Positions 1 through 64,000 of a stretch of DNA of 64,000 bases are shown piece after piece. The DNA lies in assembly GCF_037198315.1 (NCBI RefSeq), contig NZ_CP144913.1:2790001-2854000 (forward strand). Direction: 5' to 3'. This DNA is from Janibacter sp. A1S7 (GTDB lineage: Bacteria; Actinomycetota; Actinomycetes; Actinomycetales; Dermatophilaceae). The notes under the pieces were generated by a model. The model was given only the letters and a program-made list of their open reading frames with translations, was not told where the DNA came from and searched no databases. Each line of letters starts with the position of its first letter. Within the stretch, counting starts at the first letter, position 1. The position numbers were made by a program, and so were the translations under genes.

Positions 1-273
1 CCTGGCGCTCCTCCGGCCGGAGCCGACGGCCGCGACGTCGCCCTCCTGCGCCCCGTCGTCCGTGGCGCGGGTGGTGTTGGAGGCCCCGGCCCCCTGACCG
101 GCGCCGCCATCGGCCATGCCGTCGATGACGGCGGAGACGAGGTCGAGCTCGGCGGGGTACTCGTGTTCGGCGCGGTCGTACTTCCGCGAGATCGGCCAGA
201 AGACCTCCTCGGCCATGCCGCGGGCCTGGGAGACGAGCGGGCGGAACTTCTTCGGAACCTCGAGATCGATCAT
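1..273 (-). CDS. fadE23: Acyl-CoA dehydrogenase, FadE23-type (partial, 5' end only)
   Basis: The ATG at 271-273 opens a reading frame running off the left edge, so only about 91 N-terminal residues are seen. It begins MIDLEVPKKFRPLVSQARG and continues with an ISRKYDRAEHEYPAELD stretch, which I recognise from the mycobacterial FadE23 (Rv3140) subfamily. A Gly/Ala/Asp-rich segment follows. Family role: FAD-dependent alpha,beta-dehydrogenation of an acyl-CoA, with electrons passed to ETF. It lies 92 bp downstream of a FadE24-type gene on the same strand, the same order as the mycobacterial pair, so they probably form an operon and perhaps a heteromeric enzyme. The catalytic half is outside the window. 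Confidence 0.75.
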   Translation of the reverse strand, partial: MIDLEVPKKFRPLVSQARGMAEEVFWPISRKYDRAEHEYPAELDLVSAVIDGMADGGAGQGAGASNTTRATDDGAQEGDVAAVGSGRRSAR

Positions 274-365
274 TTTGTCGTGTCCTTCGTGTCGTCGGTG
301 GCTGCGAGGCGCGACCGGGGAGGGCCACGGGTCTCGGCCCACGGGAAGTTGAGTGGGAGGACCGC

Positions 366-1691
366 TCAGACGAGCAGCGTGCCCTCGAGTACCCCGGCGC
401 CCCGCAGGTCGCGGTACCAGCGCTCGTTGTCGAACTCCTTGACGAAGCCGTGGCCCCCGAGCAGCTGGACGCCGCTCGAGCCGATCCAGGTGGCGTGCCG
501 CGACACGAGGCTGCGGGCCTGGGCGATCTCGGCGCTCGCGTCCGCACCGCGGTCGAGGAGCGAGGCCGCCTTCCACACCACGAGGCGCAGACCGGCGAGC
601 TCGATGGCGATGTCGGAGACGGTGAAGGCGACGGCCTGGCGATAGCCGATCGGCTCGCCGAAGGCCTTGCGCTCCTTGACGTACTCACTGACCTGGTCGA
701 GGACCGCCTGCGAGGTGCCGACGGCAGCCGCAGCCCACGCCAGACGGGCGCGACGGACGGCGTCGCGGTGGTCCTCGGCGGTGCCGAGCACGTCGCTCTC
801 CGACACGCGAACACCCTCGAGGTGCAGTCGGGCGGTCCGGGCGGCGCGCACGCCCATCGCGGGGTCGTCCTCGACCTGCAGGCCCTCGAGGCCGGCCGTG
901 ACGATGACGAGGCGGGCCTCGCCGTCGATCTCGGCGGAGACGATGAAGAGCTCGGCCTCCTCGGCGCCGGGCACGAGCGCCTTGACGCCGTCGAGGACGA
1001 TGTCGCCACCCTCACGACGGCCCACGGTCCGCAGGGCGAAGGGGTCGAAGAGCACCTGCGACTCCTGCAGCGCCAGGGCGGCGGCCGGCGGGTTCTCCCC
1101 GGCGAACTCGGTCAGGTAGGTGGCCTGCTGCTCCGCGCTCCCGTAGCCGGCGAGCGCGGTGGCCACAGCCGAACGGGCCATGATCGCGGTGGCGATGCCC
1201 ATGTCGCCACGGGCCAGCTCCTCCAGGACGAGGGCGCCGGTGACGGCAGAGCGCTCCTCGGCGATGCCCTCGAGCTCGGCCGGGACCCCGATGAGGTGCA
1301 GACCCATGTCGGCGGCGGCGGTGCGGACCTCGTCCGGAACGGACCGCTCGGTATCGGCAGTGGCGGCAGCGGGCCGGATGACCTCGTCGGCGAGCTCGCG
1401 AGCCACCCCCTGGATCATCTGCTGGTCCTCGGTGGGTGTGAGGTCGAAGGTCTTCTTCGGCTTCGTCGGGGCCGGACGGGCCGGGTCACCGGAGGCCTTC
1501 TTCCTGGCGAAGCCGCGCCCGGCGGCGGTCTGTGCCTTGAAGCCGGTCACGGCACCCTTGTACAGGTACTTCTCGACCCGAGCGCGCACTTCCTTGTCCT
1601 TCAGACCGGGCAGTCCCCCGGCCTTGGCGATGAGACGCAGGCCGATGCGCTGGCCCTTGTCGGCCAGGGTCATCGTTTCACTGGAAGCCAT
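366..1691 (-). CDS. fadE24: Acyl-CoA dehydrogenase, FadE24-type
   Basis: 441 residues from the ATG at 1689-1691. An in-frame extension to 2096 exists but runs back into the pckG start region, so I reject it. A basic leader of about 80 residues precedes the dehydrogenase fold, which starts near TFDLTPTEDQQM. The middle domain contains ESQVLFDPFALR and the C-terminal helical domain QLLGGHGFVKEFDNERWYRD. The protein ends RGAGVLEGTLLV, so the catalytic Glu of the LEGT motif sits a few residues from the C-terminus, as in mycobacterial FadE24 (Rv3139). Role: FAD-dependent first step of beta-oxidation, electrons to ETF; the true substrate is unknown. It is transcribed divergently from pckG and precedes the FadE23-like gene. 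Confidence 0.88.
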   Translation of the reverse strand: MASSETMTLADKGQRIGLRLIAKAGGLPGLKDKEVRARVEKYLYKGAVTGFKAQTAAGRGFARKKASGDPARPAPTKPKKTFDLTPTEDQQMIQGVARELADEVIRPAAATADTERSVPDEVRTAAADMGLHLIGVPAELEGIAEERSAVTGALVLEELARGDMGIATAIMARSAVATALAGYGSAEQQATYLTEFAGENPPAAALALQESQVLFDPFALRTVGRREGGDIVLDGVKALVPGAEEAELFIVSAEIDGEARLVIVTAGLEGLQVEDDPAMGVRAARTARLHLEGVRVSESDVLGTAEDHRDAVRRARLAWAAAAVGTSQAVLDQVSEYVKERKAFGEPIGYRQAVAFTVSDIAIELAGLRLVVWKAASLLDRGADASAEIAQARSLVSRHATWIGSSGVQLLGGHGFVKEFDNERWYRDLRGAGVLEGTLLV

Positions 1692-1729
1692 GGGACTACC
1701 CCTTCGTGTGCGGCAAACCGAAAGTGTTC

Positions 1730-1744
1730 GGTACAGACAGTACC
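1730..1744. promoter_or_regulatory. Inverted repeat between fadE24 and pckG
   Basis: GGTAC-AGACA-GTACC, 5-bp arms around a 5-bp spacer, lies in the 268-bp divergent intergenic region 39 bp upstream of the fadE24 start. It could be an operator for fadE24, but the arms are short and no second copy was noticed. Confidence 0.25.
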
Positions 1745-1959
1745 CGCTACAGCGAGTATCGGTAAACCGGTGAGTCACTACGAGCCCGGGTGATCCGCGG
1801 CACAGCAGCCCGTCACCACGCATTCCGACTGCGCGGGTGATCTCACGCACAAGCGGCCCGTCGCGCCCGGTCCCACCCCTTCTACTGACGGTAGCCTGCC
1901 CACAACGGGAGCCCGAGAGGGAGCACCCGACACCAGAGCACGTGAGAGGGATACAGAGC

Positions 1960-3798
1960 ATGGTCGACGTCGACGCCGCGCTGGATGCGTCAGGCCTCAC
2001 GAACGAGGCTGTCCGCGAGTACGTGAAGCACTGGGCGCAGATCACCCAGCCGGACCGGATCGAGGTGATCGGCGCCGAGGACGACGACCGTCTCATCCAG
2101 GAATGCCTCGAGTCCGGCGAGTTCCAGCCCGCCGGTGAGGGGCGCTACTACTCCCGCTCCTACTCCAAGGACACGGCCCGCTCCGAGGAGCGCACCATCG
2201 TCGCGACCAATGACGAGAAGGACAAGGGCGTCTACAACAACTGGCGTCCGGCCTCCGAGATGAAGGAAAAGCTGACCGAGCTCATGCGCGGCCAGTCCAA
2301 GGGCAAGACGATGTACGTCCTGCCGTACCTGATGTCCCCGAAGGGCAACGAGCTGGCCCAGTGGGCAGCTGGAGTCGAGCTGACCGACAGCCGCCCGGTC
2401 GTGCTGCACATGATGCGGATGTCCCGCGTGGGCGTGGAGCACGTCAACGACCTCCCGGAGCAGGGCAACTTCGTGCGTGCCGTGCACGTCACCGGCGACC
2501 TGGAGAACCTCGGTCAGGGCACCCCCGACGACAAGCGCTACTTCGTCACCGTGGCCGATGAGCGGATGATCCTGCACTTCGGCTCCTCCTACGGTGGCAA
2601 CGCGCTGCTCGGCAAGATCGCCCACGGTCTGCGCCAGGGCGCCTACGACGGCTGGGACACCAGGAAGTTCCTCGCCGAGCAGTACATGCTCATCGGGATC
2701 ACCGACAAGGAGACCGGCAAGCGGTACCACATCACCGGTGGCTTCCCGAGCGCCTCGGGCAAGACCAACCTCGCCATGATGTTGCCGCCGGACGCCATGG
2801 GCGACCGCTACCAGGTCGACTTCTACGGCGACGACATCGCGTGGCTCTGGGTCGACGAGTCGACCGGCAAGCTGATGGGGATGAACCCGGAGTTCGGTGT
2901 CTTCGGTGTCGCCAAGGACACCAACGAGAAGACGAACCCGACCGCTCTGCACTCCACGGACCCGGGCACGAAGGTCATCTTCACCAACGTCGCCTACAAC
3001 CCCAAGCTCGAAGAGGTCTGGTGGGAGGGCCGCACGCCCGAGCCGCCGGCCGACCTGGAGGGGTGGCTGGACTGGAAGGGTCACCCGATCGCCGACCGCG
3101 AGCCGGGCGACGACTCCCCCTGGGCGCACCCGAACAGCCGGTTCACCACGACCCTGGCCAACGTGCCGAACGCCGCCGATGACTTCGACGAGGCCGCCGG
3201 CGTGCCGATCGACGCGATCATCTTCGGTGGTCGCACCCGGGACCGTGAGCCGCTGATCCGCGCGATCCACGACGTCGCCGAGGGCGTCTACGACGGCCTG
3301 ACCCTGGGCGCCGAGGCGACCTTCGCCGCCGAGGGCGTCGAGGGTCAGCTGCGCTACGACCCGATGTCCAACCGGCCCTTCATGGCCTACGGGGAGGGTG
3401 ACTACGCGCGCCACTACCTGGACCTGCTGGCCCAGGTGAAGGACAAGCCGCTCTTCGCGCACGTCAACTGGTTCCAGAAGGACCCGGAGGACGGGCACTA
3501 CGTGTGGCCGGGATTCCGCGAGAACCTGCGTCCGCTCCTGTGGCTGATGCGCCTGAAGGACGGTGAGGTCACCGGTCGCAGCACACCTGTCGGCATCATC
3601 CCGACCGAGGACGAGCTGGACCTCGAGGGCCTCGACCTGCCGCAGGCGGACCTCGACCGGATCCTGTCCATCGACGTGCCGCGCTGGCAGCAGGAGATGG
3701 GCTTCCGAGAGGAGCACCTGAAGCAGTTCGACCGGCTGCCCGAGGAGATCTGGGAGGCCCACCGCCGCGTGTCCGCCGACCTCGACAACGAGGTCTGA
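1960..3798 (+). CDS. pckG: Phosphoenolpyruvate carboxykinase (GTP)
   Basis: 612 residues from the ATG at 1960 (GAGAGGG lies 11-17 bases upstream), a normal length for GTP-type PEPCK. Reaction: oxaloacetate + GTP to PEP + CO2 + GDP, the entry step of gluconeogenesis. Visible motifs: the nucleotide P-loop FPSASGKTN (residues 262-270), the metal-binding GDDIAW, and the guanine-loop region GVFGVAKDTNEKTNPTAL. Odd points: the family's hyper-reactive cysteine of FPSACGKTN is Ser266 here, and the segment usually read as NPEAGFFGVAPGTN is divergent. It stands alone, followed by a strong hairpin. Upstream DNA is shared with divergent fadE24, which makes sense for a cell living on fatty acids. Confidence 0.95.
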   Translation: MVDVDAALDASGLTNEAVREYVKHWAQITQPDRIEVIGAEDDDRLIQECLESGEFQPAGEGRYYSRSYSKDTARSEERTIVATNDEKDKGVYNNWRPASEMKEKLTELMRGQSKGKTMYVLPYLMSPKGNELAQWAAGVELTDSRPVVLHMMRMSRVGVEHVNDLPEQGNFVRAVHVTGDLENLGQGTPDDKRYFVTVADERMILHFGSSYGGNALLGKIAHGLRQGAYDGWDTRKFLAEQYMLIGITDKETGKRYHITGGFPSASGKTNLAMMLPPDAMGDRYQVDFYGDDIAWLWVDESTGKLMGMNPEFGVFGVAKDTNEKTNPTALHSTDPGTKVIFTNVAYNPKLEEVWWEGRTPEPPADLEGWLDWKGHPIADREPGDDSPWAHPNSRFTTTLANVPNAADDFDEAAGVPIDAIIFGGRTRDREPLIRAIHDVAEGVYDGLTLGAEATFAAEGVEGQLRYDPMSNRPFMAYGEGDYARHYLDLLAQVKDKPLFAHVNWFQKDPEDGHYVWPGFRENLRPLLWLMRLKDGEVTGRSTPVGIIPTEDELDLEGLDLPQADLDRILSIDVPRWQQEMGFREEHLKQFDRLPEEIWEAHRRVSADLDNEV

Positions 3799-3810
3799 TC
3801 TGCTTGACCC

Positions 3811-3859
3811 ATGACGAAGGGGGCCGCCCGGGACGATCCCGGGCGGCCCCCTTCGTCAT
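3811..3859. terminator. Perfect 23-bp-stem hairpin after pckG
   Basis: Arms 3811-3833 and 3837-3859 are perfect complements around a 3-base loop. It starts 12 bp after the pckG stop and lies 99 bp beyond the 3' end of the converging TetR gene, so it can serve both. Each arm carries one CGAAGGGGG core. There is no clear T-tract, usual for these high-GC terminators. Confidence 0.85.
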
Positions 3860-3958
3860 GCCCCTCGCGTCACACGCTCGCCGGAGCGGGCCAGGCCTCG
3901 CCCTCATGCGCTGTTGATTCGTGGTGGGTGTCGCGGGGGCCTTCCGCTGCGACCGGGG

Positions 3959-4672
3959 TCATTGGGAGACGGATCGTTCGATGCGGTCGATGAGCGATTC
4001 CAGGCCGATCTCGAATTCTTGCTCGCTGGTGTCCTGGCTGAGTCGGTCCTGCATCCGGCGCACGTGGGGTGACTCGCGCAGATCAAGGTGCCCGTCGCGC
4101 TCAGGGATGGCGGCATCGCCTTCATCGAGGGATTCATCGATCGTGACGATGTGGTGTGCGTGGGTAGCGACCTCCAGGAGCAGGGATCCGACCAGGAAGG
4201 TGGTGAAGACCTTGTAGGCGTCCACGGCCCTGACATCGTCAAAGCCCTTCTCGCTGAGCGTGGCCAGGAAGTGCTCGATCACCTCGAGGCTGCGCAGCGG
4301 TGGCCGCAGCCAGGGTGCTGCGGGATGACGAGTTGCCGCCAGCGGGAACGCGGCCGGGTGGGTCAGTGCGGCTGCGCGAACTTCGTGGGCCAGGGCCTGC
4401 AGGTATCCCTGCCAGGTGCTGAATCCTCTGGCGTCGACCCGGTCGGTGAGCCCGTCCGTCAACCGCTGCGCGACGGCCTCGAGGAGGTCCTCGCGCCCGG
4501 AGACGTACCGGTACAAGGACATCGCCTCGACCCCGAGGGCCTGCCCGGCTCGGCGCATCGTCAGGCCGGGCACCCCATGGGCGTCGATCAGTTCGAGCGC
4601 CGCGTCCACGATGCGTTCGCGGTCCAGCCGGGGGCGGGGTCCTGCAGCCGGCTCGGGTGCCGAGGGGGTCAT
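3959..4672 (-). CDS. TetR/AcrR family transcriptional regulator
   Basis: 237 residues from the ATG at 4670-4672, which has AGGAAAGG 5-12 bases upstream; an ATG 36 bp upstream is possible but less well placed. The N-terminal HTH covers about residues 15-65 (GVPGLTMRRAGQALGVEAMSL then YRYVSGREDLLEAV). The large C-terminal half resembles the tetracycline-repressor ligand domain. It faces a 57-residue gene across 138 bp containing a GTTTAC-ATT-GTAAAC palindrome. A related palindrome sits in the next divergent promoter region, so it probably controls itself, the 57-aa gene, the DUF4235 gene and the YtxH-YihY operon. The ligand is unknown. Confidence 0.85.
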   Translation of the reverse strand: MTPSAPEPAAGPRPRLDRERIVDAALELIDAHGVPGLTMRRAGQALGVEAMSLYRYVSGREDLLEAVAQRLTDGLTDRVDARGFSTWQGYLQALAHEVRAAALTHPAAFPLAATRHPAAPWLRPPLRSLEVIEHFLATLSEKGFDDVRAVDAYKVFTTFLVGSLLLEVATHAHHIVTIDESLDEGDAAIPERDGHLDLRESPHVRRMQDRLSQDTSEQEFEIGLESLIDRIERSVSQ

Positions 4673-4750
4673 CGTGGTCCTTTCCTGGGACGGTGCGGGC
4701 CCGCCCATTGTCCCGGGTCTGCCGGATCGTTGCCATACCGCAGTGCGTGT

Positions 4751-4765
4751 GTTTACATTGTAAAC
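4751..4765. promoter_or_regulatory. Palindromic operator, copy 1
   Basis: GTTTACATTGTAAAC is a perfect palindrome (6-bp arms, 3-bp centre) between the TetR gene (start 4672) and the 57-aa gene (start 4811). Size and placement suit autoregulation by the adjacent TetR. A 12/15 match occurs at 5464-5478. Confidence 0.65.
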
Positions 4766-4810
4766 CCCCGGCGTGGGTTGCTGGATCCATCATTCAGAAG
4801 GAGATCGCTC

Positions 4811-4984
4811 ATGCAGATCGACAAGCAGAAGATCATGGACCTGCTCACGGACCGGGGGGACGAGGCCAAGGCGAAGCAGGCGGACTCCGACCTGCCCGAC
4901 CAGGTGGACACCGACGAGCACCGTGGCGCGCTGGAGAAGCTGGGGGTCAGCCCTGCTGATCTGGCCGGCAGATTCAGTCTCTGA
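4811..4984 (+). CDS. Small acidic protein, 57 aa, unknown
   Basis: ATG at 4811 preceded by AAGGAG (4798-4803), an excellent ribosome site. The product is short, soluble and highly charged: MQIDKQKIMDLLTDRGDEAK at the start, a KQADSDLPDQVDTDEH middle, and a C-terminal LEKLGVSPADLAGRF that resembles a small helical motif. No transmembrane segment. I do not recognise the family. It is divergent from the TetR regulator with the operator between them, and ends in a hairpin shared with the converging DUF4235 gene. Context suggests it belongs to the same envelope-stress-like regulon as the downstream membrane genes; its function is unknown. Confidence 0.7.
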   Translation: MQIDKQKIMDLLTDRGDEAKAKQADSDLPDQVDTDEHRGALEKLGVSPADLAGRFSL

Positions 4985-4995
4985 CCCCGAGACCC

Positions 4996-5040
4996 CCCGT
5001 GGTGGGCGAACCCAAGGACTGCGGGTTCGCCCACCACGGG
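4996..5040. terminator. Bidirectional terminator hairpin
   Basis: 18-bp perfect stem (4996-5013 with 5023-5040), 9-base loop, between the convergent 57-aa and DUF4235 genes. Confidence 0.8.
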
Positions 5041-5104
5041 TTTGAGGGTCGGCAACTCCGACCGAGCTCGAACCTGCGGTGGCAGGGTCGAGATGGGGGG
5101 CGGG

Positions 5105-5377
5105 TCAGGAAGTGGCGGACTCCGGCAGGCGCCCCTTGCGCTTGGCGTAGGCCTGGGTGGACTTGTGGTTGACCATGATCCTGGCCAGCTGCACGACCGC
5201 CCCGGAGACGAGGGCGAAGGCGATCGCCTCTGCCCAGTCGACCTCCGGGTCCTCCGGGTTGTTCGGGACGGTGCCGTCGGTGACCAGCGCCCACGCCTTC
5301 TCGATGACCTTTCTGGCCATGATCCCGCCGCCGATGGCGGCGGCGGTGGTGGCCAGGCTCCAGATCTTCTCGCTCAT
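5105..5377 (-). CDS. DUF4235 membrane protein
   Basis: 90 residues from the ATG at 5375-5377 with AAGGG upstream. The pattern of an N-terminal hydrophobic helix (LATTAAAIGGGIMARKVIEK), WALVTDGTVPNNPEDPEVDW in the middle, a second helix (AIAFALVSGAVVQLARIMVN) and a basic tail ending AKRKGRLPE is that of the DUF4235 family of small actinobacterial membrane proteins. The biochemical role is unknown. It is divergent from the YtxH-holin-DUF3618-YihY operon across a 167-bp spacer containing operator copy 2, so the two units are probably co-regulated. Members of this family often occur beside DUF3618 and DUF1469 genes, as here. Confidence 0.85.
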   Translation of the reverse strand: MSEKIWSLATTAAAIGGGIMARKVIEKAWALVTDGTVPNNPEDPEVDWAEAIAFALVSGAVVQLARIMVNHKSTQAYAKRKGRLPESATS

Positions 5378-5463
5378 GATGACTGCCCTTCAGTGCTTCG
5401 GGTGCGGTTCGGGTGCAGACAACCGCAAAAAGGTACTTGCAGCGGAGCTGCCTTGCCTTGTAA

Positions 5464-5478
5464 GTTTACACAGTAAGC
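5464..5478. promoter_or_regulatory. Palindromic operator, copy 2
   Basis: GTTTACACAGTAAGC matches the 4751 palindrome at 12 of 15 positions and lies midway between the divergent DUF4235 gene (start 5377) and the YtxH-like operon (start 5545). It is likely bound by the same TetR. Confidence 0.55.
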
Positions 5479-5544
5479 GCAGCGTGGCAATGCCGCGGAC
5501 ACCGCGTGACCCGCCTGTGAACAGCAATCAGTGAGGGATGGACG

Positions 5545-5886
5545 ATGAGCAAAATCACGATGGCAGTGGCCTTCGGAACCGGGTATGTCCTGGGTGCGCG
5601 AGCGGGGCGCGGACGCTATGAGCAACTGCGTGATCGCGCGCAGGAGTGGTGGACGAACCCGAAGGTGCAACGGCAGGCGCGCAAGGTCCAGGAGCAGGCC
5701 AAGCAGGTGCCCGGACAGGCCAAGGAGCGCCTGCCCGAGTCGATGGGCGGGACCTCTTCGTCGCAGCAGGGCGCTGCGGGCCCGGGTGAGAGTGCGGCCG
5801 GGGGCTCGTGGTCCTCGGACACCACCGGTTCGGCCGATCCGGTCACGGGCGAGACGGACCTTGCCGGTGGGCAGCACCGTGGCTGA
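5545..5886 (+). CDS. YtxH-like membrane-anchored protein
   Basis: 113 residues. A short N-terminal hydrophobic segment (MSKITMAVAFGTGYVLGARA) ends in the GARAGRGRYEQLRDRA signature common in small actinobacterial YtxH-type proteins. An amphipathic Gln/Lys-rich helix (KVQRQARKVQEQAKQVPGQA) follows, then a Ser/Gly-rich tail. Probably a membrane-tethered stress or envelope protein; its role is unknown. First gene of a four-gene operon: its stop overlaps the GTG start of the holin-like gene by 8 bp. Operator copy 2 lies 66 bp upstream. Confidence 0.75.
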   Translation: MSKITMAVAFGTGYVLGARAGRGRYEQLRDRAQEWWTNPKVQRQARKVQEQAKQVPGQAKERLPESMGGTSSSQQGAAGPGESAAGGSWSSDTTGSADPVTGETDLAGGQHRG

Positions 5887-6328
5887 GCCGATGCAACCAC
5901 GCACGGATGATGCCGTGACCAGGCAGCCGCGCACCGATGATGCCTCGACCGGGGAACTGATCTCCCGGCTGAGCGAGCAGACGAGCACGCTGATCCGCGA
6001 CGAGATGCGTTTGGCGCAGGCCGAGCTCAGCGCCAAGGCCAAGCACGCCGGCGTCGGTGTGGGCATGTTCGGCGCGGGTGGGCTGCTGGCCTTCTTCGGC
6101 GGGGCGGTCCTGGTCGCGACCGCCATCCTGGCCCTGGCGCTGGTGTTGCCGGCATGGGCCGCGGCACTGATCGTTGGGGTGGTGCTCCTGGTGGCTGCCG
6201 CCCTCGTGTCGGTGCTGGGCAAGAAGCAGGTCGAGCAGGCCACGCCGCTGAAGCCCGAGCGGGCGATGGCAAGCGCCCAGCGTGATGTCACCGAGGTCAA
6301 GGAGGCGAGCAGCCGTGAGCACGACTGA
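5879..6328 (+). CDS. Phage holin superfamily III-like (DUF1469) membrane protein
   Basis: 149 residues from GTG 5879; the ATG at 5891 is an alternative start. An N-terminal amphipathic helix (GELISRLSEQTSTLIRDEMR, then LAQAELSAKAKHAG) precedes two transmembrane helices (about residues 60-85 and 90-112) separated by a short turn. This is the classic layout of the PF07332 family. Such proteins are not true phage holins; they are chromosomal membrane proteins usually found with DUF3618 and YtxH-like partners, exactly as here. Translationally coupled to both neighbours by overlaps (8 bp upstream, 14 bp downstream). Function unknown, probably envelope or cell-size related. Confidence 0.82.
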   Translation: MAEPMQPRTDDAVTRQPRTDDASTGELISRLSEQTSTLIRDEMRLAQAELSAKAKHAGVGVGMFGAGGLLAFFGGAVLVATAILALALVLPAWAAALIVGVVLLVAAALVSVLGKKQVEQATPLKPERAMASAQRDVTEVKEASSREHD

Positions 6329-6695
6329 ACCCCACGAGTGGGCGACCGACGAACCCTCTGGTCACGAGTCGTCGCATGACGAGTTGAGCCAGGACCCGGG
6401 CGAGATCGAGACCGAGATCGCTCGGCACCGCGAGGATCTGGGCGCCACCGTCGATGAGCTGACCGAACGCCTGGACGTGAAGAAGCAGGCCAAGAACCAG
6501 ATCGCCGACCTGAAGACCCAGGCCAAGAGCCGGGCAGCGGACCTCCAGGCCCAGGGGGCCAACCGGGCACAGAGCCTACGCCGGGGCTTCCAGCGCGCTG
6601 ACCACGCTGAGTTGACCGCCTTGGGCGCACGAGCGCTCGCGGGCGTTGCCGCCGTGGGACTGCTGGTCGTGGTGGTCCGGCGGGTGCGCAGATGA
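6315..6695 (+). CDS. DUF3618 domain protein
   Basis: 126 residues from GTG 6315, chosen because it overlaps the preceding gene by 14 bp and begins the conserved part soon after. The DUF3618 signature is clear: DPGEIETEIARHREDLGATV followed by DELTERLDVKKQAK. A Lys/Ala/Gln-rich probable coiled helix follows, then one C-terminal transmembrane helix (GARALAGVAAVGLLVVVVRR). It is therefore a C-tail-anchored cytoplasmic coiled protein. The stop overlaps the start of the YihY gene (ATGA). Function unknown; it travels with the holin-like gene. Confidence 0.82.
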   Translation: MSTTEPHEWATDEPSGHESSHDELSQDPGEIETEIARHREDLGATVDELTERLDVKKQAKNQIADLKTQAKSRAADLQAQGANRAQSLRRGFQRADHAELTALGARALAGVAAVGLLVVVVRRVRR

Positions 6696-7759
6696 GCGCC
6701 AGAGCCGACCAGGAGCGCACCCGACGAGGCGCGCCTCACCCCGAGCACGACGACAAACCGTCCACCCCGAGCAAGGTCACCGGCTCGGGGTGGAAGTACA
6801 CCGGGCGCAAGGCCTTCCGGGAGTTCCTCGATGACCAGTGCACCGATCTGGCGGCTGCGCTGACCTACTACTCGGTGCTGGCGGCGTTCCCGGCGCTGAT
6901 CGCGATCTTCTCGTTGCTGGGACTCGTCGGGCAGAGCCAGAGCACGGTCGATGCGGTCATGCCGGTGCTGGAGCAGGTCCTGGGCAGCTCGGCGACGCAG
7001 ACGCTGGAGCCGGTGGTCAGCTCGTTGGCCAGTGCCCCGGGAGCCGGCCTGGCGCTGATCCTGGGTCTGGCCACCGCGCTGTGGTCGGCCTCGGGCTATG
7101 TCACCGCCTTCAGCCGGGCGATGAACCGGGTCTACGAGATCGGCGAGGGGCGCCCCATCTGGAAGCTGCGCCCGATCATGCTGCTGATCACCCTGGTCAT
7201 GGTCGTGCTGGTGGTGCTCGTCGCGCTGATGCTCGTGCTCTCCGGCCCGGCCGCCCAGGCCGTCGGCGACCTCATCGGCCTGGGCTCGGCCGCGCTGAGC
7301 GTGTGGAGCATCGCCAAGTGGCCGCTCGTGCTGGTCCTGGTGATGCTGATCGTGGCGATGCTGTACTACACCACCCCGAACGTGAAGCAGCCGAAGTTCC
7401 GCTGGATCAGCGTCGGCGCCGCCATCGCGATCCTGGTGTGGATCCTCGTCTCGATCGCCTTCGGCATCTACATCGCCACCGTCGCCAGCTACGGCAGCAC
7501 CTACGGCTCCTTCGCCGGAGTGATCATCTTCCTGCTGTGGCTGTGGATCACCAACCTGGCGCTGCTGTTCGGAGCCGAGGTCGACGCCGAGCTCGAACGC
7601 TCCCGCGAGCTGATCGCCGGCATCGAGGCCGAACGCGACATCCAACTCCCCCTCCGCGACGACACCAAGATCGTCAAGGACGCCGACAAGGACCAGCAGG
7701 ACATCGACAAGGGCGCCGCCCTGCGCCGCAGCGCCGGACGCACCACCGACACGGAGTAA
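6692..7759 (+). CDS. YihY/BrkB family integral membrane protein
   Basis: 355 residues, ATGA overlap with the DUF3618 gene. The family hallmarks DDQCTDLAAALTYYSVLAAF (about residues 46-65), WSASGYVTAFSRAMNRVYE, and the C-terminal SYGSTYGSFAGVIIFLLWLW then ITNLALLFGAEVDAEL are all present, with about six transmembrane helices. A polar 50-residue N-terminus and a charged C-terminal tail extend the core. The family was once called ribonuclease BN by mistake; its real role is unproven. Last gene of the operon likely controlled by the TetR at 4 kb. Confidence 0.9.
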   Translation: MSARADQERTRRGAPHPEHDDKPSTPSKVTGSGWKYTGRKAFREFLDDQCTDLAAALTYYSVLAAFPALIAIFSLLGLVGQSQSTVDAVMPVLEQVLGSSATQTLEPVVSSLASAPGAGLALILGLATALWSASGYVTAFSRAMNRVYEIGEGRPIWKLRPIMLLITLVMVVLVVLVALMLVLSGPAAQAVGDLIGLGSAALSVWSIAKWPLVLVLVMLIVAMLYYTTPNVKQPKFRWISVGAAIAILVWILVSIAFGIYIATVASYGSTYGSFAGVIIFLLWLWITNLALLFGAEVDAELERSRELIAGIEAERDIQLPLRDDTKIVKDADKDQQDIDKGAALRRSAGRTTDTE

Positions 7760-7919
7760 CCAGTACGCCTCCGGTCGGGATTTCATCCCGGCGAGCGGAC
7801 GGGCACCCATCGTGGGCAGACATCAGGAACGTCCGCGCGCACCTCGCGACCCCGACGGCTCCCAGTGTGGCTCCCACGGTGCCTCAGGAGCCTCTTGAGG
7901 TCCGGGCTCATGGAGAACC

Positions 7920-7964
7920 ACGAAGGCCCCAGACGCTGCGTTTCCGCTGGTCTGGGGCCTTCGT
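7920..7964 (-). terminator. Hairpin downstream of tRNA-Arg
   Basis: 15-bp perfect stem (7920-7934 with 7950-7964), placed 20 bp past the 3' end of the minus-strand tRNA-Arg. The rest of 7760-7919 shows no gene. Confidence 0.75.
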
Positions 7965-7983
7965 TGTCTGTCTCAACACAGAG

Positions 7984-8056
7984 TGCGCCCGTAGGGATTC
8001 GAACCCCAAACCTTCTGATCCGTAGTCAGATGCTCTATCCGTTGAGCTACGGGCGC
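7984..8056 (-). tRNA. tRNA-Arg (anticodon ACG)
   Basis: 73 nt. Acceptor arms GCGCCCG/CGGGCGC pair, TAGCTCA starts the D arm, the anticodon loop is CTACGGA, and the T arm contains GGTTCGAATCC. The anticodon ACG (read ICG) serves CGU/CGC/CGA. CCA is not encoded. The gene stands alone. Confidence 0.97.
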
Positions 8057-8157
8057 CCGTTGCCGATCACCTCGGCAACACGGAAGGACAATACCGGCTT
8101 GGCTGCCGAGCGCGAAATCGGGTGCTCCCTCGACACCCGGCACGCCACACTCGGCAC

Positions 8158-9003
8158 ATGGCCCACTACCTCGAGATCAATCGCGCGAACTGGGACGAGC
8201 GGACCGCGATCCACGTCGACTCCCCCGACTACGACCTCGCACGCCTGTGCACCGACCCGGGAGCGATCAGTGACGTCGTGCGCTTCGACCGATCGCGACT
8301 CGGGAACATCACCGGAGTCCGCGCCCTGCACCTCCAGTGCCACATCGGCACCGACACTCTCTCCCTGCACCGGCTCGGGGCCGACGTCACCGGACTCGAC
8401 CTCTCCCCCGCGGCGATCGCTGCGGCACGCGCCCTGGCCGCAGAGACCGGCGCCCCGATCGACTACGTCGTCTCCGACGTCTACGGCGCACCCGAAGCAC
8501 TGACCGGGGCCACCCCCTTCGACCTCGTGTACACGGGCGTGGGAGCCCTGAACTGGCTGCCGGACATCGAGCGTTGGGCCGGGGCGGTCACGAGCCTGCT
8601 GCGCCCCGGCGGACGTCTGCACCTGAGAGAGGGGCACCCGGTGCTGTGGAGCATCGACGACAACCGGCAGGACGGCTTGCTGGTCGTGGACCACCCGTAC
8701 TTCCAGACCGAGGAGCCGACGGTCTGGGACGAGGCGACGACCTACGCGGCCCCAGCCGAAGGGAGCGACGCCCGGATCGGGGCAAGCGTCACCCACGAGT
8801 GGAACCACGGCATCGGCGAGATCGTGACCGCGCTGCTCGACCGCGGGATGCGGGTGGACGCACTCGAGGAACACGACTGCGTGCCCTGGCGTGCCCTCGG
8901 CGAACAGATGGAGCCGCACCCGGATCATCCCGGGGAGTTCCGCCTGGCCGACCGACCCGAACGTCTGGCCGCGAGCTACACACTGCGGGCGACGAAGGAG
9001 TAG
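8158..9003 (+). CDS. Class I SAM-dependent methyltransferase
   Basis: 281 residues from ATG 8158. Rossmann-type motifs: motif I is RALHLQCHIGTDTLSLHRLG (about residues 57-76), a variant in which the usual LDxGCGxG glycines are partly replaced; motif II is VTGLDLSPAAI; the motif IV region is FDLVYTGVGALNWL and LLRPGGRLHL is a post-I strand. The N-terminal MAHYLEINRANWDERTAIH is typical of a family of uncharacterised small-molecule methyltransferases. The substrate cannot be inferred. Flanked by tRNA-Arg and tRNA-Ser genes on the other strand; monocistronic. Confidence 0.88.
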   Translation: MAHYLEINRANWDERTAIHVDSPDYDLARLCTDPGAISDVVRFDRSRLGNITGVRALHLQCHIGTDTLSLHRLGADVTGLDLSPAAIAAARALAAETGAPIDYVVSDVYGAPEALTGATPFDLVYTGVGALNWLPDIERWAGAVTSLLRPGGRLHLREGHPVLWSIDDNRQDGLLVVDHPYFQTEEPTVWDEATTYAAPAEGSDARIGASVTHEWNHGIGEIVTALLDRGMRVDALEEHDCVPWRALGEQMEPHPDHPGEFRLADRPERLAASYTLRATKE

Positions 9004-9047
9004 TCCGCCCCGATCCTCCGCCGGCGGGGTGGGCACCGGAGAACGCG

Positions 9048-9078
9048 AAGGGCCCCGAGCCAATAGCTCGGGGCCCTT
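9048..9078 (-). terminator. Hairpin downstream of tRNA-Ser(GCT)
   Basis: 13-bp perfect stem (9048-9060 with 9066-9078), 5-base loop, 10 bp past the tRNA-Ser 3' end. It may also act on the converging methyltransferase transcript. Confidence 0.78.
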
Positions 9079-9087
9079 CCCTGTGCG

Positions 9088-9173
9088 CGGAGGCGGAGGG
9101 ATTTGAACCCTCGACGGGGGTAACCCGAACCGCATTAGCAGTGCGGCGCCATAGGCCTCTAGGCGACGCCTCC
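9088..9173 (-). tRNA. tRNA-Ser (anticodon GCT)
   Basis: 86 nt with the long variable arm of serine tRNAs. Acceptor GGAGGCG/CGCCTCC, discriminator G, anticodon loop CTGCTAA, T arm GGTTCAAATCC. Reads AGC/AGU. Confidence 0.97.
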
Positions 9174-9235
9174 AGACAACCCGCACAGACTATCCGCCAA
9201 GGCTCGCCACTCAAAGTCGGGCCCGGCCCTGCCGG

Positions 9236-10702
9236 TCAGCCGCAGATGTCCTGATCGGCTGTGCGGGTCTCGATCTGCGTGGGTGCCGGCGGGGCGTGCA
9301 CCCTCGCCTCCGGGAGCGGCGCATCGCCTTCCCTGTTCGGCACCTCCTCGGCGTTCGGGGCGCCCAGCCCCAAGGAGACCTGGACGGTTCTGACGGGCAG
9401 CTCCTCGTCGACCTTCAGCCGGGCACCGTCGTAGGCGGCGGCAACGGTCCTCGCAGCGGCCGCCTCCCCCACCGCGTGGGTGACGGTGACCCCTGCGGTC
9501 TGGCCGGTCGGAGGCGCATTGACCACCGAGGCGCGGAAGCCCTGCGCATCGAGCGACACCGCCTCCTGCGCGGCCAGCCCCGCGGAGCGGGTGTCGTTGC
9601 GCACCTTGACGCTGATCTCTGACGGCGCCACGGTCAGCTCGGGCTCCGTCTGCCCACCCTGCTTCTCCTGACCGGGAAGGACGGTGTCGTCGCGCACCGC
9701 CGCCCAGAGGGCGTCGGCCGCGGGCTGGTCCCACTGGACCCGGTTGGGGTCGGCCACGTAGGGCTCGGTGGGCACGGTGATGAACGTGAGCTCGTCCATG
9801 CCCAGGTCCTTGACGCTCCTGGCGATCGAGAGCATCTTCTTCAGGCCCAGGTCCTCGTCGGCGGTCATCGACTTCGTCGCCGCGTCGAGGAAGGAGTACA
9901 GCCGATCCGGGCGCAGCAGCAGCGAGGTGCGCGTGGCCTCCTGTGCCATCGAGGACATGAAGGCCTGCTGTCGCTCGATGCGCTCCAGGTCCGATCCGTT
10001 CCCGAGCGTCTTGCGCATCCGCACGTAGCCGAGCGCGTCGTGGCCGTCGAGACGCTGCTCGCCGGCGGGCAGGTCGATCTGGGCGTCCGGGTCGTGGACC
10101 GGCCGCGGCAGGCAGACGTCGACCCCGCCCAGACCGTCGACCATCGACTGGAACCCGCTGAAGTCGATGACGGCGACGTGGTCGACGAAGACGCCCGTCA
10201 GGCCCTCGAGGGTCTTGACGACGCAGGCGGGCCCGCCCTGGTTGAAGTTGGCGTTCCACTGGCGCATCTCGCCGCTGACGACCGTCGAGCTCGGGTCGGC
10301 GCAGTCGCTGGGCGCCATGGTCATCGAGTCGCGCGGGATCGAGATGACGTAGGCGGACTCCCGGTCTGCGGAGATGTGCACGAGCAGGTTGGTGTCCGAG
10401 TTGGCCCCGTCCTCGGTGTAGGTCCCGTACTCGTCCGTCCCGATCCCCTCTCGGGTGTCGGATCCGATGACGAGGATGTTGAGGTCGTGGTCGATGTCCT
10501 CGGGACGGTCCTCGCTGCCGGAGGCGATGTCGACGCGACCGATGTTGCCGTCGAGGTGCAGGGCCGTGGCCACAGCGAGGGTGGCGACGAGGGCGACGAC
10601 GAGGCCGGCCCCGACGAGGACCCGCCGGCGGTTGCGAGTGCGCCGTCGGAGGCGCTCTTCGCGCCTGACCGACCGGCTCGTCCCACGTCTGTCGTCTCGC
10701 AT
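9236..10702 (-). CDS. LytR-CpsA-Psr (LCP) family protein with LytR_C domain
   Basis: 488 residues. A basic cytoplasmic N-terminus (RRTRNRR) leads into one transmembrane helix (about residues 27-49). The LCP catalytic domain contains NILVIGSDTREG, SDTNLLVHISADRESAYVIS, IPRDSMT, GGVDVCLP and YVRMRKTLGNGSDLERIERQ, with the Arg/Asp residues that bind the polyprenyl pyrophosphate. A C-terminal LytR_C domain follows (TVAPSEISVKVRNDTRSAG onward). LCP enzymes ligate glycopolymers to peptidoglycan at the outer membrane face. It stands alone between tRNA-Ser and cspA and is followed by no obvious terminator. Confidence 0.93.
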   Translation of the reverse strand: MRDDRRGTSRSVRREERLRRRTRNRRRVLVGAGLVVALVATLAVATALHLDGNIGRVDIASGSEDRPEDIDHDLNILVIGSDTREGIGTDEYGTYTEDGANSDTNLLVHISADRESAYVISIPRDSMTMAPSDCADPSSTVVSGEMRQWNANFNQGGPACVVKTLEGLTGVFVDHVAVIDFSGFQSMVDGLGGVDVCLPRPVHDPDAQIDLPAGEQRLDGHDALGYVRMRKTLGNGSDLERIERQQAFMSSMAQEATRTSLLLRPDRLYSFLDAATKSMTADEDLGLKKMLSIARSVKDLGMDELTFITVPTEPYVADPNRVQWDQPAADALWAAVRDDTVLPGQEKQGGQTEPELTVAPSEISVKVRNDTRSAGLAAQEAVSLDAQGFRASVVNAPPTGQTAGVTVTHAVGEAAAARTVAAAYDGARLKVDEELPVRTVQVSLGLGAPNAEEVPNREGDAPLPEARVHAPPAPTQIETRTADQDICG

Positions 10703-10739
10703 CGAAGGGACACAATAGCCCCTCGGCCCGCACCGGACG

Positions 10740-10775
10740 GACGAAGGCCCCCACCACGTGGTGGGGGCCTTCGTC
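10740..10775 (-). terminator. Hairpin downstream of cspA
   Basis: 36-bp perfect palindrome centred on CCACGTGG, a CGAAGGCCCCC stem core, between cspA (stop at 10812) and the LCP gene. Confidence 0.82.
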
Positions 10776-10811
10776 GAAGCGGTGGAATCACCGCATCAGG
10801 TGAACGTCGTC

Positions 10812-11015
10812 TCAGACGGGACGAACGCCCTCGGCCTGCGGACCCTTGGGGCCCTGGGTGATCTCGAACTCGACACGCTGCGCCTCGTCCAGGGTGCGGT
10901 AACCCGTGGTGTCGATGGCGGAGTAGTGAACGAACACGTCGGGGCCCCCGCCGTCCTGGGCGATGAAACCAAAGCCCTTCTCAGCGTTGAACCACTTAAC
11001 TGTGCCCTGTGCCAT
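10812..11015 (-). CDS. cspA: Cold-shock protein (CspA family)
   Basis: 67 residues from ATG 11013-11015 with GAAAGAAGA-like purines upstream; longer in-frame starts upstream are ignored because the family begins [21 protein letters not shown]1 KGFGFIAQ and RNP2 DVFVHYSAI are intact. An OB-fold single-strand nucleic acid chaperone. The 201-bp upstream region (11016-11216) probably contains its long 5' leader, typical of csp genes, but I see no decisive promoter. Confidence 0.96.
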
Positions 11016-11216
11016 GGGGTGAATCTTCTTTCCTGTTGAACAATCCGGTTCCGCCGGTTGCGGTCCCTTGCGAGCTGCAACGCTCCCCTCAGCAGAGGAA
11101 CACGCCTCCGGTAACACTCGGGACCCGACCGTGGCCGGGCCCATTCGCATCGTGCGAGAAGTTCTGTCATGCAACTACGGATGCGACGCTACCAGCAATA
11201 CCGCTCCCATGACGCA

Positions 11217-11651
11217 TCAGCGCACGAGAGCGTCGATGGCCTCCACGTAGCCCCTGACTCCGCGGCCGACGACCACGCTCGCTGCGACGGCACTGATGTA
11301 GGAGTAGCGGCGGAAATCCTCACGTGCATGGACATCCGAGATGTGCACCTCGACCACGGGTGCGGCGACCGCCGCGAGCGCGTCGCGGATGGCCACGGAG
11401 GTGTGCGTCCAGCCCCCCGCGTTGACCACAAGACCGGCAGCGGAGTGGCGCACCTCGTGGATCGCGTCGATGAAGACGCCCTCGTGGTTGGTCTGCCGGA
11501 AGTCCAGGTGCAGGCCGAGCTCGTCGGTTCGCGCCCGACACATCGCCTCGACGTCGGCGAGCGTCTCGGGACCGTAGATCTCCGGCTGACGCTCGCCCAG
11601 CAGGTTGAGGTTCGGGCCGTTGAGGACGACGACGGTGGGTCGGGGGATCAC
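11217..11651 (-). CDS. aroQ: 3-dehydroquinate dehydratase, type II
   Basis: 144 residues from the GTG at 11649-11651. The longer frame would start inside the tRNA-Ser gene, so the GTG start is preferred; type II enzymes are about 145 residues. Signatures: VLNGPNLNLLGERQPEIYG with the catalytic Arg/Tyr loop, NHEG, NAGGWTHTSVAIRDAL, and EVHISDVHAREDFR with the conserved His. Canonical type II enzymes read HLSNxH; here it is HISDVH. It converts 3-dehydroquinate to 3-dehydroshikimate in the shikimate pathway. No other aro gene is nearby. Confidence 0.93.
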   Translation of the reverse strand: MIPRPTVVVLNGPNLNLLGERQPEIYGPETLADVEAMCRARTDELGLHLDFRQTNHEGVFIDAIHEVRHSAAGLVVNAGGWTHTSVAIRDALAAVAAPVVEVHISDVHAREDFRRYSYISAVAASVVVGRGVRGYVEAIDALVR

Positions 11652-11689
11652 CTGCGCAGCGTAGCGAGGGCACGGCGGGGTGGAGCGAG

Positions 11690-11776
11690 CGGAGGGCGTG
11701 GGATTCGAACCCACGAGACGGTTGCCCGCCTAGCGGTTTTCAAGACCGCCGCACTAGGCCACTATGCGAGCCCTCC
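11690..11776 (-). tRNA. tRNA-Ser (anticodon TGA)
   Basis: 87 nt. Acceptor GGAGGGC/GCCCTCC, long variable arm, anticodon within CTTGAAA, T arm GGTTCGAATCC. Reads UCA (and other UCN). It lies 38 bp upstream of the aroQ GTG on the same strand. Confidence 0.97.
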
Positions 11777-11856
11777 CGGCCGTCGCGAGGTGACGGCACG
11801 GTCAACGGTATGTCATGGCACACGCCGTCGCTGCGGCGCTCCCGTCGATCCGGACA

Positions 11857-11902
11857 CACGAAGGGGGCACCCACCGGCACCTGGTGAGCGCACCCCTTCG
11901 TG
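11857..11902 (-). terminator. Hairpin downstream of cysE
   Basis: The outer stem CACGAAGGGG pairs with CCCCTTCGTG (11857-11866 with 11893-11902). The inner part is imperfect. It lies 13 bp after the cysE stop. Confidence 0.65.
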
Positions 11903-11914
11903 CGGGTCGGGACC

Positions 11915-12514
11915 TCAGATGAAGAGGGCCGGGTCGGCGTAGAGCCGCTCCTCGGGGGTCATGGCAGGCATGTCGCCGAGCTGCGGGAAGCGGTACTGCG
12001 CCGGGATGCCCGTTGCGACCGCACCGGTCGGCACGTCCTTGACGACGACCGAGTTGGCGCCGACCTTGACCCGGTTGCCGACATGGACGTCACCCAGGAT
12101 CTTCGCCCCGGCACCGACCATCACCTCGTCGCCGAGCGTCGGGTGCCGCTTGACCCTCCGACCGGAGGTGCCGCCGAGCGTGACGCCGTGGAAGAGCATC
12201 ACGTCGTCGCCGATGACCGAGGTCTCGCCGATGACGACACCCATGCCGTGGTCGATGAAGAAGCGGCGGCCGATGCACGCGCCGGGGTGGATCTCGATCC
12301 CGGTGACGGACCGCGACACGTAGGCGAGCAGCCTCGCGGGCCAACGCAGGTGGCGCCGCTGCCACCACCGGTGTGCGATGCGGTGCAGCCAGATCGCGTG
12401 CAGACCGGCAGAAGTCAGCAGCACGACCCACCGCGAGGTCGCAGCGGGGTCGTGCTCCAGGGCCGCGGTCAGGTCCTCACGGATCGTCTCGCGGATCAGT
12501 AGGTGCGAAGTCAC
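11915..12514 (-). CDS. cysE: Serine O-acetyltransferase
   Basis: 199 residues from the GTG at 12512-12514. An N-terminal helical region ([14 protein letters not shown]) precedes a left-handed beta-helix with hexapeptide repeats ([43 protein letters not shown], then [14 protein letters not shown]). His and Asp of the catalytic region (DHGMG, HGVTLGG) are present. It makes O-acetylserine from serine and acetyl-CoA. It follows cysK with a single-base gap, so it forms a cysK-cysE operon that commits serine to cysteine. Length is that of the short (EpsC-like) cysE group. Confidence 0.95.
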
Positions 12515-12515
12515 G

Positions 12516-13442
12516 TCAGTCGGTCAGACCTTCGAAGAGCGGGGTGGACAGGTAGCGCTCACCGTACGAGGGAATGATGACGACGACGGTCTTGCCGGCG
12601 TTCTCCGGGCGACGCGCGACCTGGTCGGCGGCGGCCAGGGCCGCCCCGGACGAGATGCCGACGAGCAGACCCTCGTCGGTGGCAGCCCTGCGGGCCCAGT
12701 CGAAGGAAGTCGGGGCATCGATGTCGATGACCTCGTCGTAGAGGTCGGTGTCCAGGACCTCCGGGACGAAGTTCGCCCCCAGACCCTGGATCTTGTGCGG
12801 GCCGGGCTCACCGCCGTTGAGGACCGGTGACTCCGCGGGCTCGACCGCGACGAGCCGGACATCGGGGTTCTGGGAGCGCAGGTAGCGACCGGCGCCGGTG
12901 ATGGTGCCGCCGGTGCCGATGCCGGAGACGAGGATGTCGACCTTGCCGTCGGTGTCCTCCCAGATCTCCGGCCCCGTGGTCTTCTCGTGGATCGCGGGGT
13001 TGGCCTCGTTGGCGAACTGCTTCGCCTGCACGGCTCCGCGCTCGGCCGCGATCTCCGCAGCCTTGTCCACCGCCCCCTTCATACCCTTCGGGCCCTCGGT
13101 CAGGATGAGTTCGGCACCGTAGGCGCGCAGCAACGCCCGCCGCTCCTTGGACGCCGTCTCCGGCATGGCCAGGACCACCGTGTAGCCACGGGCCGCGCCG
13201 ACCATCGCCAACGCGATGCCGGTGTTGCCCGACGTCGCCTCGACGATCGTGCCGCCCGGCTTCAGGTCACCGGAGGCCTCGGCCGCGTCGATGATCGCCG
13301 CCCCGATGCGGTCCTTGACCGAGCTGGCCGGACTGTAGAACTCCAGCTTCGCTGCGACGGTGGCCTCGGACTCGATGATGCGGTTGATCCGCACCAAGGG
13401 GGTCCGGCCGACGAGCTTCGTGGCGTCTTCGTAGATGGGCAA
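12516..13442 (-). CDS. cysK: Cysteine synthase A (O-acetylserine sulfhydrylase)
   Basis: 308 residues from a TTG at 13440-13442, chosen because GAAGGA lies 6 bases upstream and the family begins MPIYxDxTxLVGxTPLVR; an ATG 18 bp upstream is weaker. The PLP lysine is Lys43 in [11 protein letters not shown] (usually NPASSVKDR). Other marks: the substrate loop [14 protein letters not shown], the phosphate loop [10 protein letters not shown], and the C-terminal [13 protein letters not shown]. It forms cysteine from O-acetylserine and sulfide. Cotranscribed with cysE. The upstream stretch 13510-13550 is locally AT-rich and likely contains the promoter. Confidence 0.95.
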
Positions 13443-13678
13443 CGCGGGTCCTTCCATCGGGGGTCGAGAAGATGCCGCTCCTGCACGGCCATCTCGCCCA
13501 GGAACGAACGAGACGTTATGTGTATTCCAACATTCCGTTATTCGCGCCCGCAAGAGCGTCTCGCCCCACGGGGACGAACCCTCCCTTCGCCTCGGGCGTG
13601 GGCGAGATCCGCACGAGGTGACGAGGGACGCACCACTGTCGATCACCACTGCGGCACATGCTCACTAGACTGCCCTGC

Positions 13679-16600
13679 ATGTCTGCCCTCCAGATCGTCG
13701 CGATCATCCTCGGGGTCGGGATCACCATCGTCGGATGGGGCCTGCTCGCTCGAGCCGTCAAGCACTTCGTCACCCTCTTCAAGCTCGGCCAATCGACCCC
13801 GAGCGGCGAGCGGACAGCGGACCCGGGGGCACGCACGGCCACGCTGCTGCGAGAGTTCCTCGGCCACACCAGGATGTCCCGCCTGCCGGTCGTCGCCGTC
13901 GCCCACTGGGTGACGATGATCTCGTTCGGGGTCCTCTTCCTGACTCTGGTCCAGGCGACGGGGCAGTTGTTCGACCCGCACTTCGTCATCCCGTTCATCA
14001 GCACGTTCTTCCTCTACGAGTGGATCACCGAGCTGTTCGCGATGACCGGCATCATCACGATCCTCATGCTGATGGCCATCCGTCAGAAGCAGCACCCACG
14101 CTCCGCTGCCGGCGAGGACGGCCGTCGCTCCCGCTTCTTCGGCTCCACCTTCTGGCAGGCCTACTACGTCGAGCTGACGATCCTCGGCGTCGGCATCTGC
14201 ATCGCCCTGCTGCGCGGCATGGAGTACGCGCTGATGAGCAACACCGGCGACACCGAGCACGCGTCGCTGCTCCACTTCCCGCTGACCGCGTGGCTCGGCT
14301 CGCTCTTCACCGGCATGTCCGTGGAGGCGCTCGAGACCGGGATCGTCGTCGTCGCGCTGATCAAGCTGATCATCTCCTACGCGTGGATGATCACCATCTC
14401 GCTCACCCCGACGATGGGTGTCGCCTGGCACCGTTTCCTCGCGTTCTTCAACATCTACTTCAAGCGCCACGCCGACGGGCGCACCTCGCTGGGTGAGCTG
14501 CAGCCGATGATGGTGGACGGCAAGCCGTTCACCATGGAGTCGATGGAGGAGATGGACGAGGACTCCACCTTCGGCGTCGGTCAGGTCGAGGACTTCACCT
14601 GGAAGGGCCTGCTCGACTTCAGCACCTGCACCGAGTGCGGCCGCTGCCAGGACCAGTGCCCGGCGTGGAACACGGAAAAGCCCCTGTCACCGAAGATGAT
14701 GATGATGGCGCTGCGCGACCACGCGCACGCCAAGGCGCCCTACCTGGCTGCCGCCGAGGGCGTCTCCGGTGCACTGCCGTCCGCCGGCGGTGCCCGGTCG
14801 CAGACCAAGACCGGTGCTGTCGCGCTGGCGGACGCGCCGACCGAGGCCGACGGCTCCGTCGCGACCGCCGAGCCGGACGCGATCAACTGGGGCGAGATGG
14901 CCCTCATCGGACAGACCGGGTACGACCCGGAGCACCCGCTGACTGCGTACAACCCGCACGGTCCGGACGTGGTCATCGACGAGGACGCACTGTGGTCATG
15001 CACCACCTGTGGCGCCTGCGTCGAGCAGTGCCCGGTGGACATCGAGCACGTCGACCACTTCGTCGACATGCGCCGATACCAGACGCTCATCGCGTCGGCC
15101 TTCCCGAGCGAGCTGGGTGGCCTGTTCAAGAAGCTCGAGTCGAAGGGCAACCCGTGGGGCATGGGCGCCAAGGCGCGCATGGACTGGGCGAAGGACCTCC
15201 CCTTCTCCGTCAAGGTCTTCGGGGAGGACGTGGAGTCCGCGGACGAGGTCGACTACCTCTTCTGGGTCGGCTGCGCCGGCGCCTACGAGGACCGCGCGAA
15301 GAAGACGACCCGTGCGGTGGCCGAGCTCTTCGACCACGCCGGCGTGGACTTCGCGGTCCTCGGCAACGGCGAGACGTGCACCGGTGACTCCGCCCGCCGC
15401 GCGGGCAACGAGGTGCTGTTCCAGATGCTCGCGGAGCAGAACGTCGAGACCCTCAACGACGTCGGCGCGACGAAGATCGTCGTCACCTGCGCCCACTGCT
15501 TCAACACGATCAAGAACGAGTACCCGCAGCTGGGCGGCAAGTACGAGGTGGTGCACCACACGCAGCTGCTCAACCGCCTGGTCCGCGAGAAGAAGATCGC
15601 GCCGGTCAACCGTCCCGATGGCCCCCGCAAGTCCTCCCTCAAGGACGTGGCGTCGACCGGTCCATCGGTCACGTACCACGACCCCTGCTACCTGGGACGT
15701 CACAACAACGTCTACGCCCCGCCGCGCGAGCTCATCAGCGCCCTGCCGGGCGTCGAGCTGAAGGAGATGGAGCGCACCAAGGAGAAGTCCTTCTGCTGTG
15801 GCGCCGGTGGCGCCCGCATGTGGATGGAGGAGAAGCTCGGCTCGCGGATCAACCTCAACCGTACCGAGGAGGCCATCGCGACCGGCGCCGACCGGATCGC
15901 CGTGGGTTGCCCCTTCTGCCGCGTGATGCTCTCCGACGGGCTGACCGCCAAGCAGTCCGAGGGCGCATCGGATGACATCGAGGTCGTCGACGTCGCCCAG
16001 ATGCTGCTCGCCTCCATCAAGAAGACCGAGGCCGGGAGCGACGGCCAGACCGAGTCCGAGGAGCAGTCCGAGGCCGAGCCCAAGACCGCCGTCCCCGCCC
16101 CGACCGAGGGCACGGAGGCGAAGGGGGCGACCCCCGCCCCGCCGAGTGGGACCGAGACCGCCAAGACCGCCGCCGCGGTCGAGGAGGCAGGCGAGGACCC
16201 GAAGTCCGTCGAGGGCCAGGAGACCGTCGCCGACAAGAACTCGGCTCCCTCCTGGGAGACCGACGCGTCGACTCCGGCTGAGTCCACGGCCCCGACCAAC
16301 GACTCAGCCGCCGCCAAGAACGCCGCCCCCTCCTGGGAGACCGACGCTTCTGCTCCGGCGGCTCCGTCCGCCGAGACCCCGACGACGTCCGAAGACTCTG
16401 TCGCGGCCAAGAACGCCGCCCCCTCCTGGGAGACGGGTGGCACCGCTGCCGCAGGTACCGGTGCTGCCGGCGCTACGTCCTCCGAGGACGAGGCACCGGC
16501 CGAGGAGACCCAGGCCCCGCCGTCCGAGGCCACCGAGGCACCGGCGGCCGAGGAGACCGAGGAGGCGCCGTCCGTGGCCGCTCAGGCCGAGGAGACCGAG

Positions 16601-17467
16601 GAGGCGCCGTCCGTGGCCGCTCAGGCCGAGGAGACCGAGGAGGCGCCGTCCGTGGCCGCTCAGGCCGAGGCACCTGCGACCGCCACGGACGACAGCGACC
16701 TTGCCGCCAAGAACGCCGCTCCCTCCTGGGAGTCCGGCACTCCAGCACCTGCCGCTCCGGCGACCGAGTCACCGGCGCAGGAGTCGGCACCTGAGGCGCC
16801 AGTCGAGGAGGCACCCGTCGAGGAGGCACCGCAGGAGCAGACCGCCCCCGAGGCGGAAGCCCCGCAGGACGAGGACACCCCGGCCGACCAGCCGGAGGCC
16901 GAGACCCCGAAGGCGGAGGCACCCGCGGCCGAGAGCGACCTTGCCGCCAAGAACGCCGCTCCCTCCTGGGAGTCCGGTGGCGCCGCTGACACCGGTGGCA
17001 CCGCTGACGCAGGTGCCGATGCTGGCGCTACGTCCTCTGAGGACGAGGCCGCCGAGGCACCGTCGGCCGAGGCTACCGAGGCACCGGCAGCCGAGCAGTC
17101 AGCTGCCCCGAGTGCTCCGGCCGCCGCGGACGAGAGCGACCTTGCCGCCAAGAACGCCGCTCCCTCCTGGGAGTCCGGCACTCCAGCACCTGCCGCTCCG
17201 GCGACCGAGTCACCGGCGCAGGAGTCGGCACCTGAGGCGCCAGTCGAGGAGGCACCCGTCGAGGAGGCACCGCAGGAGCAGACCGCCCCCGAGGCGGAAG
17301 CCCCGCAGGAGCAGACCGCCCCCGAGGCGGAAGCCCCGCAGGACGAGGACGCCCCGGCCGACCAGCCGGAGGCCGAGGCCCCGGCGGCCGAACCGGCGGC
17401 TCCCTCCTCGGACGACCCGCACCTGTCCGACCTGGCAAAGAAGAACGCCAAGCCGTCCTGGGAGTGA
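13679..17467 (+). CDS. etfD: EtfD-type membrane FeS oxidoreductase with long motif-repeat tail
   Basis: 1262 residues from ATG 13679. Domains: a membrane part with about five helices (residues 1-260); two 4Fe-4S clusters, CTECGRCQDQCP (Cys317, 320, 323, 327) and CTTCGACVEQCP (Cys441, 444, 447, 451); then two CCG cysteine-rich domains (VGCAGAYEDRAKK, CAHCFNTI, HDPCYLGRHNNVY, FCCGAGGARMWME) to about residue 780. This matches mycobacterial EtfD (Rv0338c), which takes electrons from ETF into the quinone pool during beta-oxidation. The rest (about 780-1262) is an Ala/Glu/Pro-rich, acidic, disordered tail with seven KNAAPSWE-type motifs, much longer than the family core. Divergent from cysK; single gene. 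Confidence 0.9.
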   Translation: MSALQIVAIILGVGITIVGWGLLARAVKHFVTLFKLGQSTPSGERTADPGARTATLLREFLGHTRMSRLPVVAVAHWVTMISFGVLFLTLVQATGQLFDPHFVIPFISTFFLYEWITELFAMTGIITILMLMAIRQKQHPRSAAGEDGRRSRFFGSTFWQAYYVELTILGVGICIALLRGMEYALMSNTGDTEHASLLHFPLTAWLGSLFTGMSVEALETGIVVVALIKLIISYAWMITISLTPTMGVAWHRFLAFFNIYFKRHADGRTSLGELQPMMVDGKPFTMESMEEMDEDSTFGVGQVEDFTWKGLLDFSTCTECGRCQDQCPAWNTEKPLSPKMMMMALRDHAHAKAPYLAAAEGVSGALPSAGGARSQTKTGAVALADAPTEADGSVATAEPDAINWGEMALIGQTGYDPEHPLTAYNPHGPDVVIDEDALWSCTTCGACVEQCPVDIEHVDHFVDMRRYQTLIASAFPSELGGLFKKLESKGNPWGMGAKARMDWAKDLPFSVKVFGEDVESADEVDYLFWVGCAGAYEDRAKKTTRAVAELFDHAGVDFAVLGNGETCTGDSARRAGNEVLFQMLAEQNVETLNDVGATKIVVTCAHCFNTIKNEYPQLGGKYEVVHHTQLLNRLVREKKIAPVNRPDGPRKSSLKDVASTGPSVTYHDPCYLGRHNNVYAPPRELISALPGVELKEMERTKEKSFCCGAGGARMWMEEKLGSRINLNRTEEAIATGADRIAVGCPFCRVMLSDGLTAKQSEGASDDIEVVDVAQMLLASIKKTEAGSDGQTESEEQSEAEPKTAVPAPTEGTEAKGATPAPPSGTETAKTAAAVEEAGEDPKSVEGQETVADKNSAPSWETDASTPAESTAPTNDSAAAKNAAPSWETDASAPAAPSAETPTTSEDSVAAKNAAPSWETGGTAAAGTGAAGATSSEDEAPAEETQAPPSEATEAPAAEETEEAPSVAAQAEETEEAPSVAAQAEETEEAPSVAAQAEAPATATDDSDLAAKNAAPSWESGTPAPAAPATESPAQESAPEAPVEEAPVEEAPQEQTAPEAEAPQDEDTPADQPEAETPKAEAPAAESDLAAKNAAPSWESGGAADTGGTADAGADAGATSSEDEAAEAPSAEATEAPAAEQSAAPSAPAAADESDLAAKNAAPSWESGTPAPAAPATESPAQESAPEAPVEEAPVEEAPQEQTAPEAEAPQEQTAPEAEAPQDEDAPADQPEAEAPAAEPAAPSSDDPHLSDLAKKNAKPSWE
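16547..16663 (+). repeat. Tandem 39-bp repeat, three units, in etfD tail
   Basis: Three consecutive 39-bp units each encode AEETEEAPSVAAQ with essentially identical DNA. Confidence 0.9.
16694..16869 (+). repeat. 176-bp direct repeat, copy 1 (etfD tail)
   Basis: Identical by eye to 17135-17310, offset 441 bp (147 codons), spanning one DLAAKNAAPSWESGT motif and the Pro/Glu-rich spacer after it. Confidence 0.9.
17135..17310 (+). repeat. 176-bp direct repeat, copy 2 (etfD tail)
   Basis: Second copy of the 16694-16869 segment. Just after it the QEQTAPEAEAP spacer is itself duplicated in tandem. Confidence 0.9.
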
Positions 17468-17480
17468 TACCGGACCACCG

Positions 17481-17526
17481 ACGGCGAAGGGGGCTGCGCA
17501 CCACGGTGCGTGGCCCCCTTCGCCGT
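17481..17526. terminator. Hairpin after etfD
   Basis: 14-bp perfect outer stem (17481-17494 with 17513-17526) plus an inner GC stem, 13 bp after the etfD stop. Each arm contains the CGAAGGGGG core. Confidence 0.82.
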
Positions 17527-17560
17527 CCTCGGACCGACCCATCGGGTGCATGCTTGGGAC

Positions 17561-18133
17561 ATGGAATGGACCACGCACCCGGTCACACCCGACCGGTTCG
17601 AGGACTTCGGCGACGTCATCAACCCGCGTCGCCGCCAGAGCCACTGCTGGTGCCTGTCCCACCGCCTCGCCGCACCGCAGATCGAGGAGCTCGGCGAAGG
17701 CAGCCGAGAGCAAGCCGCGCGGCGACTGTGCGAGCGCGACGTCCCTCCGGGTGTCGTGACCTACCTCGACGGCACGCCCGTGGGGTGGTGCAACATCGGC
17801 GCCCGCACCGACATCCCGAGGCTGGTCCGTTCGACGAAGATCCACCCCGTCGACGACGTCCCGGTGTGGAGCATCATCTGCGTCGTCGTCCGCAGCGGGC
17901 ACCGCAAGAAGGGGGTGACCCGCCACCTCATCGACGGCGCGGTCGAGTTCGCCGCGTCCCACGGCGCACCAGCAATCGAGGCCTACCCCGTTGACCCGCA
18001 GGGACGGATGGACCTGACGATGGCCTTCGTCGGGACGAGGTCGATGTTCGAGAGCGCCGGCTTCGAAGTCATCGGCAGCACGGACGCCGTCGCCTCGAAG
18101 ATGCCGCGCCTGGTGATGCGCCGGACGCTCTAG
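17561..18133 (+). CDS. GNAT family N-acetyltransferase
   Basis: 190 residues from ATG 17561. The acetyl-CoA motif A region is visible as VPVWSIICVVVRSGHRKKGV followed by TRHLIDGAVEFA (RxxGV loop). Motif B is represented by IEAYPVD and MFESAGFEVIG. The N-terminal half (RQSHCWCLSHRL, GTPVGWCNIGARTDI) is typical of a GNAT subgroup with an unknown small-molecule acceptor. It sits between the etfD terminator and the SPW gene, on the same strand but with its own spacing; no clear partner. Confidence 0.82.
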   Translation: MEWTTHPVTPDRFEDFGDVINPRRRQSHCWCLSHRLAAPQIEELGEGSREQAARRLCERDVPPGVVTYLDGTPVGWCNIGARTDIPRLVRSTKIHPVDDVPVWSIICVVVRSGHRKKGVTRHLIDGAVEFAASHGAPAIEAYPVDPQGRMDLTMAFVGTRSMFESAGFEVIGSTDAVASKMPRLVMRRTL

Positions 18134-18232
18134 CCATTCCGAGCGCCGGGATCAGCTGGGCAGCACGACCCGGTCGCCGGGGCCTGCGAACCCGACGTCG
18201 ACCGGACAGCGGTCAGGTGCCTGTACGCCTTC

Positions 18233-18248
18233 TTGACCGACCGGTCAA
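18233..18248. promoter_or_regulatory. TetR-type operator upstream of SPW-tetR
   Basis: TTGACCGACCGGTCAA: perfect 7-bp arms TTGACCG/CGGTCAA around AC, 73 bp before the SPW gene, whose downstream neighbour is a TetR regulator. TTGACC could also be part of a -35 region, so repressor binding would block transcription. Confidence 0.6.
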
Positions 18249-18321
18249 ACAGGACGATCATGGAAGGACACGATCCGCCTCAGGCGCGACGGATCCCAAT
18301 CCATGAAGGTGGGATGCTGTG

Positions 18322-18684
18322 ATGCACAAGTGGACTCGATGGCAGGACTGGGTGGCCCTCGTCGCCGGTGCGGTCGCGTTGCTCGCCCCTCTGGTCGCCA
18401 CGACCGACACACGCACGACGTGGACGATGGTCATCCTCGGTGGACTGACCGTGCTCGCGTCGGCCTACTCCCTCTACACCCCCGGTGAGCGGGACACGAT
18501 GAGCGAGGGGTCACACGCCGTCCTCGGGGTGCTGCTCTTCATCGCCCCATGGGTCATGGGCTTCGCCGCCATGAGCGGCCTCGCCTGGACCGCGTGGGTC
18601 ACCGGTGTCGTCACGTTCATCGTCGGCGTGATGGCGCTCCCCCAGGTCAGCGCTCGCACACACCGCCCGGCCGCCTCGCACTAG
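18322..18684 (+). CDS. SPW repeat membrane protein
   Basis: 120 residues from ATG 18322; a GTG one codon earlier (18319) is equally served by the AAGGTGGG upstream. MHKWTRWQDWVALVAGAVAL is the characteristic start of SPW proteins. Four transmembrane helices in two similar halves; the second half keeps the family turn as APWVMGF, the first is degenerate (LLAPLVA). Function unknown. It forms a two-gene operon with the TetR gene 8 bp downstream, behind a TetR-type palindrome, so it is likely the main target of that regulator. Confidence 0.85.
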   Translation: MHKWTRWQDWVALVAGAVALLAPLVATTDTRTTWTMVILGGLTVLASAYSLYTPGERDTMSEGSHAVLGVLLFIAPWVMGFAAMSGLAWTAWVTGVVTFIVGVMALPQVSARTHRPAASH

Positions 18685-18692
18685 GCGACGCG

Positions 18693-19262
18693 GTGGGCAC
18701 GTCGGCCTCGCGCCGTGATCGCATCCTCGACGCGGCCGAGGAACAGTTCGCCGGTGACGGATTCGCCGCCACCGGCACCACCGCGATCGCGGACGGGGCC
18801 GGCGTGCCCAAAGGCCTGGTTTTCTACTACTTCCCGCGCAAGATCGACATCCTTCGAGCACTCCTGGCCGAGCGCCTCCCGTCCCATCCCCTCTGCGAGC
18901 CGACCGAGGTGACTCGGCACGGCGACCCCGTTGCCTCACTCGTCGGGCTCGCCCGCACGCTCGGGCTGGGACGGCACGAGTCGATCGTCCTGCGCACGAT
19001 CATCTGGCGTGAGTCCGGGACCCACCCTGAGGTGCGTGAGCACCTGAAGGTCCTGCGCGAGAACGTCCTCGAGCTCACCGAGCAGGTCCTCGACGCCGCG
19101 ATCGAGCACACGATCGACCCCGTGCTGCGCCGCCAGGCCGCCCAGACCTTCGTCGCCGTGGTGATGGACGAGGCAAACACGCAGCGCTTCGAGGGCACGG
19201 GCCCCGACGTCGCCGGCGCGGCTCGAGTCATCAGCAGCGCGCTCACCTCCGACCCGGCCTGA
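18693..19262 (+). CDS. TetR/AcrR family transcriptional regulator
   Basis: 189 residues from GTG 18693. The HTH is typical: RDRILDAAEEQFAGDGFAAT, then TTAIADGAGVPKGLVFYYFP and RKIDILRALL (about residues 8-55). The ligand-binding half is helical and unassigned (TLGLGRHESIVLRTIIWRES). Starts 8 bp after the SPW gene, so it is cotranscribed and probably autoregulates the pair through the palindrome at 18233-18248. Converges on the osmoprotectant ABC operon with only 18 bp between stops. Confidence 0.87.
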   Translation: MGTSASRRDRILDAAEEQFAGDGFAATGTTAIADGAGVPKGLVFYYFPRKIDILRALLAERLPSHPLCEPTEVTRHGDPVASLVGLARTLGLGRHESIVLRTIIWRESGTHPEVREHLKVLRENVLELTEQVLDAAIEHTIDPVLRRQAAQTFVAVVMDEANTQRFEGTGPDVAGAARVISSALTSDPA

Positions 19263-19280
19263 CCGACCGACCGGCCCCGG

Positions 19281-20210
19281 TCAGTCGAGCCCCTCCGCCT
19301 CGAGGAAGTCCGCGGCAACCTGGTCCGGGTCCTTCTTCTCCACGTCGGTCTGCCGCAGCATCTCCTGCAGCTTCTCGGTGGTCAGCTTCGTCGAGACCTC
19401 GTCGAGGGTGTCGGCGACCTGGTCCTCGACCTCCGCGCGCACGAGCGGCACGACGTTCTGGCTGCCGTAGAGCTTCTTCGGGTCGTCGAGGACCACGAAG
19501 TCGTTCTCGACGATCGCGGGATCGGTGCTGAAGATGTTGGCCGCGTCGATCTGACCGTTGACCAGCGCGCCACTCATCGACTGCCCCGGCTTGAGCGCCC
19601 GGAAGTCACCGAAGGTCACCCCGTAGGTCTTCTCCAACCCCGGGATGCCCTGCGCGCGCTCCTTGAACTCGGCCGGGGCACCGAGCGTCATGTCGCCGGC
19701 CACGCCCTCGAGGTCACCGATGCTGGTGAGGTCATCGGACTCGGCCGTCTCCCGGGTGACGACGATCGAGTCCTTGTCCTCGGCCGCGGACTTCTCGAGC
19801 ACGGCCATGTCCTCGGGCAGCAGCTCCTGCAGGGCCGCGTAGGTCTTGTCCGGGTCGACTTCGTCGAAGTCCTTGTCGTAGTACAGCGCCAGCGCACCCG
19901 TGTACTCGGGCATGACGTCGACCGAGCCCTCCTCGAGTGCCTTGAGGTACACCTCGCGGGAACCGATCCCGGTCTTGGTCGAGGCGTCGACGTCGTCGGC
20001 CTTGAGCGCGCCGGCGTAGATGTTCGCCAAGAGGATCGACTCGGAGAAGTCCGCGGAGCCGACGACGACCTGACCGCCGGACCCACCCCCTTCGTCGGAG
20101 GAGGACGAGGCGAGCGGGTCGCCGTCGCCACCACCACAGGCGGAGAGGCCGAGCGCGCCCGCGCAGGCGATCGCGATCAGTGCGGGGCGAAGGGAGCGGG
20201 ACGGGATCAT
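19281..20210 (-). CDS. Osmoprotectant ABC transporter, substrate-binding lipoprotein
   Basis: 309 residues from ATG 20208-20210. Lipoprotein signal peptide with lipobox LSAC (Cys25), then an Asp/Ser/Gly linker and a type II periplasmic-binding fold of the OpuAC/ProX class: VVVGSADFSESILLANIYAG, DVMPEYTGALALYY, and the hinge TYGVTFGDFRAL. It binds a quaternary-ammonium osmolyte such as glycine betaine, choline or carnitine; which one is not decided by sequence. Last gene of a four-gene operon; its start overlaps the permease stop (ATGA). Confidence 0.92.
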   Translation of the reverse strand: MIPSRSLRPALIAIACAGALGLSACGGGDGDPLASSSSDEGGGSGGQVVVGSADFSESILLANIYAGALKADDVDASTKTGIGSREVYLKALEEGSVDVMPEYTGALALYYDKDFDEVDPDKTYAALQELLPEDMAVLEKSAAEDKDSIVVTRETAESDDLTSIGDLEGVAGDMTLGAPAEFKERAQGIPGLEKTYGVTFGDFRALKPGQSMSGALVNGQIDAANIFSTDPAIVENDFVVLDDPKKLYGSQNVVPLVRAEVEDQVADTLDEVSTKLTTEKLQEMLRQTDVEKKDPDQVAADFLEAEGLD

Positions 20211-20938
20211 GCGGTGCCTCCTGCTGGAGTGGGGTCGGTTGTTGGGCGACGGACACGACGGGTGCGTCCCGTCAGTCCCGGAGAGACGATGTATCTCCCC
20301 AGGAGGGCGAAGGGGGCGTCCAGGGCCAGCGCCAGGAGCGCCACGAGGAGCGCGCCACCGGCCGTGCTCACGTAGTCGGAGATCGCCAGCCCGTCGATGA
20401 GGTAGCGGCCCAGCCCCCCGAGTCCGACGTAGGCGGCGATCGTGGCGGTGGCGACGACCTGCAGGACCGCGGCCCGGATCCCGGAGATCAGCAGCGGCAG
20501 GGCGATCGGCATCTCGACCGAGCGCAGCACCTGTCGACCGGTCATGCCGATGCCGTGGGCGGCATCCAGCGCTGCGGGATCGACCGCCTCCACACCGGAG
20601 TAGGTGCCGGACAGGATCGGGGGGACCGCGAGGAGCACGAGGACGGCGATGCTCGGCACGATGAAGGCGGAGGCTCCCGGCAGCAGCGGCAGCAGGACGA
20701 GGGTGAGCGCGAAGAGGAGACCGAGCGTGGGGATGGCCCGGAGCGCGTTGGCGACCGTGACCATCCATCGTCCCCGGCCGGTGTGCCCGATCCAGAGCCC
20801 GGCCGGGATGGCGATCAGACCGGCCAGGGCGATCACCAGGAGCGTGTACGCGATGTGCTCCAGAAGGCGCGCGAGGATGCCACCCTCACCGGACCACTCC
20901 TCGGGGCTGAGCAACCACTGCAGGATGTCGACGATCAC
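20207..20938 (-). CDS. Osmoprotectant ABC transporter permease
   Basis: 243 residues from GTG 20936-20938, which overlaps the stop of the preceding permease (GTGA). Five to six transmembrane helices with the binding-protein-dependent transport signature ALDAAHGIGMTGRQVLRSVE followed by MPIALPLLISGIRAA. AYVGLGGLGRYLIDGLA is typical of OpuCB/OpuCD-type permeases. It pairs with the 20935-21585 permease to form the membrane channel. Confidence 0.93.
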   Translation of the reverse strand: MIVDILQWLLSPEEWSGEGGILARLLEHIAYTLLVIALAGLIAIPAGLWIGHTGRGRWMVTVANALRAIPTLGLLFALTLVLLPLLPGASAFIVPSIAVLVLLAVPPILSGTYSGVEAVDPAALDAAHGIGMTGRQVLRSVEMPIALPLLISGIRAAVLQVVATATIAAYVGLGGLGRYLIDGLAISDYVSTAGGALLVALLALALDAPFALLGRYIVSPGLTGRTRRVRRPTTDPTPAGGTA

Positions 20939-21585
20939 GCGCTGGCCCCCTGCTGCACGCGCCGCCACGGGGTGAGCGTGTGCTCCGCCAACCGGATCAG
21001 CAGGTCGAAGGCGACCGCCAGCAGGACGGAGGCGAGGATGCCGGCGAGCAGTTCGCCGGCGATCTTGCGGTTGAAACCGTCGATGAGCAGGTCACCGAGC
21101 TGGTCGACGCCGATGAGCGAGGCGATCGAGACCATGCTGACACTGCTCACCGCCGCCACCCGCAGGCCGGCGGCGATCACCGGGACGGCCAGCGGCAGGT
21201 CCACCCCGAAGAACCGCCGCACGGAGGTGTATCCCATCGCCGTGGCCGAGCGCGCGACCTCATCCGGCACCGAGGTCAACCCGTCGACGACGGAGCGCAC
21301 GAGCAGGGCGATCGTGTAGATCGTCATCGCCACGACGACGTTCAGCGGGTCGAGGATGCTGGTGCCCAGGACGAGCGGCATCAGCACGAAGAGCGCCAGC
21401 GACGGGATCGTGTAGAGCAGCCCCGACCCGGTGATGAGGATGCCGCGCAGCCATCGGGTCCGGGTGGCCAGCCAGCCGACCGGGATCGCGATGACCAGCC
21501 CGAGCAGCAGCGGCACCCCGGAGAGCCAGACGTGCTGCAGGCCCAGGGATTTGATGTCGTCCAGGTGGTCGAGGATCCACTCCAT
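20935..21585 (-). CDS. Osmoprotectant ABC transporter permease
   Basis: 216 residues. Six hydrophobic segments; EAA-type loop VPDEVARSATAMGYTSVRRF and FGVDLPLAVPVIAAGLRVAA; the SLIGVDQLGDLLIDGFNR segment is the OpuC-permease hallmark. The start ATG overlaps the stop of the ATPase gene, and the stop overlaps the next permease start, so the operon is translationally coupled throughout. Confidence 0.93.
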   Translation of the reverse strand: MEWILDHLDDIKSLGLQHVWLSGVPLLLGLVIAIPVGWLATRTRWLRGILITGSGLLYTIPSLALFVLMPLVLGTSILDPLNVVVAMTIYTIALLVRSVVDGLTSVPDEVARSATAMGYTSVRRFFGVDLPLAVPVIAAGLRVAAVSSVSMVSIASLIGVDQLGDLLIDGFNRKIAGELLAGILASVLLAVAFDLLIRLAEHTLTPWRRVQQGASA

Positions 21586-22700
21586 CAGGGCCTCGCGCCG
21601 CTCGGTGCCTGCTGCCGGTCCCTGGATTCGATGACCTCCAGCACCTCGGTCGCGAGGCAGGTGCCCACGAGGACGCCGTCGTCATCCACGACGACACCGC
21701 GCCGGCTGGGCGAGGACAGGGCTGCATCGAGTGCCCCGCGTAGCGGGCCGTCCACCGTGGCCAGAGTGCCACCGAGGGCGAGGTCCTCCTGGGTGACCGC
21801 GTCATCGGCGTCCTCGGGGCGGGCCCACCCGAGGGGATGACGCCCCTCGTCGGTGACCAGGACCCAGCCGTCCGAGTCCGCACTACTGCCCGCGGTGCCC
21901 ACCGGGGTACCGATGACGACCGTCGCCTCCTCGTGCAGGGGGTACTCGGCCGCGTCGAAGCCCAGTGCGCGGTAGCCGCGGTCCTTGCCGAGGAAGTCGG
22001 CGACGAACGCATCCGCGGGCGAGGCCAGCAGGTCCCGTGGTGTGGCCATCTGGGCGAGCACTCCCCCGGTCCGCAGCACCGCCACGTGGTCGCCGAGCTT
22101 GATCGCCTCGTCGATGTCGTGCGTGACCATGACGATGGTCTTGCCGAGTTCGCCCTGCAGGCGCAGGAACTCGTCCTGCAGCTGCTCGCGCACGACCGGG
22201 TCCACGGCAGAAAACGGCTCGTCCATGAGCATCACGGGAGGGTCCGCGGCGAGCGCGCGGGCGACACCGACCCGCTGCTGCTGCCCCCCGGAGAGCTGGC
22301 TGGGGTAGCGGCTGCCGACTGCGGGATCCATACCGACCAGCTCGAGCAGCTCGCGCGCGCGGGCGATCGCCGTCCGGCTCTTCTCGCCGAGCAGCAGCGG
22401 CACCGCGGCGACGTTGCGCTCGACGGTGTGGTGCGGGAAGAGGCCGCCGTGCTGGATGACGTACCCGATCCCACGACGCAACTGCGCCGGATCCATCTCG
22501 TGGATGTCGGTGCCATCGATGCGGATGGTGCCGGAGGTGGGGTCGACCATCCGGTTGATCATCCGCAGGGTGGTCGTCTTGCCGCATCCGGACGGGCCGA
22601 CGAGCACGGTGATGGCCTGGTCCGGTGCGCTCACGCTCAGGTCATCGACCGCGAGCGCCCCACCTGGGAACCGCTTGGTCACGCCCTTCAGCTCGATCAT
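21585..22700 (-). CDS. Osmoprotectant ABC transporter ATP-binding protein (ProV/OpuCA type)
   Basis: 371 residues. Walker A GPSGCGKTT (about residues 35-43), Q-loop VIQHGG, ABC signature LSGGQQQRV, Walker B VMLMDEPF and H-loop VTHD are all intact. Beyond residue 240 are two CBS-like segments (DGWVLVTDEGRHPLGWARPE; RRGVVVDDDGVLVGTCLATE), which in OpuA systems sense ionic strength. First gene of the operon. It energises uptake of compatible solutes during osmotic stress. Confidence 0.94.
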   Translation of the reverse strand: MIELKGVTKRFPGGALAVDDLSVSAPDQAITVLVGPSGCGKTTTLRMINRMVDPTSGTIRIDGTDIHEMDPAQLRRGIGYVIQHGGLFPHHTVERNVAAVPLLLGEKSRTAIARARELLELVGMDPAVGSRYPSQLSGGQQQRVGVARALAADPPVMLMDEPFSAVDPVVREQLQDEFLRLQGELGKTIVMVTHDIDEAIKLGDHVAVLRTGGVLAQMATPRDLLASPADAFVADFLGKDRGYRALGFDAAEYPLHEEATVVIGTPVGTAGSSADSDGWVLVTDEGRHPLGWARPEDADDAVTQEDLALGGTLATVDGPLRGALDAALSSPSRRGVVVDDDGVLVGTCLATEVLEVIESRDRQQAPSGARP

Positions 22701-22732
22701 GCGCTGCTGCTTCCTGTCGGGTGGTCACCAAC

Positions 22733-23785
22733 TTACTGGCTGAACAGCTCCAGGACGGCAGTACGCGGGACCGACGCCAGATCCGGGTGCTCCCACCGGG
22801 GCTGCTTGTCCTTGTCGACCAGTAGCGCGCGCACACCCTCGCTGAAGTCCGGGCGGCTCAGCAGGTTGGCGCTGACGATCGTGTCGGTCCGCAGCACCTC
22901 GCGCACCGAGGTGGCGTCGGCTGCGCGCCGTACCGCCTCGAGGGTGACGGCCACGGACAGCGGGGAGCGCACCGAGATCTCCTCGGCCGCCGCCTGCGCG
23001 TGCGGGCTCGGGTGGCCGCGGAGTCGTTGCAGGATCACGCCGGGGTCGTCCCCGGCGTAGCACTCGTCGATCCACTCCCGGGCCGAGGCGAGGGAGCCCT
23101 CGGTCGCGGAGCCGGGCACGCTCCCTTCGCCACCTGGGCCCGGGGCGGCCTCGATCGGTCCGCCGGCGGCCACGTCCGCAAGGAGGCCCGGGATCCGTGC
23201 GGAGTCGACGACACCGTCCGCCAAGCCGACGTGGACGGCGTCGGCACCGGTGATCGTCGCGCCGGTCATCGCCATGTGCGTGCCGAGCTCGCCGGGCGCA
23301 CGGGACAGCAGGTAGGTCGCGGCGACGTCGGGGAAGAAGCCGATCATCGTCTCGGGCATCGCGATCCGGGAGCGCTCGGTCGCCCACCGGGCGTCGGCGA
23401 ACATCGAGATCCCGAGGCCACCACCCATGACGACCCCGTCCATCACGGCGATGACCGGCTTGGGGAACTGCGCGATCTGCGCGTCCAACGCGTACTCGTC
23501 GGCCCAGAAGTCCACACCTCCGGGGCCCCCGGCCAAGTGCGCCTCGCGGACGGCGCGGACGTCGCCGCCGGCGCACAACCCCTTCTCCCCCGCGCCCTCG
23601 ATCGAGACGGCTGCGATCGCGTCGTCGCTCTCCCAGGCCGTCAGCCGGGCCTGCATCGCGACGACCATCTCGCGGGTGAGTGAGTTGATCGCCTTCGGGC
23701 GGTTGAGCAGGATGCGGCCGAGCACGCCGTCACGGGCGAAGAGCACCTCATCGGTACCGGTGCTGCCGGGGGTGAAATCAGGCAT
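22733..23785 (-). CDS. Enoyl-CoA hydratase/isomerase family, 3-hydroxyisobutyryl-CoA hydrolase-like
   Basis: 350 residues, longer than a plain enoyl-CoA hydratase and typical of HIBYL-CoA hydrolases. Crotonase-fold features: LNRPKAINSLTREMV, KGLCAGGDVRAVREAH (oxyanion hole), DGVVMGGGLGISMFADARWA, and PETMIGFFPDVAATYLLSR with the HIBCH Glu/Asp. A C-terminal lid ending SVREVLRTDTIVSANLLSRP then DFSEGVRALLVDKDKQPRW is diagnostic of this subgroup. It releases 3-hydroxyisobutyrate in valine catabolism, consistent with the oxoacid dehydrogenase operon at 40-43 kb. Lies 32 bp upstream of the ABC operon on the same strand. Confidence 0.88.
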   Translation of the reverse strand: MPDFTPGSTGTDEVLFARDGVLGRILLNRPKAINSLTREMVVAMQARLTAWESDDAIAAVSIEGAGEKGLCAGGDVRAVREAHLAGGPGGVDFWADEYALDAQIAQFPKPVIAVMDGVVMGGGLGISMFADARWATERSRIAMPETMIGFFPDVAATYLLSRAPGELGTHMAMTGATITGADAVHVGLADGVVDSARIPGLLADVAAGGPIEAAPGPGGEGSVPGSATEGSLASAREWIDECYAGDDPGVILQRLRGHPSPHAQAAAEEISVRSPLSVAVTLEAVRRAADATSVREVLRTDTIVSANLLSRPDFSEGVRALLVDKDKQPRWEHPDLASVPRTAVLELFSQ

Positions 23786-23823
23786 GGGCGCAACCTTGGC
23801 ACACGGGTGGGACAGCCCTGACG

Positions 23824-25299
23824 TCAGCCGTCGATGCGGGCGAAGGGTGCCGCGGCCTCCAGCTCGAAGGCCAGCTCGAGCAGCAACCGCTCCTGTCCGC
23901 GCCGGGCGGAGAACATGACCCCGACCGGCCGCCCGTCGTCGGTGTGCCCGAGCGGCAGGGAGATCGAGGGCTGGCCGCTGGCGTTGTGCAGCGGGGTGAA
24001 GCCGACGTACTGCGTCAGGCGCTCCATGTGCGTGTCGAAGTCGAGGTCACCGGCCAGGTACCCGATCCGCGGCGTGGTGTGGCACAGGACCGGAGTGAGC
24101 AGCAGGTCGAGCTGTCGGGGAAAGAGCCTCTCCGCGCCGATCCCGGTCGCGGCCAGTCGCGCCATGGCCAGGGGCAGGCGCGCCAGACGACGCTTGGCCT
24201 TCGCGGCGAGTCCGAGGGTGAGCTTGTCCAGACGCGCCGGGTCGAAGTCCGTGCCGTAGAGGCTTGTCCCCTGGACCTTGGACGCGAGGGCAAGCAGCCC
24301 CCAGTAGTCCTCGAAGTCGGTCTTGAAGAACTGCGGGATCGGGACCTCGACGTCCGCCTCGAGGTCGTGCCCCAGGCCGGCCAAGAGAGTGCCGACGCCT
24401 TCGACAGCGGCCCGGCTCTGCGGGTCGGAGGGGCCGATGAGCGGTGAGTCGAGCATCATGCCGATGCGCAGCCGGCGAGCGCCCGGGCCCTCCACGAGTC
24501 CGACCGGCGGAAGGTTACCGGCCGGCTGGTAGCGCTCGGCGGCAGCGATGAAGTGCGCGGTGTCGCGCACGGTCCGGGTCAGGGCGCCGTTGACGACGAT
24601 CTTGATCGGGGCCTGGTCGGTCGTGGGGTCACCGAGGAGTCGGCCGCGACTGGACTTGAGCCCGACGAGACCGCAGGCCGCGGCGGGGATGCGGATCGAG
24701 CCGCCGCCGTCGTTGCCGTGGGCGATCGGCAGCGCGCCGGAGGCGACGAGGGCGGCCGAGCCGCCGGAGGACCCGCCCGAGGAGTATCCGGTGGCCCAAG
24801 GGTTTCGGGTCACGCGTCCGTGCGGTCGCTCGGTCGTCGCGGTCCAGCCGAAGGGAGGGCAGGTGGTGGTCGTCACCGGCACCACCCCGGTGGAGAGGAA
24901 CTGCTTGACGAAGGGCCCGTCGACGTCGACGGGGCTCGTCGGGAGGGCGTCGGAGCCCATGGTCATCGGCAGGCCGGCTGCGTGGACGTTGTCCTTGATC
25001 GCAGTGGGCACCCCGGCGAAGGGGGCCGACGTCCCCGCCGGCACGTGGTCGGCGCGGCGGCGGGCCCGCTCGAAGTCGCGCGCCATCGTCGCGCCGAGCT
25101 CCGGGTCGACGGCCTCGACGCGGGAGATTGCGGCGCCGACGGCTTCCTGCGCGCTGATCCTGCCGGAGCGGATCTCCTGAGCGACCCCGGTGGCGTCGTG
25201 GGTCCCGAGGGCGTCGTCGGTGAAGGCCGAGACCCGGCGGGAGTCGTGCTCCTCCCTGATCTCGTCGTACGGGGCCGCAGCGGAGGTGTGGGAGCTCAT
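23824..25299 (-). CDS. Amidase (amidase signature family)
   Basis: 491 residues. The catalytic triad of the amidase signature is visible: Lys102 in AIKDN, the cis-Ser of GGSSGGS (177/178), and nucleophile Ser201 in GGGSIRIPA. A C-terminal domain includes LLLTPVLCHTTPRIGYL, and the end (QPSISLPLGHTDDGRPVGVM) is normal for the family. It hydrolyses an unidentified amide; the absence of GatB or allophanate neighbours argues against GatA and allophanate hydrolase. Stands between the HIBCH-like gene and an SLC13 transporter; a functional link to the transporter is possible but unproven. Confidence 0.9.
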   Translation of the reverse strand: MSSHTSAAAPYDEIREEHDSRRVSAFTDDALGTHDATGVAQEIRSGRISAQEAVGAAISRVEAVDPELGATMARDFERARRRADHVPAGTSAPFAGVPTAIKDNVHAAGLPMTMGSDALPTSPVDVDGPFVKQFLSTGVVPVTTTTCPPFGWTATTERPHGRVTRNPWATGYSSGGSSGGSAALVASGALPIAHGNDGGGSIRIPAAACGLVGLKSSRGRLLGDPTTDQAPIKIVVNGALTRTVRDTAHFIAAAERYQPAGNLPPVGLVEGPGARRLRIGMMLDSPLIGPSDPQSRAAVEGVGTLLAGLGHDLEADVEVPIPQFFKTDFEDYWGLLALASKVQGTSLYGTDFDPARLDKLTLGLAAKAKRRLARLPLAMARLAATGIGAERLFPRQLDLLLTPVLCHTTPRIGYLAGDLDFDTHMERLTQYVGFTPLHNASGQPSISLPLGHTDDGRPVGVMFSARRGQERLLLELAFELEAAAPFARIDG

Positions 25300-25327
25300 G
25301 ACGGCAGGCTACCCATGAGTCACCGAC

Positions 25328-25345
25328 ATGCGCCCCGAGGCGCAT
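25328..25345 (-). terminator. Small hairpin after SLC13 gene
   Basis: ATGCGCC-CCGA-GGCGCAT, a 7-bp perfect stem 10 bp past the transporter stop, upstream of the amidase start. Confidence 0.45.
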
Positions 25346-25354
25346 CGGCCGTCG

Positions 25355-26992
25355 TCAGTAGGTGATCGAGAAGACCCACACCGCCAGGGTCATGACGGTC
25401 ACGGTCACCAGGGCCAGGCCGATGAGGTTCAGCCAGATTCCGCCCTTCATCATCTGCGGGATGGTCACGTATCCCGAGCCGAAGGCGATGGCGTTCGGCG
25501 GGGTGGCGACGGGAAGCATGAAGGCGCAGGTGGCGGCCAGGGCGACCGGGATGGCCAGCAGCATGGGGTCCAGGTCCAGCCCGAGCGCGACACCCCCGGC
25601 CACCGGCAGGAAGGTCGCGGCCGTCGCCGTGTTGCTGGTCAGCTCGGTGAGGAAGATGATCGCCGCGCCGAAGATCACCACCAGCAGGATCACCGGGACC
25701 CCGTCCAGACCCTTGGCCTGGTCACCGATCCACTCCGTCAGCCCGGAGGACTCGAACTGCCCGGAGAGTGCCAGCCCGCCACCGAAGAGCAGCAGGACGC
25801 CCCACGGCAGCTGCACCGCACTCTCCCAGTCCAGCAGCCGCACCCCCCGGGCAGCGCCTGCCGGCAGCAGGAAGAGGACCACGGCGACGACCATGGCGAT
25901 GCCGGCGTCGCTGATCGGGGTGTTGTCCGGCCAGATCAGTGGCACCCCGACCCATGAGGCGGCCGCGAGCACGAAGATGGTCAGGACTCCCTTCTCCCCC
26001 GTCGACATCGGGCCGAGCTTGTCCAGCTCCCGGGACATCAGTGACCGTCCGCCGGGGATCTCGTCGATCTCGGGCCGGAAGATCACCTTGGTCAGCAGGA
26101 ACCAGCAGATGACCATGAAGACCACGGACAACGGCACGCCGACGAGCATCCACTGCCCGAAGCCGATGTCGATGTCATGGTTCTTGGACAGGTACCCCAC
26201 GAGCAGGGTGTTGGGCGGAGTGCCGATGATCGTGCCGAGGGAGCCGATGGATGCCGCGTAGGCGATGCCGAGCATGAGCGCGCTGCCGAAGTTGGTCTTC
26301 AGCACGGCCTGCTCCGGGGGGTTCTCTCCCTTCGCCTCCGTGGTGTCACCGCCCCCTGCCTCGGCCCGGGCAGCGTCAGCCAGGTCGGGTTCATCCTCCA
26401 GGCCGACGACGAGCATCAGCACCGAGACACCGATCGGCAGCATCATCACGGCGGTGGCGGTGTTGGACACCCACATCGACAGGAAGCCGGTGGCGACCAT
26501 GAACCCGGCGATGACCATCGCCGGGTTGGTCCCCATGGCACGGACCGTGACCAGGGCGATGCGCCGGTGCAGGTTCCACCGTTGCATCGCCAGGGCGAGG
26601 ATGAAGCCGCCCATGAAGAGGAAGATGATGTCGCTGCCGTAGGAGGCGCCCACGTCCGCGATGTCGGCCCCGCCCACAACGGGGAAGACGACCAGAGGGA
26701 TGAGCGCGGTCGCGGGGATCGGGATGGCCTCGGTCATCCACCAGATGCCCATGAGCACGGCGGTCCCGGCAGTGACCCTCGCGGCGGCCGGTGCGTCGCC
26801 CGGCATCAGCCAGTAGACGAGCAGTGCGCCGACCACTCCCGCCAGCATGCCCCACCTGCGGGTGCGGGTGGCGCGCTGCGGTTGGTCCTCGGCACGCTCA
26901 CCGGGCGAGCGCTGGTCGGGGTCCTCCCAGCTGTCGGCCTCGGGTGGATCGGTGTGCGTGCGGCCCTCCGGGACGGGCGGCGGCTGGCTCAT
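25355..26992 (-). CDS. SLC13/DASS family anion:sodium symporter
   Basis: 545 residues from ATG 26990-26992; the frame extends further upstream into the neighbouring MFS gene and that part is rejected. A 45-residue charged N-terminus precedes about 11-12 helices. Both SNT substrate/sodium motifs are present: WVSNTATAVMMLPIG and ELTSNTATAATFLPVAGG. GTIIGTPPNTLLVGYLSKNH is also typical. Members import di- or tricarboxylates (succinate, malate) or sulfate with sodium. Exact substrate unknown; carboxylates would feed the PEPCK route. Confidence 0.9.
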   Translation of the reverse strand: MSQPPPVPEGRTHTDPPEADSWEDPDQRSPGERAEDQPQRATRTRRWGMLAGVVGALLVYWLMPGDAPAAARVTAGTAVLMGIWWMTEAIPIPATALIPLVVFPVVGGADIADVGASYGSDIIFLFMGGFILALAMQRWNLHRRIALVTVRAMGTNPAMVIAGFMVATGFLSMWVSNTATAVMMLPIGVSVLMLVVGLEDEPDLADAARAEAGGGDTTEAKGENPPEQAVLKTNFGSALMLGIAYAASIGSLGTIIGTPPNTLLVGYLSKNHDIDIGFGQWMLVGVPLSVVFMVICWFLLTKVIFRPEIDEIPGGRSLMSRELDKLGPMSTGEKGVLTIFVLAAASWVGVPLIWPDNTPISDAGIAMVVAVVLFLLPAGAARGVRLLDWESAVQLPWGVLLLFGGGLALSGQFESSGLTEWIGDQAKGLDGVPVILLVVIFGAAIIFLTELTSNTATAATFLPVAGGVALGLDLDPMLLAIPVALAATCAFMLPVATPPNAIAFGSGYVTIPQMMKGGIWLNLIGLALVTVTVMTLAVWVFSITY

Positions 26993-27024
26993 GCTCTTCC
27001 CTCCTTCCGGTGATCCACAGGTCC

Positions 27025-28227
27025 TTACCCGGATCTGCGGACGCAAACCTCCAAGATGGTCAACGCGAGGACGACGGCAGCGGCGACGAATCCGACGACA
27101 CCACCCCAGCCGGCCGCTTCCCAGGCAAGACCTCCGGCCCAGCCCAGGACGCTGGACCCACCGTAGTAGGCCAGGTTGTACAGCGCGGTGGACTGCGACC
27201 GCGAGTGGACCGCCCGGGCGCTGGCCCACCCCGAGGCGACCGAGTGCGCACCGAAGAATCCCGCGGTGAGGACGACCAGCCCGGCCAGCACCAGCCACAG
27301 CTGCTCGGCGAGCGTGATGCCGATGCCCGCGAGCATGACCAGCACCATCACGACGATCACCGGGTACCTGCCGTGGCGCGAGGCCAGGACGCCGGCGCGA
27401 GGGGCCGAGACCGTGCCCGCGAGGTAGGCGAGGAAGGCCAGCCCGACCAGCCAGCCGGGCAGGAGGTAGGGCGGCGCCACGAGGCGGAAGGAGATGTAGT
27501 TGTACATCGCGACGAAACCACCCATGAGGAGGAAGGCGGTGAGGTACAGCCCCACGAGGGCCGGGTCACGCAGGTTGCCACCCACCTTCCGCAGGACCTC
27601 CTGCGCCCCGCCCGCACGGCTGGCGACGTGGCCTCGCTCGGCCGGCGCCAGCAGCACGAAGGCGAGCGCCGCCACCGCCGCGATGATCGACACCACGGTC
27701 AGGCCCCACCGCCACGAGGTCTGCTCGGCCACCGGGGTCGCGACGATCCGGCCGGTCAGGCCACCGATCGTGGTGCCTCCGACGAACCAGCCCGCCGCCA
27801 CGACCGCGGCCGTGGCCTCGACCTCGTCGTTGAGATAGGCCATCGCCAGCGCAGGCACCCCGGCGAGGAAGACCCCCTGCAGCAGCCGCGCGAGCAGGAC
27901 CAGCTCGAGGGTCGGCAGCCACGCCGAGACCAGGCCCAGGCCCGTCGCCCCGACCACTGCGACGAGCATCGCGCTCCTGCGGCCGTACCGGTCCCCGACG
28001 AAGGACCACGGCAGCACCGCCACCGCCAGGCCCAATGTCGACGCGGAGATGGTCAGGGCGGCGGTGTCGGCACCGGTGCCGAGGTCGCGGGCGATCTCGG
28101 GCAGGACGCCCTGCGGCGAGTAGAGCTGCGCGAAGGTGGCCAGCGCCGCACACACGAGCGCGACGACCAGACGCGCCTGCCGCCTGGTGGTCACCTCGCC
28201 AACGGGCGGCCGGTCGGGGATGCGCAC
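27025..28227 (-). CDS. MFS transporter
   Basis: 400 residues from GTG 28225-28227. Twelve hydrophobic segments. The MFS loop 2-3 motif appears as SFVGDRYGRRSAMLVA, and a QLYSPQGVLPEIARDLG start is characteristic of the YnfM/drug-efflux-like subgroup. Substrate unknown. Located 32 bp upstream of the SLC13 gene on the same strand; cotranscription is possible. Confidence 0.88.
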   Translation of the reverse strand: MRIPDRPPVGEVTTRRQARLVVALVCAALATFAQLYSPQGVLPEIARDLGTGADTAALTISASTLGLAVAVLPWSFVGDRYGRRSAMLVAVVGATGLGLVSAWLPTLELVLLARLLQGVFLAGVPALAMAYLNDEVEATAAVVAAGWFVGGTTIGGLTGRIVATPVAEQTSWRWGLTVVSIIAAVAALAFVLLAPAERGHVASRAGGAQEVLRKVGGNLRDPALVGLYLTAFLLMGGFVAMYNYISFRLVAPPYLLPGWLVGLAFLAYLAGTVSAPRAGVLASRHGRYPVIVVMVLVMLAGIGITLAEQLWLVLAGLVVLTAGFFGAHSVASGWASARAVHSRSQSTALYNLAYYGGSSVLGWAGGLAWEAAGWGGVVGFVAAAVVLALTILEVCVRRSG

Positions 28228-28269
28228 GCACTCGACCCTAGGTCGCTGCTGGGACGAAGGGGGCTGCGG

Positions 28270-28845
28270 TCAGAGGTCGGTGCGGTGGAAGTTGGCGAAG
28301 GAGCGGCTCGCGGTCGGGCCGCGCTGCCCCTGGTAGTGCGAGCCGTAGGCCGCCGAGCCGTACGGGTTCTCGGCCGGGCTGGACAGGCGGAAGAAGCACA
28401 GCTGACCGATCTTCATCCCCGGCCACAACCGGATCGGCAGGGTCGCGACGTTGCTCAGCTCGAGGGTGACGTGCCCGGAAAAACCGGGGTCGACGAAGCC
28501 GGCCGTTGCGTGGGTGAGCAGTCCGAGCCGGCCGAGCGAGGACTTGCCCTCCACGCGCGCCGCGAGGTCATCGGGCAGGGTGACCGCCTCCAGGGTGGAG
28601 CCGAGGACGAATTCCCCCGGGTGCAGCACGAAGCCCTCCGCGGGGTCGACCTCGATCAGGCGGGTGAGGTCCGACTGGTCCTGCGCCGGGTCGATGACCG
28701 GGTACTTGTGGTTGTCGAAGAGGCGGAACCACTTGTCCATGCGCACGTCGACACTGCTCGGCTGGACCATGCCGGCGTCCCAGGGGTCGAGCACGACCCG
28801 TCCACCATCGATCTCGGCACGGATGTCCCGGTCGGAGAGCAGCAT
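28270..28845 (-). CDS. dcd: dCTP deaminase
   Basis: 191 residues. The trimeric dUTPase/dCTP-deaminase fold motifs are clear: [70 protein letters not shown] (catalytic Glu), and the nucleotide-binding C-terminus [15 protein letters not shown]. It deaminates dCTP to dUTP; actinobacterial homologues (mycobacterial Dcd) can also hydrolyse to dUMP, and the sequence does not exclude this. Lies between two transporter genes, all minus strand. Confidence 0.95.
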
Positions 28846-28961
28846 GGGGCGACACTAGCGCCCACCCGGACATGGGGCGGCAGGACCCGCGCAGGAGCCG
28901 TGTCCCGCATGGCAGGACCCGCACACCCCGGCGCGATCCGGTTCACCTGGTGCAGACCGGG

Positions 28962-30428
28962 TCAGTGGACCCCGCTCATCAGCTTCTTGACCGACGGGGT
29001 CGCGGCGGCCAGCGCCAGGCCGAGCACGATGGCGGTGACTCCGCTGAAGGTGAAGTAGCCGACCTCGTCGTTCGGGTCGTAGTAGCCCGCGAGCACACCG
29101 GCCAGCGTCGTGCCCAGGGACACGGACAGGAAGAACAGGGCCACCATCTGCGCCCGGAAGGCTGCTGGAGCAAGCTTCGTCGCGACCGACAGACCAACAG
29201 GTGAGAGGGACAGCTCGGCCCAGGTGAAGAAGAGCAGCACGGTGACGATGCCGTAGAGCGGGGCGCTGTTCGGCGCGTCCGTCGAGAAGGGGATGAAGAG
29301 CAGGAAGGCGACGCCCATCAGCACCAGACCGATCGCGAACTTCAACGGCGAGCTCGGCTGGCGCGCCCCGAGTTTCGTCCACATCGCCGCGAAGACGGCC
29401 GCGAAGACGATGATGAAGATCGGGTTGATCGACTGCACGAAGCTCGGGGGCATGGTCCAGCCGAAGATCGTGCGGTCCAGTCGCTGCTCGGAGTAGATCG
29501 CGACGACGGTGAACTGTTGCTGGAAGAGCGCCCAGAACGCGGCCGAGGCGATGAAGAGCGGGATGAACGCCGTGACCCGACGACGCTCGATGGCGGTCAC
29601 CCGGGGACTGGTCAGGAGCAGGGCGAAGTAGCCGATGGCGGCGACGATGGCGGACCCGGCGATGACCGTGTCGAGGTTGGTCGCGTTGACCAGGCCCGTG
29701 ACCAGGAGGGCGACGATGACGACGAGCGCAGCGGCGCCGATGCCGAGCCACTTGCCGCGTTCGCTGCCCGGCAGGGGGTTGGGGATGTCGTGTGCCTCGG
29801 TCGGCAGATTCTTGCGGGTCAGCCCGTACTGGATCAGCCCGATGGCCATCCCGACGGCGGCAGCGGCGAAGCCGACGTGGAAGCCCCAGGACGTCTGGAG
29901 CCATCCGGTGACCAGCGGGCCGATGAGGCCACCGATGTTGATGCCCATGTAGAAGATCGAGAAGCCGGCGTCCCGCCTGTCGTCCCCCTCGGCGTAGAGC
30001 GTGCCGACGAGCGCAGTCGCAGTGGCCTTCAGCCCACCGGAGCCGACCGCCACGAGGACGAGCCCCACGGCGAGGCCGGCCGCGCCGGGCAGCACGGCGA
30101 GCGAGACGTGGCCGAACATGATCATGATCGCCGAGTAGAAGAGCACCCGCTCCGAGCCGAGGACCCGATCTGCCAGCCAGGCGCCGAGGATCGTCGACAG
30201 GTACACGGCGCCGCCGTAGGCACCCACCAGCCCGGTCGCGACTGCCTGGTCGATCCCCAGTCCTCCGTCGGCCACGGAGAAGTACATGTAGTAGAGCAGG
30301 ATCCCCTGCATGCCGTAGAAGGAGAAGCGCTCCCACAGCTCCACGCTGAACAGGTTGGCCAGCATCCGAGGCTGACCCAGGAAAGATCGATCGTCTGGTC
30401 GCACGTCCACGTCGGAGGAAGAACTCAT
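28962..30428 (-). CDS. POT/PTR family proton-coupled peptide transporter
   Basis: 488 residues from ATG 30426-30428; the long upstream frame extension overlaps cls on the other strand and is rejected. Twelve to fourteen helices. The POT ExxER proton motif is seen as ELWERFSFYGMQ, followed by LLYYMYF; FYMGINIGGLIGPLVTGWLQ is the second PTR signature. Imports di- and tripeptides. Divergent from cls with 90 bp between starts. Confidence 0.93.
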   Translation of the reverse strand: MSSSSDVDVRPDDRSFLGQPRMLANLFSVELWERFSFYGMQGILLYYMYFSVADGGLGIDQAVATGLVGAYGGAVYLSTILGAWLADRVLGSERVLFYSAIMIMFGHVSLAVLPGAAGLAVGLVLVAVGSGGLKATATALVGTLYAEGDDRRDAGFSIFYMGINIGGLIGPLVTGWLQTSWGFHVGFAAAAVGMAIGLIQYGLTRKNLPTEAHDIPNPLPGSERGKWLGIGAAALVVIVALLVTGLVNATNLDTVIAGSAIVAAIGYFALLLTSPRVTAIERRRVTAFIPLFIASAAFWALFQQQFTVVAIYSEQRLDRTIFGWTMPPSFVQSINPIFIIVFAAVFAAMWTKLGARQPSSPLKFAIGLVLMGVAFLLFIPFSTDAPNSAPLYGIVTVLLFFTWAELSLSPVGLSVATKLAPAAFRAQMVALFFLSVSLGTTLAGVLAGYYDPNDEVGYFTFSGVTAIVLGLALAAATPSVKKLMSGVH

Positions 30429-30518
30429 CCGACAATGGTCACACGGTCGAGGGGGATGGTCGCGCGGTCCCCGCTGCGGGGTCCCTCGCGGGCGGGTCGA
30501 CTGTCCTAGGGTTCGACC

Positions 30519-32000
30519 ATGGCGACACTCGACTGGGCGATGGTGGCGGCACTCGCCGGCTGGATCCTCGTCGCGACCAACCTCGCTCTGCGACTCGTCG
30601 CCCTCGGCGTCATCCCCGGCAACCGGAAGCCGTCCACGGGCGCCGCATGGCTGCTGCTCATCCTGATCGTGCCGATCCTCGGCTTCGTCATCTTCCTGCT
30701 CTTCGGGCGCACGGAGCTGGGCCGCAACCGCCACGAACGCCAGCTGCGGGCCAAGGCGAGGATCCGCGAACGCACGGGACGGCTCGCGGACGTGAAGCCG
30801 CCACCCGGCAGCCCTGACCTGGTGAGCTCGGTCGTCTCCCTCAACGACCGGCTGGGGTCGCTCCCCCTGGTCGCGGACAACGGCGTACAGGTCATCGACG
30901 ACTACGACGAGGTGATCCGCCTGATGACCGAGGCGGTCACTGCAGCGCGGTCGTACATCTACGTCGAGTTCTACATCATGGCCTGGGACGACCTGACCGG
31001 GCCGTTGTTCTCCGCGATGGCTGATGCGTCCGAGCGCGGTGTGGACGTCAAGGTTCTCTTCGACCACATCGGCTCACGCGGCATCCCGGGATACAAGCAG
31101 ATGCTCGCCGACCTGGATGACACCTCGATCCAGTGGCACCCGATGCTCCCGATCATGCCGCTGCGCGGTCGCTTCCGTCGGCCGGATCTGCGCAACCACC
31201 GCAAGATCGTGGTCGTGGACGGGACCGTCGGGTTCATGGGCTCGCTGAACCTCACCGAACGCGGGTACAACAAGCCCCGGAACCACAAGCTCGGTCGGCA
31301 GTGGGTCGAGTGCATGGTGCGCGTGCACGGACACGTCGTGGCGGAGCTCGAGTCCGTCTTCGCCATGGACTGGTACACCGAGACCGACCAGATCCTGGCG
31401 GTCGAGGCCCGGCAGGCCGTCCACACCACCGGACCCGACGTCGTCGACGGCGTTTCGTGCCAACTCGTGCCGAGCGGCCCCGGCTTCGTCGCGGAGAACA
31501 ACCTGCGGCTGTTCACCACGCTCATCTACTCCGCGACGGAGCGCATCTCGATCACCAGCCCCTACTTCGTGCCGGACGAGTCGTTGCTGTACGCCGTCAC
31601 GACGGCCGCCCAGCGGGGGATCGCCGTGGAGCTGTTCGTCAGCGAGCTGTCGGACCAGTTCATGGTCGGCCACGCCCAGGCGTCGTACTACCGCGCGCTC
31701 CTGGAGGCAGGAGTGCGGATCCACCTCTACCCGGCCCCCTACATCCTGCACTCGAAGCACTTCTCGATCGACGACACCGTCGCGGTCATCGGCTCGAGCA
31801 ACATGGACATGCGCTCCTTCGCCCTCAACTACGAGGTCTCGCTGATGATGCTCGGACCGGAGATCGTTCAGCGGATGCGGCAGGTCGAGGACCACTACCG
31901 TGCCGTGTCCCGCGAGTTGTCCCTGCAGGAGTGGTTGCGTCGCAAGCCCGGACTCCGCTACGTCGACAACGTCATGCGGCTGACTGCTGCCCTGCAGTGA
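30519..32000 (+). CDS. cls: Cardiolipin synthase (phospholipase D family)
   Basis: 493 residues. Two N-terminal transmembrane helices (about 3-25 and 40-60) of the PLDc_N type precede two PLD domains, each with an HKD motif: HRKIVVVDG (His227) and HSKHFSIDD (His411). Each is followed by GFMGSLNL / VIGSSNMD. Condenses phosphatidylglycerol to cardiolipin at the membrane. Length is standard. ATG at 30519 directly follows the CCTAGGGTTCGACC leader with no strong ribosome site. Converges on the deacetylase gene, with 88 bp between the stops. Confidence 0.94.
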   Translation: MATLDWAMVAALAGWILVATNLALRLVALGVIPGNRKPSTGAAWLLLILIVPILGFVIFLLFGRTELGRNRHERQLRAKARIRERTGRLADVKPPPGSPDLVSSVVSLNDRLGSLPLVADNGVQVIDDYDEVIRLMTEAVTAARSYIYVEFYIMAWDDLTGPLFSAMADASERGVDVKVLFDHIGSRGIPGYKQMLADLDDTSIQWHPMLPIMPLRGRFRRPDLRNHRKIVVVDGTVGFMGSLNLTERGYNKPRNHKLGRQWVECMVRVHGHVVAELESVFAMDWYTETDQILAVEARQAVHTTGPDVVDGVSCQLVPSGPGFVAENNLRLFTTLIYSATERISITSPYFVPDESLLYAVTTAAQRGIAVELFVSELSDQFMVGHAQASYYRALLEAGVRIHLYPAPYILHSKHFSIDDTVAVIGSSNMDMRSFALNYEVSLMMLGPEIVQRMRQVEDHYRAVSRELSLQEWLRRKPGLRYVDNVMRLTAALQ

Positions 32001-32088
32001 TCCGGATGACTCCATCCCCGAGTGGACTCGACTCCAGGCCCCTGAGAAGCCGATAGGGCCGATATCGCCGCCCGACGGACAGGGTGAC

Positions 32089-33555
32089 TCAGGGCCGGCT
32101 GGAGTACGTCGTGCCGGGCTCGGGGCTGCCGAGCAGATCGGTCACGCTGACCAAGGTGAACCCGCGGTCGCGCAGGCCATCGATGATCCTGCCGGCCCCG
32201 GCCACCGTGGTGTCGTGGATGTCGTGCATCAGGATGATCGACCCCGGGCGAGCCTGGTCGACGGCACGGTGCACGACCACGTCAGTGTCCCGGTCGCGCC
32301 AATCCTCGGTGTCGACCGACCACAGCGCCACCGCCAGATCATGTCGGCGGGCCTGCGCGCGAACAGCGTCGTCCGTGGCTCCGTAGGGCGGTCGCAGCAG
32401 AGTCGGTCGCACACCGGTGGTCGCCGTCATCTCGTCCGCTGTGCGAGTGATTTGGCGACCGACCTCCTCGGGAGCGAGCTGGGTCAGGTCCTTGTGGTCC
32501 CAGGTGTGCACGCCGATCTCGTGCCCGTCGTCGACGATCCGTCGCGCGGTCTCCGGGTAGGTCGCAACCTGCTGGCCGAGCACGAAGAACGTCGCCGTGG
32601 CGTCCTTGTCGCGATACGTGTCCAGCAGTTCCTCGGTACCGGCAGCGGGTCCATCGTCATAGGTGATCGCCACGCACTTGAGCTTGCGACAGTTCACGCG
32701 CTTCGCCGAGGGCTGGGGGGCGGGCCGGGTCGACTCCGTCGGCGGGCCCGGCGTCTCCGAGCCGGGCACCTCGGGTTCCAGTGCCGCCGCCCGCGCTCGC
32801 TCCCCGAAGTCGGACAGCAGCTGGTCGGGGTCGTCGAGGGAGATGACGACCGAGACCTGACCCGCCGACCCGGCGCCCACCTGGAGTTCGTCGAAGCCGA
32901 CGAACAGGTCACCCTGTGGGGTGAAGCCGAGGACGGGAATGTCGTCGTCGGCGAGAGCAGCAGCGAGCTCGTCCTCGAAGACCCCTTGATGGCCGTCGAG
33001 CCCCTCGGTGATCTGCTCGCGCAGCTCCTCGCGATCGTCGATCAGGCCGATGTTGGCGACCACGGCGCCCGAGTCCCTGTCGTACCAGGTGGAGTGCCAG
33101 GACTGTGCTGCGCTGCCGCCTGCGTTCAGGTAGTCCTCGCTGAGCACCCCGAGAGCGTCGTCCGACGCGCCGACGAGACGCCAGGCGGCGTTGAGCTCGG
33201 GGGTGGCCACCTGGCCCGGCACGGGCGGCGCGTACTCGGAGCGGAAGTCATCGACGAGCCCGGACCGGCTCGTGGCAAGGTTGTCGTTGAGCGCCGCCGC
33301 CTCGGGGATCTGGGGCCAGGTCACGTGGATGTGGCGGTCCTCGTCGAGCACACTGCGGGTCCGGAATCCCTCGAGGGCGCCGAGCAGGCGGGAATCGACC
33401 GTCTGCAGCTCGTCGACGGCGGCGACGGTCGCCGTGGCCACGTTCTGCGGGCTCACCTCCTCGGGAGGCGCTCCTTGGCACGCGGCGACCACGGCCAACA
33501 CCACGCCCACCCCGACGGCACGAAGTGATCGACCCATGGGCGTCGCGAGCCTCAT
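32089..33555 (-). CDS. Lipoprotein polysaccharide (NodB) deacetylase with N-terminal RsiV/PdaC-like domain
   Basis: 488 residues from ATG 33553-33555; an ATG 6 codons in (33537) is equally possible. Lipobox VVAAC (Cys26). The middle (about 60-290) resembles the DUF3298/DUF4163 region of PdaC. A Pro/Ser linker leads to the NodB domain: TYDDGP, HTWDH (metal His pair), RPPYGA, LWSVDTEDW and IILMHDIHDTT, so the metal-binding Asp/His/His and catalytic residues are all kept. Likely removes acetyl groups from peptidoglycan or another cell-wall polymer at the outer membrane face. Opposite-strand neighbour of an orphan gene. Confidence 0.9.
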   Translation of the reverse strand: MRLATPMGRSLRAVGVGVVLAVVAACQGAPPEEVSPQNVATATVAAVDELQTVDSRLLGALEGFRTRSVLDEDRHIHVTWPQIPEAAALNDNLATSRSGLVDDFRSEYAPPVPGQVATPELNAAWRLVGASDDALGVLSEDYLNAGGSAAQSWHSTWYDRDSGAVVANIGLIDDREELREQITEGLDGHQGVFEDELAAALADDDIPVLGFTPQGDLFVGFDELQVGAGSAGQVSVVISLDDPDQLLSDFGERARAAALEPEVPGSETPGPPTESTRPAPQPSAKRVNCRKLKCVAITYDDGPAAGTEELLDTYRDKDATATFFVLGQQVATYPETARRIVDDGHEIGVHTWDHKDLTQLAPEEVGRQITRTADEMTATTGVRPTLLRPPYGATDDAVRAQARRHDLAVALWSVDTEDWRDRDTDVVVHRAVDQARPGSIILMHDIHDTTVAGAGRIIDGLRDRGFTLVSVTDLLGSPEPGTTYSSRP

Positions 33556-33790
33556 TCCTGTACTGAGTGGGGGTGTGGTCGGAATGGGATTCATCCCGCC
33601 GCTTCGCGGCCCGGCCTGCGCTGGCTCCAGGTCGCCACATGAAGGTATCAACACCGTCGCACGGCGTGACGCCGACTGCCGGTGTGGGGTAGACAACCAG
33701 TACCGCAACGGCCGCATCCGCACGACCCAGCCGGTACAGCGGCATCCACTGAGCCACGTCCCGTGCGGGACGCAACGAGAGGAACTCGCG

Positions 33791-34378
33791 GTGCGCACAG
33801 TCTGGTTCGCCGACGCAGATTCGGTCCCTGCGTTCTGGGAGACCGTGCACGAGCCCACGGGTAGTGGTGTCAACCGCGCGGTGCAGGCGCCGGAGAAGGG
33901 CGTCAAGGGTGTTCGAGCGGTCGAGTTGTCCACCTTCTCGTTCCCGGCCGTCGACGAGGTCGAGGACGCACGGGCGACGCCCGGCATGCAGGCCGCCGGG
34001 CTGGTCGACACGCTCACCGAGTGCGGTGTCCGTCTGCCCAAACGGGTCGTGGACTTCGCGTACCCCGACGAGCCGGGTGAGGACGTCACCAGGCGTGCCC
34101 GCACGGACCTGCTGGTCATCGACGGAGGGACGTGCTATGCGAGCACGTGGCAGATGTGGGGATACCAGATCTCGGTCACTGTCATCGACGAGTCGTGGTT
34201 GACGGTCCTGCAGCCGGCGCGGACCGACGTGACCCGCCTGGTGACGATTCCACCAGAGGCGGCCCAGTTCACGGATGGGGACGTTCTGCGCCCCAGCGGT
34301 GCGGCCGCCGGGGAGGCAGACCTGTCCGGCGGCGACCCGGACGGGTCGACGCTGCACAGCCCCGGGCCGCACAGATGA
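33791..34378 (+). CDS. Hypothetical protein, 195 aa
   Basis: GTG 33791 preceded by GAGAGGA (33777-33783), a convincing ribosome site. The protein begins VRTVWFADADSVPAFWETVH and contains an internal VELSTFSFPAVDEVEDARAT and a TDLLVIDGGTCYASTWQMWG segment; the C-terminal 40 residues are Gly/Pro/Asp-rich. No transmembrane helix or signal peptide, and no motif I can assign. The opposite strand also holds a long open frame over much of this segment, so coding strand rests on the ribosome site and the more protein-like composition. The 235 bp upstream contains no other gene. Confidence 0.55.
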   Translation: MRTVWFADADSVPAFWETVHEPTGSGVNRAVQAPEKGVKGVRAVELSTFSFPAVDEVEDARATPGMQAAGLVDTLTECGVRLPKRVVDFAYPDEPGEDVTRRARTDLLVIDGGTCYASTWQMWGYQISVTVIDESWLTVLQPARTDVTRLVTIPPEAAQFTDGDVLRPSGAAAGEADLSGGDPDGSTLHSPGPHR

Positions 34379-34477
34379 AGGTGCGCCGCCACCGGGACCA
34401 CCCGCCCGGCGAACTCAACGGGCGGGACCTCGACGACCGCTCCTGCCCGTATCGGACATCACCCCGGAAAGAGGGAG

Positions 34478-34548
34478 AGCCGGTGACGGGAATCGAACCC
34501 GCGTGTCCAGCTTGGGAAGCTGGCGCTCTACCATTGAGCTACACCGGC
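34478..34548 (-). tRNA. tRNA-Gly (anticodon TCC)
   Basis: 71 nt. Acceptor GCCGGTG/CACCGGC, D arm TAGCTCAATGGTAGAGC, anticodon loop CTTCCCA, T arm GGTTCGATTCC. Reads GGA/GGG. Confidence 0.96.
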
Positions 34549-34739
34549 GCGCGTCCGTAGACGTGCAGCCGACATCGTAACCCACACGCAGACCGCCGCT
34601 CGCACGGTCCACCGCACTCCCTGCATCGTCGACGAGACCGGGACCGACCCCCTTCGACGTCCCGGCCGCAGGCGGCCTCCGCTCAACGCGGACCCAACCG
34701 GAAGCGCCCGCCGCGCGTGTGCGTCACGTCACCGCCGCT

Positions 34740-34759
34740 TTGCTTGCTACCGCAAGCAA
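34740..34759. promoter_or_regulatory. Palindromic operator 1 upstream of fadE5
   Basis: TTGCTTGC-TACC-GCAAGCAA, perfect 8-bp arms, about 100 bp before the fadE5 ATG. Confidence 0.6.
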
Positions 34760-34783
34760 CTACAGGTGAAGATGGGAAGGAGC

Positions 34784-34807
34784 GTCGGTAAGCGACCGCT
34801 TACCGAC
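34784..34807. promoter_or_regulatory. Palindromic operator 2 upstream of fadE5
   Basis: 11-bp perfect arms GTCGGTAAGCG and CGCTTACCGAC around AC, 53 bp before the fadE5 ATG: size and symmetry typical of a TetR-family site. Confidence 0.65.
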
Positions 34808-34860
34808 ACCCCGACGCCGGCCACACCGGCACTCGATCGACATGACCAGGAGCCGCCATC

Positions 34861-36732
34861 ATGGGTCACTACAAGAGCAACCTCCGCGACCTGGAGTTCA
34901 ACCTCTTCGAGGTCTTCGGGCGCGGTGAGGTCCTGGGCCAGGGCCCCTACGAAGCCGTGGACGCAGACACCGCGAGCGAGATGCTCAAGGAGTACGCGCG
35001 CCTGGCGGAGAACGAGCTCGGCGAGTCCTTCGCGGACGCCGACCGCAACCCGCCGGTCTACGACCCGCAGACCCACTCGGTCACCATGCCCGAGTCCTTC
35101 AAGAAGTCCTTCCAGGCCTACAAGGACTCCGGCTTCTGGTCGCTCGACGTCCCCGAGGAGCTCGACGGCACCGTCGCTCCCCCGTCGTTGCGCTGGGCGA
35201 TGAACGAGCTCGTCCTCGGGGCCAACCCGGCCATCGGGATGTTCGGCGCCAGCTACTCCTTCGCCAACCTGCTCTACCTGCTCGGCACGCCCGAGCAGAA
35301 GAAGTTGGCCAAGTGGATCGTCGAGAACCACTGGCACTGCACCATGGTCCTCACCGAGCCCGACGCGGGCTCCGACGTGGGCGCCGGACGCACGAAGGCC
35401 ACCGACAACGGTGACGGCACCTGGAACATCGAGGGCGTCAAGCGCTTCATCACCTCGGCCGAGTCGGACATGAGCGACAACATCATCCACTTCGTCCTCG
35501 CCCGCCCCGAGGGCGCGGGCCCGGGCACCAAGGGTCTGAGCCTCTACATCGTCTCCAAGTACGACGTCGACCTCGAGACCGGCGAGCTCGGCGAGCGCAA
35601 CGGTGCCTACGTCACCAACGTCGAGCACAAGATGGGTCTGAAGGTCTCCACGACCTGCGAGGTCACCTTCGGTGAGACGCACGCCGCTGTCGGCACCCTC
35701 TTCGGCGGCGTCCACGACGGCATCGCGCAGATGTTCCGCGTCATCGAGAACGCACGCATGCTCGTCGGCACGAAGGCCATCGCCACTCTTTCGACCGGCT
35801 ACCTCAACGCCCTCGAGTACGCCAAGGAGCGCGTCCAGGGCGCCGACCTGACCACCCCGGCCAAGGACGCCCCCCGCGTGACCATCACGCACCACCCGGA
35901 CGTGCGCCGCTCCCTGATGCTGCAGAAGTCCTACGCCGAGGGACTGCGCGCGCTCGTGCTCTTCACCTCCACCCAGCAGGACACCGTCGACACCCAGCAG
36001 CGCGAGACCGGCTCGGAGGACATCGCCGACGAGAGCCCCGCCGCGATGGCCAACCGGGTCAACGACCTGCTGCTGCCGATCGTCAAGGGCCTGGGCTCCG
36101 AGCGCGCCTGGACGCTGCTCGGCACCGAGTCGCTGCAGACCTTCGGCGGCTCCGGCTTCCTGCAGGAGTACCCGATCGAGCAGTACGTCCGCGACGCGAA
36201 GATCGACACCCTCTACGAGGGCACGACCGCCATCCAGGGCCAGGACTTCTTCTTCCGCAAGATCGTGCGGGACAACGGCCAGGCCCTGGGGCACCTCGCG
36301 ATGCAGATCCAGCAGTTCGCCCAGGACGTCGACGCGCAGGGCGGGGCCCTCAGGACCGAGCGGGAGCTGCTGGCCAAGGGGCTCGAGGACGTCCAGGGCA
36401 TCCTGGGTGCGATGTTCCAGGCGCTGCAGTCCGCTGACCCCAAGGCCGAGGGCTCGGACCTCACCAACATCTACAAGGTCGGGCAGAACACCTCCCGCCT
36501 GCTGCTGGCCGCCGGTGACCTCGTCGTCGGCTGGTTGCTCCTGCGCCAGGCCGCCATCGCGACGACGGCACTGCAGGGCGAGGTCTCCGGGAAGGACCAG
36601 GACTTCTACACCGGCAAGATCGCCGCGGCGAGCTTCTTCGCCAAGAACGTCCTGCCCCGTCTGGCCTCCGAGAAGGCCATCGCCGAGGCGACCGACAACG
36701 CCCTCATGGACGTCCCCGAGGCGGCCTTCTGA
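34861..36732 (+). CDS. fadE5: Acyl-CoA dehydrogenase, FadE5-type
   Basis: 623 residues, long form like mycobacterial FadE5 (611 aa). The start [20 protein letters not shown] is nearly the FadE5 start. FAD/substrate region [20 protein letters not shown]; catalytic Glu453 in [12 protein letters not shown]; an extra C-terminal helical domain (about 470-623) typical of the very-long-chain/FadE5 subgroup. Known FadE5 accepts a broad range of acyl-CoAs; it hands electrons to ETF and hence EtfD, also in this window. Two strong palindromes upstream suggest repression relieved by acyl-CoA, but no obvious regulator gene is adjacent. Monocistronic, ending at a hairpin. Confidence 0.94.
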
Positions 36733-36749
36733 TCGAGCCGGCCCCACGG

Positions 36750-36789
36750 CGAAGGGGTGTCCTCACCGGCTGGTGAGGACACCCCTTCG
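36750..36789. terminator. Bidirectional hairpin after fadE5
   Basis: 18-bp perfect stem (36750-36767 with 36772-36789) with a 4-base loop, between convergent fadE5 and the DUF6458 gene. Confidence 0.85.
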
Positions 36790-36801
36790 TCGTGTGCGGA
36801 C

Positions 36802-36999
36802 TCAGTAGCGGTCGCCGCGCACCACCGTGCGACGGCGACGGTCCATCACGAAGCTGAGGACGATCGCCAGCACGCCCAGCCCGATGGCGATCCACCCGAT
36901 GGCCACCAGGTCGAGGCCTGCAATCATCATCTCGCCGTTGTAGGCGAAGATGATGACGAGGCCGACGAGCAGCAGGAAGATCCCGATTCCGATGTACAT
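36802..36999 (-). CDS. DUF6458-type small membrane protein
   Basis: 65 residues from ATG 36997-36999 (GGAG 7 bases upstream); a longer in-frame start is rejected because MYIGIGIFLLLVGLVIIFAY is the family N-terminus. Two transmembrane helices (about 2-19 and 31-52) and a basic tail DRRRRTVV. Function unknown; small proteins of this type are widespread in actinobacteria. Followed by the CtaG/CopD fusion on the same strand. Confidence 0.82.
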   Translation of the reverse strand: MYIGIGIFLLLVGLVIIFAYNGEMMIAGLDLVAIGWIAIGLGVLAIVLSFVMDRRRRTVVRGDRY

Positions 37000-37129
37000 G
37001 CTCAACTCCGTTCTCCGACCTCGAGGCCGGTGCTCGGTCCTGGCGGGTTCTCCCCGCAGGAGGCTGTCGGCCCGGGAGCCGCACACCACAGCCTAGCGAG
37101 GAAGAACGCATCCACGGCCCTGCGGCGGA

Positions 37130-39157
37130 CTACCGATCGTCGTGGCGCGCCAAGTCGGCCAGGTGCGCGTTGTAGGCCGCCAGCTCGGCGTCACCGTCGC
37201 GGTCCACCCGACGGTCACGGCGGGTGCTCTCCTTGGTGTCCGTCTTCATCCACTGCCAGGCCACGGTGACCGCGAGCACCAGGGTCGGCACCTCACCGAC
37301 GCCCCAGGCGATGGCTCCACCCGTGCGCTGGTCGGCCACCGGATCGGTCATCCAGGGCAGGTCGAGCCGGCCGAAGTAGTTGGCCGCCAGCAGTTCGGTG
37401 GACTGCGTGATGAGCACACCGAAGAACGCGTGGAAGCTGATCGTGGCGAAGAGGACGACGAGCAACGCGATGGGCGACCAGCGCTTCGGCCCGGGGTCGA
37501 CACCGATCAGCACCCACGTGAACATGTACCCGGTCGCAAGGAAGTGGACCATCATCAGCACGTGCCCGGTGTGCGTGCGCATGGCCAGCTCGAAGAGCGG
37601 GCTGTAGTAGAAGATCGCCAGGCTGAAGAAGAAGAACGAGGCCGCGATGACGGGGTTGGCGAGCACGCGCAGGTAGCTCGAGTGCACGGTCGCCAGGATG
37701 AACTCGCGCGGCCCCAGCGTCTTGTCCTTGCGCACCGGGAGCGCGCGCAGTGCCAGGGTGACCGGCGCCCCCGGCACGAGCAGCAGCGGCACGAGCATCG
37801 CCACGCCCATGTGATCGATCATGTGCCAGGAGAAGAGGATCCGGCCGTAGACCGCGACGCCACCGGATGTGAAGTAGACGAAGAGGGCCCAGCCGAGCAC
37901 CCAGCTGATCGTGCGCAGGAGCGGCCAGTGGTCACCGCGGGCGCGCAGCCGCAGGGCCCAGCGCACGTAGACCAGGACCGCGATCACGGCCACCGGCGCC
38001 CACAGCCAGTCGGTCTGCCACGCGGTGATCCAGCTCATGGAGTCCGGCGCACCCGGGTCGAGGTAGCCGGACAGGTCGTAGACGATCGAGGTCTCCGGGC
38101 GCTCCTCGGCGGTGGGCGGCGTCGGGGTGCGTCCGACCGCGGCACCGAGACCGAAGGCCGCGGCCATGACCGCGACCTCACCGAGAGCGAGCCGGGTGAA
38201 GGCGCGGTCCCGTCCCACGGTCGGCCCGGCGCCCGACTCGCGAAGGGGGGCACCCCCCTTCGTCATGTCGCCCAGGGCGGCGATGGTGCGGCGACGGTGC
38301 CACCAGCCGGCGAACCCGAGGAGGACCGCAGCCACCGACTTGAGGATGAGCAGGACGCCGTAGCGGGAGGCCAGCCCGGACAGGGCACCGATGTTGATCC
38401 ACGCCGCCAGCAGGCCGGAGCCCACGAGCAGCACGAAGCACCAGCCGGCGATGACCGAGTAGCGCTGCACCGTCACCTGGAGGTGCTTGCCCAGCGACGG
38501 GCGGATCACCACGAGTGCGACCAGGCCACCGACCCACAGCGTCGCCGAGACGAGGTGGAACGCGAGGGCGTTGACCCCACCCATGTGGTCCAGGCTGGCC
38601 GCGGAGTGGCCGGACAGGGCCAGAGGCAGCAGGGCGAAGAGGCTCGCCGCGGAGAGCCAACCGAGGCCGGCCTTCGACTCCACGACCGGGGCGCACAGGG
38701 CCACGATCGCGACGACGAACGCGGAGATGGCGGCCGTGCGAGTGGCGTCGAGCTGCCAGATGAACGCGGCCAGCTGGGTCAGGTAGTTCGGGTCGGTCAG
38801 TCGGATGCCGGCCAGGGAGGCGAAGTTGGTCAGCAGCCCACCGACCCCCGCGAGGAACCAGATGATGGCCGCTCCACCGGCCAGGTGCGACAACGTGCGT
38901 CGGCGGGTGGTGCGGGTGGTCTCCGGGACGATGAAGGCAGCCAGGACGAGCGCGCCGATGGTCACCGCGGCCGCGCCGTCGTGGATGGCGCGCAACGTCG
39001 GCAGGGACCAACGCACGAAGGGGCCGGGATCACCGAGCTCCAGGGGCGCCGCTCCCCCGCCGAAGGCGGTGGCGGCGACCACCACGACCACCGTCAGGAG
39101 CCCGAAGAGGACCAGGGGGCGCGAGGTGGTGCGGGGGGCGCTCGCGGAGGTGGACAT
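37130..39157 (-). CDS. CopD-CtaG fusion: copper resistance D domain with cytochrome c oxidase assembly domain
   Basis: 675 residues from ATG 39155-39157. The N-terminal ~310 residues form a multi-helix CopD region (HLVSATLWVGGLVALVVIRP; YSVIAGWCFVLLVGSGLLAA; GFAGWWHRRRTIAALGD). After a linker the second half is a CtaG/caa3 assembly domain: FSWHMIDHMGVAMLVPLLLV with the His/Met pair, ALPVRKDK, HTGHVLMMVHFLATGYMFTW. Such fusions are common in actinobacteria and deliver copper to cytochrome oxidase or import it. A 12-bp hairpin of CGAAGGGGG cores sits inside the coding sequence near 38240. Divergent from a MarR gene. Confidence 0.9.
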   Translation of the reverse strand: MSTSASAPRTTSRPLVLFGLLTVVVVVAATAFGGGAAPLELGDPGPFVRWSLPTLRAIHDGAAAVTIGALVLAAFIVPETTRTTRRRTLSHLAGGAAIIWFLAGVGGLLTNFASLAGIRLTDPNYLTQLAAFIWQLDATRTAAISAFVVAIVALCAPVVESKAGLGWLSAASLFALLPLALSGHSAASLDHMGGVNALAFHLVSATLWVGGLVALVVIRPSLGKHLQVTVQRYSVIAGWCFVLLVGSGLLAAWINIGALSGLASRYGVLLILKSVAAVLLGFAGWWHRRRTIAALGDMTKGGAPLRESGAGPTVGRDRAFTRLALGEVAVMAAAFGLGAAVGRTPTPPTAEERPETSIVYDLSGYLDPGAPDSMSWITAWQTDWLWAPVAVIAVLVYVRWALRLRARGDHWPLLRTISWVLGWALFVYFTSGGVAVYGRILFSWHMIDHMGVAMLVPLLLVPGAPVTLALRALPVRKDKTLGPREFILATVHSSYLRVLANPVIAASFFFFSLAIFYYSPLFELAMRTHTGHVLMMVHFLATGYMFTWVLIGVDPGPKRWSPIALLVVLFATISFHAFFGVLITQSTELLAANYFGRLDLPWMTDPVADQRTGGAIAWGVGEVPTLVLAVTVAWQWMKTDTKESTRRDRRVDRDGDAELAAYNAHLADLARHDDR
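38240..38263. repeat. Intragenic hairpin with CGAAGGGGG cores
   Basis: CGAAGGGGGG and CCCCCCTTCG lie back to back around two bases inside the linker of the CopD-CtaG gene (encoding MTKGGAPLRES). Resembles the intergenic terminator stems. Confidence 0.7.
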
Positions 39158-39240
39158 GACGTCTAATCTAGGCAACGCATCTGAAGAGACCCACCCCGGT
39201 GCGGCTCCAGCACCGTCAACCAACCGTCAGGAGAGACCGC

Positions 39241-39684
39241 GTGTCCGCGTCTGCCGGCCAGCTCAGCGTCAGCGTCATCCGGATGCTGCGCATGCTGCAC
39301 GCCACCCGCGCCCGTGCGCCTCGCGTGCACCCCGCCCTCGAGCCGAGCCACCACGCCGTCCTCCTCGCGCTCCGCGACGCCCCGGCCCGGGTCGGCGACA
39401 TCGCCGAGCGCAACATCTCCGACGCCTCCACCGTCAGCCGACAGGTCAGCCACCTGACCGCGCTCGGGCTCGTCGAGAAGGTCCCGGACCCGCAGGACGG
39501 GCGCGCGCAGCTGGTGGCCCTGTCCGACCAGGGGCACGCCGTCCTCGACGAGCTGGTCGCCCGCCGCGAGGCGTGGTTCGTCGAGCTGCTCTCGGACTGG
39601 TCCGACGAGGACGTGGCCACCTTCATCCACTACCTCGACCGCTTCTGCGACACCGTGGCGGCCGACGAGCGCCACCACCCCTGA
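39241..39684 (+). CDS. MarR family transcriptional regulator
   Basis: 147 residues from GTG 39241, with AGGAGAG upstream (39229-39235); an ATG 42 bp upstream is less well placed. Winged-helix core: ALEPSHHAVLLALRDAPARV, GDIAERNISDASTVSRQVSH, LTALGLVEKVPDPQDGRAQL, and the wing DPQDGRAQLVALSDQG. Divergent from the CopD-CtaG gene (83 bp between starts), so it may regulate that gene or itself; effector unknown. A stem-loop lies after its stop. Confidence 0.88.
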   Translation: MSASAGQLSVSVIRMLRMLHATRARAPRVHPALEPSHHAVLLALRDAPARVGDIAERNISDASTVSRQVSHLTALGLVEKVPDPQDGRAQLVALSDQGHAVLDELVARREAWFVELLSDWSDEDVATFIHYLDRFCDTVAADERHHP

Positions 39685-39735
39685 GACACGGCGCCTGCGA
39701 GTGGGCCGGGGGGTGCGGTGGCCCGACTCAGGCCG

Positions 39736-39785
39736 CAGTCCGCACCGTGCGCTCAGGCACGTCGAGCACCCGGCCGTGCGGACTG
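39736..39785. terminator. Stem-loop between marR and the E2 gene
   Basis: CAGTCCGCAC (39736-39745) pairs with GTGCGGACTG (39776-39785); inside is a second stem CGTGC...GCACG (39746-39761). It lies between convergent genes, so probably bidirectional. Confidence 0.6.
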
Positions 39786-39825
39786 TGCGCCAAGGGCCGC
39801 TGCACCCCCGCCCATGCAGCCACGC

Positions 39826-41256
39826 TCACGCCCAGAGGAAGGCCGTTCCCGGGTCGTGCAGCAGCGCGGCGACGTCGGCGAGCAGCCTGCTGCCGAGCTC
39901 CCCGTCGACGAGCCGGTGGTCGAAGGACAGCGCGAGCTGGGTGACCCAGCGCGGCTCGATCGACTCGCTCCCGTCGGCAGCGGTCACCACCCACGGCATC
40001 CGCCGGACCGCACCGAAGGCGAGGATGACGGCCTCGCCCGGGTTGAGGATCGGGGTGCCCGTGTCGACGCCGAAGACGCCGACATTGGTGATCGTGGCGG
40101 TGCCACCACCCAGGTCGGCGGGCTGCGTCTTGCCGTCGCGCGCGGTGGCGACGAGGTCACCCAGCGCACCGGCGAGGTCGTGCAGGGAGAGCCGGTCGGC
40201 GGCCTTGATGTTGGGCACGAGCAGCCCGCGGGGAGTCGCCGCGGCGATGCCGAGGTTGACGTCACGGTGGTAGACGATCTCCTGTGCGGCGCCGTCCCAG
40301 CTGGCGTTGGCCTCCGCGTGCCGTCGCAGCGCCAGGGTGAACGCCTTGGCGACGACGAGCAGCGGCGTGACCTTGACGTCCTTGAAGGAGCGGTCGGCCT
40401 TGAGCCGCTCGACCATCTCCATCATCGCGGTGACGTCGACGGTGACGAACTCGCTCACGTGCGGCGCCGTGAACGCCGAGGAGACCATCGCCTCGGCCGT
40501 TGCCCTGCGCACGCCCTTGATCGGCACCCGGGTCTCCTCGGGACCGAAGGGGGCGCCCCCGCCGGTTGTCGGGGTGGCCGCGGCAGCGTCCGCACCGGCC
40601 GCTGCGGCACCGGCGGCACCGGCGCCGGATGACGCCGCCTCCACGTCGGCGCGGGTGACGACGCCCCCTTCGCCCGTGGGGGTGATCGACTGCAGGTCGA
40701 CGCCGAGATCCTTGGCGAGCTTGCGCACCGGCGGCTTGGCCAGGGCGCGGGTCGCCTGTGGGCTCAGCGGCTGCGCCGGGGCCGCGGGCGCGGCCGGTGC
40801 CGGCGCAGCGGCGGGAGCCGAGGGCGCAGGCGCGGGTGGCGCGTCCGGGCCCGCAGTGGTGGGCACGTCCTTCGCCGGCGCGACCTTGCGGGCGCGGCGA
40901 CGGGTGCTACCGGCCTTGGCGCCGTAGCCGACGAGGTTGGGTCCACTGGACTCATCGGCCTCGCCCTCCTCGGCCGCGGGCGCGTCCCCGGCCGGGGCGG
41001 CCTCGGGCTCGCTGCCCTCGACCTCGATGGCGATGATCGGCGCACCCACGTCGACGGTGTCTCCCTCGGCGACGAGCAGCTCGGTGATCGTGCCCGCGAA
41101 GGGGATCGGCAGCTCGACGAGGGACTTGGCGGTCTCGACCTCGATGACGATCTGGTTGACGGTGACGGTGTCACCCGGCTGGACCTTCCAGGAGACGACA
41201 TCGGCCTCCGTCAGGCCCTCGCCGGGGTCGGGCAGGTTGAAGTTCTTGACGGCCAC
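39826..41256 (-). CDS. 2-oxo acid dehydrogenase E2 (dihydrolipoyl acyltransferase)
   Basis: 476 residues from GTG 41254-41256 (AGGAGGA 4-10 bases upstream). Lipoyl domain residues 1-75 with the lipoylated Lys in IEVETAKSLVELP; Ala/Pro linker; peripheral subunit-binding domain (QATRALAKPPVRKLAKDLGV then DLQSITPTGEGGVVTRADVE); a second linker; catalytic acyltransferase domain ending ALSFDHRLVDGELG with the active His/Asp. Works with the E1a/E1b genes upstream. No E3 gene is present in the window. A branched-chain substrate is inferred from the HIBYL-CoA hydrolase gene at 22.7-23.8 kb and from the Bkd-like E1. Confidence 0.93.
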   Translation of the reverse strand: MAVKNFNLPDPGEGLTEADVVSWKVQPGDTVTVNQIVIEVETAKSLVELPIPFAGTITELLVAEGDTVDVGAPIIAIEVEGSEPEAAPAGDAPAAEEGEADESSGPNLVGYGAKAGSTRRRARKVAPAKDVPTTAGPDAPPAPAPSAPAAAPAPAAPAAPAQPLSPQATRALAKPPVRKLAKDLGVDLQSITPTGEGGVVTRADVEAASSGAGAAGAAAAGADAAAATPTTGGGAPFGPEETRVPIKGVRRATAEAMVSSAFTAPHVSEFVTVDVTAMMEMVERLKADRSFKDVKVTPLLVVAKAFTLALRRHAEANASWDGAAQEIVYHRDVNLGIAAATPRGLLVPNIKAADRLSLHDLAGALGDLVATARDGKTQPADLGGGTATITNVGVFGVDTGTPILNPGEAVILAFGAVRRMPWVVTAADGSESIEPRWVTQLALSFDHRLVDGELGSRLLADVAALLHDPGTAFLWA

Positions 41257-41270
41257 TTCGGTCCTCCTGG

Positions 41271-42260
41271 TCAGTGCGCGAGCGAGCGGTCGACGGCGTC
41301 GAGGACGCGGTCGAGGGTCGGGAGGAACTCCTCCTCGAAGCGGCTCGGCGGATACGGGAGGTTGTAGCCCCCGACCCTGAGCACCGGCGCCTCGAGGTGG
41401 TAGAAGCACTCCTCCTGGACTCGGGCCGCGATCTCCGCGCCGAGCCCGACGAAGGTCTGCGCCTCGTGGACGATGACCGCACGCCGGGTCTTCTGCACCG
41501 ACTCCATGATGGTCGGCAGGTCCAGCGGGCTGAGGGTGCGCAGGTCGACGACCTCGAGGTTGCGACCTTCCTCCGCAGCGGCCTCGGCCGCCTGCAGGCA
41601 GGTCTTGACCATCGGGCCGTAGCACAGCAACGTCGCGTCCGTGCCCTCGCGGACCACGCGGGACTCGTACAGACCGAGCTCGGCGGTGCCCCCTTCGTCG
41701 ATCTCGGTCTCGCCACGCTCGTGGTACCGGCGCTTGGGCTCGAAGAAGATCACCGGGTCGTCGGAGGCGATCGCCTGCTGGATCATCCAGTAGCCGTCGG
41801 CCGCGTTGCTGCAGGTGACCACCCGCAGGCCGGCGGTGTGCGCGAAGTAGGCCTCGTTGGACTCGCTGTGGTGCTCGACCGCGCCGATGCCGCCGCCGCA
41901 CGGGATGCGGATGACCATCGGCAGCTTGAGGTGCCCGAGCGAGCGGGCGTGCATCTTGGCGACCTGGGAGACGATCTGGTCGAAGGCGGGGTAGACGAAG
42001 CCGTCGAACTGGATCTCCACCACCGGCCGGTACCCGCGCAGCGCCAGCCCGACCGCGGAGCCGACGATCCCTGACTCGGCGAGCGGGGTGTCGACGACCC
42101 GGTGCTCACCGAAGTCCTTCTGCAGACCCTCGGTGATGCGGAAGACTCCGCCGAGCGTGCCGACGTCCTCCCCCATGAGCACGACCTTGGGGTCCTTGTC
42201 CATCGCCGCGCGAATCCCGGCGTTCAGGCCCTTGGCAAGGCTGAGACGGGTGCCGCTCAT
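41271..42260 (-). CDS. 2-oxo acid dehydrogenase E1 beta subunit
   Basis: 329 residues. Transketolase-pyrimidine fold: KVVLMGEDVGTLGGVFRITE with the ThDP-activating Glu region, DTPLAESGIVGSAVGLALRG, EIQFDGFVYPAFDQIVSQVA, and the C-terminal transketolase domain (DLRTLSPLDLPTIMESVQKT, VHEAQTFVGLGAEIAARVQE). Start ATG overlaps the E1 alpha stop; E2 begins 14 bp downstream. Similar to mycobacterial BkdB. Confidence 0.94.
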   Translation of the reverse strand: MSGTRLSLAKGLNAGIRAAMDKDPKVVLMGEDVGTLGGVFRITEGLQKDFGEHRVVDTPLAESGIVGSAVGLALRGYRPVVEIQFDGFVYPAFDQIVSQVAKMHARSLGHLKLPMVIRIPCGGGIGAVEHHSESNEAYFAHTAGLRVVTCSNAADGYWMIQQAIASDDPVIFFEPKRRYHERGETEIDEGGTAELGLYESRVVREGTDATLLCYGPMVKTCLQAAEAAAEEGRNLEVVDLRTLSPLDLPTIMESVQKTRRAVIVHEAQTFVGLGAEIAARVQEECFYHLEAPVLRVGGYNLPYPPSRFEEEFLPTLDRVLDAVDRSLAH

Positions 42261-43492
42261 GCCTGGCCCCCTTCCTCGGCGAAGCCGGCGTGGTAGGCGA
42301 GGAACTCCTCGCGCTCGGCCGCCACCAGGGGGTGGTGGTCGGTGTACTGGTGGTCGAACATCGTCGCCATCTCCGGGTCGGGCATCTCCTGGCAGGCCTT
42401 GCGCACCCGCACGGCGATCTCGTCGGCCTCGGCGTCGACGGCGGCGAAGAACTCCTCGTCCGCGTGGTTGCGCTCGGTCATGAAGCCGCGCATCCGCTTG
42501 ATCGGGTCCTTCTCCTTCCAGATCTCGACCTCGGCGCTGCTGCGGTACTTGCTCGGGTCGTCGGAGGTCGTGTGCGCGCCCATCCGGTAGGTGTAGGCCT
42601 CGATCAGGGTCGGGCCCTGGCCGGAGCGAGCCTTGTCCAGGGCGTCCTTGGCGACCGCATAGGTGGCCAGCGGGTCGTTGCCGTCGACGAGCACGCCGGG
42701 GAATCCGAAGCCGCGGGCCCGCTGGTAGGGCGGGATGATGAACTGCGTCTCGTTCGGCTGCGAGATCGCCCACTGGTTGTTCTGCACGAAGAAGACGACC
42801 GGCGACTGCTTCACGGCCGCGAAGACGAGCGCCTCGTTGAAATCACCCTGGCTCGTGCCGCCGTCACCGGTGAAGGCCATCACGGCCGCGTCCCGGTCCG
42901 GGTCGCCGGTGGCCATGTCGCCGTCGGCGGCGATGCCCATCGCGTACCCGGTCGCGTGCAGCATCTGGTTGCCGATGACGATCGTGTAGAGGTGGAAGTT
43001 GTTCTCGTTGGAGTCCCACCCGCCGTGGTTGACCCCGCGGAACATCCCCAGCAGGTTCTCCGGCGGCACGCCGCGGCACCAGGCGACACCGTGCTCGCGG
43101 TAGCCGGGGAAGGCGTAGTCCTGCTCGCGCAGCGCACGACCGGCACCGACCTGGGCGGCCTCCTGGCCGAAGAGACTGGGCCACAGCCCGAGCTCTCCCT
43201 GGCGCTGGAGGGCGAAGCCCTCGGCGTCGATGCGGCGCACGAGGACCAGGTCGCGGTAGATGATCCGCGCGTCCTCGCTCGTCATCTCCTCGACGATCTT
43301 GGCGTAGGGGGCGTTGGTCTCGTTGGTCTCGAGCCGGTTGCCGTCCGCGTCGACGAACTGCACCATCTCCGGGTTCTCGTCGGAGAAGTGTCCGTAGATC
43401 TGCGAAGGGGGCGTGGGCCCCATCTCGGGTGAGGGCTGGAACGCCCCCTCCATGCGGGACCGGGCGTGCCCGGCGACCTCGTTGTCGCTCAA
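42257..43492 (-). CDS. 2-oxo acid dehydrogenase E1 alpha subunit
   Basis: 411 residues from a TTG at 43490-43492 chosen for its AAGGGAG ribosome site 6 bases upstream; an ATG 13 codons in (43453) has none. ThDP-binding motif MAFTGDGGTSQGDFNEALVF and NNQWAISQPNETQ; the N-terminal GHFSDENPEMVQFVDADGNR is typical of the branched-chain/PdhA group of actinobacteria. Oxidatively decarboxylates a 2-oxo acid with E1 beta. The operon E1a-E1b-E2 resembles mycobacterial bkdABC; pyruvate specificity cannot be excluded. Confidence 0.93.
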   Translation of the reverse strand: MSDNEVAGHARSRMEGAFQPSPEMGPTPPSQIYGHFSDENPEMVQFVDADGNRLETNETNAPYAKIVEEMTSEDARIIYRDLVLVRRIDAEGFALQRQGELGLWPSLFGQEAAQVGAGRALREQDYAFPGYREHGVAWCRGVPPENLLGMFRGVNHGGWDSNENNFHLYTIVIGNQMLHATGYAMGIAADGDMATGDPDRDAAVMAFTGDGGTSQGDFNEALVFAAVKQSPVVFFVQNNQWAISQPNETQFIIPPYQRARGFGFPGVLVDGNDPLATYAVAKDALDKARSGQGPTLIEAYTYRMGAHTTSDDPSKYRSSAEVEIWKEKDPIKRMRGFMTERNHADEEFFAAVDAEADEIAVRVRKACQEMPDPEMATMFDHQYTDHHPLVAAEREEFLAYHAGFAEEGGQA

Positions 43493-43709
43493 CTGATGCT
43501 CCCTTCGCTCCACGTCCCGGGGGGTCGCCCCGTGCCGCGGCAGTGAGGTGCGCCGGAGTGGCGCATCGTCTGGCTGCGGCCGGCTTGTGACCGGGACCAC
43601 AGATCATGGCGTCACCCAACTTAGCGTCTCGCTGGCTGGACACCCAAACGGCCTGCGGACCCCACCCGGTCCACGCAGGCGCAGTGGGAGCGCTGGGTTT
43701 CGCACGCGC

Positions 43710-44783
43710 CTAAGCAGTTGCGAAGGTCGTGGCCACCTCGATCAGGCGGTCGTTCGCCTCCGGCTCACCGATGGTCACGCGGACCCCGTCGGTCCCGTAG
43801 GGCCGCACGGACAGGCCGGCCGCGTCGCACGCCGCGACGAACTCCGCGGTGCGCTCCCCCAGCGGGAACCACACGAAGTTCGCCTGGCTCTGCGGTACGT
43901 CCCACCCGGCCGCGCGCAGTCCGTCGATCACCCGGGCACGCTCGGCGACGATCCGCCGAACGCGCTCGTCCAGCTCCCCCTTCGCCGCCAACGACGCCAC
44001 CGCGGCAGCCTGGGCGAGGTGGTTGACGCCGAAGGGGGTCGCGGTCTTGCGCAGCGCCTGGGCCACCGGCTCGGCCGCCACCGCGTACCCGACCCGCAGG
44101 CCGGCCAGCCCGTAGGCCTTGGAGAAGGTCCGCAGGACGACGACATTGGGGTGCTCGCGGCGCAGCGCCAGCCCGTCGACCGCGTCCTGCCCGTCGACGA
44201 ACTCCAGGTAGGCCTCGTCGACGACGACGAGCACGTGGGAGGGGACCGCGGCGATGAAGTCCTGCAGCTCGGTGTGGGTCACCGCCGGGCCGGTGGGGTT
44301 GTTCGGCGTGCAGACGAGGACGACCTTGGTGCGGTCGGTGATCGCGGCTGCCATGGCGTCGAGGTCGTGGCGGAAGTCCGCGGTCAGTGGCACCTGCACC
44401 GACCGGGCCCCGGCGACGGCCACCACGATGGGGTAGGCCTCGAAGGACCGCCATGCGAAGACGACCTCGTCCCCGGCGTCGCACGTGGCCTGGATGATCT
44501 GGCCCAGCACGCCGACGGATCCGGTGCCGGTCGCGACCTGCTCGCGGGGCACGTCGAGGAAGGCGGCGAGCGCATCCGTCAGCGCGGTGACGCCCATGTC
44601 CGGGTAGCGGTTGACCTCGGCGGCGCGCTCGCGGATGACGTCCAGGACGGAGGGCAGCGGTGGGTAGGGGTTCTCGTTCGAGGAGACCTTGTAGACCGTC
44701 TGCCCCTCACGAGGGGTCGGCGGTTGACCGGCGACGTAGGCCGGGACCTGGTCGAGGGCGGAGCGCAACCGAGGGGAGTCCAT
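43710..44783 (-). CDS. pat: Aromatic amino acid / histidinol-phosphate aminotransferase
   Basis: 357 residues from ATG 44781-44783 (AAGGTG 6 bases upstream). PLP-dependent class I/II fold: [53 protein letters not shown], and the PLP-lysine segment [17 protein letters not shown]. The ending [20 protein letters not shown] then [20 protein letters not shown] strongly resembles mycobacterial Pat (Rv3772). Makes phenylalanine or tyrosine from the keto acid, or transaminates histidinol phosphate. No his gene nearby supports Pat. Confidence 0.9.
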
Positions 44784-44893
44784 GGAGCGCACCTTAACCA
44801 CTCACGGGAGGCACGCGTTGGGGCTTCTGCGCCCGTGTGTGCACCTGCCCGGGCTCCTGCGAAGGGGGACGGCCGGGGCGGCGAGGGGTGGGC

Positions 44894-45286
44894 TCAGCGG
44901 TCGTCCGGCTCGGGCAGGATCCAGTTGAGGACCATCGAGACGACGGTGACGATCAGGGCACCGATGACGGCATCCCACCAGAATTCCCTGATGACGAAGC
45001 TCAGGCCGAGCGGTGAGGAGATCCACTCCGTCAACTGCAGCAGGAAGGCGTTGACCACGAAGGTGAACAGCCCGAGCGTCAGCACGATGGCGGGGAAGGC
45101 AAGCAGTTGGGCGATGGGCTTGACGACCGCGTTGACCACCCCGAAGATCAGCGCCACGAGGACGATCGTGGTGAACTTCGAGGCGAAGGTGGTGCCGTCT
45201 TCGGCGAGGACGATGCCGTCGACGAGCCACGCGGCGACCCACAGGGCGACGGCGTTCACGGCCGTTCGGATGAGGAAATTCGTCAT
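44894..45286 (-). CDS. Phage holin family 4-like (PF04020) membrane protein
   Basis: 130 residues with four transmembrane helices. MTNFLIRTAVNAVALWVAAW, ALIFGVVNAVVKPIAQLLAF, PAIVLTLGLFTFVVNAFLLQ and EFWWDAVIGALIVTVVSMVL are the family pattern (NAVVKP is highly typical). Such proteins are chromosomal rather than phage proteins; role unknown. Divergent from the VWA protein gene, with 139 bp between starts. Confidence 0.85.
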   Translation of the reverse strand: MTNFLIRTAVNAVALWVAAWLVDGIVLAEDGTTFASKFTTIVLVALIFGVVNAVVKPIAQLLAFPAIVLTLGLFTFVVNAFLLQLTEWISSPLGLSFVIREFWWDAVIGALIVTVVSMVLNWILPEPDDR

Positions 45287-45425
45287 GGGGACAGCATGTC
45301 AGGTCACGGGCGCTGCGAGGTCCGGCGACGAACGGGTCACAACCGACCCCACCCGAGCCCCCTCGTCCGCCATACTTGCGCGCGGCTGGTGACGACGAGA
45401 GGCCGGCGACGAAGGAGAGCAACAC

Positions 45426-47171
45426 ATGAGTGCCGAGGACCGCCCCGGGCGGCGACGCGACCTCTGGGACGACGACACCACGTCGGCTGCACCGACGCCG
45501 GCCACGTCCGGGCGCTCGTCGCAGGACGGGCCCGTCGCCGAGGCCACGACCCGCCGCGGCCTGCATCGCGCCCGCCGCGGCCGGCGGCTGCCCTGGTGGA
45601 TCGTGCTGGTCGCGCTCGTCCTCGTGGCACTGCTCTGCCTGGGCGGCGCCTGGGCCTTCCTCGGTGACGACGAGGGCACTGCGGCGTGTGGCGACCCGAT
45701 CGCCGTGTCCGCTGCCCCGGAGATGGCCGCGCCCCTCGAGGACGCGCTGGACAAGGTCACGGGTGAGTGCACCGACTTCCGCGTCACTGCGGCCTCGGCG
45801 GCCACCGTGGCCACGAACATCAACGAGGGCATGGCCCCCGACGTATGGGTCCCGGACAGCTCCACGTGGGTCGACGCGATCGACCAGGACAACACGCCCG
45901 GCCAGTGGCTGGAGGGCCAGTCCATCGCCTCCTCCCCCATCGTCCTGGCGGCCGGGTCGCAGAGCGAGGACGCACCGACCGAGGCGTCGACGTGGACGCG
46001 GATCATCAACGACGAGGGTGACCTGCAGATGGCCAACCCCGACGTGGACACGGCCAGCCGCCTGGCCTTCCACGCCAGCCGCATCGGCCAGCCCGCGCGC
46101 ATCGGTCTGCAGACCGGCGAGCGACTGATCTTCCTCTCGCGCTTCGCCGCGCCCTCGGTCAACAAGCTCCTCGAGGACTACGAGAGCGACCCGAAGGCGA
46201 ACAAGCCCTTCCCCACGGCCGAGCAGGAGATCGCCTCCTTCAACGAGGAGCACGACGACCTGCCGCCGCTGCGCGCGGTGATGCCCGAGCAGGGCACGCT
46301 GTCGCTGGACTACCCGTGGATCACCAACCCGGAGCTGACGGGCGAGTCCCTCGACGCGGCCGACCGGGCACGCACCGAGCTCGGCAGCATCGACGTGCGC
46401 ACGTCCCTGACCGCGGCCGGCTTCCGCGATGCCAGCGGCCGGGGCGGCCCGACGATCGCGGGCCAGGAGGCCGCGGAGGTCGAGGAGCTCGAGGCACCGG
46501 ACCGCACCGAGCGGATCGCACTGGTCGAGCAGTGGGACATCATGCGCACGGACATGCGGATGTTGGCCGTCATCGACGTGTCCGGATCGATGGAGTGGTC
46601 CAGCCCCACCCCGGGCAGGACCCGCTGGGACGTCACCAAGGGCGCGCTCACCCAGGGCACCGGTCTGCTGCCCGCCGGCAGCGAGGTCGGCGCATGGGTC
46701 TTCAGCAGCGACCGCAAGGACGGCCAGGACTACGAGCAGGTTGCCCCGGTCGAGCCGATGAACTCCGAGCACGGCGACGGCACCCACCGTGACCACCTGA
46801 CCCAGCTCGTCAAGGACGGCGACACGTGGCTCGGCGGGGACACCGCGCTGTACGACACGATCTGGGCCGCGCACCAGTCGATGGTCGAGGACTACGACCC
46901 CGAGTACGTGAACTCGATCGTCGTCTTCACCGACGGGGAGAACGACGACCCCAACGGCGGGCTGTCGCTGAAGCAGCTGCTGGACAAGCTCGACGACTCC
47001 TACGACGCCCAGCGCCCGGTCCGGATCATCACGATCGGCATGGGTGAGGCCGATCCGTCGGCGCTGCAGAAGATCGCCGACGAGACCGGCGGCACCTCCT
47101 ACATCGCCGAGACGCCGGACGACATCGAGCGGGTCTTCGTGGAGGCGCTGCTCGCCCGCGGCTCGGGCTGA
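45426..47171 (+). CDS. Membrane-anchored solute-binding/VWA-domain hybrid protein
   Basis: 581 residues. A disordered basic cytoplasmic N-terminus (1-55), one transmembrane helix (about 56-80), then an extracellular part. Residues 85-350 resemble a type II solute-binding fold: AVSAAPEMAAPLEDALDKVT, MAPDVWVPDSSTWVDAI, VLAAGS. Residues 375-575 are a von Willebrand factor A domain with an intact MIDAS, DVSGSMEW (Asp384, Ser386, Ser388), GGDTALYDT and VFTDGEND. The VWA domain binds a metal and probably a protein partner; role unknown, perhaps a substrate-presenting surface adhesin or chelatase-like module. Transcribed toward an MFS gene 35 bp on. Confidence 0.85.
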   Translation: MSAEDRPGRRRDLWDDDTTSAAPTPATSGRSSQDGPVAEATTRRGLHRARRGRRLPWWIVLVALVLVALLCLGGAWAFLGDDEGTAACGDPIAVSAAPEMAAPLEDALDKVTGECTDFRVTAASAATVATNINEGMAPDVWVPDSSTWVDAIDQDNTPGQWLEGQSIASSPIVLAAGSQSEDAPTEASTWTRIINDEGDLQMANPDVDTASRLAFHASRIGQPARIGLQTGERLIFLSRFAAPSVNKLLEDYESDPKANKPFPTAEQEIASFNEEHDDLPPLRAVMPEQGTLSLDYPWITNPELTGESLDAADRARTELGSIDVRTSLTAAGFRDASGRGGPTIAGQEAAEVEELEAPDRTERIALVEQWDIMRTDMRMLAVIDVSGSMEWSSPTPGRTRWDVTKGALTQGTGLLPAGSEVGAWVFSSDRKDGQDYEQVAPVEPMNSEHGDGTHRDHLTQLVKDGDTWLGGDTALYDTIWAAHQSMVEDYDPEYVNSIVVFTDGENDDPNGGLSLKQLLDKLDDSYDAQRPVRIITIGMGEADPSALQKIADETGGTSYIAETPDDIERVFVEALLARGSG

Positions 47172-47206
47172 TCCACCAGCGCGAAGGGGGCGGCTAGGGT
47201 GACGCG

Positions 47207-48481
47207 GTGCGTCGCCTGAGGGCCCTGCTGGCCGACACCCGCCCCCTGCGGGTCCCGGCGTACCGTCGACTGTTCAACGCGCAGATCATCACCGTCATCG
47301 GCGCCCAGCTGACCATCGTCACGGTACCGGCGCAGATCTACGCGATGACCGGGTCGAGCGCCTACGTCGGTCTGACCGGCCTCTTCGGGCTCGTGCCGCT
47401 GGTCGTCTTCGGTCTCTACGGCGGCTCGCTCGCCGACCACTTCGACCGTCGTCGGCTGCTCACCGCGACCACGACCGGTCTGATCGTCACCTCGGCGTTG
47501 CTCTTCCTGCAGGCGGCGATCGGCAACACCAACGTCTGGGTGCTGCTCGGCATCTTCTCCCTGCAGCAGGCCTGCTTCGCCGTCAACCAGCCGACCCGCT
47601 CGGCCGTGCTGCCGCGGATCATGCCCCACAACCTGCTCCCGGCGGCCAATGCCCTGAACATGACCGTCTTCACCGGCGGCGCGATCGCCGGACCCCTCGT
47701 CGGCGGTGCACTCATCCCGGTGCTCGGCTTCTCGTGGCTCTACCTCGTCGACACGGTCTTCCTCCTCGCGACCCTGCGCGCGGTGCTCCTCCTGCCGCCC
47801 CTGCCGGTGGAGGTCGTCGCCGGCTCCTCCCCCGGTCTGCGCTCGGTCATCGACGGGTTCGCCTACCTCGCGACCCAGCCGGTGCTGCTGATGTCCTTCG
47901 TCGTCGACCTCGTCGCGATGGTCTTCGGCATGCCGCGGGCACTGATCCCGGAGATGGCCGACATCAACTTCGGCGGGCCCGAAGGGGGTGGCCTCGCCTT
48001 CGCCGTCCTCTTCGCCGCGATGCCCGCGGGCGCCTTCCTCGGCGGGGTCCTCTCCGGTTGGGTCTCCCGGGTCGAGTTGCAGGGGCGCGCGGTCGTCGTG
48101 GCGATCCTGGTGTGGGGTGGCGCCATCGTCGGGTTCGGCGCGGCGGTCGGCCTGGCCGACGGCACCACCCGGCCGTGGCTGTGGGTCGCGGCGTTCTTCT
48201 TCGCCCTCGGCGGGGCCGCCGACGCGGCCTCGTCCGCGCTGCGCTCGACGATGCTCCAGTCCGCGGCCACCGACGCGATGCGGGGGCGGCTGCAGGGAGT
48301 CTTCATCGTCGTCGTGGCGGGCGGTCCGCGACTGGCCGACGTGCTCCACGGACTGGCTGCGGCCCCCTTCGGCGCGGTCGCCACCACGATCGCCGGCGGT
48401 GCGCTCGTCGTCGTCGGCACCCTGCTCGCCGCGATGCTCGTGCCCGCCTTCGTGCGCTACCGCGCGCCCCTCGCCGGCTGA
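47207..48481 (+). CDS. MFS exporter (EntS-like)
   Basis: 424 residues from GTG 47207. Twelve helices; N-terminal LRVPAYRRLFNAQIITVIGA and the loop GGSLADHFDRRRLLTATT match the MFS_3 group that includes the siderophore exporter EntS. NQPTRSAVLPRIMPHNLLPA is the group hallmark. Substrate unknown. Probably cotranscribed with the VWA protein 35 bp upstream; no siderophore biosynthesis genes are nearby, so iron export is only a family guess. Confidence 0.88.
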   Translation: MRRLRALLADTRPLRVPAYRRLFNAQIITVIGAQLTIVTVPAQIYAMTGSSAYVGLTGLFGLVPLVVFGLYGGSLADHFDRRRLLTATTTGLIVTSALLFLQAAIGNTNVWVLLGIFSLQQACFAVNQPTRSAVLPRIMPHNLLPAANALNMTVFTGGAIAGPLVGGALIPVLGFSWLYLVDTVFLLATLRAVLLLPPLPVEVVAGSSPGLRSVIDGFAYLATQPVLLMSFVVDLVAMVFGMPRALIPEMADINFGGPEGGGLAFAVLFAAMPAGAFLGGVLSGWVSRVELQGRAVVVAILVWGGAIVGFGAAVGLADGTTRPWLWVAAFFFALGGAADAASSALRSTMLQSAATDAMRGRLQGVFIVVVAGGPRLADVLHGLAAAPFGAVATTIAGGALVVVGTLLAAMLVPAFVRYRAPLAG

Positions 48482-48607
48482 TCCGGGCCGACGGTCGCGG
48501 AGCCCGACTCGTGCCCGGGGCGGGACGTCAGGGGGCGAGGCCGGCGACGGAACACGGGCGGGTACCGTAAACTACAAAGCGTCGTACTCATTCCCGTAGG
48601 AGACAGC

Positions 48608-50098
48608 GTGGACGTGCTCGAGCTCGCACGGTGGCAGTTCGCCATCACCACCGTGTACCACTTCTTCTTCGTGCCGATCACGATCGGACTCTCCGCGATC
48701 GTCGCGTGGTACCACACCCGATGGGTGCGCACCCGCAACGAGGACCACCTGCGGATGGCGAAGTTCCTCGGCAAGCTCTTCACGATCAACTTCGCGCTCG
48801 GTCTCGTCACGGGCATCGTCCAGGAGTTCCAGTTCGGGATGAACTGGAGCTCCTACTCCCGCTTCGTCGGGGACATCTTCGGCGCGCCCCTGGCCCTGGA
48901 GGCACTGCTCGCCTTCTTCCTCGAGTCGACCTTCCTGGGCCTGTGGATCTTCGGGTGGGGCCGCATCCCGGAGCGGCTGCACGCCGCGACCATGTGGATC
49001 GTGCACATCGGCACCGTCCTGTCCGCGTACTTCATCCTCGCGGCGAACTCCTTCATGCAGAACCCCGTCGGCTACCGGATCAACGCCGAGACCGGTCGGG
49101 CCGAGATGGCCGACTTCCTCGCCGTGCTGACCAACAAGGTCCAGCTGACCGCCTTCCCGCACGTCATCACCGCCTGCTACATGGTCGGCGGCGCCCTGGT
49201 CCTGGCCGTCGGCCTGCACAAGATGCGCCAGAGCACGCGCCTGCTGCAGGACGCGCAGGCGGCGACCGCCGAGCCGGGGACGACGGCGGCCGGCCCCGAC
49301 CACCACGCCGACCGTCGGATGTACCGCCACGCCGCACGGCTCGGCGCCGTCGTCACCCTCGTCGCCGGCCTGGGCGTCATCATCAGCGGCGACCTGCAGG
49401 GCAAGGTCATGACCGAGGTGCAACCGATGAAGATGGCCGCCGCGGAGGCCCTCTACGAGACCCCACCCGAGGGGCAGTGCGCCCCCTTCTCCGTCCTGAC
49501 CGTCGCCGGGCTCGGCGGTGAGGACCCCACCCACGTCATCGAGGTTCCCTGCCTGCTGTCCTTCATGGGCACCGGCAGCTGGGACGGCGAGGTCCAGGGG
49601 ATGACCGAGCTGGAGAACGAGTACCGGGCCCGCTTCGGTGACGGTGAGCTCACCGGCGCCGAGACCTACATCCCGCCGATCGCGATGAGCTACTGGAACT
49701 TCCGCCTGATGATGGGCGCGGGCTTCTTCGCCATGGCCGTCGCCGCGTGGGCCCTGGTCGCCACCCGCGCCAACCGGGTGCCCATGGCCCGATGGGTCGG
49801 TCCACTGCTCGTGGCCACCCCGTTGGCCACCGTCTTCGGTCACAGCTTCGGGTGGATCTTCACCGAGATGGGACGCCAGCCCTGGGTCGTCTTCGGGGAG
49901 ATGGCGACGCACACGGCCGTCTCACCATCGGTCGGATCGGCGGACGTGTGGACGTCGATGATCGTCTTCACGCTGCTCTACGGAGGCTTGGCCGTCGTCG
50001 AGGTCAAGCTCCTGCTCGACTACATCCGCCGCGGCGCCGAGCCCTTCGAGACGCCACGTCTCGTCGAGGACGACGAGCCGCTCGAGTTCGCGTACTGA
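48608..50098 (+). CDS. cydA: Cytochrome bd ubiquinol oxidase subunit I
   Basis: 496 residues from GTG 48608 (TAGGAGA upstream). Nine helices. Heme ligands: His18 in VYHFFFVPITIG, His in AFPHVITACYMVGG, and Met in the GQPW region; MGRQPWVVFGEMATHTAVSP is the conserved quinol/heme motif. The Q-loop is the short actinobacterial type. Terminal quinol oxidase with high oxygen affinity, no proton pumping. First gene of the cydABCD operon; the 126-bp upstream region has no operator I can name. Confidence 0.95.
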   Translation: MDVLELARWQFAITTVYHFFFVPITIGLSAIVAWYHTRWVRTRNEDHLRMAKFLGKLFTINFALGLVTGIVQEFQFGMNWSSYSRFVGDIFGAPLALEALLAFFLESTFLGLWIFGWGRIPERLHAATMWIVHIGTVLSAYFILAANSFMQNPVGYRINAETGRAEMADFLAVLTNKVQLTAFPHVITACYMVGGALVLAVGLHKMRQSTRLLQDAQAATAEPGTTAAGPDHHADRRMYRHAARLGAVVTLVAGLGVIISGDLQGKVMTEVQPMKMAAAEALYETPPEGQCAPFSVLTVAGLGGEDPTHVIEVPCLLSFMGTGSWDGEVQGMTELENEYRARFGDGELTGAETYIPPIAMSYWNFRLMMGAGFFAMAVAAWALVATRANRVPMARWVGPLLVATPLATVFGHSFGWIFTEMGRQPWVVFGEMATHTAVSPSVGSADVWTSMIVFTLLYGGLAVVEVKLLLDYIRRGAEPFETPRLVEDDEPLEFAY

Positions 50099-50113
50099 CC
50101 GGGGAGCACTGAC

Positions 50114-51229
50114 ATGGATCTTGTGACCATCTGGTTCATCCTGCTGGCGGTCCTGTGGACCGGTTACCTCGTGACCGAGGGCTTCGACTTCGGGGTCGGC
50201 ATGCTGCTGCCGGTCCTCGACCGGGGCCGCGGTCCGACGGGTGGCGCGGGGGCCGATCCCGAGGCTGCCTCGTCGCAGCGCCCACGCGCAGCGTGGGACC
50301 CCGACGAGCGAGACGTGCGCCGCCGCACGATGCTGACGACGATCGGCCCGCACTGGGACGGCAACGAGGTGTGGCTGCTCACCGCGGGCGGGGCGACCTT
50401 CGCGGCCTTCCCCCACTGGTACGCGACGATGTTCTCCGGCATGTACCTGGCGCTGCTGGTCCTGCTCGTCGTCCTCATCCTGCGCAACATGGGCCTGGAA
50501 TACCGGCACAAGCGCCCCGACCGCGAGTGGGTGCGTCGCTGGGACCTCGCGATCATCGCCGGGTCCTTCATCGCCCCCTTCCTCGTCGGTGTGGCACTGA
50601 CGAACCTCGTCGACGGCCTGCCGATGACCGAGCACCTCGCCGGCAGCACGCAGTACACCGAGTTCGACGGATCGCTGCTGAGCCTGCTCACCCCGGTGGC
50701 ACTGCTCGGCGGGCTGACCCTGACCGTCCTGTGCCTGGCGCACGGGGCGCACTTCCTCGCGCTGAAGACCACCGGCGAGATCCGCGAGCAGGCCCGTGAG
50801 GTCGCGACCAAGGCCGGCGTCACCTCGGCCCTTCTCGCCGTGGTCCTCCTGGGTGCCCTCGGCCTGCAACGCGGCACCGCCGCCTCGTGGGTGGTCGCCG
50901 GTCTGGCTGCTCTCGCCCTGCTCGCCGCCATCGCCGCCAATGCGAAGGGGGCGGAGGGCCGGGCCTTCACCGGCACCTCCCTGACGATCGCCCTGACGGT
51001 CATCAGCTACTTCCTCATGCTCTTCCCCAATGCGATCAACGGCCGCGGGAGCAGCCCCGACCTCACCCTGGCGGCCGCAGCCAGCTCGCCGTTGACGTTG
51101 ACCATCATGACCTGGGCTGCCGTGGTCTTCACGCCGATCATGCTCGGCTACACGGTGTGGACCTACTGGGTCTTCCGTCGGCGCCTGTCGGTCGAGCACA
51201 TGCCGCAGTCGGTGGACGCACCGACGTGA
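50114..51229 (+). CDS. cydB: Cytochrome bd ubiquinol oxidase subunit II
   Basis: 371 residues. Eight to nine helices; MDLVTIWFILLAVLWTGYLV then TEGFDFGVGML, IGPHWDGNEVWLLTAGGATF and FAAFPHWYATMFSGMYLALL are the family core; W-D-G-N-E-V-W is invariant. A Gly/Arg-rich insertion (about 38-62) separates helices 1 and 2. Follows cydA by 15 bp with its own GGGGAG site. Confidence 0.95.
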   Translation: MDLVTIWFILLAVLWTGYLVTEGFDFGVGMLLPVLDRGRGPTGGAGADPEAASSQRPRAAWDPDERDVRRRTMLTTIGPHWDGNEVWLLTAGGATFAAFPHWYATMFSGMYLALLVLLVVLILRNMGLEYRHKRPDREWVRRWDLAIIAGSFIAPFLVGVALTNLVDGLPMTEHLAGSTQYTEFDGSLLSLLTPVALLGGLTLTVLCLAHGAHFLALKTTGEIREQAREVATKAGVTSALLAVVLLGALGLQRGTAASWVVAGLAALALLAAIAANAKGAEGRAFTGTSLTIALTVISYFLMLFPNAINGRGSSPDLTLAAAASSPLTLTIMTWAAVVFTPIMLGYTVWTYWVFRRRLSVEHMPQSVDAPT

Positions 51230-52860
51230 GACCCTTCGACCCGCGCGTCCTGCGAGCGGTCCCGACCACCCGGGGACCGGTCGCTGCCCTCGCCGGGATC
51301 GGCGTGGCGCAGGGGCTGGCGACGATCGGCACGGCCTTCGCCCTGGCCCTGCTCGTCGTGGCCCTGGTGCGTGGCCAGGACCTGCTCACCCCGGCGCTGT
51401 GGACCGCTGGGCTCTTCGCGGCGCGTGCCCTGCTCGGCGCGGCCGCGGAGAGGGTCGCCGCACACGCCGGCACGCTCGTGGCCACCCACCTGCGCGAGCG
51501 CCTGCTGGATGCGTGGTCGCACCGCACCGCCGACGCCCGGCCCGCACGCGGCCGGGCGCTCACGCTCGCGACCCAGGGCACCAGCGCCGTCGAGCCGTAC
51601 ATCGCGAAGTACCTGCCGGCCCTCGTCTCGGCCGCTGCCGTCCCGCCACTGGCCGTCGCCTGCCTGCTGGTCGTGGACTGGCCGAGCGCGCTCGTGGTCA
51701 TCCTCACCGTGCCGCTCCTGCCCCTCTTCGCCGCCCTCATCGGAGCGACGACGCAGGAGGACACCGACCGGCGGTGGTCCTCGCTGCGCGACCTCTCGGG
51801 GCACTTCCTCGACGTCATGCGCGGGTTGCCGACACTGGTTGGCTACGGCCGTGCCGAGCACCAGGTCGAGATCATCGGCGAGGTGAGCCAGCGCCACCGC
51901 CGGGCGACGATGCGCACGCTGCGGCTGGCCTTCCTGTCCGCCGCGGCGCTGGAGCTGCTCGCGACGATCTCCGTGGCGATCGTCGCCGTCCTCGTCGGCC
52001 TGCGGCTGACGAGCGGGTCGATGGACCTGCTCGTCGGCCTCACGGCGATCCTGATCGCGCCCGAGGCGTACTGGCCGATCCGTCGGGTGGGCACCGAGTT
52101 CCACTCCGCGGCGGACGGCGCCGTGGCCCTCGACGAGATCCTCACCGAGCTCGACCCTGCCGCCACCGAGCCGGTGGCCCCGGCCACGCCGGTCGATCAC
52201 GGGGTGCGAGCTGCCGACGACCAGGACGCGCCACCTGGTCGTGCGCCCGCGCCGACGGTCACGGTCACCGGCGTCGGCTACTCCTACCCCGGCACCGAGC
52301 GCGCAGTCCTCGAGGACGTCGACCTCGTGGCCGGCCCCGGCCTGACCGTCATCACCGGCCCGTCGGGCTGCGGCAAGACGACTCTGCTCGAGATCATCGC
52401 GGGGATCCGCCGTCCCGATCGCGGCGCCGTCGGCGCGTCGCAGGTGCACCTGGTGACGCAGCGCCCCTTCCTCGGCGCCGGCACCCTGCGCGCCAACCTG
52501 ACGATCAGCGGGCCCGCCGAGACGCACGACCAGTGGCGGGCACTGCGCGAGGTGGGCCTCGACGGAGTCGTCGCCGCCCTCCCCCACGGCCTCGACAGCC
52601 CCATCGGCGACGACGGCTTCGGTCTGTCCGCCGGACAGCGGGCCCGGCTCGTCCTCGGCCGGGCGCTGCTCTCCCCCGCGCCGGTCGTGCTGCTCGACGA
52701 ACCGACCGCGCACGTCGACCCCGACTCCGCGGAGGCCGTCGGGCAGGCGATCGAGCGGCTCGCCCGCCGTCGCACCGTCATCGCGGTCAGCCACCAGCCC
52801 GACCTCGTGGCCCGGGCAGACCGCCACCTGGGTCTCGGTCAGCCGGCGGTGACCCGATGA
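51226..52860 (+). CDS. cydD: Cytochrome bd assembly ABC exporter, CydD subunit
   Basis: 544 residues from GTG 51226, overlapping the cydB stop (GTGA). Six-helix ABC exporter domain (about 1-320), then the ATPase: Walker A GPSGCGKTT, Q-loop VTQRPF, signature GLSAGQRAR (here SAGQ, not SGGQ, as normal for CydD), Walker B VVLLDEPT and H-loop VSHQ. With CydC forms the heterodimeric heme/thiol transporter needed for bd oxidase assembly. The linker contains GSMDLLVGLTAILIAPEAYW, typical of CydD. Confidence 0.93.
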   Translation: MRPFDPRVLRAVPTTRGPVAALAGIGVAQGLATIGTAFALALLVVALVRGQDLLTPALWTAGLFAARALLGAAAERVAAHAGTLVATHLRERLLDAWSHRTADARPARGRALTLATQGTSAVEPYIAKYLPALVSAAAVPPLAVACLLVVDWPSALVVILTVPLLPLFAALIGATTQEDTDRRWSSLRDLSGHFLDVMRGLPTLVGYGRAEHQVEIIGEVSQRHRRATMRTLRLAFLSAAALELLATISVAIVAVLVGLRLTSGSMDLLVGLTAILIAPEAYWPIRRVGTEFHSAADGAVALDEILTELDPAATEPVAPATPVDHGVRAADDQDAPPGRAPAPTVTVTGVGYSYPGTERAVLEDVDLVAGPGLTVITGPSGCGKTTLLEIIAGIRRPDRGAVGASQVHLVTQRPFLGAGTLRANLTISGPAETHDQWRALREVGLDGVVAALPHGLDSPIGDDGFGLSAGQRARLVLGRALLSPAPVVLLDEPTAHVDPDSAEAVGQAIERLARRRTVIAVSHQPDLVARADRHLGLGQPAVTR

Positions 52861-54530
52861 GGCGGCTGAGCCCCCTTCGCCTCTCCCGGGGCCTCGTCAT
52901 CGCCGGACTCCTCGGTGGTGTCGCCACCGCCTCGGGCATCGCCCTGACGACGACGTCCGGCTGGCTGATCGTGCGAGCCGACCAGCGCCCGCAGATCATG
53001 CTGTTGCTCACCACGATCGTGGCCGTGCGCACCTTCGGCCTGGCCCGTCCCGTCTTCCGCTACTGGGAGCGTCTGCGCAGTCACGACGTCGCCCTCGCCG
53101 ACCTCGCGGAGCGACGCACGCGGACCTACGCCGCGCTCATCCCGCTCACCCCGGCCCGTCTGGGCACCCGCGGCCGGGCCGATGTCCTCACCGGGGTCGT
53201 CGATGACCTCACGGACGTCGCCGAGGCCTCCGTCCGGGTCACCGTCCCCGCCATCGGGGCACTCCTCGCCGGTGTCCTCGCGGCCGCCCTCACCGCGGTG
53301 GTCGACCCCCGTGTCGGGCTGGTCCTCGCCGGGATGCTCCTGGCGACCGCCATCACCGCCGGGGCCGCCGACCGCCTCGAGTCACGCGCCCAGGCCGAGG
53401 TGCTCGCCGCCCGCGCCGAGGTCGCCCGGGTCGCCCAGCTGACCGCCGACCACGCCGACGAGCTGCGCTCCATCGGAGGCACCGGCACGGCCGCCCAGTG
53501 GCTGCGGGACGCCCACGCCACCCTGCGCACCGCAGTCCAGCGGCAGTCGTCCGGCCGGTCCCTGTCCGCCGCGGCGGTGCTGATCATCACCGGCGCCGCC
53601 GCCCTCGCGGCCGCCGTCCTGGCGTCCTCCTCCGGCGCCGGCGCCCCCGTCAAGGCACTGCTCGTCCTGACCCCGGTCGCCACCGGCGAAGCCCTCGGTG
53701 TCCTCACCGACGCCACCCGCTCCCTCGCCCGAGCGCGGGCCTCCCAGCGGCGTCTGGACGAGCTGCTGGGCCAGGAGCCGGCCGTCGCCGACCACGGCGA
53801 GACCACCCCCCCACCGGGCCGCGCCCGGAGCCACCACCCCCGCCCACTCGACCCTCCGCGGCTGCAGCTGCGTGGCCTCACCGCCGGCTGGCTGCCCGGG
53901 CGCACCGACGTCGGCCCCCTCGACCTGACCATCGAGCCCGGCGAGCACATCGCGATCACCGGCCCGAACGGCAGCGGCAAGTCGACGGCCCTGGCGGTCC
54001 TCGCCCGCCACCTCGACCCCACCGGCGGCAGCTACACCATCGACGGCGTCGAGGCCACCGACCTGGACCTGCAGGAGGTGCGCGAGCTCTTCGCGATCGT
54101 CGACGACGAGCCGCACGTGCTCGCCGGCACCCTGCGGGCCAACGTGGTCCTGGCCGCCCCGGGCGCGGACGACGAGGTGGTCATCGACTCCCTTCGTCGC
54201 GCGGGGCTGGGCGCCTGGCTCACCGGCCTGCCCGACGGGCTCGACACCCGTCTCGGCGCCGGAGGTCTGGGGATCTCCGGCGGTGAGCGGACCCGCCTGG
54301 CCATCGCCCGCGCCGTCGCCAGCGCACGCCCGGTCATCGTCCTCGACGAGCCGGTGGCCCACCTCGACCACCCCACTGCGGAGGCGGTCCTGGCCGACCT
54401 GCTGCACCACGCCGACCGGCGGTCGGCAATCATGGTGACCCACCACGGGATCGGCCTGGACCACATGGACCGCGTCGTCATGATCGAGCGGGAAGGAGCA
54501 GACGGTGTCCAAGAACGCATTGCTGGGTGA
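52857..54530 (+). CDS. cydC: Cytochrome bd assembly ABC exporter, CydC subunit
   Basis: 557 residues from ATG 52857, overlapping the cydD stop (ATGA). Membrane domain with TTTSGWLIVRADQRPQIMLL and VRTFGLARPVFRYWERLRSH, a CydC hallmark. ATPase: Walker A GPNGSGKST, signature GISGGERTR, Walker B VIVLDEPV, H-loop THHG. The 3' end overlaps the next gene (blaI) by 26 bp, so the cyd operon continues into the BlaI/M56 pair. Confidence 0.93.
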   Translation: MRRLSPLRLSRGLVIAGLLGGVATASGIALTTTSGWLIVRADQRPQIMLLLTTIVAVRTFGLARPVFRYWERLRSHDVALADLAERRTRTYAALIPLTPARLGTRGRADVLTGVVDDLTDVAEASVRVTVPAIGALLAGVLAAALTAVVDPRVGLVLAGMLLATAITAGAADRLESRAQAEVLAARAEVARVAQLTADHADELRSIGGTGTAAQWLRDAHATLRTAVQRQSSGRSLSAAAVLIITGAAALAAAVLASSSGAGAPVKALLVLTPVATGEALGVLTDATRSLARARASQRRLDELLGQEPAVADHGETTPPPGRARSHHPRPLDPPRLQLRGLTAGWLPGRTDVGPLDLTIEPGEHIAITGPNGSGKSTALAVLARHLDPTGGSYTIDGVEATDLDLQEVRELFAIVDDEPHVLAGTLRANVVLAAPGADDEVVIDSLRRAGLGAWLTGLPDGLDTRLGAGGLGISGGERTRLAIARAVASARPVIVLDEPVAHLDHPTAEAVLADLLHHADRRSAIMVTHHGIGLDHMDRVVMIEREGADGVQERIAG

Positions 54531-54927
54531 TCTCGAGCAAGCCATCATGGACGTGCTGTGGGCCGACGACGCCGGACTCACGGTGCGGGAGGTCCTCGCG
54601 CGCCTCACCGGACGGGACCTCGCGTACACGACCGTCATGACCGTCCTCTCGCGCCTCGAGGCCAAGGGTGTGACGACGCGCGAGCGTGACGGCCATGCCT
54701 GGCGCTACCGGGCCGTGTCCTCCCGGGAGTCGATGACCGCCCAGGCCATGCGTGACCGGTTGCACGACCTGAGCAGCGCGGACCGGCAGGCAGCGATCCT
54801 GCACTTCCTCTCCGAGGCGAGCGCCGACGACCTCGATGCCGTGCGGGCCGCGATGGCCGAGGTGGAGGCGAAGGGAGATCGTCCGCGCCGTCGTCGGGGA
54901 CGAGGTAGGGCAGACTCCGCAGGGTGA
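54505..54927 (+). CDS. blaI: BlaI/MecI/CopY family transcriptional repressor
   Basis: 140 residues from GTG 54505 with GGAAGGAG 7 bases upstream; the start lies 26 bp inside cydC. Winged helix GDLEQAIMDVLWADDAGLTV, REVLARLTGRDLAYTTVMTV, LSRLEAKGVTTRERDGHAWR typical of BlaI; the dimerisation half follows, and a basic tail GDRPRRRRGRGRAD is extra. Such repressors are inactivated by proteolytic cleavage through a paired BlaR1-like sensor, here the overlapping next gene. Placed in the cyd operon rather than next to a beta-lactamase, it may control respiratory or copper genes. Mycobacterial BlaI is described as controlling genes including ATP synthase. Confidence 0.9.
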   Translation: MSKNALLGDLEQAIMDVLWADDAGLTVREVLARLTGRDLAYTTVMTVLSRLEAKGVTTRERDGHAWRYRAVSSRESMTAQAMRDRLHDLSSADRQAAILHFLSEASADDLDAVRAAMAEVEAKGDRPRRRRGRGRADSAG

Positions 54928-55772
54928 TCGCCGCCCTGCTCCTGCTCTGCACAGCGGGCCTGCTCGCCGTCCCGCGCCTGCTGGTGCGGGTCGAGCGACT
55001 GCGTCGGAGCCCGCGGGCGGCGCTCTTCGTGTGGCAGGCCCTCTCGCTGTCCGCGGTGCTCTGCCTGCTGGGGGCGGGTCCGGTCGCGTGGCTGCGCCCA
55101 CGACCGCTGCCCCCGCTCCCCGGTGGCGTCGTGATCGTCGTGGCCACCGTCGCCTCGCTCGCCGTCCTCGTCCACCTGCTCCTGCGGAGCCACCACGTGG
55201 GCCGTCGGATCCGGGCCGCACGGGCCGAGCACCGACAGCTCGTCGACATCGTCGGTCGCCACGAGGGCGAGTACACCCGGGTGCTGCCCTCCCCGCGGGT
55301 GGCCGCCTACTGCGTGCCCGGCGCCGACTCCCGGCTGGTCATCACCGATGCCCTCGGCTGCCTGCCCGATGACCAGATCGCCGCGGTCGTCGCCCACGAG
55401 GAGGCGCACCTGCGCGAGCGGCACGATCTGGTCCTCGAGTTCTTCACCGTGCTGCACACCGCGACCCCGCGGCTGCTGCGTACGGACGCGGCCCTGACGG
55501 AGGTCGCCCTGCTCATCGAGGTCCTCGCGGACCGGGCGGCGCGGCACGAGGTCGGCGAGGTGTCGCTCGCACGGGCGCTCGGCTCGCTCGCCGAGGCCGC
55601 GGGTGAGCAGGTCCCGGTGCCGGGCGTCTCCGCCGGCGCCGGTGCAGCCACCACCAGGATCCGTCTGCTCGTGGCCGACGACCCGGCGCCGTGGCAGACG
55701 CTCGCGCTCTACCTCCTCTGCGTCGCCGCGCTGGTCACCCCTGTGGTGCTGTCGGTGATCGTGGCCCGGTGA
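54924..55772 (+). CDS. M56 family (BlaR1-like) membrane metallopeptidase
   Basis: 282 residues from GTG 54924 (GTGA overlap with blaI). Helices about 1-20, 37-57, 66-86 and near the C-terminus (257-280); cytoplasmic zinc motif HEEAH (His158, Glu159, His162) with EVLADRAARHEVGE as the downstream Glu region. It is short: there is no penicillin-binding sensor domain after the last helix, unlike true BlaR1/MecR1. The signal sensed is therefore something else. It probably cleaves, or triggers cleavage of, the BlaI repressor encoded just before it. Confidence 0.88.
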   Translation: MIAALLLLCTAGLLAVPRLLVRVERLRRSPRAALFVWQALSLSAVLCLLGAGPVAWLRPRPLPPLPGGVVIVVATVASLAVLVHLLLRSHHVGRRIRAARAEHRQLVDIVGRHEGEYTRVLPSPRVAAYCVPGADSRLVITDALGCLPDDQIAAVVAHEEAHLRERHDLVLEFFTVLHTATPRLLRTDAALTEVALLIEVLADRAARHEVGEVSLARALGSLAEAAGEQVPVPGVSAGAGAATTRIRLLVADDPAPWQTLALYLLCVAALVTPVVLSVIVAR

Positions 55773-55836
55773 GCCGCACCGGGCACCGGGAGCCGCCGGT
55801 GGGCACCAGTTCCCAGGCGCAAGGAGTTCCGGCCGG

Positions 55837-56937
55837 TCAGTGCACGATGACGGCGGCCCCGATCGGCATGAGGTCCTGCGACCAGATCAGGTCCATGGCC
55901 GCATTGGTCACCCGCGCGCACCCGTGCGAGGCCGGGTGGCCGGGGACCGACCCGAGCCCGTGGACGGCGATGCCTCCGTTGAAGTAGCGCGGCCGGTACA
56001 GCGTGCCGAGCGTGGCCTCGTCCCACCCGTCGACGGAACGGAAGACCGAGAAGCTCCCGGGCGGCGTGGTCGCGATGGCCGGCTCGCCCTGCGAGGAGGT
56101 ATAGGGCTGTCCCGAGCCGGTGCTGGTGTGTAGGACGTACCTCACCGTCCCACCGCGGACGACGACCAGGACCTGTCGGTCGAGGTCGATCTCGATCCGG
56201 TTGGCCGGGCCGCCGTGGACGGGCGGACGGACGCCGCGCTCGAGGGCGGCGCGCGTGTTCGGCCCAGCGATGCCGTCGCGGCCCAGTCCGGCCGACCCTT
56301 GCAGTGCCATGACGGCCTGGACGGTCAGGCCGCCGTAGTTGGCGTCGGGGGCGCCCAGCCAGTACCCGAGGGCGGACAGCTTCTGCTGCAGGTCCTGCAC
56401 GGCGGGTCCGGAGTCCCCGGGACGAAGGGTGGTGCTCGCCGGCGCCGTCTCCGGCGCCGGCGGCGCGGGAGCCGAGTTGGCTGGCGCCCCCTTCGCCTCC
56501 TCGGCCGCGGCCTCCTCCCGCGCGGCCTCCTCGGCTTCGGCTTCGGCTTCGGCCTTCTCCTCCGCCTCGGCCTCCGCTTCAGCCTTCTCCCTGGCCTCCG
56601 CTTCAGCCTTCTCCCTGGCCTCCGCTTCGGCCTTCTCCCTGGCTTCGGCCTCTGCCGCGGCCCTGGCCTTGGCCTCCTCCTCTGCCTTCTCCTCGGCCCG
56701 TGCCCTGGCCTCCGCCTCGGCTCGGGCCTCCGCCTCCTCCCTCGCGTGCGCGTCGTCCTTGGCATCGGACTTCTCCCGGGAGGCGTCCTGGGAGGAGTAC
56801 GACGGTGCGCCGCTCCCGTCGGGCGAGAGGGTCGTGGGTGCCGACTCCGGCGCCTGTGGCGCCCCCTGCACGCCACAGGCAGCGAGCAGCCCGGTCACGG
56901 CGAGGGCAGTCAGGACACTGCGGGTCCGATGGATCAT
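55837..56937 (-). CDS. Lipoprotein L,D-transpeptidase with coiled-coil spacer
   Basis: 366 residues from ATG 56935-56937. Lipobox LLAAC (Cys21). Residues about 55-150 form a Glu/Ala/Lys-rich helical stalk built of EAREKAEA-type repeats. Then a PG_binding_1 domain (LRPGDSGPAVQDLQQKLSAL, GLGRDGIAGPNTRAAL), and a YkuD catalytic domain: IEIDLDRQVLVVVRGGTVRY and HGLGSVPGHPASHGCAR with His326, His338 and nucleophile Cys340. Forms 3-3 peptidoglycan cross-links or anchors proteins to peptidoglycan outside the membrane. Monocistronic, with about 220 bp of leader toward the BsaP-like gene. Confidence 0.93.
   Translation of the reverse strand: MIHRTRSVLTALAVTGLLAACGVQGAPQAPESAPTTLSPDGSGAPSYSSQDASREKSDAKDDAHAREEAEARAEAEARARAEEKAEEEAKARAAAEAEAREKAEAEAREKAEAEAREKAEAEAEAEEKAEAEAEAEEAAREEAAAEEAKGAPANSAPAPPAPETAPASTTLRPGDSGPAVQDLQQKLSALGYWLGAPDANYGGLTVQAVMALQGSAGLGRDGIAGPNTRAALERGVRPPVHGGPANRIEIDLDRQVLVVVRGGTVRYVLHTSTGSGQPYTSSQGEPAIATTPPGSFSVFRSVDGWDEATLGTLYRPRYFNGGIAVHGLGSVPGHPASHGCARVTNAAMDLIWSQDLMPIGAAVIVH
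56571..56642 (-). repeat. Tandem 24-bp repeat, three units, in the L,D-transpeptidase stalk
   Basis: Three consecutive 24-bp units (the third with one change) each encoding the EAREKAEA-type octapeptide. Confidence 0.88.
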
Positions 56938-57157
56938 GTGAGGTTCCCCCTGACAGAAGTTGGGTGCAGTCTCGTGACCCGTGACGCGCTCTGCCCACGC
57001 GTCGTTGCGTGTCGCCGCGGACTGTGACCGAGGTGTAACCAGTGGGTGCGAGCCGCGCGCGATCGAGGGGTGATGTTCGTCTCTGTGCCTGCGCGCACTA
57101 TTCTGCTCGGGTGCTTGTTGACCTGCCGATGCCACACACTGCCCCGGGGACGCCGTG

Positions 57158-57430
57158 ATGAGCGACCTGCCCACCGCCGGCGACCCCGGCTGGAGCGACC
57201 CCGACACGCTCGGCGCGATCCCGCCGGTCCGCACCATCACGTACTGCGGCTACTGCGGTGAGTCGGCCTCGAAGAAGAGCCACGTGCTGTGCCGCCAGCG
57301 GCTCGAGGTGGAGCCACCGAGGATGTGCCCCACCTGCCGGCGCCAGTTGATCGTGCAGGAGACCGAGGACGGCTGGGTCGCCCGGTGCAAGAAGCACGGT
57401 GAGACCTCCGGCACGATCACCCGCGCCTGA
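57158..57430 (+). CDS. bsaP: BsaP-like zinc-ribbon protein (biotin synthase auxiliary family)
   Basis: 90 residues from ATG 57158 (a GTG one codon earlier is possible). Three Cys/His knuckles: YCGYCGESASKKSHVLC, EPPRMCPTCRRQLIVQETED, GWVARCKKHGE. The pattern CxxCG...HxxC...LExPRxCPxCxRxxxVQxTxxGWxAxCxxHG is that of the mycobacterial protein (Rv1590) named BsaP, required for biotin synthase. I base this on memory of the motif order; no bioB, bioA or other biotin gene is within the window. Zinc or FeS binding by the cysteines is likely. Divergent from the L,D-transpeptidase gene. Confidence 0.6.
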   Translation: MSDLPTAGDPGWSDPDTLGAIPPVRTITYCGYCGESASKKSHVLCRQRLEVEPPRMCPTCRRQLIVQETEDGWVARCKKHGETSGTITRA

Positions 57431-57476
57431 CGCGACCGCAGCGGGGAGCGCCCCCCTTCGTCCCGCCCGCCGCCAA

Positions 57477-57562
57477 ACGAAGTGCTGCAGGCCCTATTTC
57501 GTATGGCCAGCCGCACCACGAGGTGCTGCACGCAATACGAAGTGCTGCCTGCAGCACTTCGT
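57477..57562. repeat. Cluster of ACGAAGTGCTGC repeats with nested inverted repeats
   Basis: Three direct copies (57477-57488, 57518-57529 with one change, 57537-57548) and one inverted copy (57551-57562). The last two form a palindrome with 13-bp arms. TTCGTAT (57498-57504) pairs with ATACGAA (57535-57541) around an inner GCACC-ACGA-GGTGC stem. Between bsaP-like and tetR genes, so either terminator-like structure or regulator sites. Confidence 0.6.
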
Positions 57563-57597
57563 AGGGGAGACGCGGACGAAGGGGGCGGGACCGGATT

Positions 57598-57630
57598 TTG
57601 CACCATCGACCAGATAGTGCAAACTGCACT
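57598..57630. promoter_or_regulatory. TetR operator overlapping the tetR (57633) start region
   Basis: AGTGCA-AAC-TGCACT (57616-57630) is a perfect 6-bp-arm palindrome; TTGCAC at 57598-57603 and ATAGTGCAA at 57614-57622 add a second overlapping inverted pair, and TAGTGCAA recurs at 57641-57648. It ends 2 bp before the GTG start, so binding would block the promoter; autoregulation is likely. Confidence 0.65.
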
Positions 57631-57632
57631 GT

Positions 57633-58220
57633 GTGACCAATAGTGCAACGGACAGTCGACGGACGGCGATCGTCGCCGCCGCGCAGCGACTGGCGGTCAG
57701 CTGCGGCTACTCCGGCTTCACCGTCGACGACCTCGCCCAGGCGGTGGGCGTCTCCCGGCGCACCCTCTTCAACCACGTCTCCTCCAAGGAGGAGGCCGTG
57801 CTGGGTCTGCTGCCGGTCCTCACCGACGAGCAGGTCGAGACCCTGCGCGCGGGCGGCCCCACGGGCGACCTCGTGCAGGACCTGGTCATCACGGCCATCG
57901 ACAGCCTCGGCGGCGACGCCGCGACCGCCGAGGACTGGCAGCAGCTCCAGGACGTCGTCCACCGCAACCCCGAGCTGCTCGTGCGCGTCCAGGCCCACGT
58001 CGAGGAGCTGGGCCTGTCCCTGGTCACGCACCTCGCGGCCCGTGACGGCGTCGGCGAGGAGCAGGCACGGATCGTCTTCACCGTCGTGGGCGGTCTGATC
58101 AGCCGCACCGTCCAGGACCTCATCGACTCCCCCGCCGCGGACCTCCGGTCCGGCGGGCTCACCGCCCGCGTCCACCACAACCTCGCCATCGCACGGGAGC
58201 TCCTCGCCACCCGGCGGTGA
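57633..58220 (+). CDS. TetR/AcrR family transcriptional regulator (MMPL-linked)
   Basis: 195 residues from GTG 57633, possibly leaderless since no ribosome site precedes it. HTH: RRTAIVAAAQRLAVSCGYSG, FTVDDLAQAVGVSRRTLFNH, VSSKEEAVL (about residues 8-50). Ligand-binding half unassigned (QDLVITAIDSLGGDAATAED onward). The MMPL exporter starts 64 bp downstream, so the regulator probably represses the exporter and itself through the adjoining AGTGCA operator; the inducer would be a substrate of the pump. Confidence 0.88.
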   Translation: MTNSATDSRRTAIVAAAQRLAVSCGYSGFTVDDLAQAVGVSRRTLFNHVSSKEEAVLGLLPVLTDEQVETLRAGGPTGDLVQDLVITAIDSLGGDAATAEDWQQLQDVVHRNPELLVRVQAHVEELGLSLVTHLAARDGVGEEQARIVFTVVGGLISRTVQDLIDSPAADLRSGGLTARVHHNLAIARELLATRR

Positions 58221-58284
58221 CCCCCTTCGTCCATCCCCGGCCCCGACGACGTGGTCGCACCCACCCCCGCCCGAAAGGCATCCC

Positions 58285-60582
58285 ATGGCCCACGCCCTCT
58301 ACCGGCTGGGTCGGCTCGCGCACCGGCGCTGGTCGGCCTTCATCATCGGCTGGCTCGTCCTCCTCGTCGCGATCGGCGCCACCGCGGCGACGATCGCCAA
58401 GCCGATGACCGACTCCTTCACCATCCCGGGGATCCCGTCCGAGCAGGCCATGGAGCTGCAGCAGGAACTCTTCCCCGACGCCGACGACCCGCTCGACACG
58501 CCGATGGGCACCGTCGTCGTGGTCGCTCCCGAGGGCGAGCAGCTCTCCGACCCGGCCAACGCCGAGGTCGTCAACGACCTGCTCGCCGACCTGCGCGGCG
58601 TGCCGCAGGCCGGAGACCCGGAGCAGTTCGTGGACCCGGTCGTCGCCGACAAGGGCCTGACCCAGCAGTACCTGTCGACGGCCCAGGAGAACGGCACCCC
58701 GGAGGAGGTCGCGAAGGCCAACGCCGCCGCGGTCTCCCCGCTGTCGCAGGACGGTCGCGCCGGCCTGATCCAGTGGACCTTCGAGGGTGACTCGGTCACC
58801 GACGTCGAGCCGGCCACCAAGGACGCCGTCCACGCCGCCGTCGAGGACGCCCGCGACGCGGGGCTCGACGCCGCCGCCACCGGGTCGGGCATGCAGGGCA
58901 TGCCGGACATCGGTGTGACCAGCGAACTGATCGGTATCGCCGTCGCGCTGCTCGTGCTCGTGCTGACCTTCGGCTCGCTCGTCGCCGCCGGGCTGCCGAT
59001 CCTCACCGCGCTCGTCGGTGTCGGCACGGGCGCGCTCGGCGTCACCGCCGCGACCGCCTTCTTCGACCTGTCGACGACGACCCCGATCCTGGCCACGATG
59101 CTCGGTCTGGCCGTCGGCATCGACTACGCGCTCTTCATCCTCTCCCGCTACCGCACGGAGCTGCGGGGCACGAGCGACCGCGGGCACGCGATGGGCCTGG
59201 CCGTCGGTCGCGCCGGCTCGGCCGTCGTCTTCGCCGGACTGACCGTGATCATCGCGCTCGTCGCGCTGTCGGTCGTCAACATCCCCTTCCTGACCGCCAT
59301 GGGTCTGGCCGCCGCGGGCACCGTGCTCGTCGCCGTGCTCGTGGCGCTCACCCTGCTGCCGGCGATCCTCGGTGCGCTGGGCGCACGCGCCTTCGCCGGG
59401 CAGGTCCGCAAGGACCGGATCGTCGACGAGGGTGCCGTCACCGAGAACGGCGGCACCCGCTGGGCCCGCGCCATCGGTGCCCGCCCGGTCCTGGCCGTGC
59501 TCATCACGGTCCTCGCCCTCGGCGCCCTGGCCATCCCGGCCAAGGACCTCAACCTCGCCCTGCCGACCGACTCGACCGCTGCCGAGGGCACACCCCAGCG
59601 CGAGGCGGGCGACCTCATCGCGGAGCACTTCGGCGAGGGCCAGGAGGCCAGGATGTCCGTGGTCGTCGACGCCCGGGAGGTCGAGGACCCGCGTGCGGCC
59701 GGTGCCGCCTTCGGCGAGGTCACGGCGGAGCTCGGCTCCCTCGACGGCGTGGCCAACGCGCAGGTCACCGGCGTCAACGAGGCCGGCGACGGCGGTCAGG
59801 TGCTCGTCACCCCGACCACCTCGGCGTCCGACCCCGCCACCGAGGAGCTGCTGCACGAGATCCGCGACCGCGTCACCGAGCTCGAGGAGGCGACGGGGAC
59901 GACCATCGGCGTCACCGGACTCAACGCGATCCAGACCGACGTCTCGGAGAAGCTGCAGGACGCCCTGGTCCCCTACCTCGCGGTCGTGGTCGGGCTGGCC
60001 TTCGTGCTGCTGATGCTCGTCTTCCGCTCGATCCTGGTGCCGCTCACCGCGACCCTGGGCTTCGTGCTGTCGACGATGGCGACGCTCGGCGCGACGGTCC
60101 TGGTCTTCCAGGAGGAGCTCTTCGGCCTCGTCGACGGCGCCCCGCTGATCAGCTTCCTGCCGATCCTGATGATCGGGATCGTCTTCGGGCTGGCGATGGA
60201 CTACCAGGTCTTCCTCGTCACCCGGATGCGTGAGGCCTACGTCCACGGGGAGAGTGCCCGCGAGGCCGTCGTCGACGGTTTCCGCCACGGGGCCCGGGTC
60301 GTCACGGCGGCCGCGGCGATCATGATCTCGGTCTTCGCCGCCTTCGTGCTGCAGCCGGACAACCTGATCAAGTCGATGGGCTTCGCGCTGGCGACCGCCG
60401 TCCTGCTCGACGCCTTCGTCGTGCGGATGGTGCTCATCCCGGCACTGATGTACCTGCTGGGTGACCGCGCCTGGGCGATGCCGACGTGGCTGGACCGCCT
60501 GCTGCCCAATGTCGACGTCGAGGGCGAGGCGCTGACCCGGCACACCGCCGCGGCACCGACCGAGGACACGGTCTCGGCCTAG
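58285..60582 (+). CDS. MMPL/RND family exporter
   Basis: 765 residues, twelve helices. N-terminal MAHALYRLGRLAHRRWSAFI is the usual MMPL start. Two MMPL repeats: helices with ILATMLGLAVGIDYALFILS then RYRTELRG (about 270-295), and LMIGIVFGLAMDYQVFLVTR then MREAYVHG (about 625-650), the paired Asp-Tyr proton-relay motifs of the family. A long extracellular loop follows helix 1 in each half. Exports a lipid, drug or siderophore-like compound using proton motive force. Under control of the preceding TetR. Confidence 0.92.
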   Translation: MAHALYRLGRLAHRRWSAFIIGWLVLLVAIGATAATIAKPMTDSFTIPGIPSEQAMELQQELFPDADDPLDTPMGTVVVVAPEGEQLSDPANAEVVNDLLADLRGVPQAGDPEQFVDPVVADKGLTQQYLSTAQENGTPEEVAKANAAAVSPLSQDGRAGLIQWTFEGDSVTDVEPATKDAVHAAVEDARDAGLDAAATGSGMQGMPDIGVTSELIGIAVALLVLVLTFGSLVAAGLPILTALVGVGTGALGVTAATAFFDLSTTTPILATMLGLAVGIDYALFILSRYRTELRGTSDRGHAMGLAVGRAGSAVVFAGLTVIIALVALSVVNIPFLTAMGLAAAGTVLVAVLVALTLLPAILGALGARAFAGQVRKDRIVDEGAVTENGGTRWARAIGARPVLAVLITVLALGALAIPAKDLNLALPTDSTAAEGTPQREAGDLIAEHFGEGQEARMSVVVDAREVEDPRAAGAAFGEVTAELGSLDGVANAQVTGVNEAGDGGQVLVTPTTSASDPATEELLHEIRDRVTELEEATGTTIGVTGLNAIQTDVSEKLQDALVPYLAVVVGLAFVLLMLVFRSILVPLTATLGFVLSTMATLGATVLVFQEELFGLVDGAPLISFLPILMIGIVFGLAMDYQVFLVTRMREAYVHGESAREAVVDGFRHGARVVTAAAAIMISVFAAFVLQPDNLIKSMGFALATAVLLDAFVVRMVLIPALMYLLGDRAWAMPTWLDRLLPNVDVEGEALTRHTAAAPTEDTVSA

Positions 60583-60587
60583 TCCGT

Positions 60588-60652
60588 CCTTCGCCCCTCG
60601 CCGCGACATGCGCGGGTGAGGGGCGAAGGGTGGGCCGGACCGGCCCCCTTCG
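60588..60652. terminator. Overlapping alternative hairpins after the MMPL gene
   Basis: Stem A: CCTTCGCCCCTC (60588-60599) with GAGGGGCGAAGG (60618-60629). Stem B: CGAAGGG (60624-60630) with CCCTTCG (60646-60652), plus an inner GGCCGG/CCGGCC stem. A and B share the same central CGAAGG, so they exclude each other. Confidence 0.65.
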
Positions 60653-60708
60653 TGGATACGATCGGGGCACAGGACCACAGGGACTGCCACGTCGAAGGGG
60701 GTGAGGCG

Positions 60709-61746
60709 GTGCGTCGTACACGCGTCGCGATCATGGGCGCCGGGAGCATCGGCTGCCACCTCGGGGGCTGGCTCGCCTCCTCCGCCGAGGTCACCCTCAT
60801 CGGGCGCGCCCCGACCATCGACGCCATCGAGGAGCAGGGGCTCACGGTCAGCGACCTGAAGGGCCACCGCCGCACCGTCCCGCCCGAGCGACTGACCCTG
60901 GCCACCGAGGCCAGCGCCGTCGTCGACGCGGACTACGTGCTGATGACCACCAAGAGCAGCGGCACCAGCAGGGCAACCCGGCAGATCGCGCCCTACCTCG
61001 ACCACGACTCGGTGATCATCTCCTTCCAGAACGGCCTGCGCGCCGCGTCGATGATCGACGAGGCCCTCGGGTCGGCCTTCCCCAGTCGCGCGTCACGGCC
61101 GCTCGCCCTGTCGGGGATGGTCCCCTTCAACGTCGTGCGCGTCGACGAGACCCACTGGGCCCAGACGGTCAGCGGACGGCTGAGGGTCAAGGACCACCCG
61201 CGCATCGACCCCCTCATCCGGGCGGCCCACGGCGCCGGCCTGCGGATCGAGATCGAGCCGGACATGCGCGCGGTCCTCTTCGGCAAGCTCCTGCTCAATC
61301 TCAACAACGCCGTCAACGCCCTCACCGGCGAGCCGCTCGCCGTCCAGCTGCGGGACCGTGACTGCCGCACCGTCCTGGCCGCCTGCCAGGACGAGGCCCT
61401 CGCGCTCGCCCGACGTCTGGGCGTGAACCCGGCGCGGATGACTCCCCTGCCTCCTGCGCTGGTGCCGGCAGTGCTGCGCTCCCCCACACCGCTCTTCACC
61501 AGCCTCTCCCGCGCCTCCCTCAAGGTCACGCCGCAGGCCCGCTCGTCGATGGCCGACGACCTGTCCGCCGGTCGCCCCACCGAGATCGACGAGATGCAGG
61601 GCGCGATCGTCACCCTCGGGCGGACCCACGGCACCGCCACCCCCGTGTGCTCCCGGGTCGTCGACCTCGTCCGTGAGGCCGAGGAGGCCGGCGCGGATCA
61701 CCGTCGCTGGACCGGCGCACAGCTGCGCGCCGCCGTCGGCCTCTGA
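60709..61746 (+). CDS. 2-dehydropantoate 2-reductase family protein
   Basis: 345 residues from GTG 60709 (GAAGGGGGTGAGG upstream). Rossmann motif VAIMGAGSIGCHLGGWLASS (residues 5-24, GxGxxG). The ApbA/PanE hallmarks: TTKSSGTSRATRQIAPYL, DHDSVIISFQNGL, KLLLNLNNAVNALTGEPLAV with the catalytic Lys, and SSMADDLSAGRPTEIDEMQG. Reduces ketopantoate to pantoate with NADPH, or a related 2-oxoacid, since many paralogues are not PanE. Monocistronic or cotranscribed with the downstream phosphatase, 57 bp away. Confidence 0.85.
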   Translation: MRRTRVAIMGAGSIGCHLGGWLASSAEVTLIGRAPTIDAIEEQGLTVSDLKGHRRTVPPERLTLATEASAVVDADYVLMTTKSSGTSRATRQIAPYLDHDSVIISFQNGLRAASMIDEALGSAFPSRASRPLALSGMVPFNVVRVDETHWAQTVSGRLRVKDHPRIDPLIRAAHGAGLRIEIEPDMRAVLFGKLLLNLNNAVNALTGEPLAVQLRDRDCRTVLAACQDEALALARRLGVNPARMTPLPPALVPAVLRSPTPLFTSLSRASLKVTPQARSSMADDLSAGRPTEIDEMQGAIVTLGRTHGTATPVCSRVVDLVREAEEAGADHRRWTGAQLRAAVGL

Positions 61747-61803
61747 CCCTGCCGCACCGACCCCGAGTGGTGCTCCTGCGACCTCGTGGGCGACGATGCA
61801 GGC

Positions 61804-62307
61804 ATGACGTATCGGATCACGGTGGTGTGCACCGGCAACATCTGCCGGTCGCCGATGGCCCAGTTCGTCCTGCGGGAGCGCTTCGAGGAGGCCGGACTCG
61901 CCGACCGGGTCGTCGTCGACTCCGCGGCGACGACCACGTGGGAGGAGGGCAACCCCGCCGACCCGCGCACGATCAGCGCCCTGCAGCGTCACGGCCACAC
62001 GGGTGACTACTCGGGTCACCGCGCCCGCGTCTTCGACCGGCGGTCCTTCGCCGACGTCGACCTCGTCCTGGCGGCCGACCACGAGCACCACGCGGTGCTG
62101 CGCCGCATCGCCGCGGTCCCCGAGGCCCAGGACAAGATCCGCATGCTGCGCTCCTTCGACCCCTCCGGGCCCAAGGGCGGCGCCCTGAGCATCGACGACC
62201 CGTGGTTCGGCGACGACTCGTCCTTCGACCGCACCTACGAGGAGGTCGCCGCGGCGGCCGACGGCGTCGTGGAGTTCGTGCGTACGCAGCTCGCAGAAGC
62301 CGACTGA
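61804..62307 (+). CDS. Low-molecular-weight protein tyrosine phosphatase
   Basis: 167 residues from ATG 61804, placed so the P-loop follows directly. P-loop CTGNICRS (Cys9 nucleophile, Arg15); general acid Asp132 in DDPWFGDD. Beyond the core are GEYxGHRA-like residues (GDYSGHRARVFDRRSF) and LVLAADHEHH. Dephosphorylates tyrosine-phosphorylated proteins; the actinobacterial homologue PtpA acts in signalling and virulence. No kinase gene in the window. Confidence 0.93.
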   Translation: MTYRITVVCTGNICRSPMAQFVLRERFEEAGLADRVVVDSAATTTWEEGNPADPRTISALQRHGHTGDYSGHRARVFDRRSFADVDLVLAADHEHHAVLRRIAAVPEAQDKIRMLRSFDPSGPKGGALSIDDPWFGDDSSFDRTYEEVAAAADGVVEFVRTQLAEAD

Positions 62308-62383
62308 CCGACCCGCTCATGAGTGCTCGTCGCGTGCAGGGGGCACCCAGTTGCGTGTCAGACACGGCGGGTAACCTCCCGGC

Positions 62384-63028
62384 ATGCCTCGACCCCGCCG
62401 CACCGCCGCGCTGACGAGCACGCTGCTCGTCTCGACGGCGCTGGCCGTCGCGGCGTGCGCCGGAGCCACTGGCGAGCCCCCCTCCGCCGGGAGCCCTTCC
62501 TCGTCGTCCACGAGCAGCCGGACCTCCCCCACCGAGACGTCGACCTCTCCCACCGGGACGCCCACGCCCGACCCCTACACGATCGACTGCGACCTGGTCA
62601 CGCAGCGGGTCGTCGACCGGTGGACGGGCGATGGCCGGCCCGCGCAGGTCGAGGCGGCCGACGACGGCTGCCGCATCGTCAGCTCGGACGCCACGGGCGC
62701 CCTGATCATCGCCTGGCGCTACCTCGACGTGCGCGAGGACTCCGGCGTGGTCAACGACGTCAGCGAGAACAGCCGGCCGGTCGAGATCACCGAGGGCCTG
62801 ACCGCGGTGCGCAGCGAGTCCGACGTCGATCCGACCCGCAAGACACGGCTCTACGTCACCTTCGACAACGGGCGCACCCTCTACGCGGAGGCCACGGCGA
62901 CCCTTGATCGGCCGCGGACCATGCCGGAGCTGCAGAAGATGACGGCCACGATCGTCACGACCTATGCCGACCAGCCGCCGCTGCCGAGCGCGCCGGTCGA
63001 GGACGAGACCTCCTCGACGTCGAGCTGA
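62384..63028 (+). CDS. Lipoprotein, DUF3558-like, unknown
   Basis: 214 residues. Signal peptide ending in lipobox AVAAC (Cys25), then a Ser/Thr/Pro-rich linker (about 30-65), then a small domain with two cysteines (CDLVTQRVVDRW and GCRIVSSDATG) that resembles the DUF3558 lipoprotein family of actinobacteria. Surface-exposed after lipidation. Function unknown. The opposite frame reading here is a shadow. Followed by a hairpin and purB. Confidence 0.72.
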   Translation: MPRPRRTAALTSTLLVSTALAVAACAGATGEPPSAGSPSSSSTSSRTSPTETSTSPTGTPTPDPYTIDCDLVTQRVVDRWTGDGRPAQVEAADDGCRIVSSDATGALIIAWRYLDVREDSGVVNDVSENSRPVEITEGLTAVRSESDVDPTRKTRLYVTFDNGRTLYAEATATLDRPRTMPELQKMTATIVTTYADQPPLPSAPVEDETSSTSS

Positions 63029-63033
63029 CCCCC

Positions 63034-63077
63034 GGCGAAGGGGCCGCGCCCCGACCGGGGCGGCACCCCCCTTCGCC
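63034..63077. terminator. Hairpin between the lipoprotein gene and purB
   Basis: Outer stem GGCGAAGGGG (63034-63043) with CCCCTTCGCC (63068-63077), inner CGCCCC (63047-63052) with GGGGCG (63057-63062). Confidence 0.78.
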
Positions 63078-63095
63078 TGATGGGAAGATGTGCGC

Positions 63096-64000
63096 ATGCA
63101 CAGCCTCGCTGACGCCACTCCCCAGATCGCCCTCGGCGCGCTCGACGGCCGGTACCGGCCGGCCATCGCCCCGCTCATCGACCACCTGAGCGAGCCCGCG
63201 CTGAACCGCATGCGCGTGCACGTCGAGGTCGAGTGGCTGATCCACCTGACGACCCACCGGGTCGTGCCGGGCGTGCGCGCCCTCACCGAGGACGAGCAGA
63301 GGCAGCTGCGTCAGGTCGTCGAGGACTTCGGCCCCGAGGACATCGCCGAGCTGGCCGCGACGGAGAAGGTCACCCAGCACGACGTCAAGGCGGTCGAGTA
63401 CTTCCTCAAGCAGCACCTGTCGCGGATCGCCCCGGACGCGCAGGACGCCGGACTGGCCGAGCTGATCCACTTCTGCTGCACCAGCGAGGACATCAACAAC
63501 CTCGCCTACGCGCTCATGGTGCAGGGCGCGGTCGAGCAGGTCTGGCTCCCGCGCGCCGACGACCTGGCCACGAGCGTGGCCGCCATGGCCGAGGACCTGC
63601 GCGACGTACCACTCCTCGCCCACACCCACGGCCAGCCCGCGACGCCGACGACGATGGGCAAGGAACTGGCCGTGCTCGCCCACCGCCTGCTCCGGCAGGT
63701 GCGGCGCATCGCCGCCGACGAGTACCTCGGCAAGCTCAACGGCGCGACCGGCACCTACGGCGCACACGTCGCCGCGGTGCCGGAGGCGAACTGGCCGCAG
63801 ATCTCGCGCGACTTCGTCGAGCACCTGGGCCTGACGTGGAATCCCCTCACCACCCAGATCGAGTCCCACGACTGGCAGGCCGAGGTCTACGCCGACATCG
63901 CTCGCTTCAACCGCGTGCTGCACAACCTCTGCACCGATCTGTGGAGCTACATCTCGATGGGCTACTTCGCCCAGGTCCGCGGGCAGGGGACGGTCGGATC
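63096..64000 (+). CDS. purB: Adenylosuccinate lyase (partial, 5' end)
   Basis: Runs off the right edge; about 301 residues seen from ATG 63096. Start MHSLADATPQIALGALDGRY is the PurB N-terminus. Conserved blocks: TEKVTQHDVKAVEYFLKQHL (substrate-binding His-Asp), IHFCCTSEDINNLAYALMVQ, LAHTHGQPATPTTMGKELAV (catalytic His) and LNGATGTYGAHV. Catalyses two fumarate-releasing steps of purine synthesis (SAICAR to AICAR and adenylosuccinate to AMP). The signature loop with the catalytic Ser lies mostly past the edge. Monocistronic as seen. Confidence 0.95.
   Translation, partial: MHSLADATPQIALGALDGRYRPAIAPLIDHLSEPALNRMRVHVEVEWLIHLTTHRVVPGVRALTEDEQRQLRQVVEDFGPEDIAELAATEKVTQHDVKAVEYFLKQHLSRIAPDAQDAGLAELIHFCCTSEDINNLAYALMVQGAVEQVWLPRADDLATSVAAMAEDLRDVPLLAHTHGQPATPTTMGKELAVLAHRLLRQVRRIAADEYLGKLNGATGTYGAHVAAVPEANWPQISRDFVEHLGLTWNPLTTQIESHDWQAEVYADIARFNRVLHNLCTDLWSYISMGYFAQVRGQGTVG

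Follow-up and report, generated by a model that had tools for sequence, protein, structure and literature searches.

The stretch of Janibacter sp. A1S7 DNA analysed here (the window, 64,000 nucleotides) encodes a protein resembling EtfD, a membrane FeS oxidoreductase that channels electrons from fat breakdown to respiration, with a long C-terminal tail (Table 1). The database copy of this protein (P0001) has 1262 residues, seven fewer than the 1269-residue reading frame, so that translation may in fact begin with the ATG at position 13679. The structure of M. smegmatis EtfD (9ojn_A) was recovered as a match over residues 10-972 with an E-value of 1.6e-197, covering the whole core. A Pfam scan identified two CCG stretches and Fer4, the last match ending at residue 758, and the conserved core ends near residue 785; the initial annotation had placed the end of the catalytic part near residue 780. 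The cysteines that are invariant among 33 sequences (C316/319/322/326, C442/445/448/452, C533/568/605/608 and C671/707/708/745/748 in the numbering of the relative P0017) fit two putative ferredoxin-type and two putative CCG-bound clusters. The genome encodes one ETF pair (EtfBA). Among the 51 window ORFs scanned with Pfam we found two acyl-CoA dehydrogenases, at 366-2096 on the reverse strand and 34861-36732 on the forward strand, but not the third that had been reported nearby, and no dedicated partner gene linked to etfD.

Table 1. Features of the EtfD-like gene and its tail (positions within the window).
Feature	Position	Strand	Remarks
etfD-like CDS (membrane FeS oxidoreductase, long tail)	13658..17467	+	1269 aa; start possibly 13679
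Second CCG (cysteine-rich) domain	15668..15931	+	residues 671-758; PF02754, two stretches in EtfD, best one here
Disordered Ala/Glu/Pro-rich tail	16013..17464	+	residues 786-1269, ~485 aa; from composition and low pLDDT in relative P0017
Motif copy 1, KNSAPSWE	16235..16258	+	
Motif copy 2, KNAAPSWE	16316..16339	+	
Motif copy 3, KNAAPSWE	16409..16432	+	
39-bp tandem repeat, x3.2	16546..16670	+	in tail spacer; recent duplication
Motif copy 4, KNAAPSWE	16709..16732	+	
Motif copy 5, KNAAPSWE	16949..16972	+	
Motif copy 6, KNAAPSWE	17150..17173	+	
Motif copy 7, KNAKPSWE	17441..17464	+	C-terminus

The 489 residues past residue 780 consist of 27.8% Ala, 16.8% Glu and 12.9% Pro. Reading the ORF confirmed the tail of about 480 residues described initially, with seven exact N-x-x-P-S-W-E cores, the final one of which closes the protein. 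Tryptophan, said to be rare elsewhere in the tail, occurs there seven times, in every case within the motif, and only two of 20,000 shuffled tails contained even one motif copy. The stretches following copies 4 and 6 are near-identical, and a spacer contains the tandem repeat listed in Table 1. Because some spacers have been duplicated recently, the likeness of the motifs within this one protein is weak evidence, and it is the comparison between species that bears the weight.

An AlphaFold2 model of the relative P0017 (986 residues, three motifs), computed from a 33-row alignment, had a mean pLDDT of 55.2 and a pTM of 0.44, the core itself being poorly modelled. In this shallow monomer model residues 784-986 mostly have pLDDT below 50, in blocks mostly of 27-42, and the sole element in the tail is a low-confidence helix at residues 974-981, right before the terminal PSWE. 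Neither a tail fold nor intramolecular docking appeared in the model, with its shallow alignment and poor core.

In the 14 complete tails of the Janibacter group (class A), 147 of 148 Trp residues lie in P-x-W-E and 146 have N at position -5; these counts were made around every Trp, as a pattern-based search would render N, P, W and E invariant by construction. A loose search of the same tails returned 151 segments, 141 with an intact core, the remainder being five PDWE or PAWE variants, one KKSAPSWE and four segments lacking Trp. Selective constraint was expressed as pN/pS; for classes A, B and F every Trp (or Phe) of the tail served as an anchor, and the anchor codon was omitted. With every pair of copies counted, so that events are not independent, pN/pS was 0.070 in the core (N, P, S, E) versus 0.687 in the flanks for class A (11 proteins), 0.000 versus 0.675 for class B (10 proteins), 0.342 versus 1.09 for class F (11 proteins) and 0.294 versus 0.504 for class E, where the anchor lies inside the motif. 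A narrower class A anchor, P-[SDA]-W, gave 0.032 versus 0.668, the fixed P and W favouring a low value. Aromatic residues lie inside motifs in 211 of 211 cases for class B Trp (26 tails) and 87 of 92 for class F Phe (11 tails). Identity in ten chosen pairs was 0.85-1.00 in the motif and 0.37-0.87 in the spacer, with an aligner that anchors on motifs.

The comparison of core with spacer suggested in the initial annotation thus found the core to be kept far better (pN/pS of 0.07 versus 0.69 in adjacent sequence), which, together with the near-restriction of aromatic residues to motifs, argues against the tail being a GC-rich minisatellite that has expanded in a permissive region and has no specific function. 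We regard such an origin as highly improbable, even though copy number varies (7-13 per complete class A tail, as read from the tails), the spacers are repetitive, several clades are without a tail, and the tail of G528, a close relative, is out of frame.

Motif matches are concentrated in EtfD. All seven matches in the Janibacter genome fall in this protein, as do 38 of 39 in class B, 23 of 27 in class F and 18 of 18 in class E (six genomes each), the five matches elsewhere all being isolated. Across the 19 genomes, each scanned for its local motif, clusters of the motif were restricted to EtfD, which fits one dedicated partner. A copy of the motif also ends 72 of the 75 complete motif tails, a count that excludes six tails cut by contig ends, comes from deliberately chosen long reading frames and so gives no frequency estimate, and uses class and end patterns composed after the tails had been read. 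The three exceptions are L013 (broken frame, N present), L209, and L213, which by eye ends in EALRRLQQGG. SSB and FtsZ similarly possess a disordered linker with a short partner-binding peptide at the extreme C-terminus; in those proteins the peptide is usually single and widely conserved, whereas the Janibacter EtfD tail has several copies of a clade-specific sequence.

The confinement of motif clusters to EtfD would also be expected if the motifs acted as stickers that bind one another, or an adjacent EtfD molecule, and so cluster the enzyme at the membrane, with ETF not a direct ligand. The chemistry of the motif varies by clade (Trp-acidic, Leu-Phe-acidic, basic-glycine, helical) while ETF is conserved, which is easier to accommodate if the tail sticks to itself. 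Nevertheless, the terminal copy and the strongly constrained exact cores look more like ligands of a pocket than like unspecific stickers, and we consider self-association quite unlikely.

Other actinobacterial EtfDs carry different motifs at the same tail position, among them DPWD, SLFDL, ASEAL..L and GLG..RPG. At least four types are clearly different (Trp-acid, SLFDL, helical ASEAL..L and GLG..RPG), or six with the Kytococcus and GDSWL types. The initial annotation had tied the docking idea to the presence of the motif in homologues with the same core; SWE itself is absent outside the Janibacter group, but many relatives bear another repeated motif in the tail, and many others are almost tailless. 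In Phycicoccus, Knoellia, Arsenicicoccus and their relatives the same enzyme has its tail in the same position with a Trp-acid core, present as 3-15 DPWD copies and reading DPWDEP where Janibacter has KNAAPSWE, and in 23 of 24 complete DPWD tails the C-terminus is DPWD itself or lies one residue beyond. One DPWD lineage (G568) and two MSWE lineages (G574, G563) cluster with the Janibacter group in phylogenetic trees, with a support of 95 in one tree, which was built without class F and with two cut tails scored as having none, and with weaker support (90, 84 and 54) in another, from which 33 rows were dropped and the short-tailed rows of L104-L133 left out; the tail classes of L185, L043, L066 and L231 were assigned by hand. 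This grouping suggests that SWE may have been derived from an older Trp-acid motif. In the titles and opening lines of abstracts of the open literature we found no description of PSWE, DPWD or SLFDL tails, and no earlier description of different motifs in the same tail of other actinobacterial EtfDs.

The initial annotation knew of no description of such a motif, but that nothing like it has been described is not supported in view of the orthologous mycobacterial enzyme (Rv0338c / MSMEG_0690; PDB 9OJN), in which residues 778-1042 are described as disordered, variable in length between species and containing interspersed repeats, with Szekely et al. 2020 cited for the latter (PMC13083937). Both proteins end in a long, disordered region in which a motif recurs, but the mycobacterial-type motif is basic and glycine-rich (KGLGIAGGAKRPGAKK), whereas that of Janibacter is acidic and Trp-anchored. 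Class E tails contain 2-9 pattern matches of GLG..(K/R).PG, with a C-terminal match in 11 of 11; GLG..RPG is not the motif of the Janibacter EtfD, which has KN..PSWE instead, and the two types occupy separate clades of the tree. In the passages of that publication that were consulted we saw no mention of the motifs of other lineages or of a terminal copy. The publication reports an AlphaFold3 model in which ETF contacts the disordered region, a cryo-EM sample that did not retain ETF, and a 2026 structure showing neither ETF nor the tail (PMC13083937). EtfB co-immunoprecipitates with M. tuberculosis EtfD (PMC8593149).

The initial annotation had proposed multivalent docking, with ETF or acyl-CoA dehydrogenases as examples of a partner, forming a membrane hub for beta-oxidation. 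Docking is still the most economical reading of a motif kept far better than its spacers, and ETF is the likeliest partner, given the mycobacterial co-immunoprecipitation and AlphaFold3 model; a contact with acyl-CoA dehydrogenases and the hub remain conjectural. We suggest, with slightly less than even confidence, that the tail is a multivalent, weak docking arm that would concentrate ETF at the membrane. Each motif, here N-x-x-P-S-W-E, would be a peptide some 5-8 residues long that binds weakly, with Trp as the likely anchor, and several copies on a disordered leash would capture the soluble carrier ETF (EtfBA) and hold it at high local concentration near the membrane. ETF would then be handed to the FeS clusters of the EtfD core, which would reduce menaquinone. 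Binding would stay weak, as the same carrier has to reach a large number of acyl-CoA dehydrogenases as well, and related lineages may do the same job via other motifs. ETF serves many clients and still has to find its oxidoreductase in the membrane; the tail motifs may bear on how it does so, and a conserved peptide of 5-8 residues makes docking of ETF directly testable.

The motifs could instead recognize an acyl-CoA dehydrogenase, a respiratory complex, an FeS-cluster assembly or chaperone factor, or an anchor at the cell pole or in a membrane domain. Short C-terminal signals are known in FeS assembly elsewhere. The FeS clusters of EtfD are themselves unusual (PMC13083937), and the published co-immunoprecipitation recovered 49 proteins, of which 41 are membrane or cell wall proteins (PMC8593149). 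However, the carrier that EtfD is known to encounter is ETF, and the 51 window ORFs scanned revealed no dedicated gene linked to etfD, so that we think a partner other than ETF fairly unlikely.

We compared ETF itself between lineages. Across 65 genomes EtfB has 259-266 residues and EtfA 313-321, so that lengths are alike and no docking domain has been added. An identity of 95% or more is reached by 118 of 259 EtfB columns and 144 of 316 EtfA columns among 50 rows. When pairs of equal EtfD divergence were compared, their ETF distance was lower within than between motif classes in all five bins (0.198 versus 0.217, 0.235 versus 0.254, 0.224 versus 0.279, 0.290 versus 0.305 and 0.293 versus 0.314), the gaps being mostly small and the pairs not independent. 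Sites specific to the Janibacter group numbered 14 in EtfA versus 1 in EtfB against a background of 50 rows, two of them from outside the family, and 15 versus 1 against another background. The corresponding counts were 20 versus 11 for the genus Janibacter alone, 15 versus 10 for Knoellia, 13 versus 15 for Phycicoccus, 40 versus 28 for the Arsenicicoccus-like clade, 7 versus 5 and 9 versus 6 for two D groups, 38 versus 44 for the Kytococcus-like, 10 versus 15 for the Intrasporangium/Terrabacter-like and 2 versus 3 for the tailless Pedococcus-like clade. A motif-linked change on EtfA of the Janibacter group is a lead only, as clade history is not separated in these site counts, and such sequence comparisons do not decide the partner of the tail.

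A broader possibility, which we hold with appreciably more doubt than conviction, is that the actinobacterial EtfD tails belong to a single docking system in which one recognition code has repeatedly given way to another, so that the motifs of different clades would do one job while ETF adapts by few surface changes, perhaps on EtfA in the Janibacter group. If so, nature would have provided a set of mutually orthogonal docking codes for a single electron-transfer pair, which would serve as a natural experiment in docking-motif replacement and could supply orthogonal tethering peptides for redox enzymes.

The motif is exchanged completely between clades with little change in ETF, which speaks against an ETF docking arm; the AlphaFold3 contact is a model from one lineage, and the co-immunoprecipitation listed 49 proteins in all. 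Since many EtfDs are almost tailless, docking cannot require the tail. In weak support of the docking arm, the second EtfD adjoining ETF genes is tailless in four of four genomes, while G630, which is among these four, has a stand-alone EtfD with a tail.

The product of the etfD gene is identified as EtfD up to about residue 785 by its match to the solved M. smegmatis protein (9ojn_A, E 1.6e-197); this core carries two CCG stretches and ferredoxin motifs, and aligning 33 relatives shows no variation in the cysteines of its four cluster sites. Beyond that point the protein is an Ala/Glu/Pro-rich tail, in which we recovered the seven N-x-x-P-S-W-E cores reported in the initial annotation, one of them forming the C-terminus, with no tail Trp outside the motif. 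The window also encodes a quinol oxidase, cytochrome bd, whose two subunit genes are followed by an ORF with an ABC transporter domain.

Features of the window (G000:C1:2790001-2854000, inside the 3.36-Mb genome of Janibacter sp. A1S7)
Feature	Position in window	Strand	Length
EtfD ORF	13658-17467	+	1269 aa
Cytochrome bd oxidase subunits I and II	48608-51229	+	
ABC transporter domain ORF	51399-54530		

A whole-genome search with the PSWE motif as a DNA pattern returned seven matches, all seven inside etfD, while the reversed control pattern gave none in the same genome; shuffling the tail produced at least one motif copy in 2 of 20,000 trials. Since the internal likeness within the tail is partly due to recent duplication, the comparison was moved to between species. 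All 16 genomes searched within the genus contain an EtfD match: the tail is complete with a terminal PSWE or PDWE in 11, truncated by a contig end yet carrying motif copies in two, disrupted (frame change or N) in two, and one genome has no readable frame. In 14 complete tails of the PSWE group (class A below), P-x-W-E holds 147 of 148 Trp, with N at -5 for 146 of these. Anchoring on every tail Trp and excluding its codon (11 proteins, 119 Trp), we obtained a pN/pS of 0.070 for N, P, S and E versus 0.687 in the flanking codons, so that the suggested comparison of motif with spacers favours the motif; the value for the enzyme core is 0.163 (100 codons). These codon patterns indicate that purifying selection acts on the motif, leaving the spacers nearly free. 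In a close relative, G528, whose EtfD core piece is 98% identical to the query, the core and the SWE copies lie in different reading frames (locus L185, G528:C1:2766700-2771400, bases 2656-3760). The SWE frame holds eight copies up to a terminal KNAKPSWE and a stop, and the split is either an assembly error or a true frameshift.

For other lineages we read the frames of 80 named loci and of genomes recovered by searching at the level of phylum, class, family or genus. On whether homologues share the motif, the outcome is divided: many relatives carry a repeated motif in the same tail, but it differs from PSWE, and many others are nearly tailless.

Motif classes of EtfD tails, with the number of complete non-redundant tails
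Class	Motif	Occurrence	Tails
A	N..PSWE	Janibacter; Marihabitans (protein list)	15
B	DPWD(EP)	Knoellia, Phycicoccus, Arsenicicoccus	24
C	RFGWA, end LGAWKG	Kytococcus	2
D	M.A[AS][DE]AL..., end EAL.IL	Piscicoccus, Kineosphaera, Austwickia	10
E	KGLGIAGGAKRPGAKK and variants	family f6	11
F	GGSLFD[IL], end SLFDL	family f8, probably Nocardioides	11
G	K.MSWE	two lineages	1
H	GDSWL	one genome among Ornithinimicrobium relatives	1

The match to 9ojn_A shows that M. smegmatis EtfD carries the class E motif. By pattern, a terminal copy is present in 72 of the 75 complete classed tails. All 211 Trp of 26 class B tails lie inside PWD, and 87 of 92 Phe of 11 class F tails inside LFD. Motif versus flanking pN/pS is 0.000 versus 0.675 in class B, 0.342 versus 1.09 in class F and 0.294 versus 0.504 in class E; constraint is therefore weaker in F and E. 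Scanned with their local motif, six genomes each of B, F and E had 38 of 39, 23 of 27 and 18 of 18 matches within EtfD; the five outside are all isolated, so that in these genomes the motif clusters in EtfD only. The suggestion that the system is undescribed is not supported, as a disordered EtfD tail with interspersed repeats has been published for mycobacteria, that of M. tuberculosis being proline-alanine-rich, repetitive and disordered according to PMC11567552. For the other motifs, their clade-by-clade replacement and the terminal copy, we found no description in the open-access papers searched.

In a tree of 171 catalytic-domain pieces, whose support values are local SH-like only, classes A, D, E and F each occupy one side of a branch (99); class B requires three changes, and all ten labels together require 11. 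A second tree places class A with one B lineage and the two G lineages (95), and the 171-piece tree does so more weakly (90, 84, 54); for this reason the Trp-acid cores PSWE, MSWE and DPWD may be one drifted motif, whereas the motifs of D, E and F look unrelated. Two labels probably reflect contamination or mis-binning: the EtfD P0009, which shares 68% identity with the query, is filed under Helicobacter pylori, and the contig of locus L060, filed as an Acidobacteria MAG, is placed among Ornithinimicrobium in the tree.

A further 114 tails fall outside every class. Most of these (104) extend 29-89 residues past the CPFC motif. Among the remaining 10 are frames that are cut or broken, as well as three long tails, nearly devoid of aromatics, from one f8 genus. 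The tail is therefore neither universal nor required for the fold. Loci L097, L175 and L176, sister to the SLFDL group, have tails of 307-519 counted residues (Trp 0, Phe at most 2, Tyr at most 1) with repeated blocks like TPDPEPEPGD and no aromatic motif. Many short-tailed EtfDs of Pedococcus, Terrabacter and Ornithinimicrobium (L015-L026 and other loci) end like PTPDPEPAPVA, an acidic-proline end that is possibly a single-copy end motif.

Multivalent peptide docking would be expected to leave such a pattern: the motif is repeated on a disordered leash, selected, clustered in one protein and provided with a free terminal copy. ETF is the known partner of EtfD, and on the strength of this partnership, the recovery of EtfB and published structural work, we tentatively propose that the tail would concentrate ETF at the membrane, a reading we rate slightly short of probable. 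EtfB was co-recovered with M. tuberculosis EtfD (PMC8593149). In the 2026 structure report, neither bound ETF nor the tail was visible and a weak interaction was suggested, while an AlphaFold3 model placed ETF in contact with the tail, so that the idea of ETF meeting the tail is already in print for mycobacteria (PMC13083937). Against ETF docking, ETF is nearly constant while the motif changes fully; the tail may instead dock another partner or associate with itself. No added domain was found on EtfB or EtfA in 65 genomes. In five of five bins ETF is more divergent between motif classes than within them, though mostly by little, and Janibacter-group-specific sites number 14-15 in EtfA versus 1 in EtfB, an inadequately controlled lead.

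In four genomes a second EtfD adjoining the ETF genes is tailless. Of the two among them whose stand-alone EtfD was read, that of G630 has an end of 533 residues with class D motifs, and that of G549 has none. An etfBA-etfD operon apart from the stand-alone EtfD is possible; at loci L300, L310 and L314, and in part at L313, the second, tailless EtfD directly adjoins the etfB-etfA pair.
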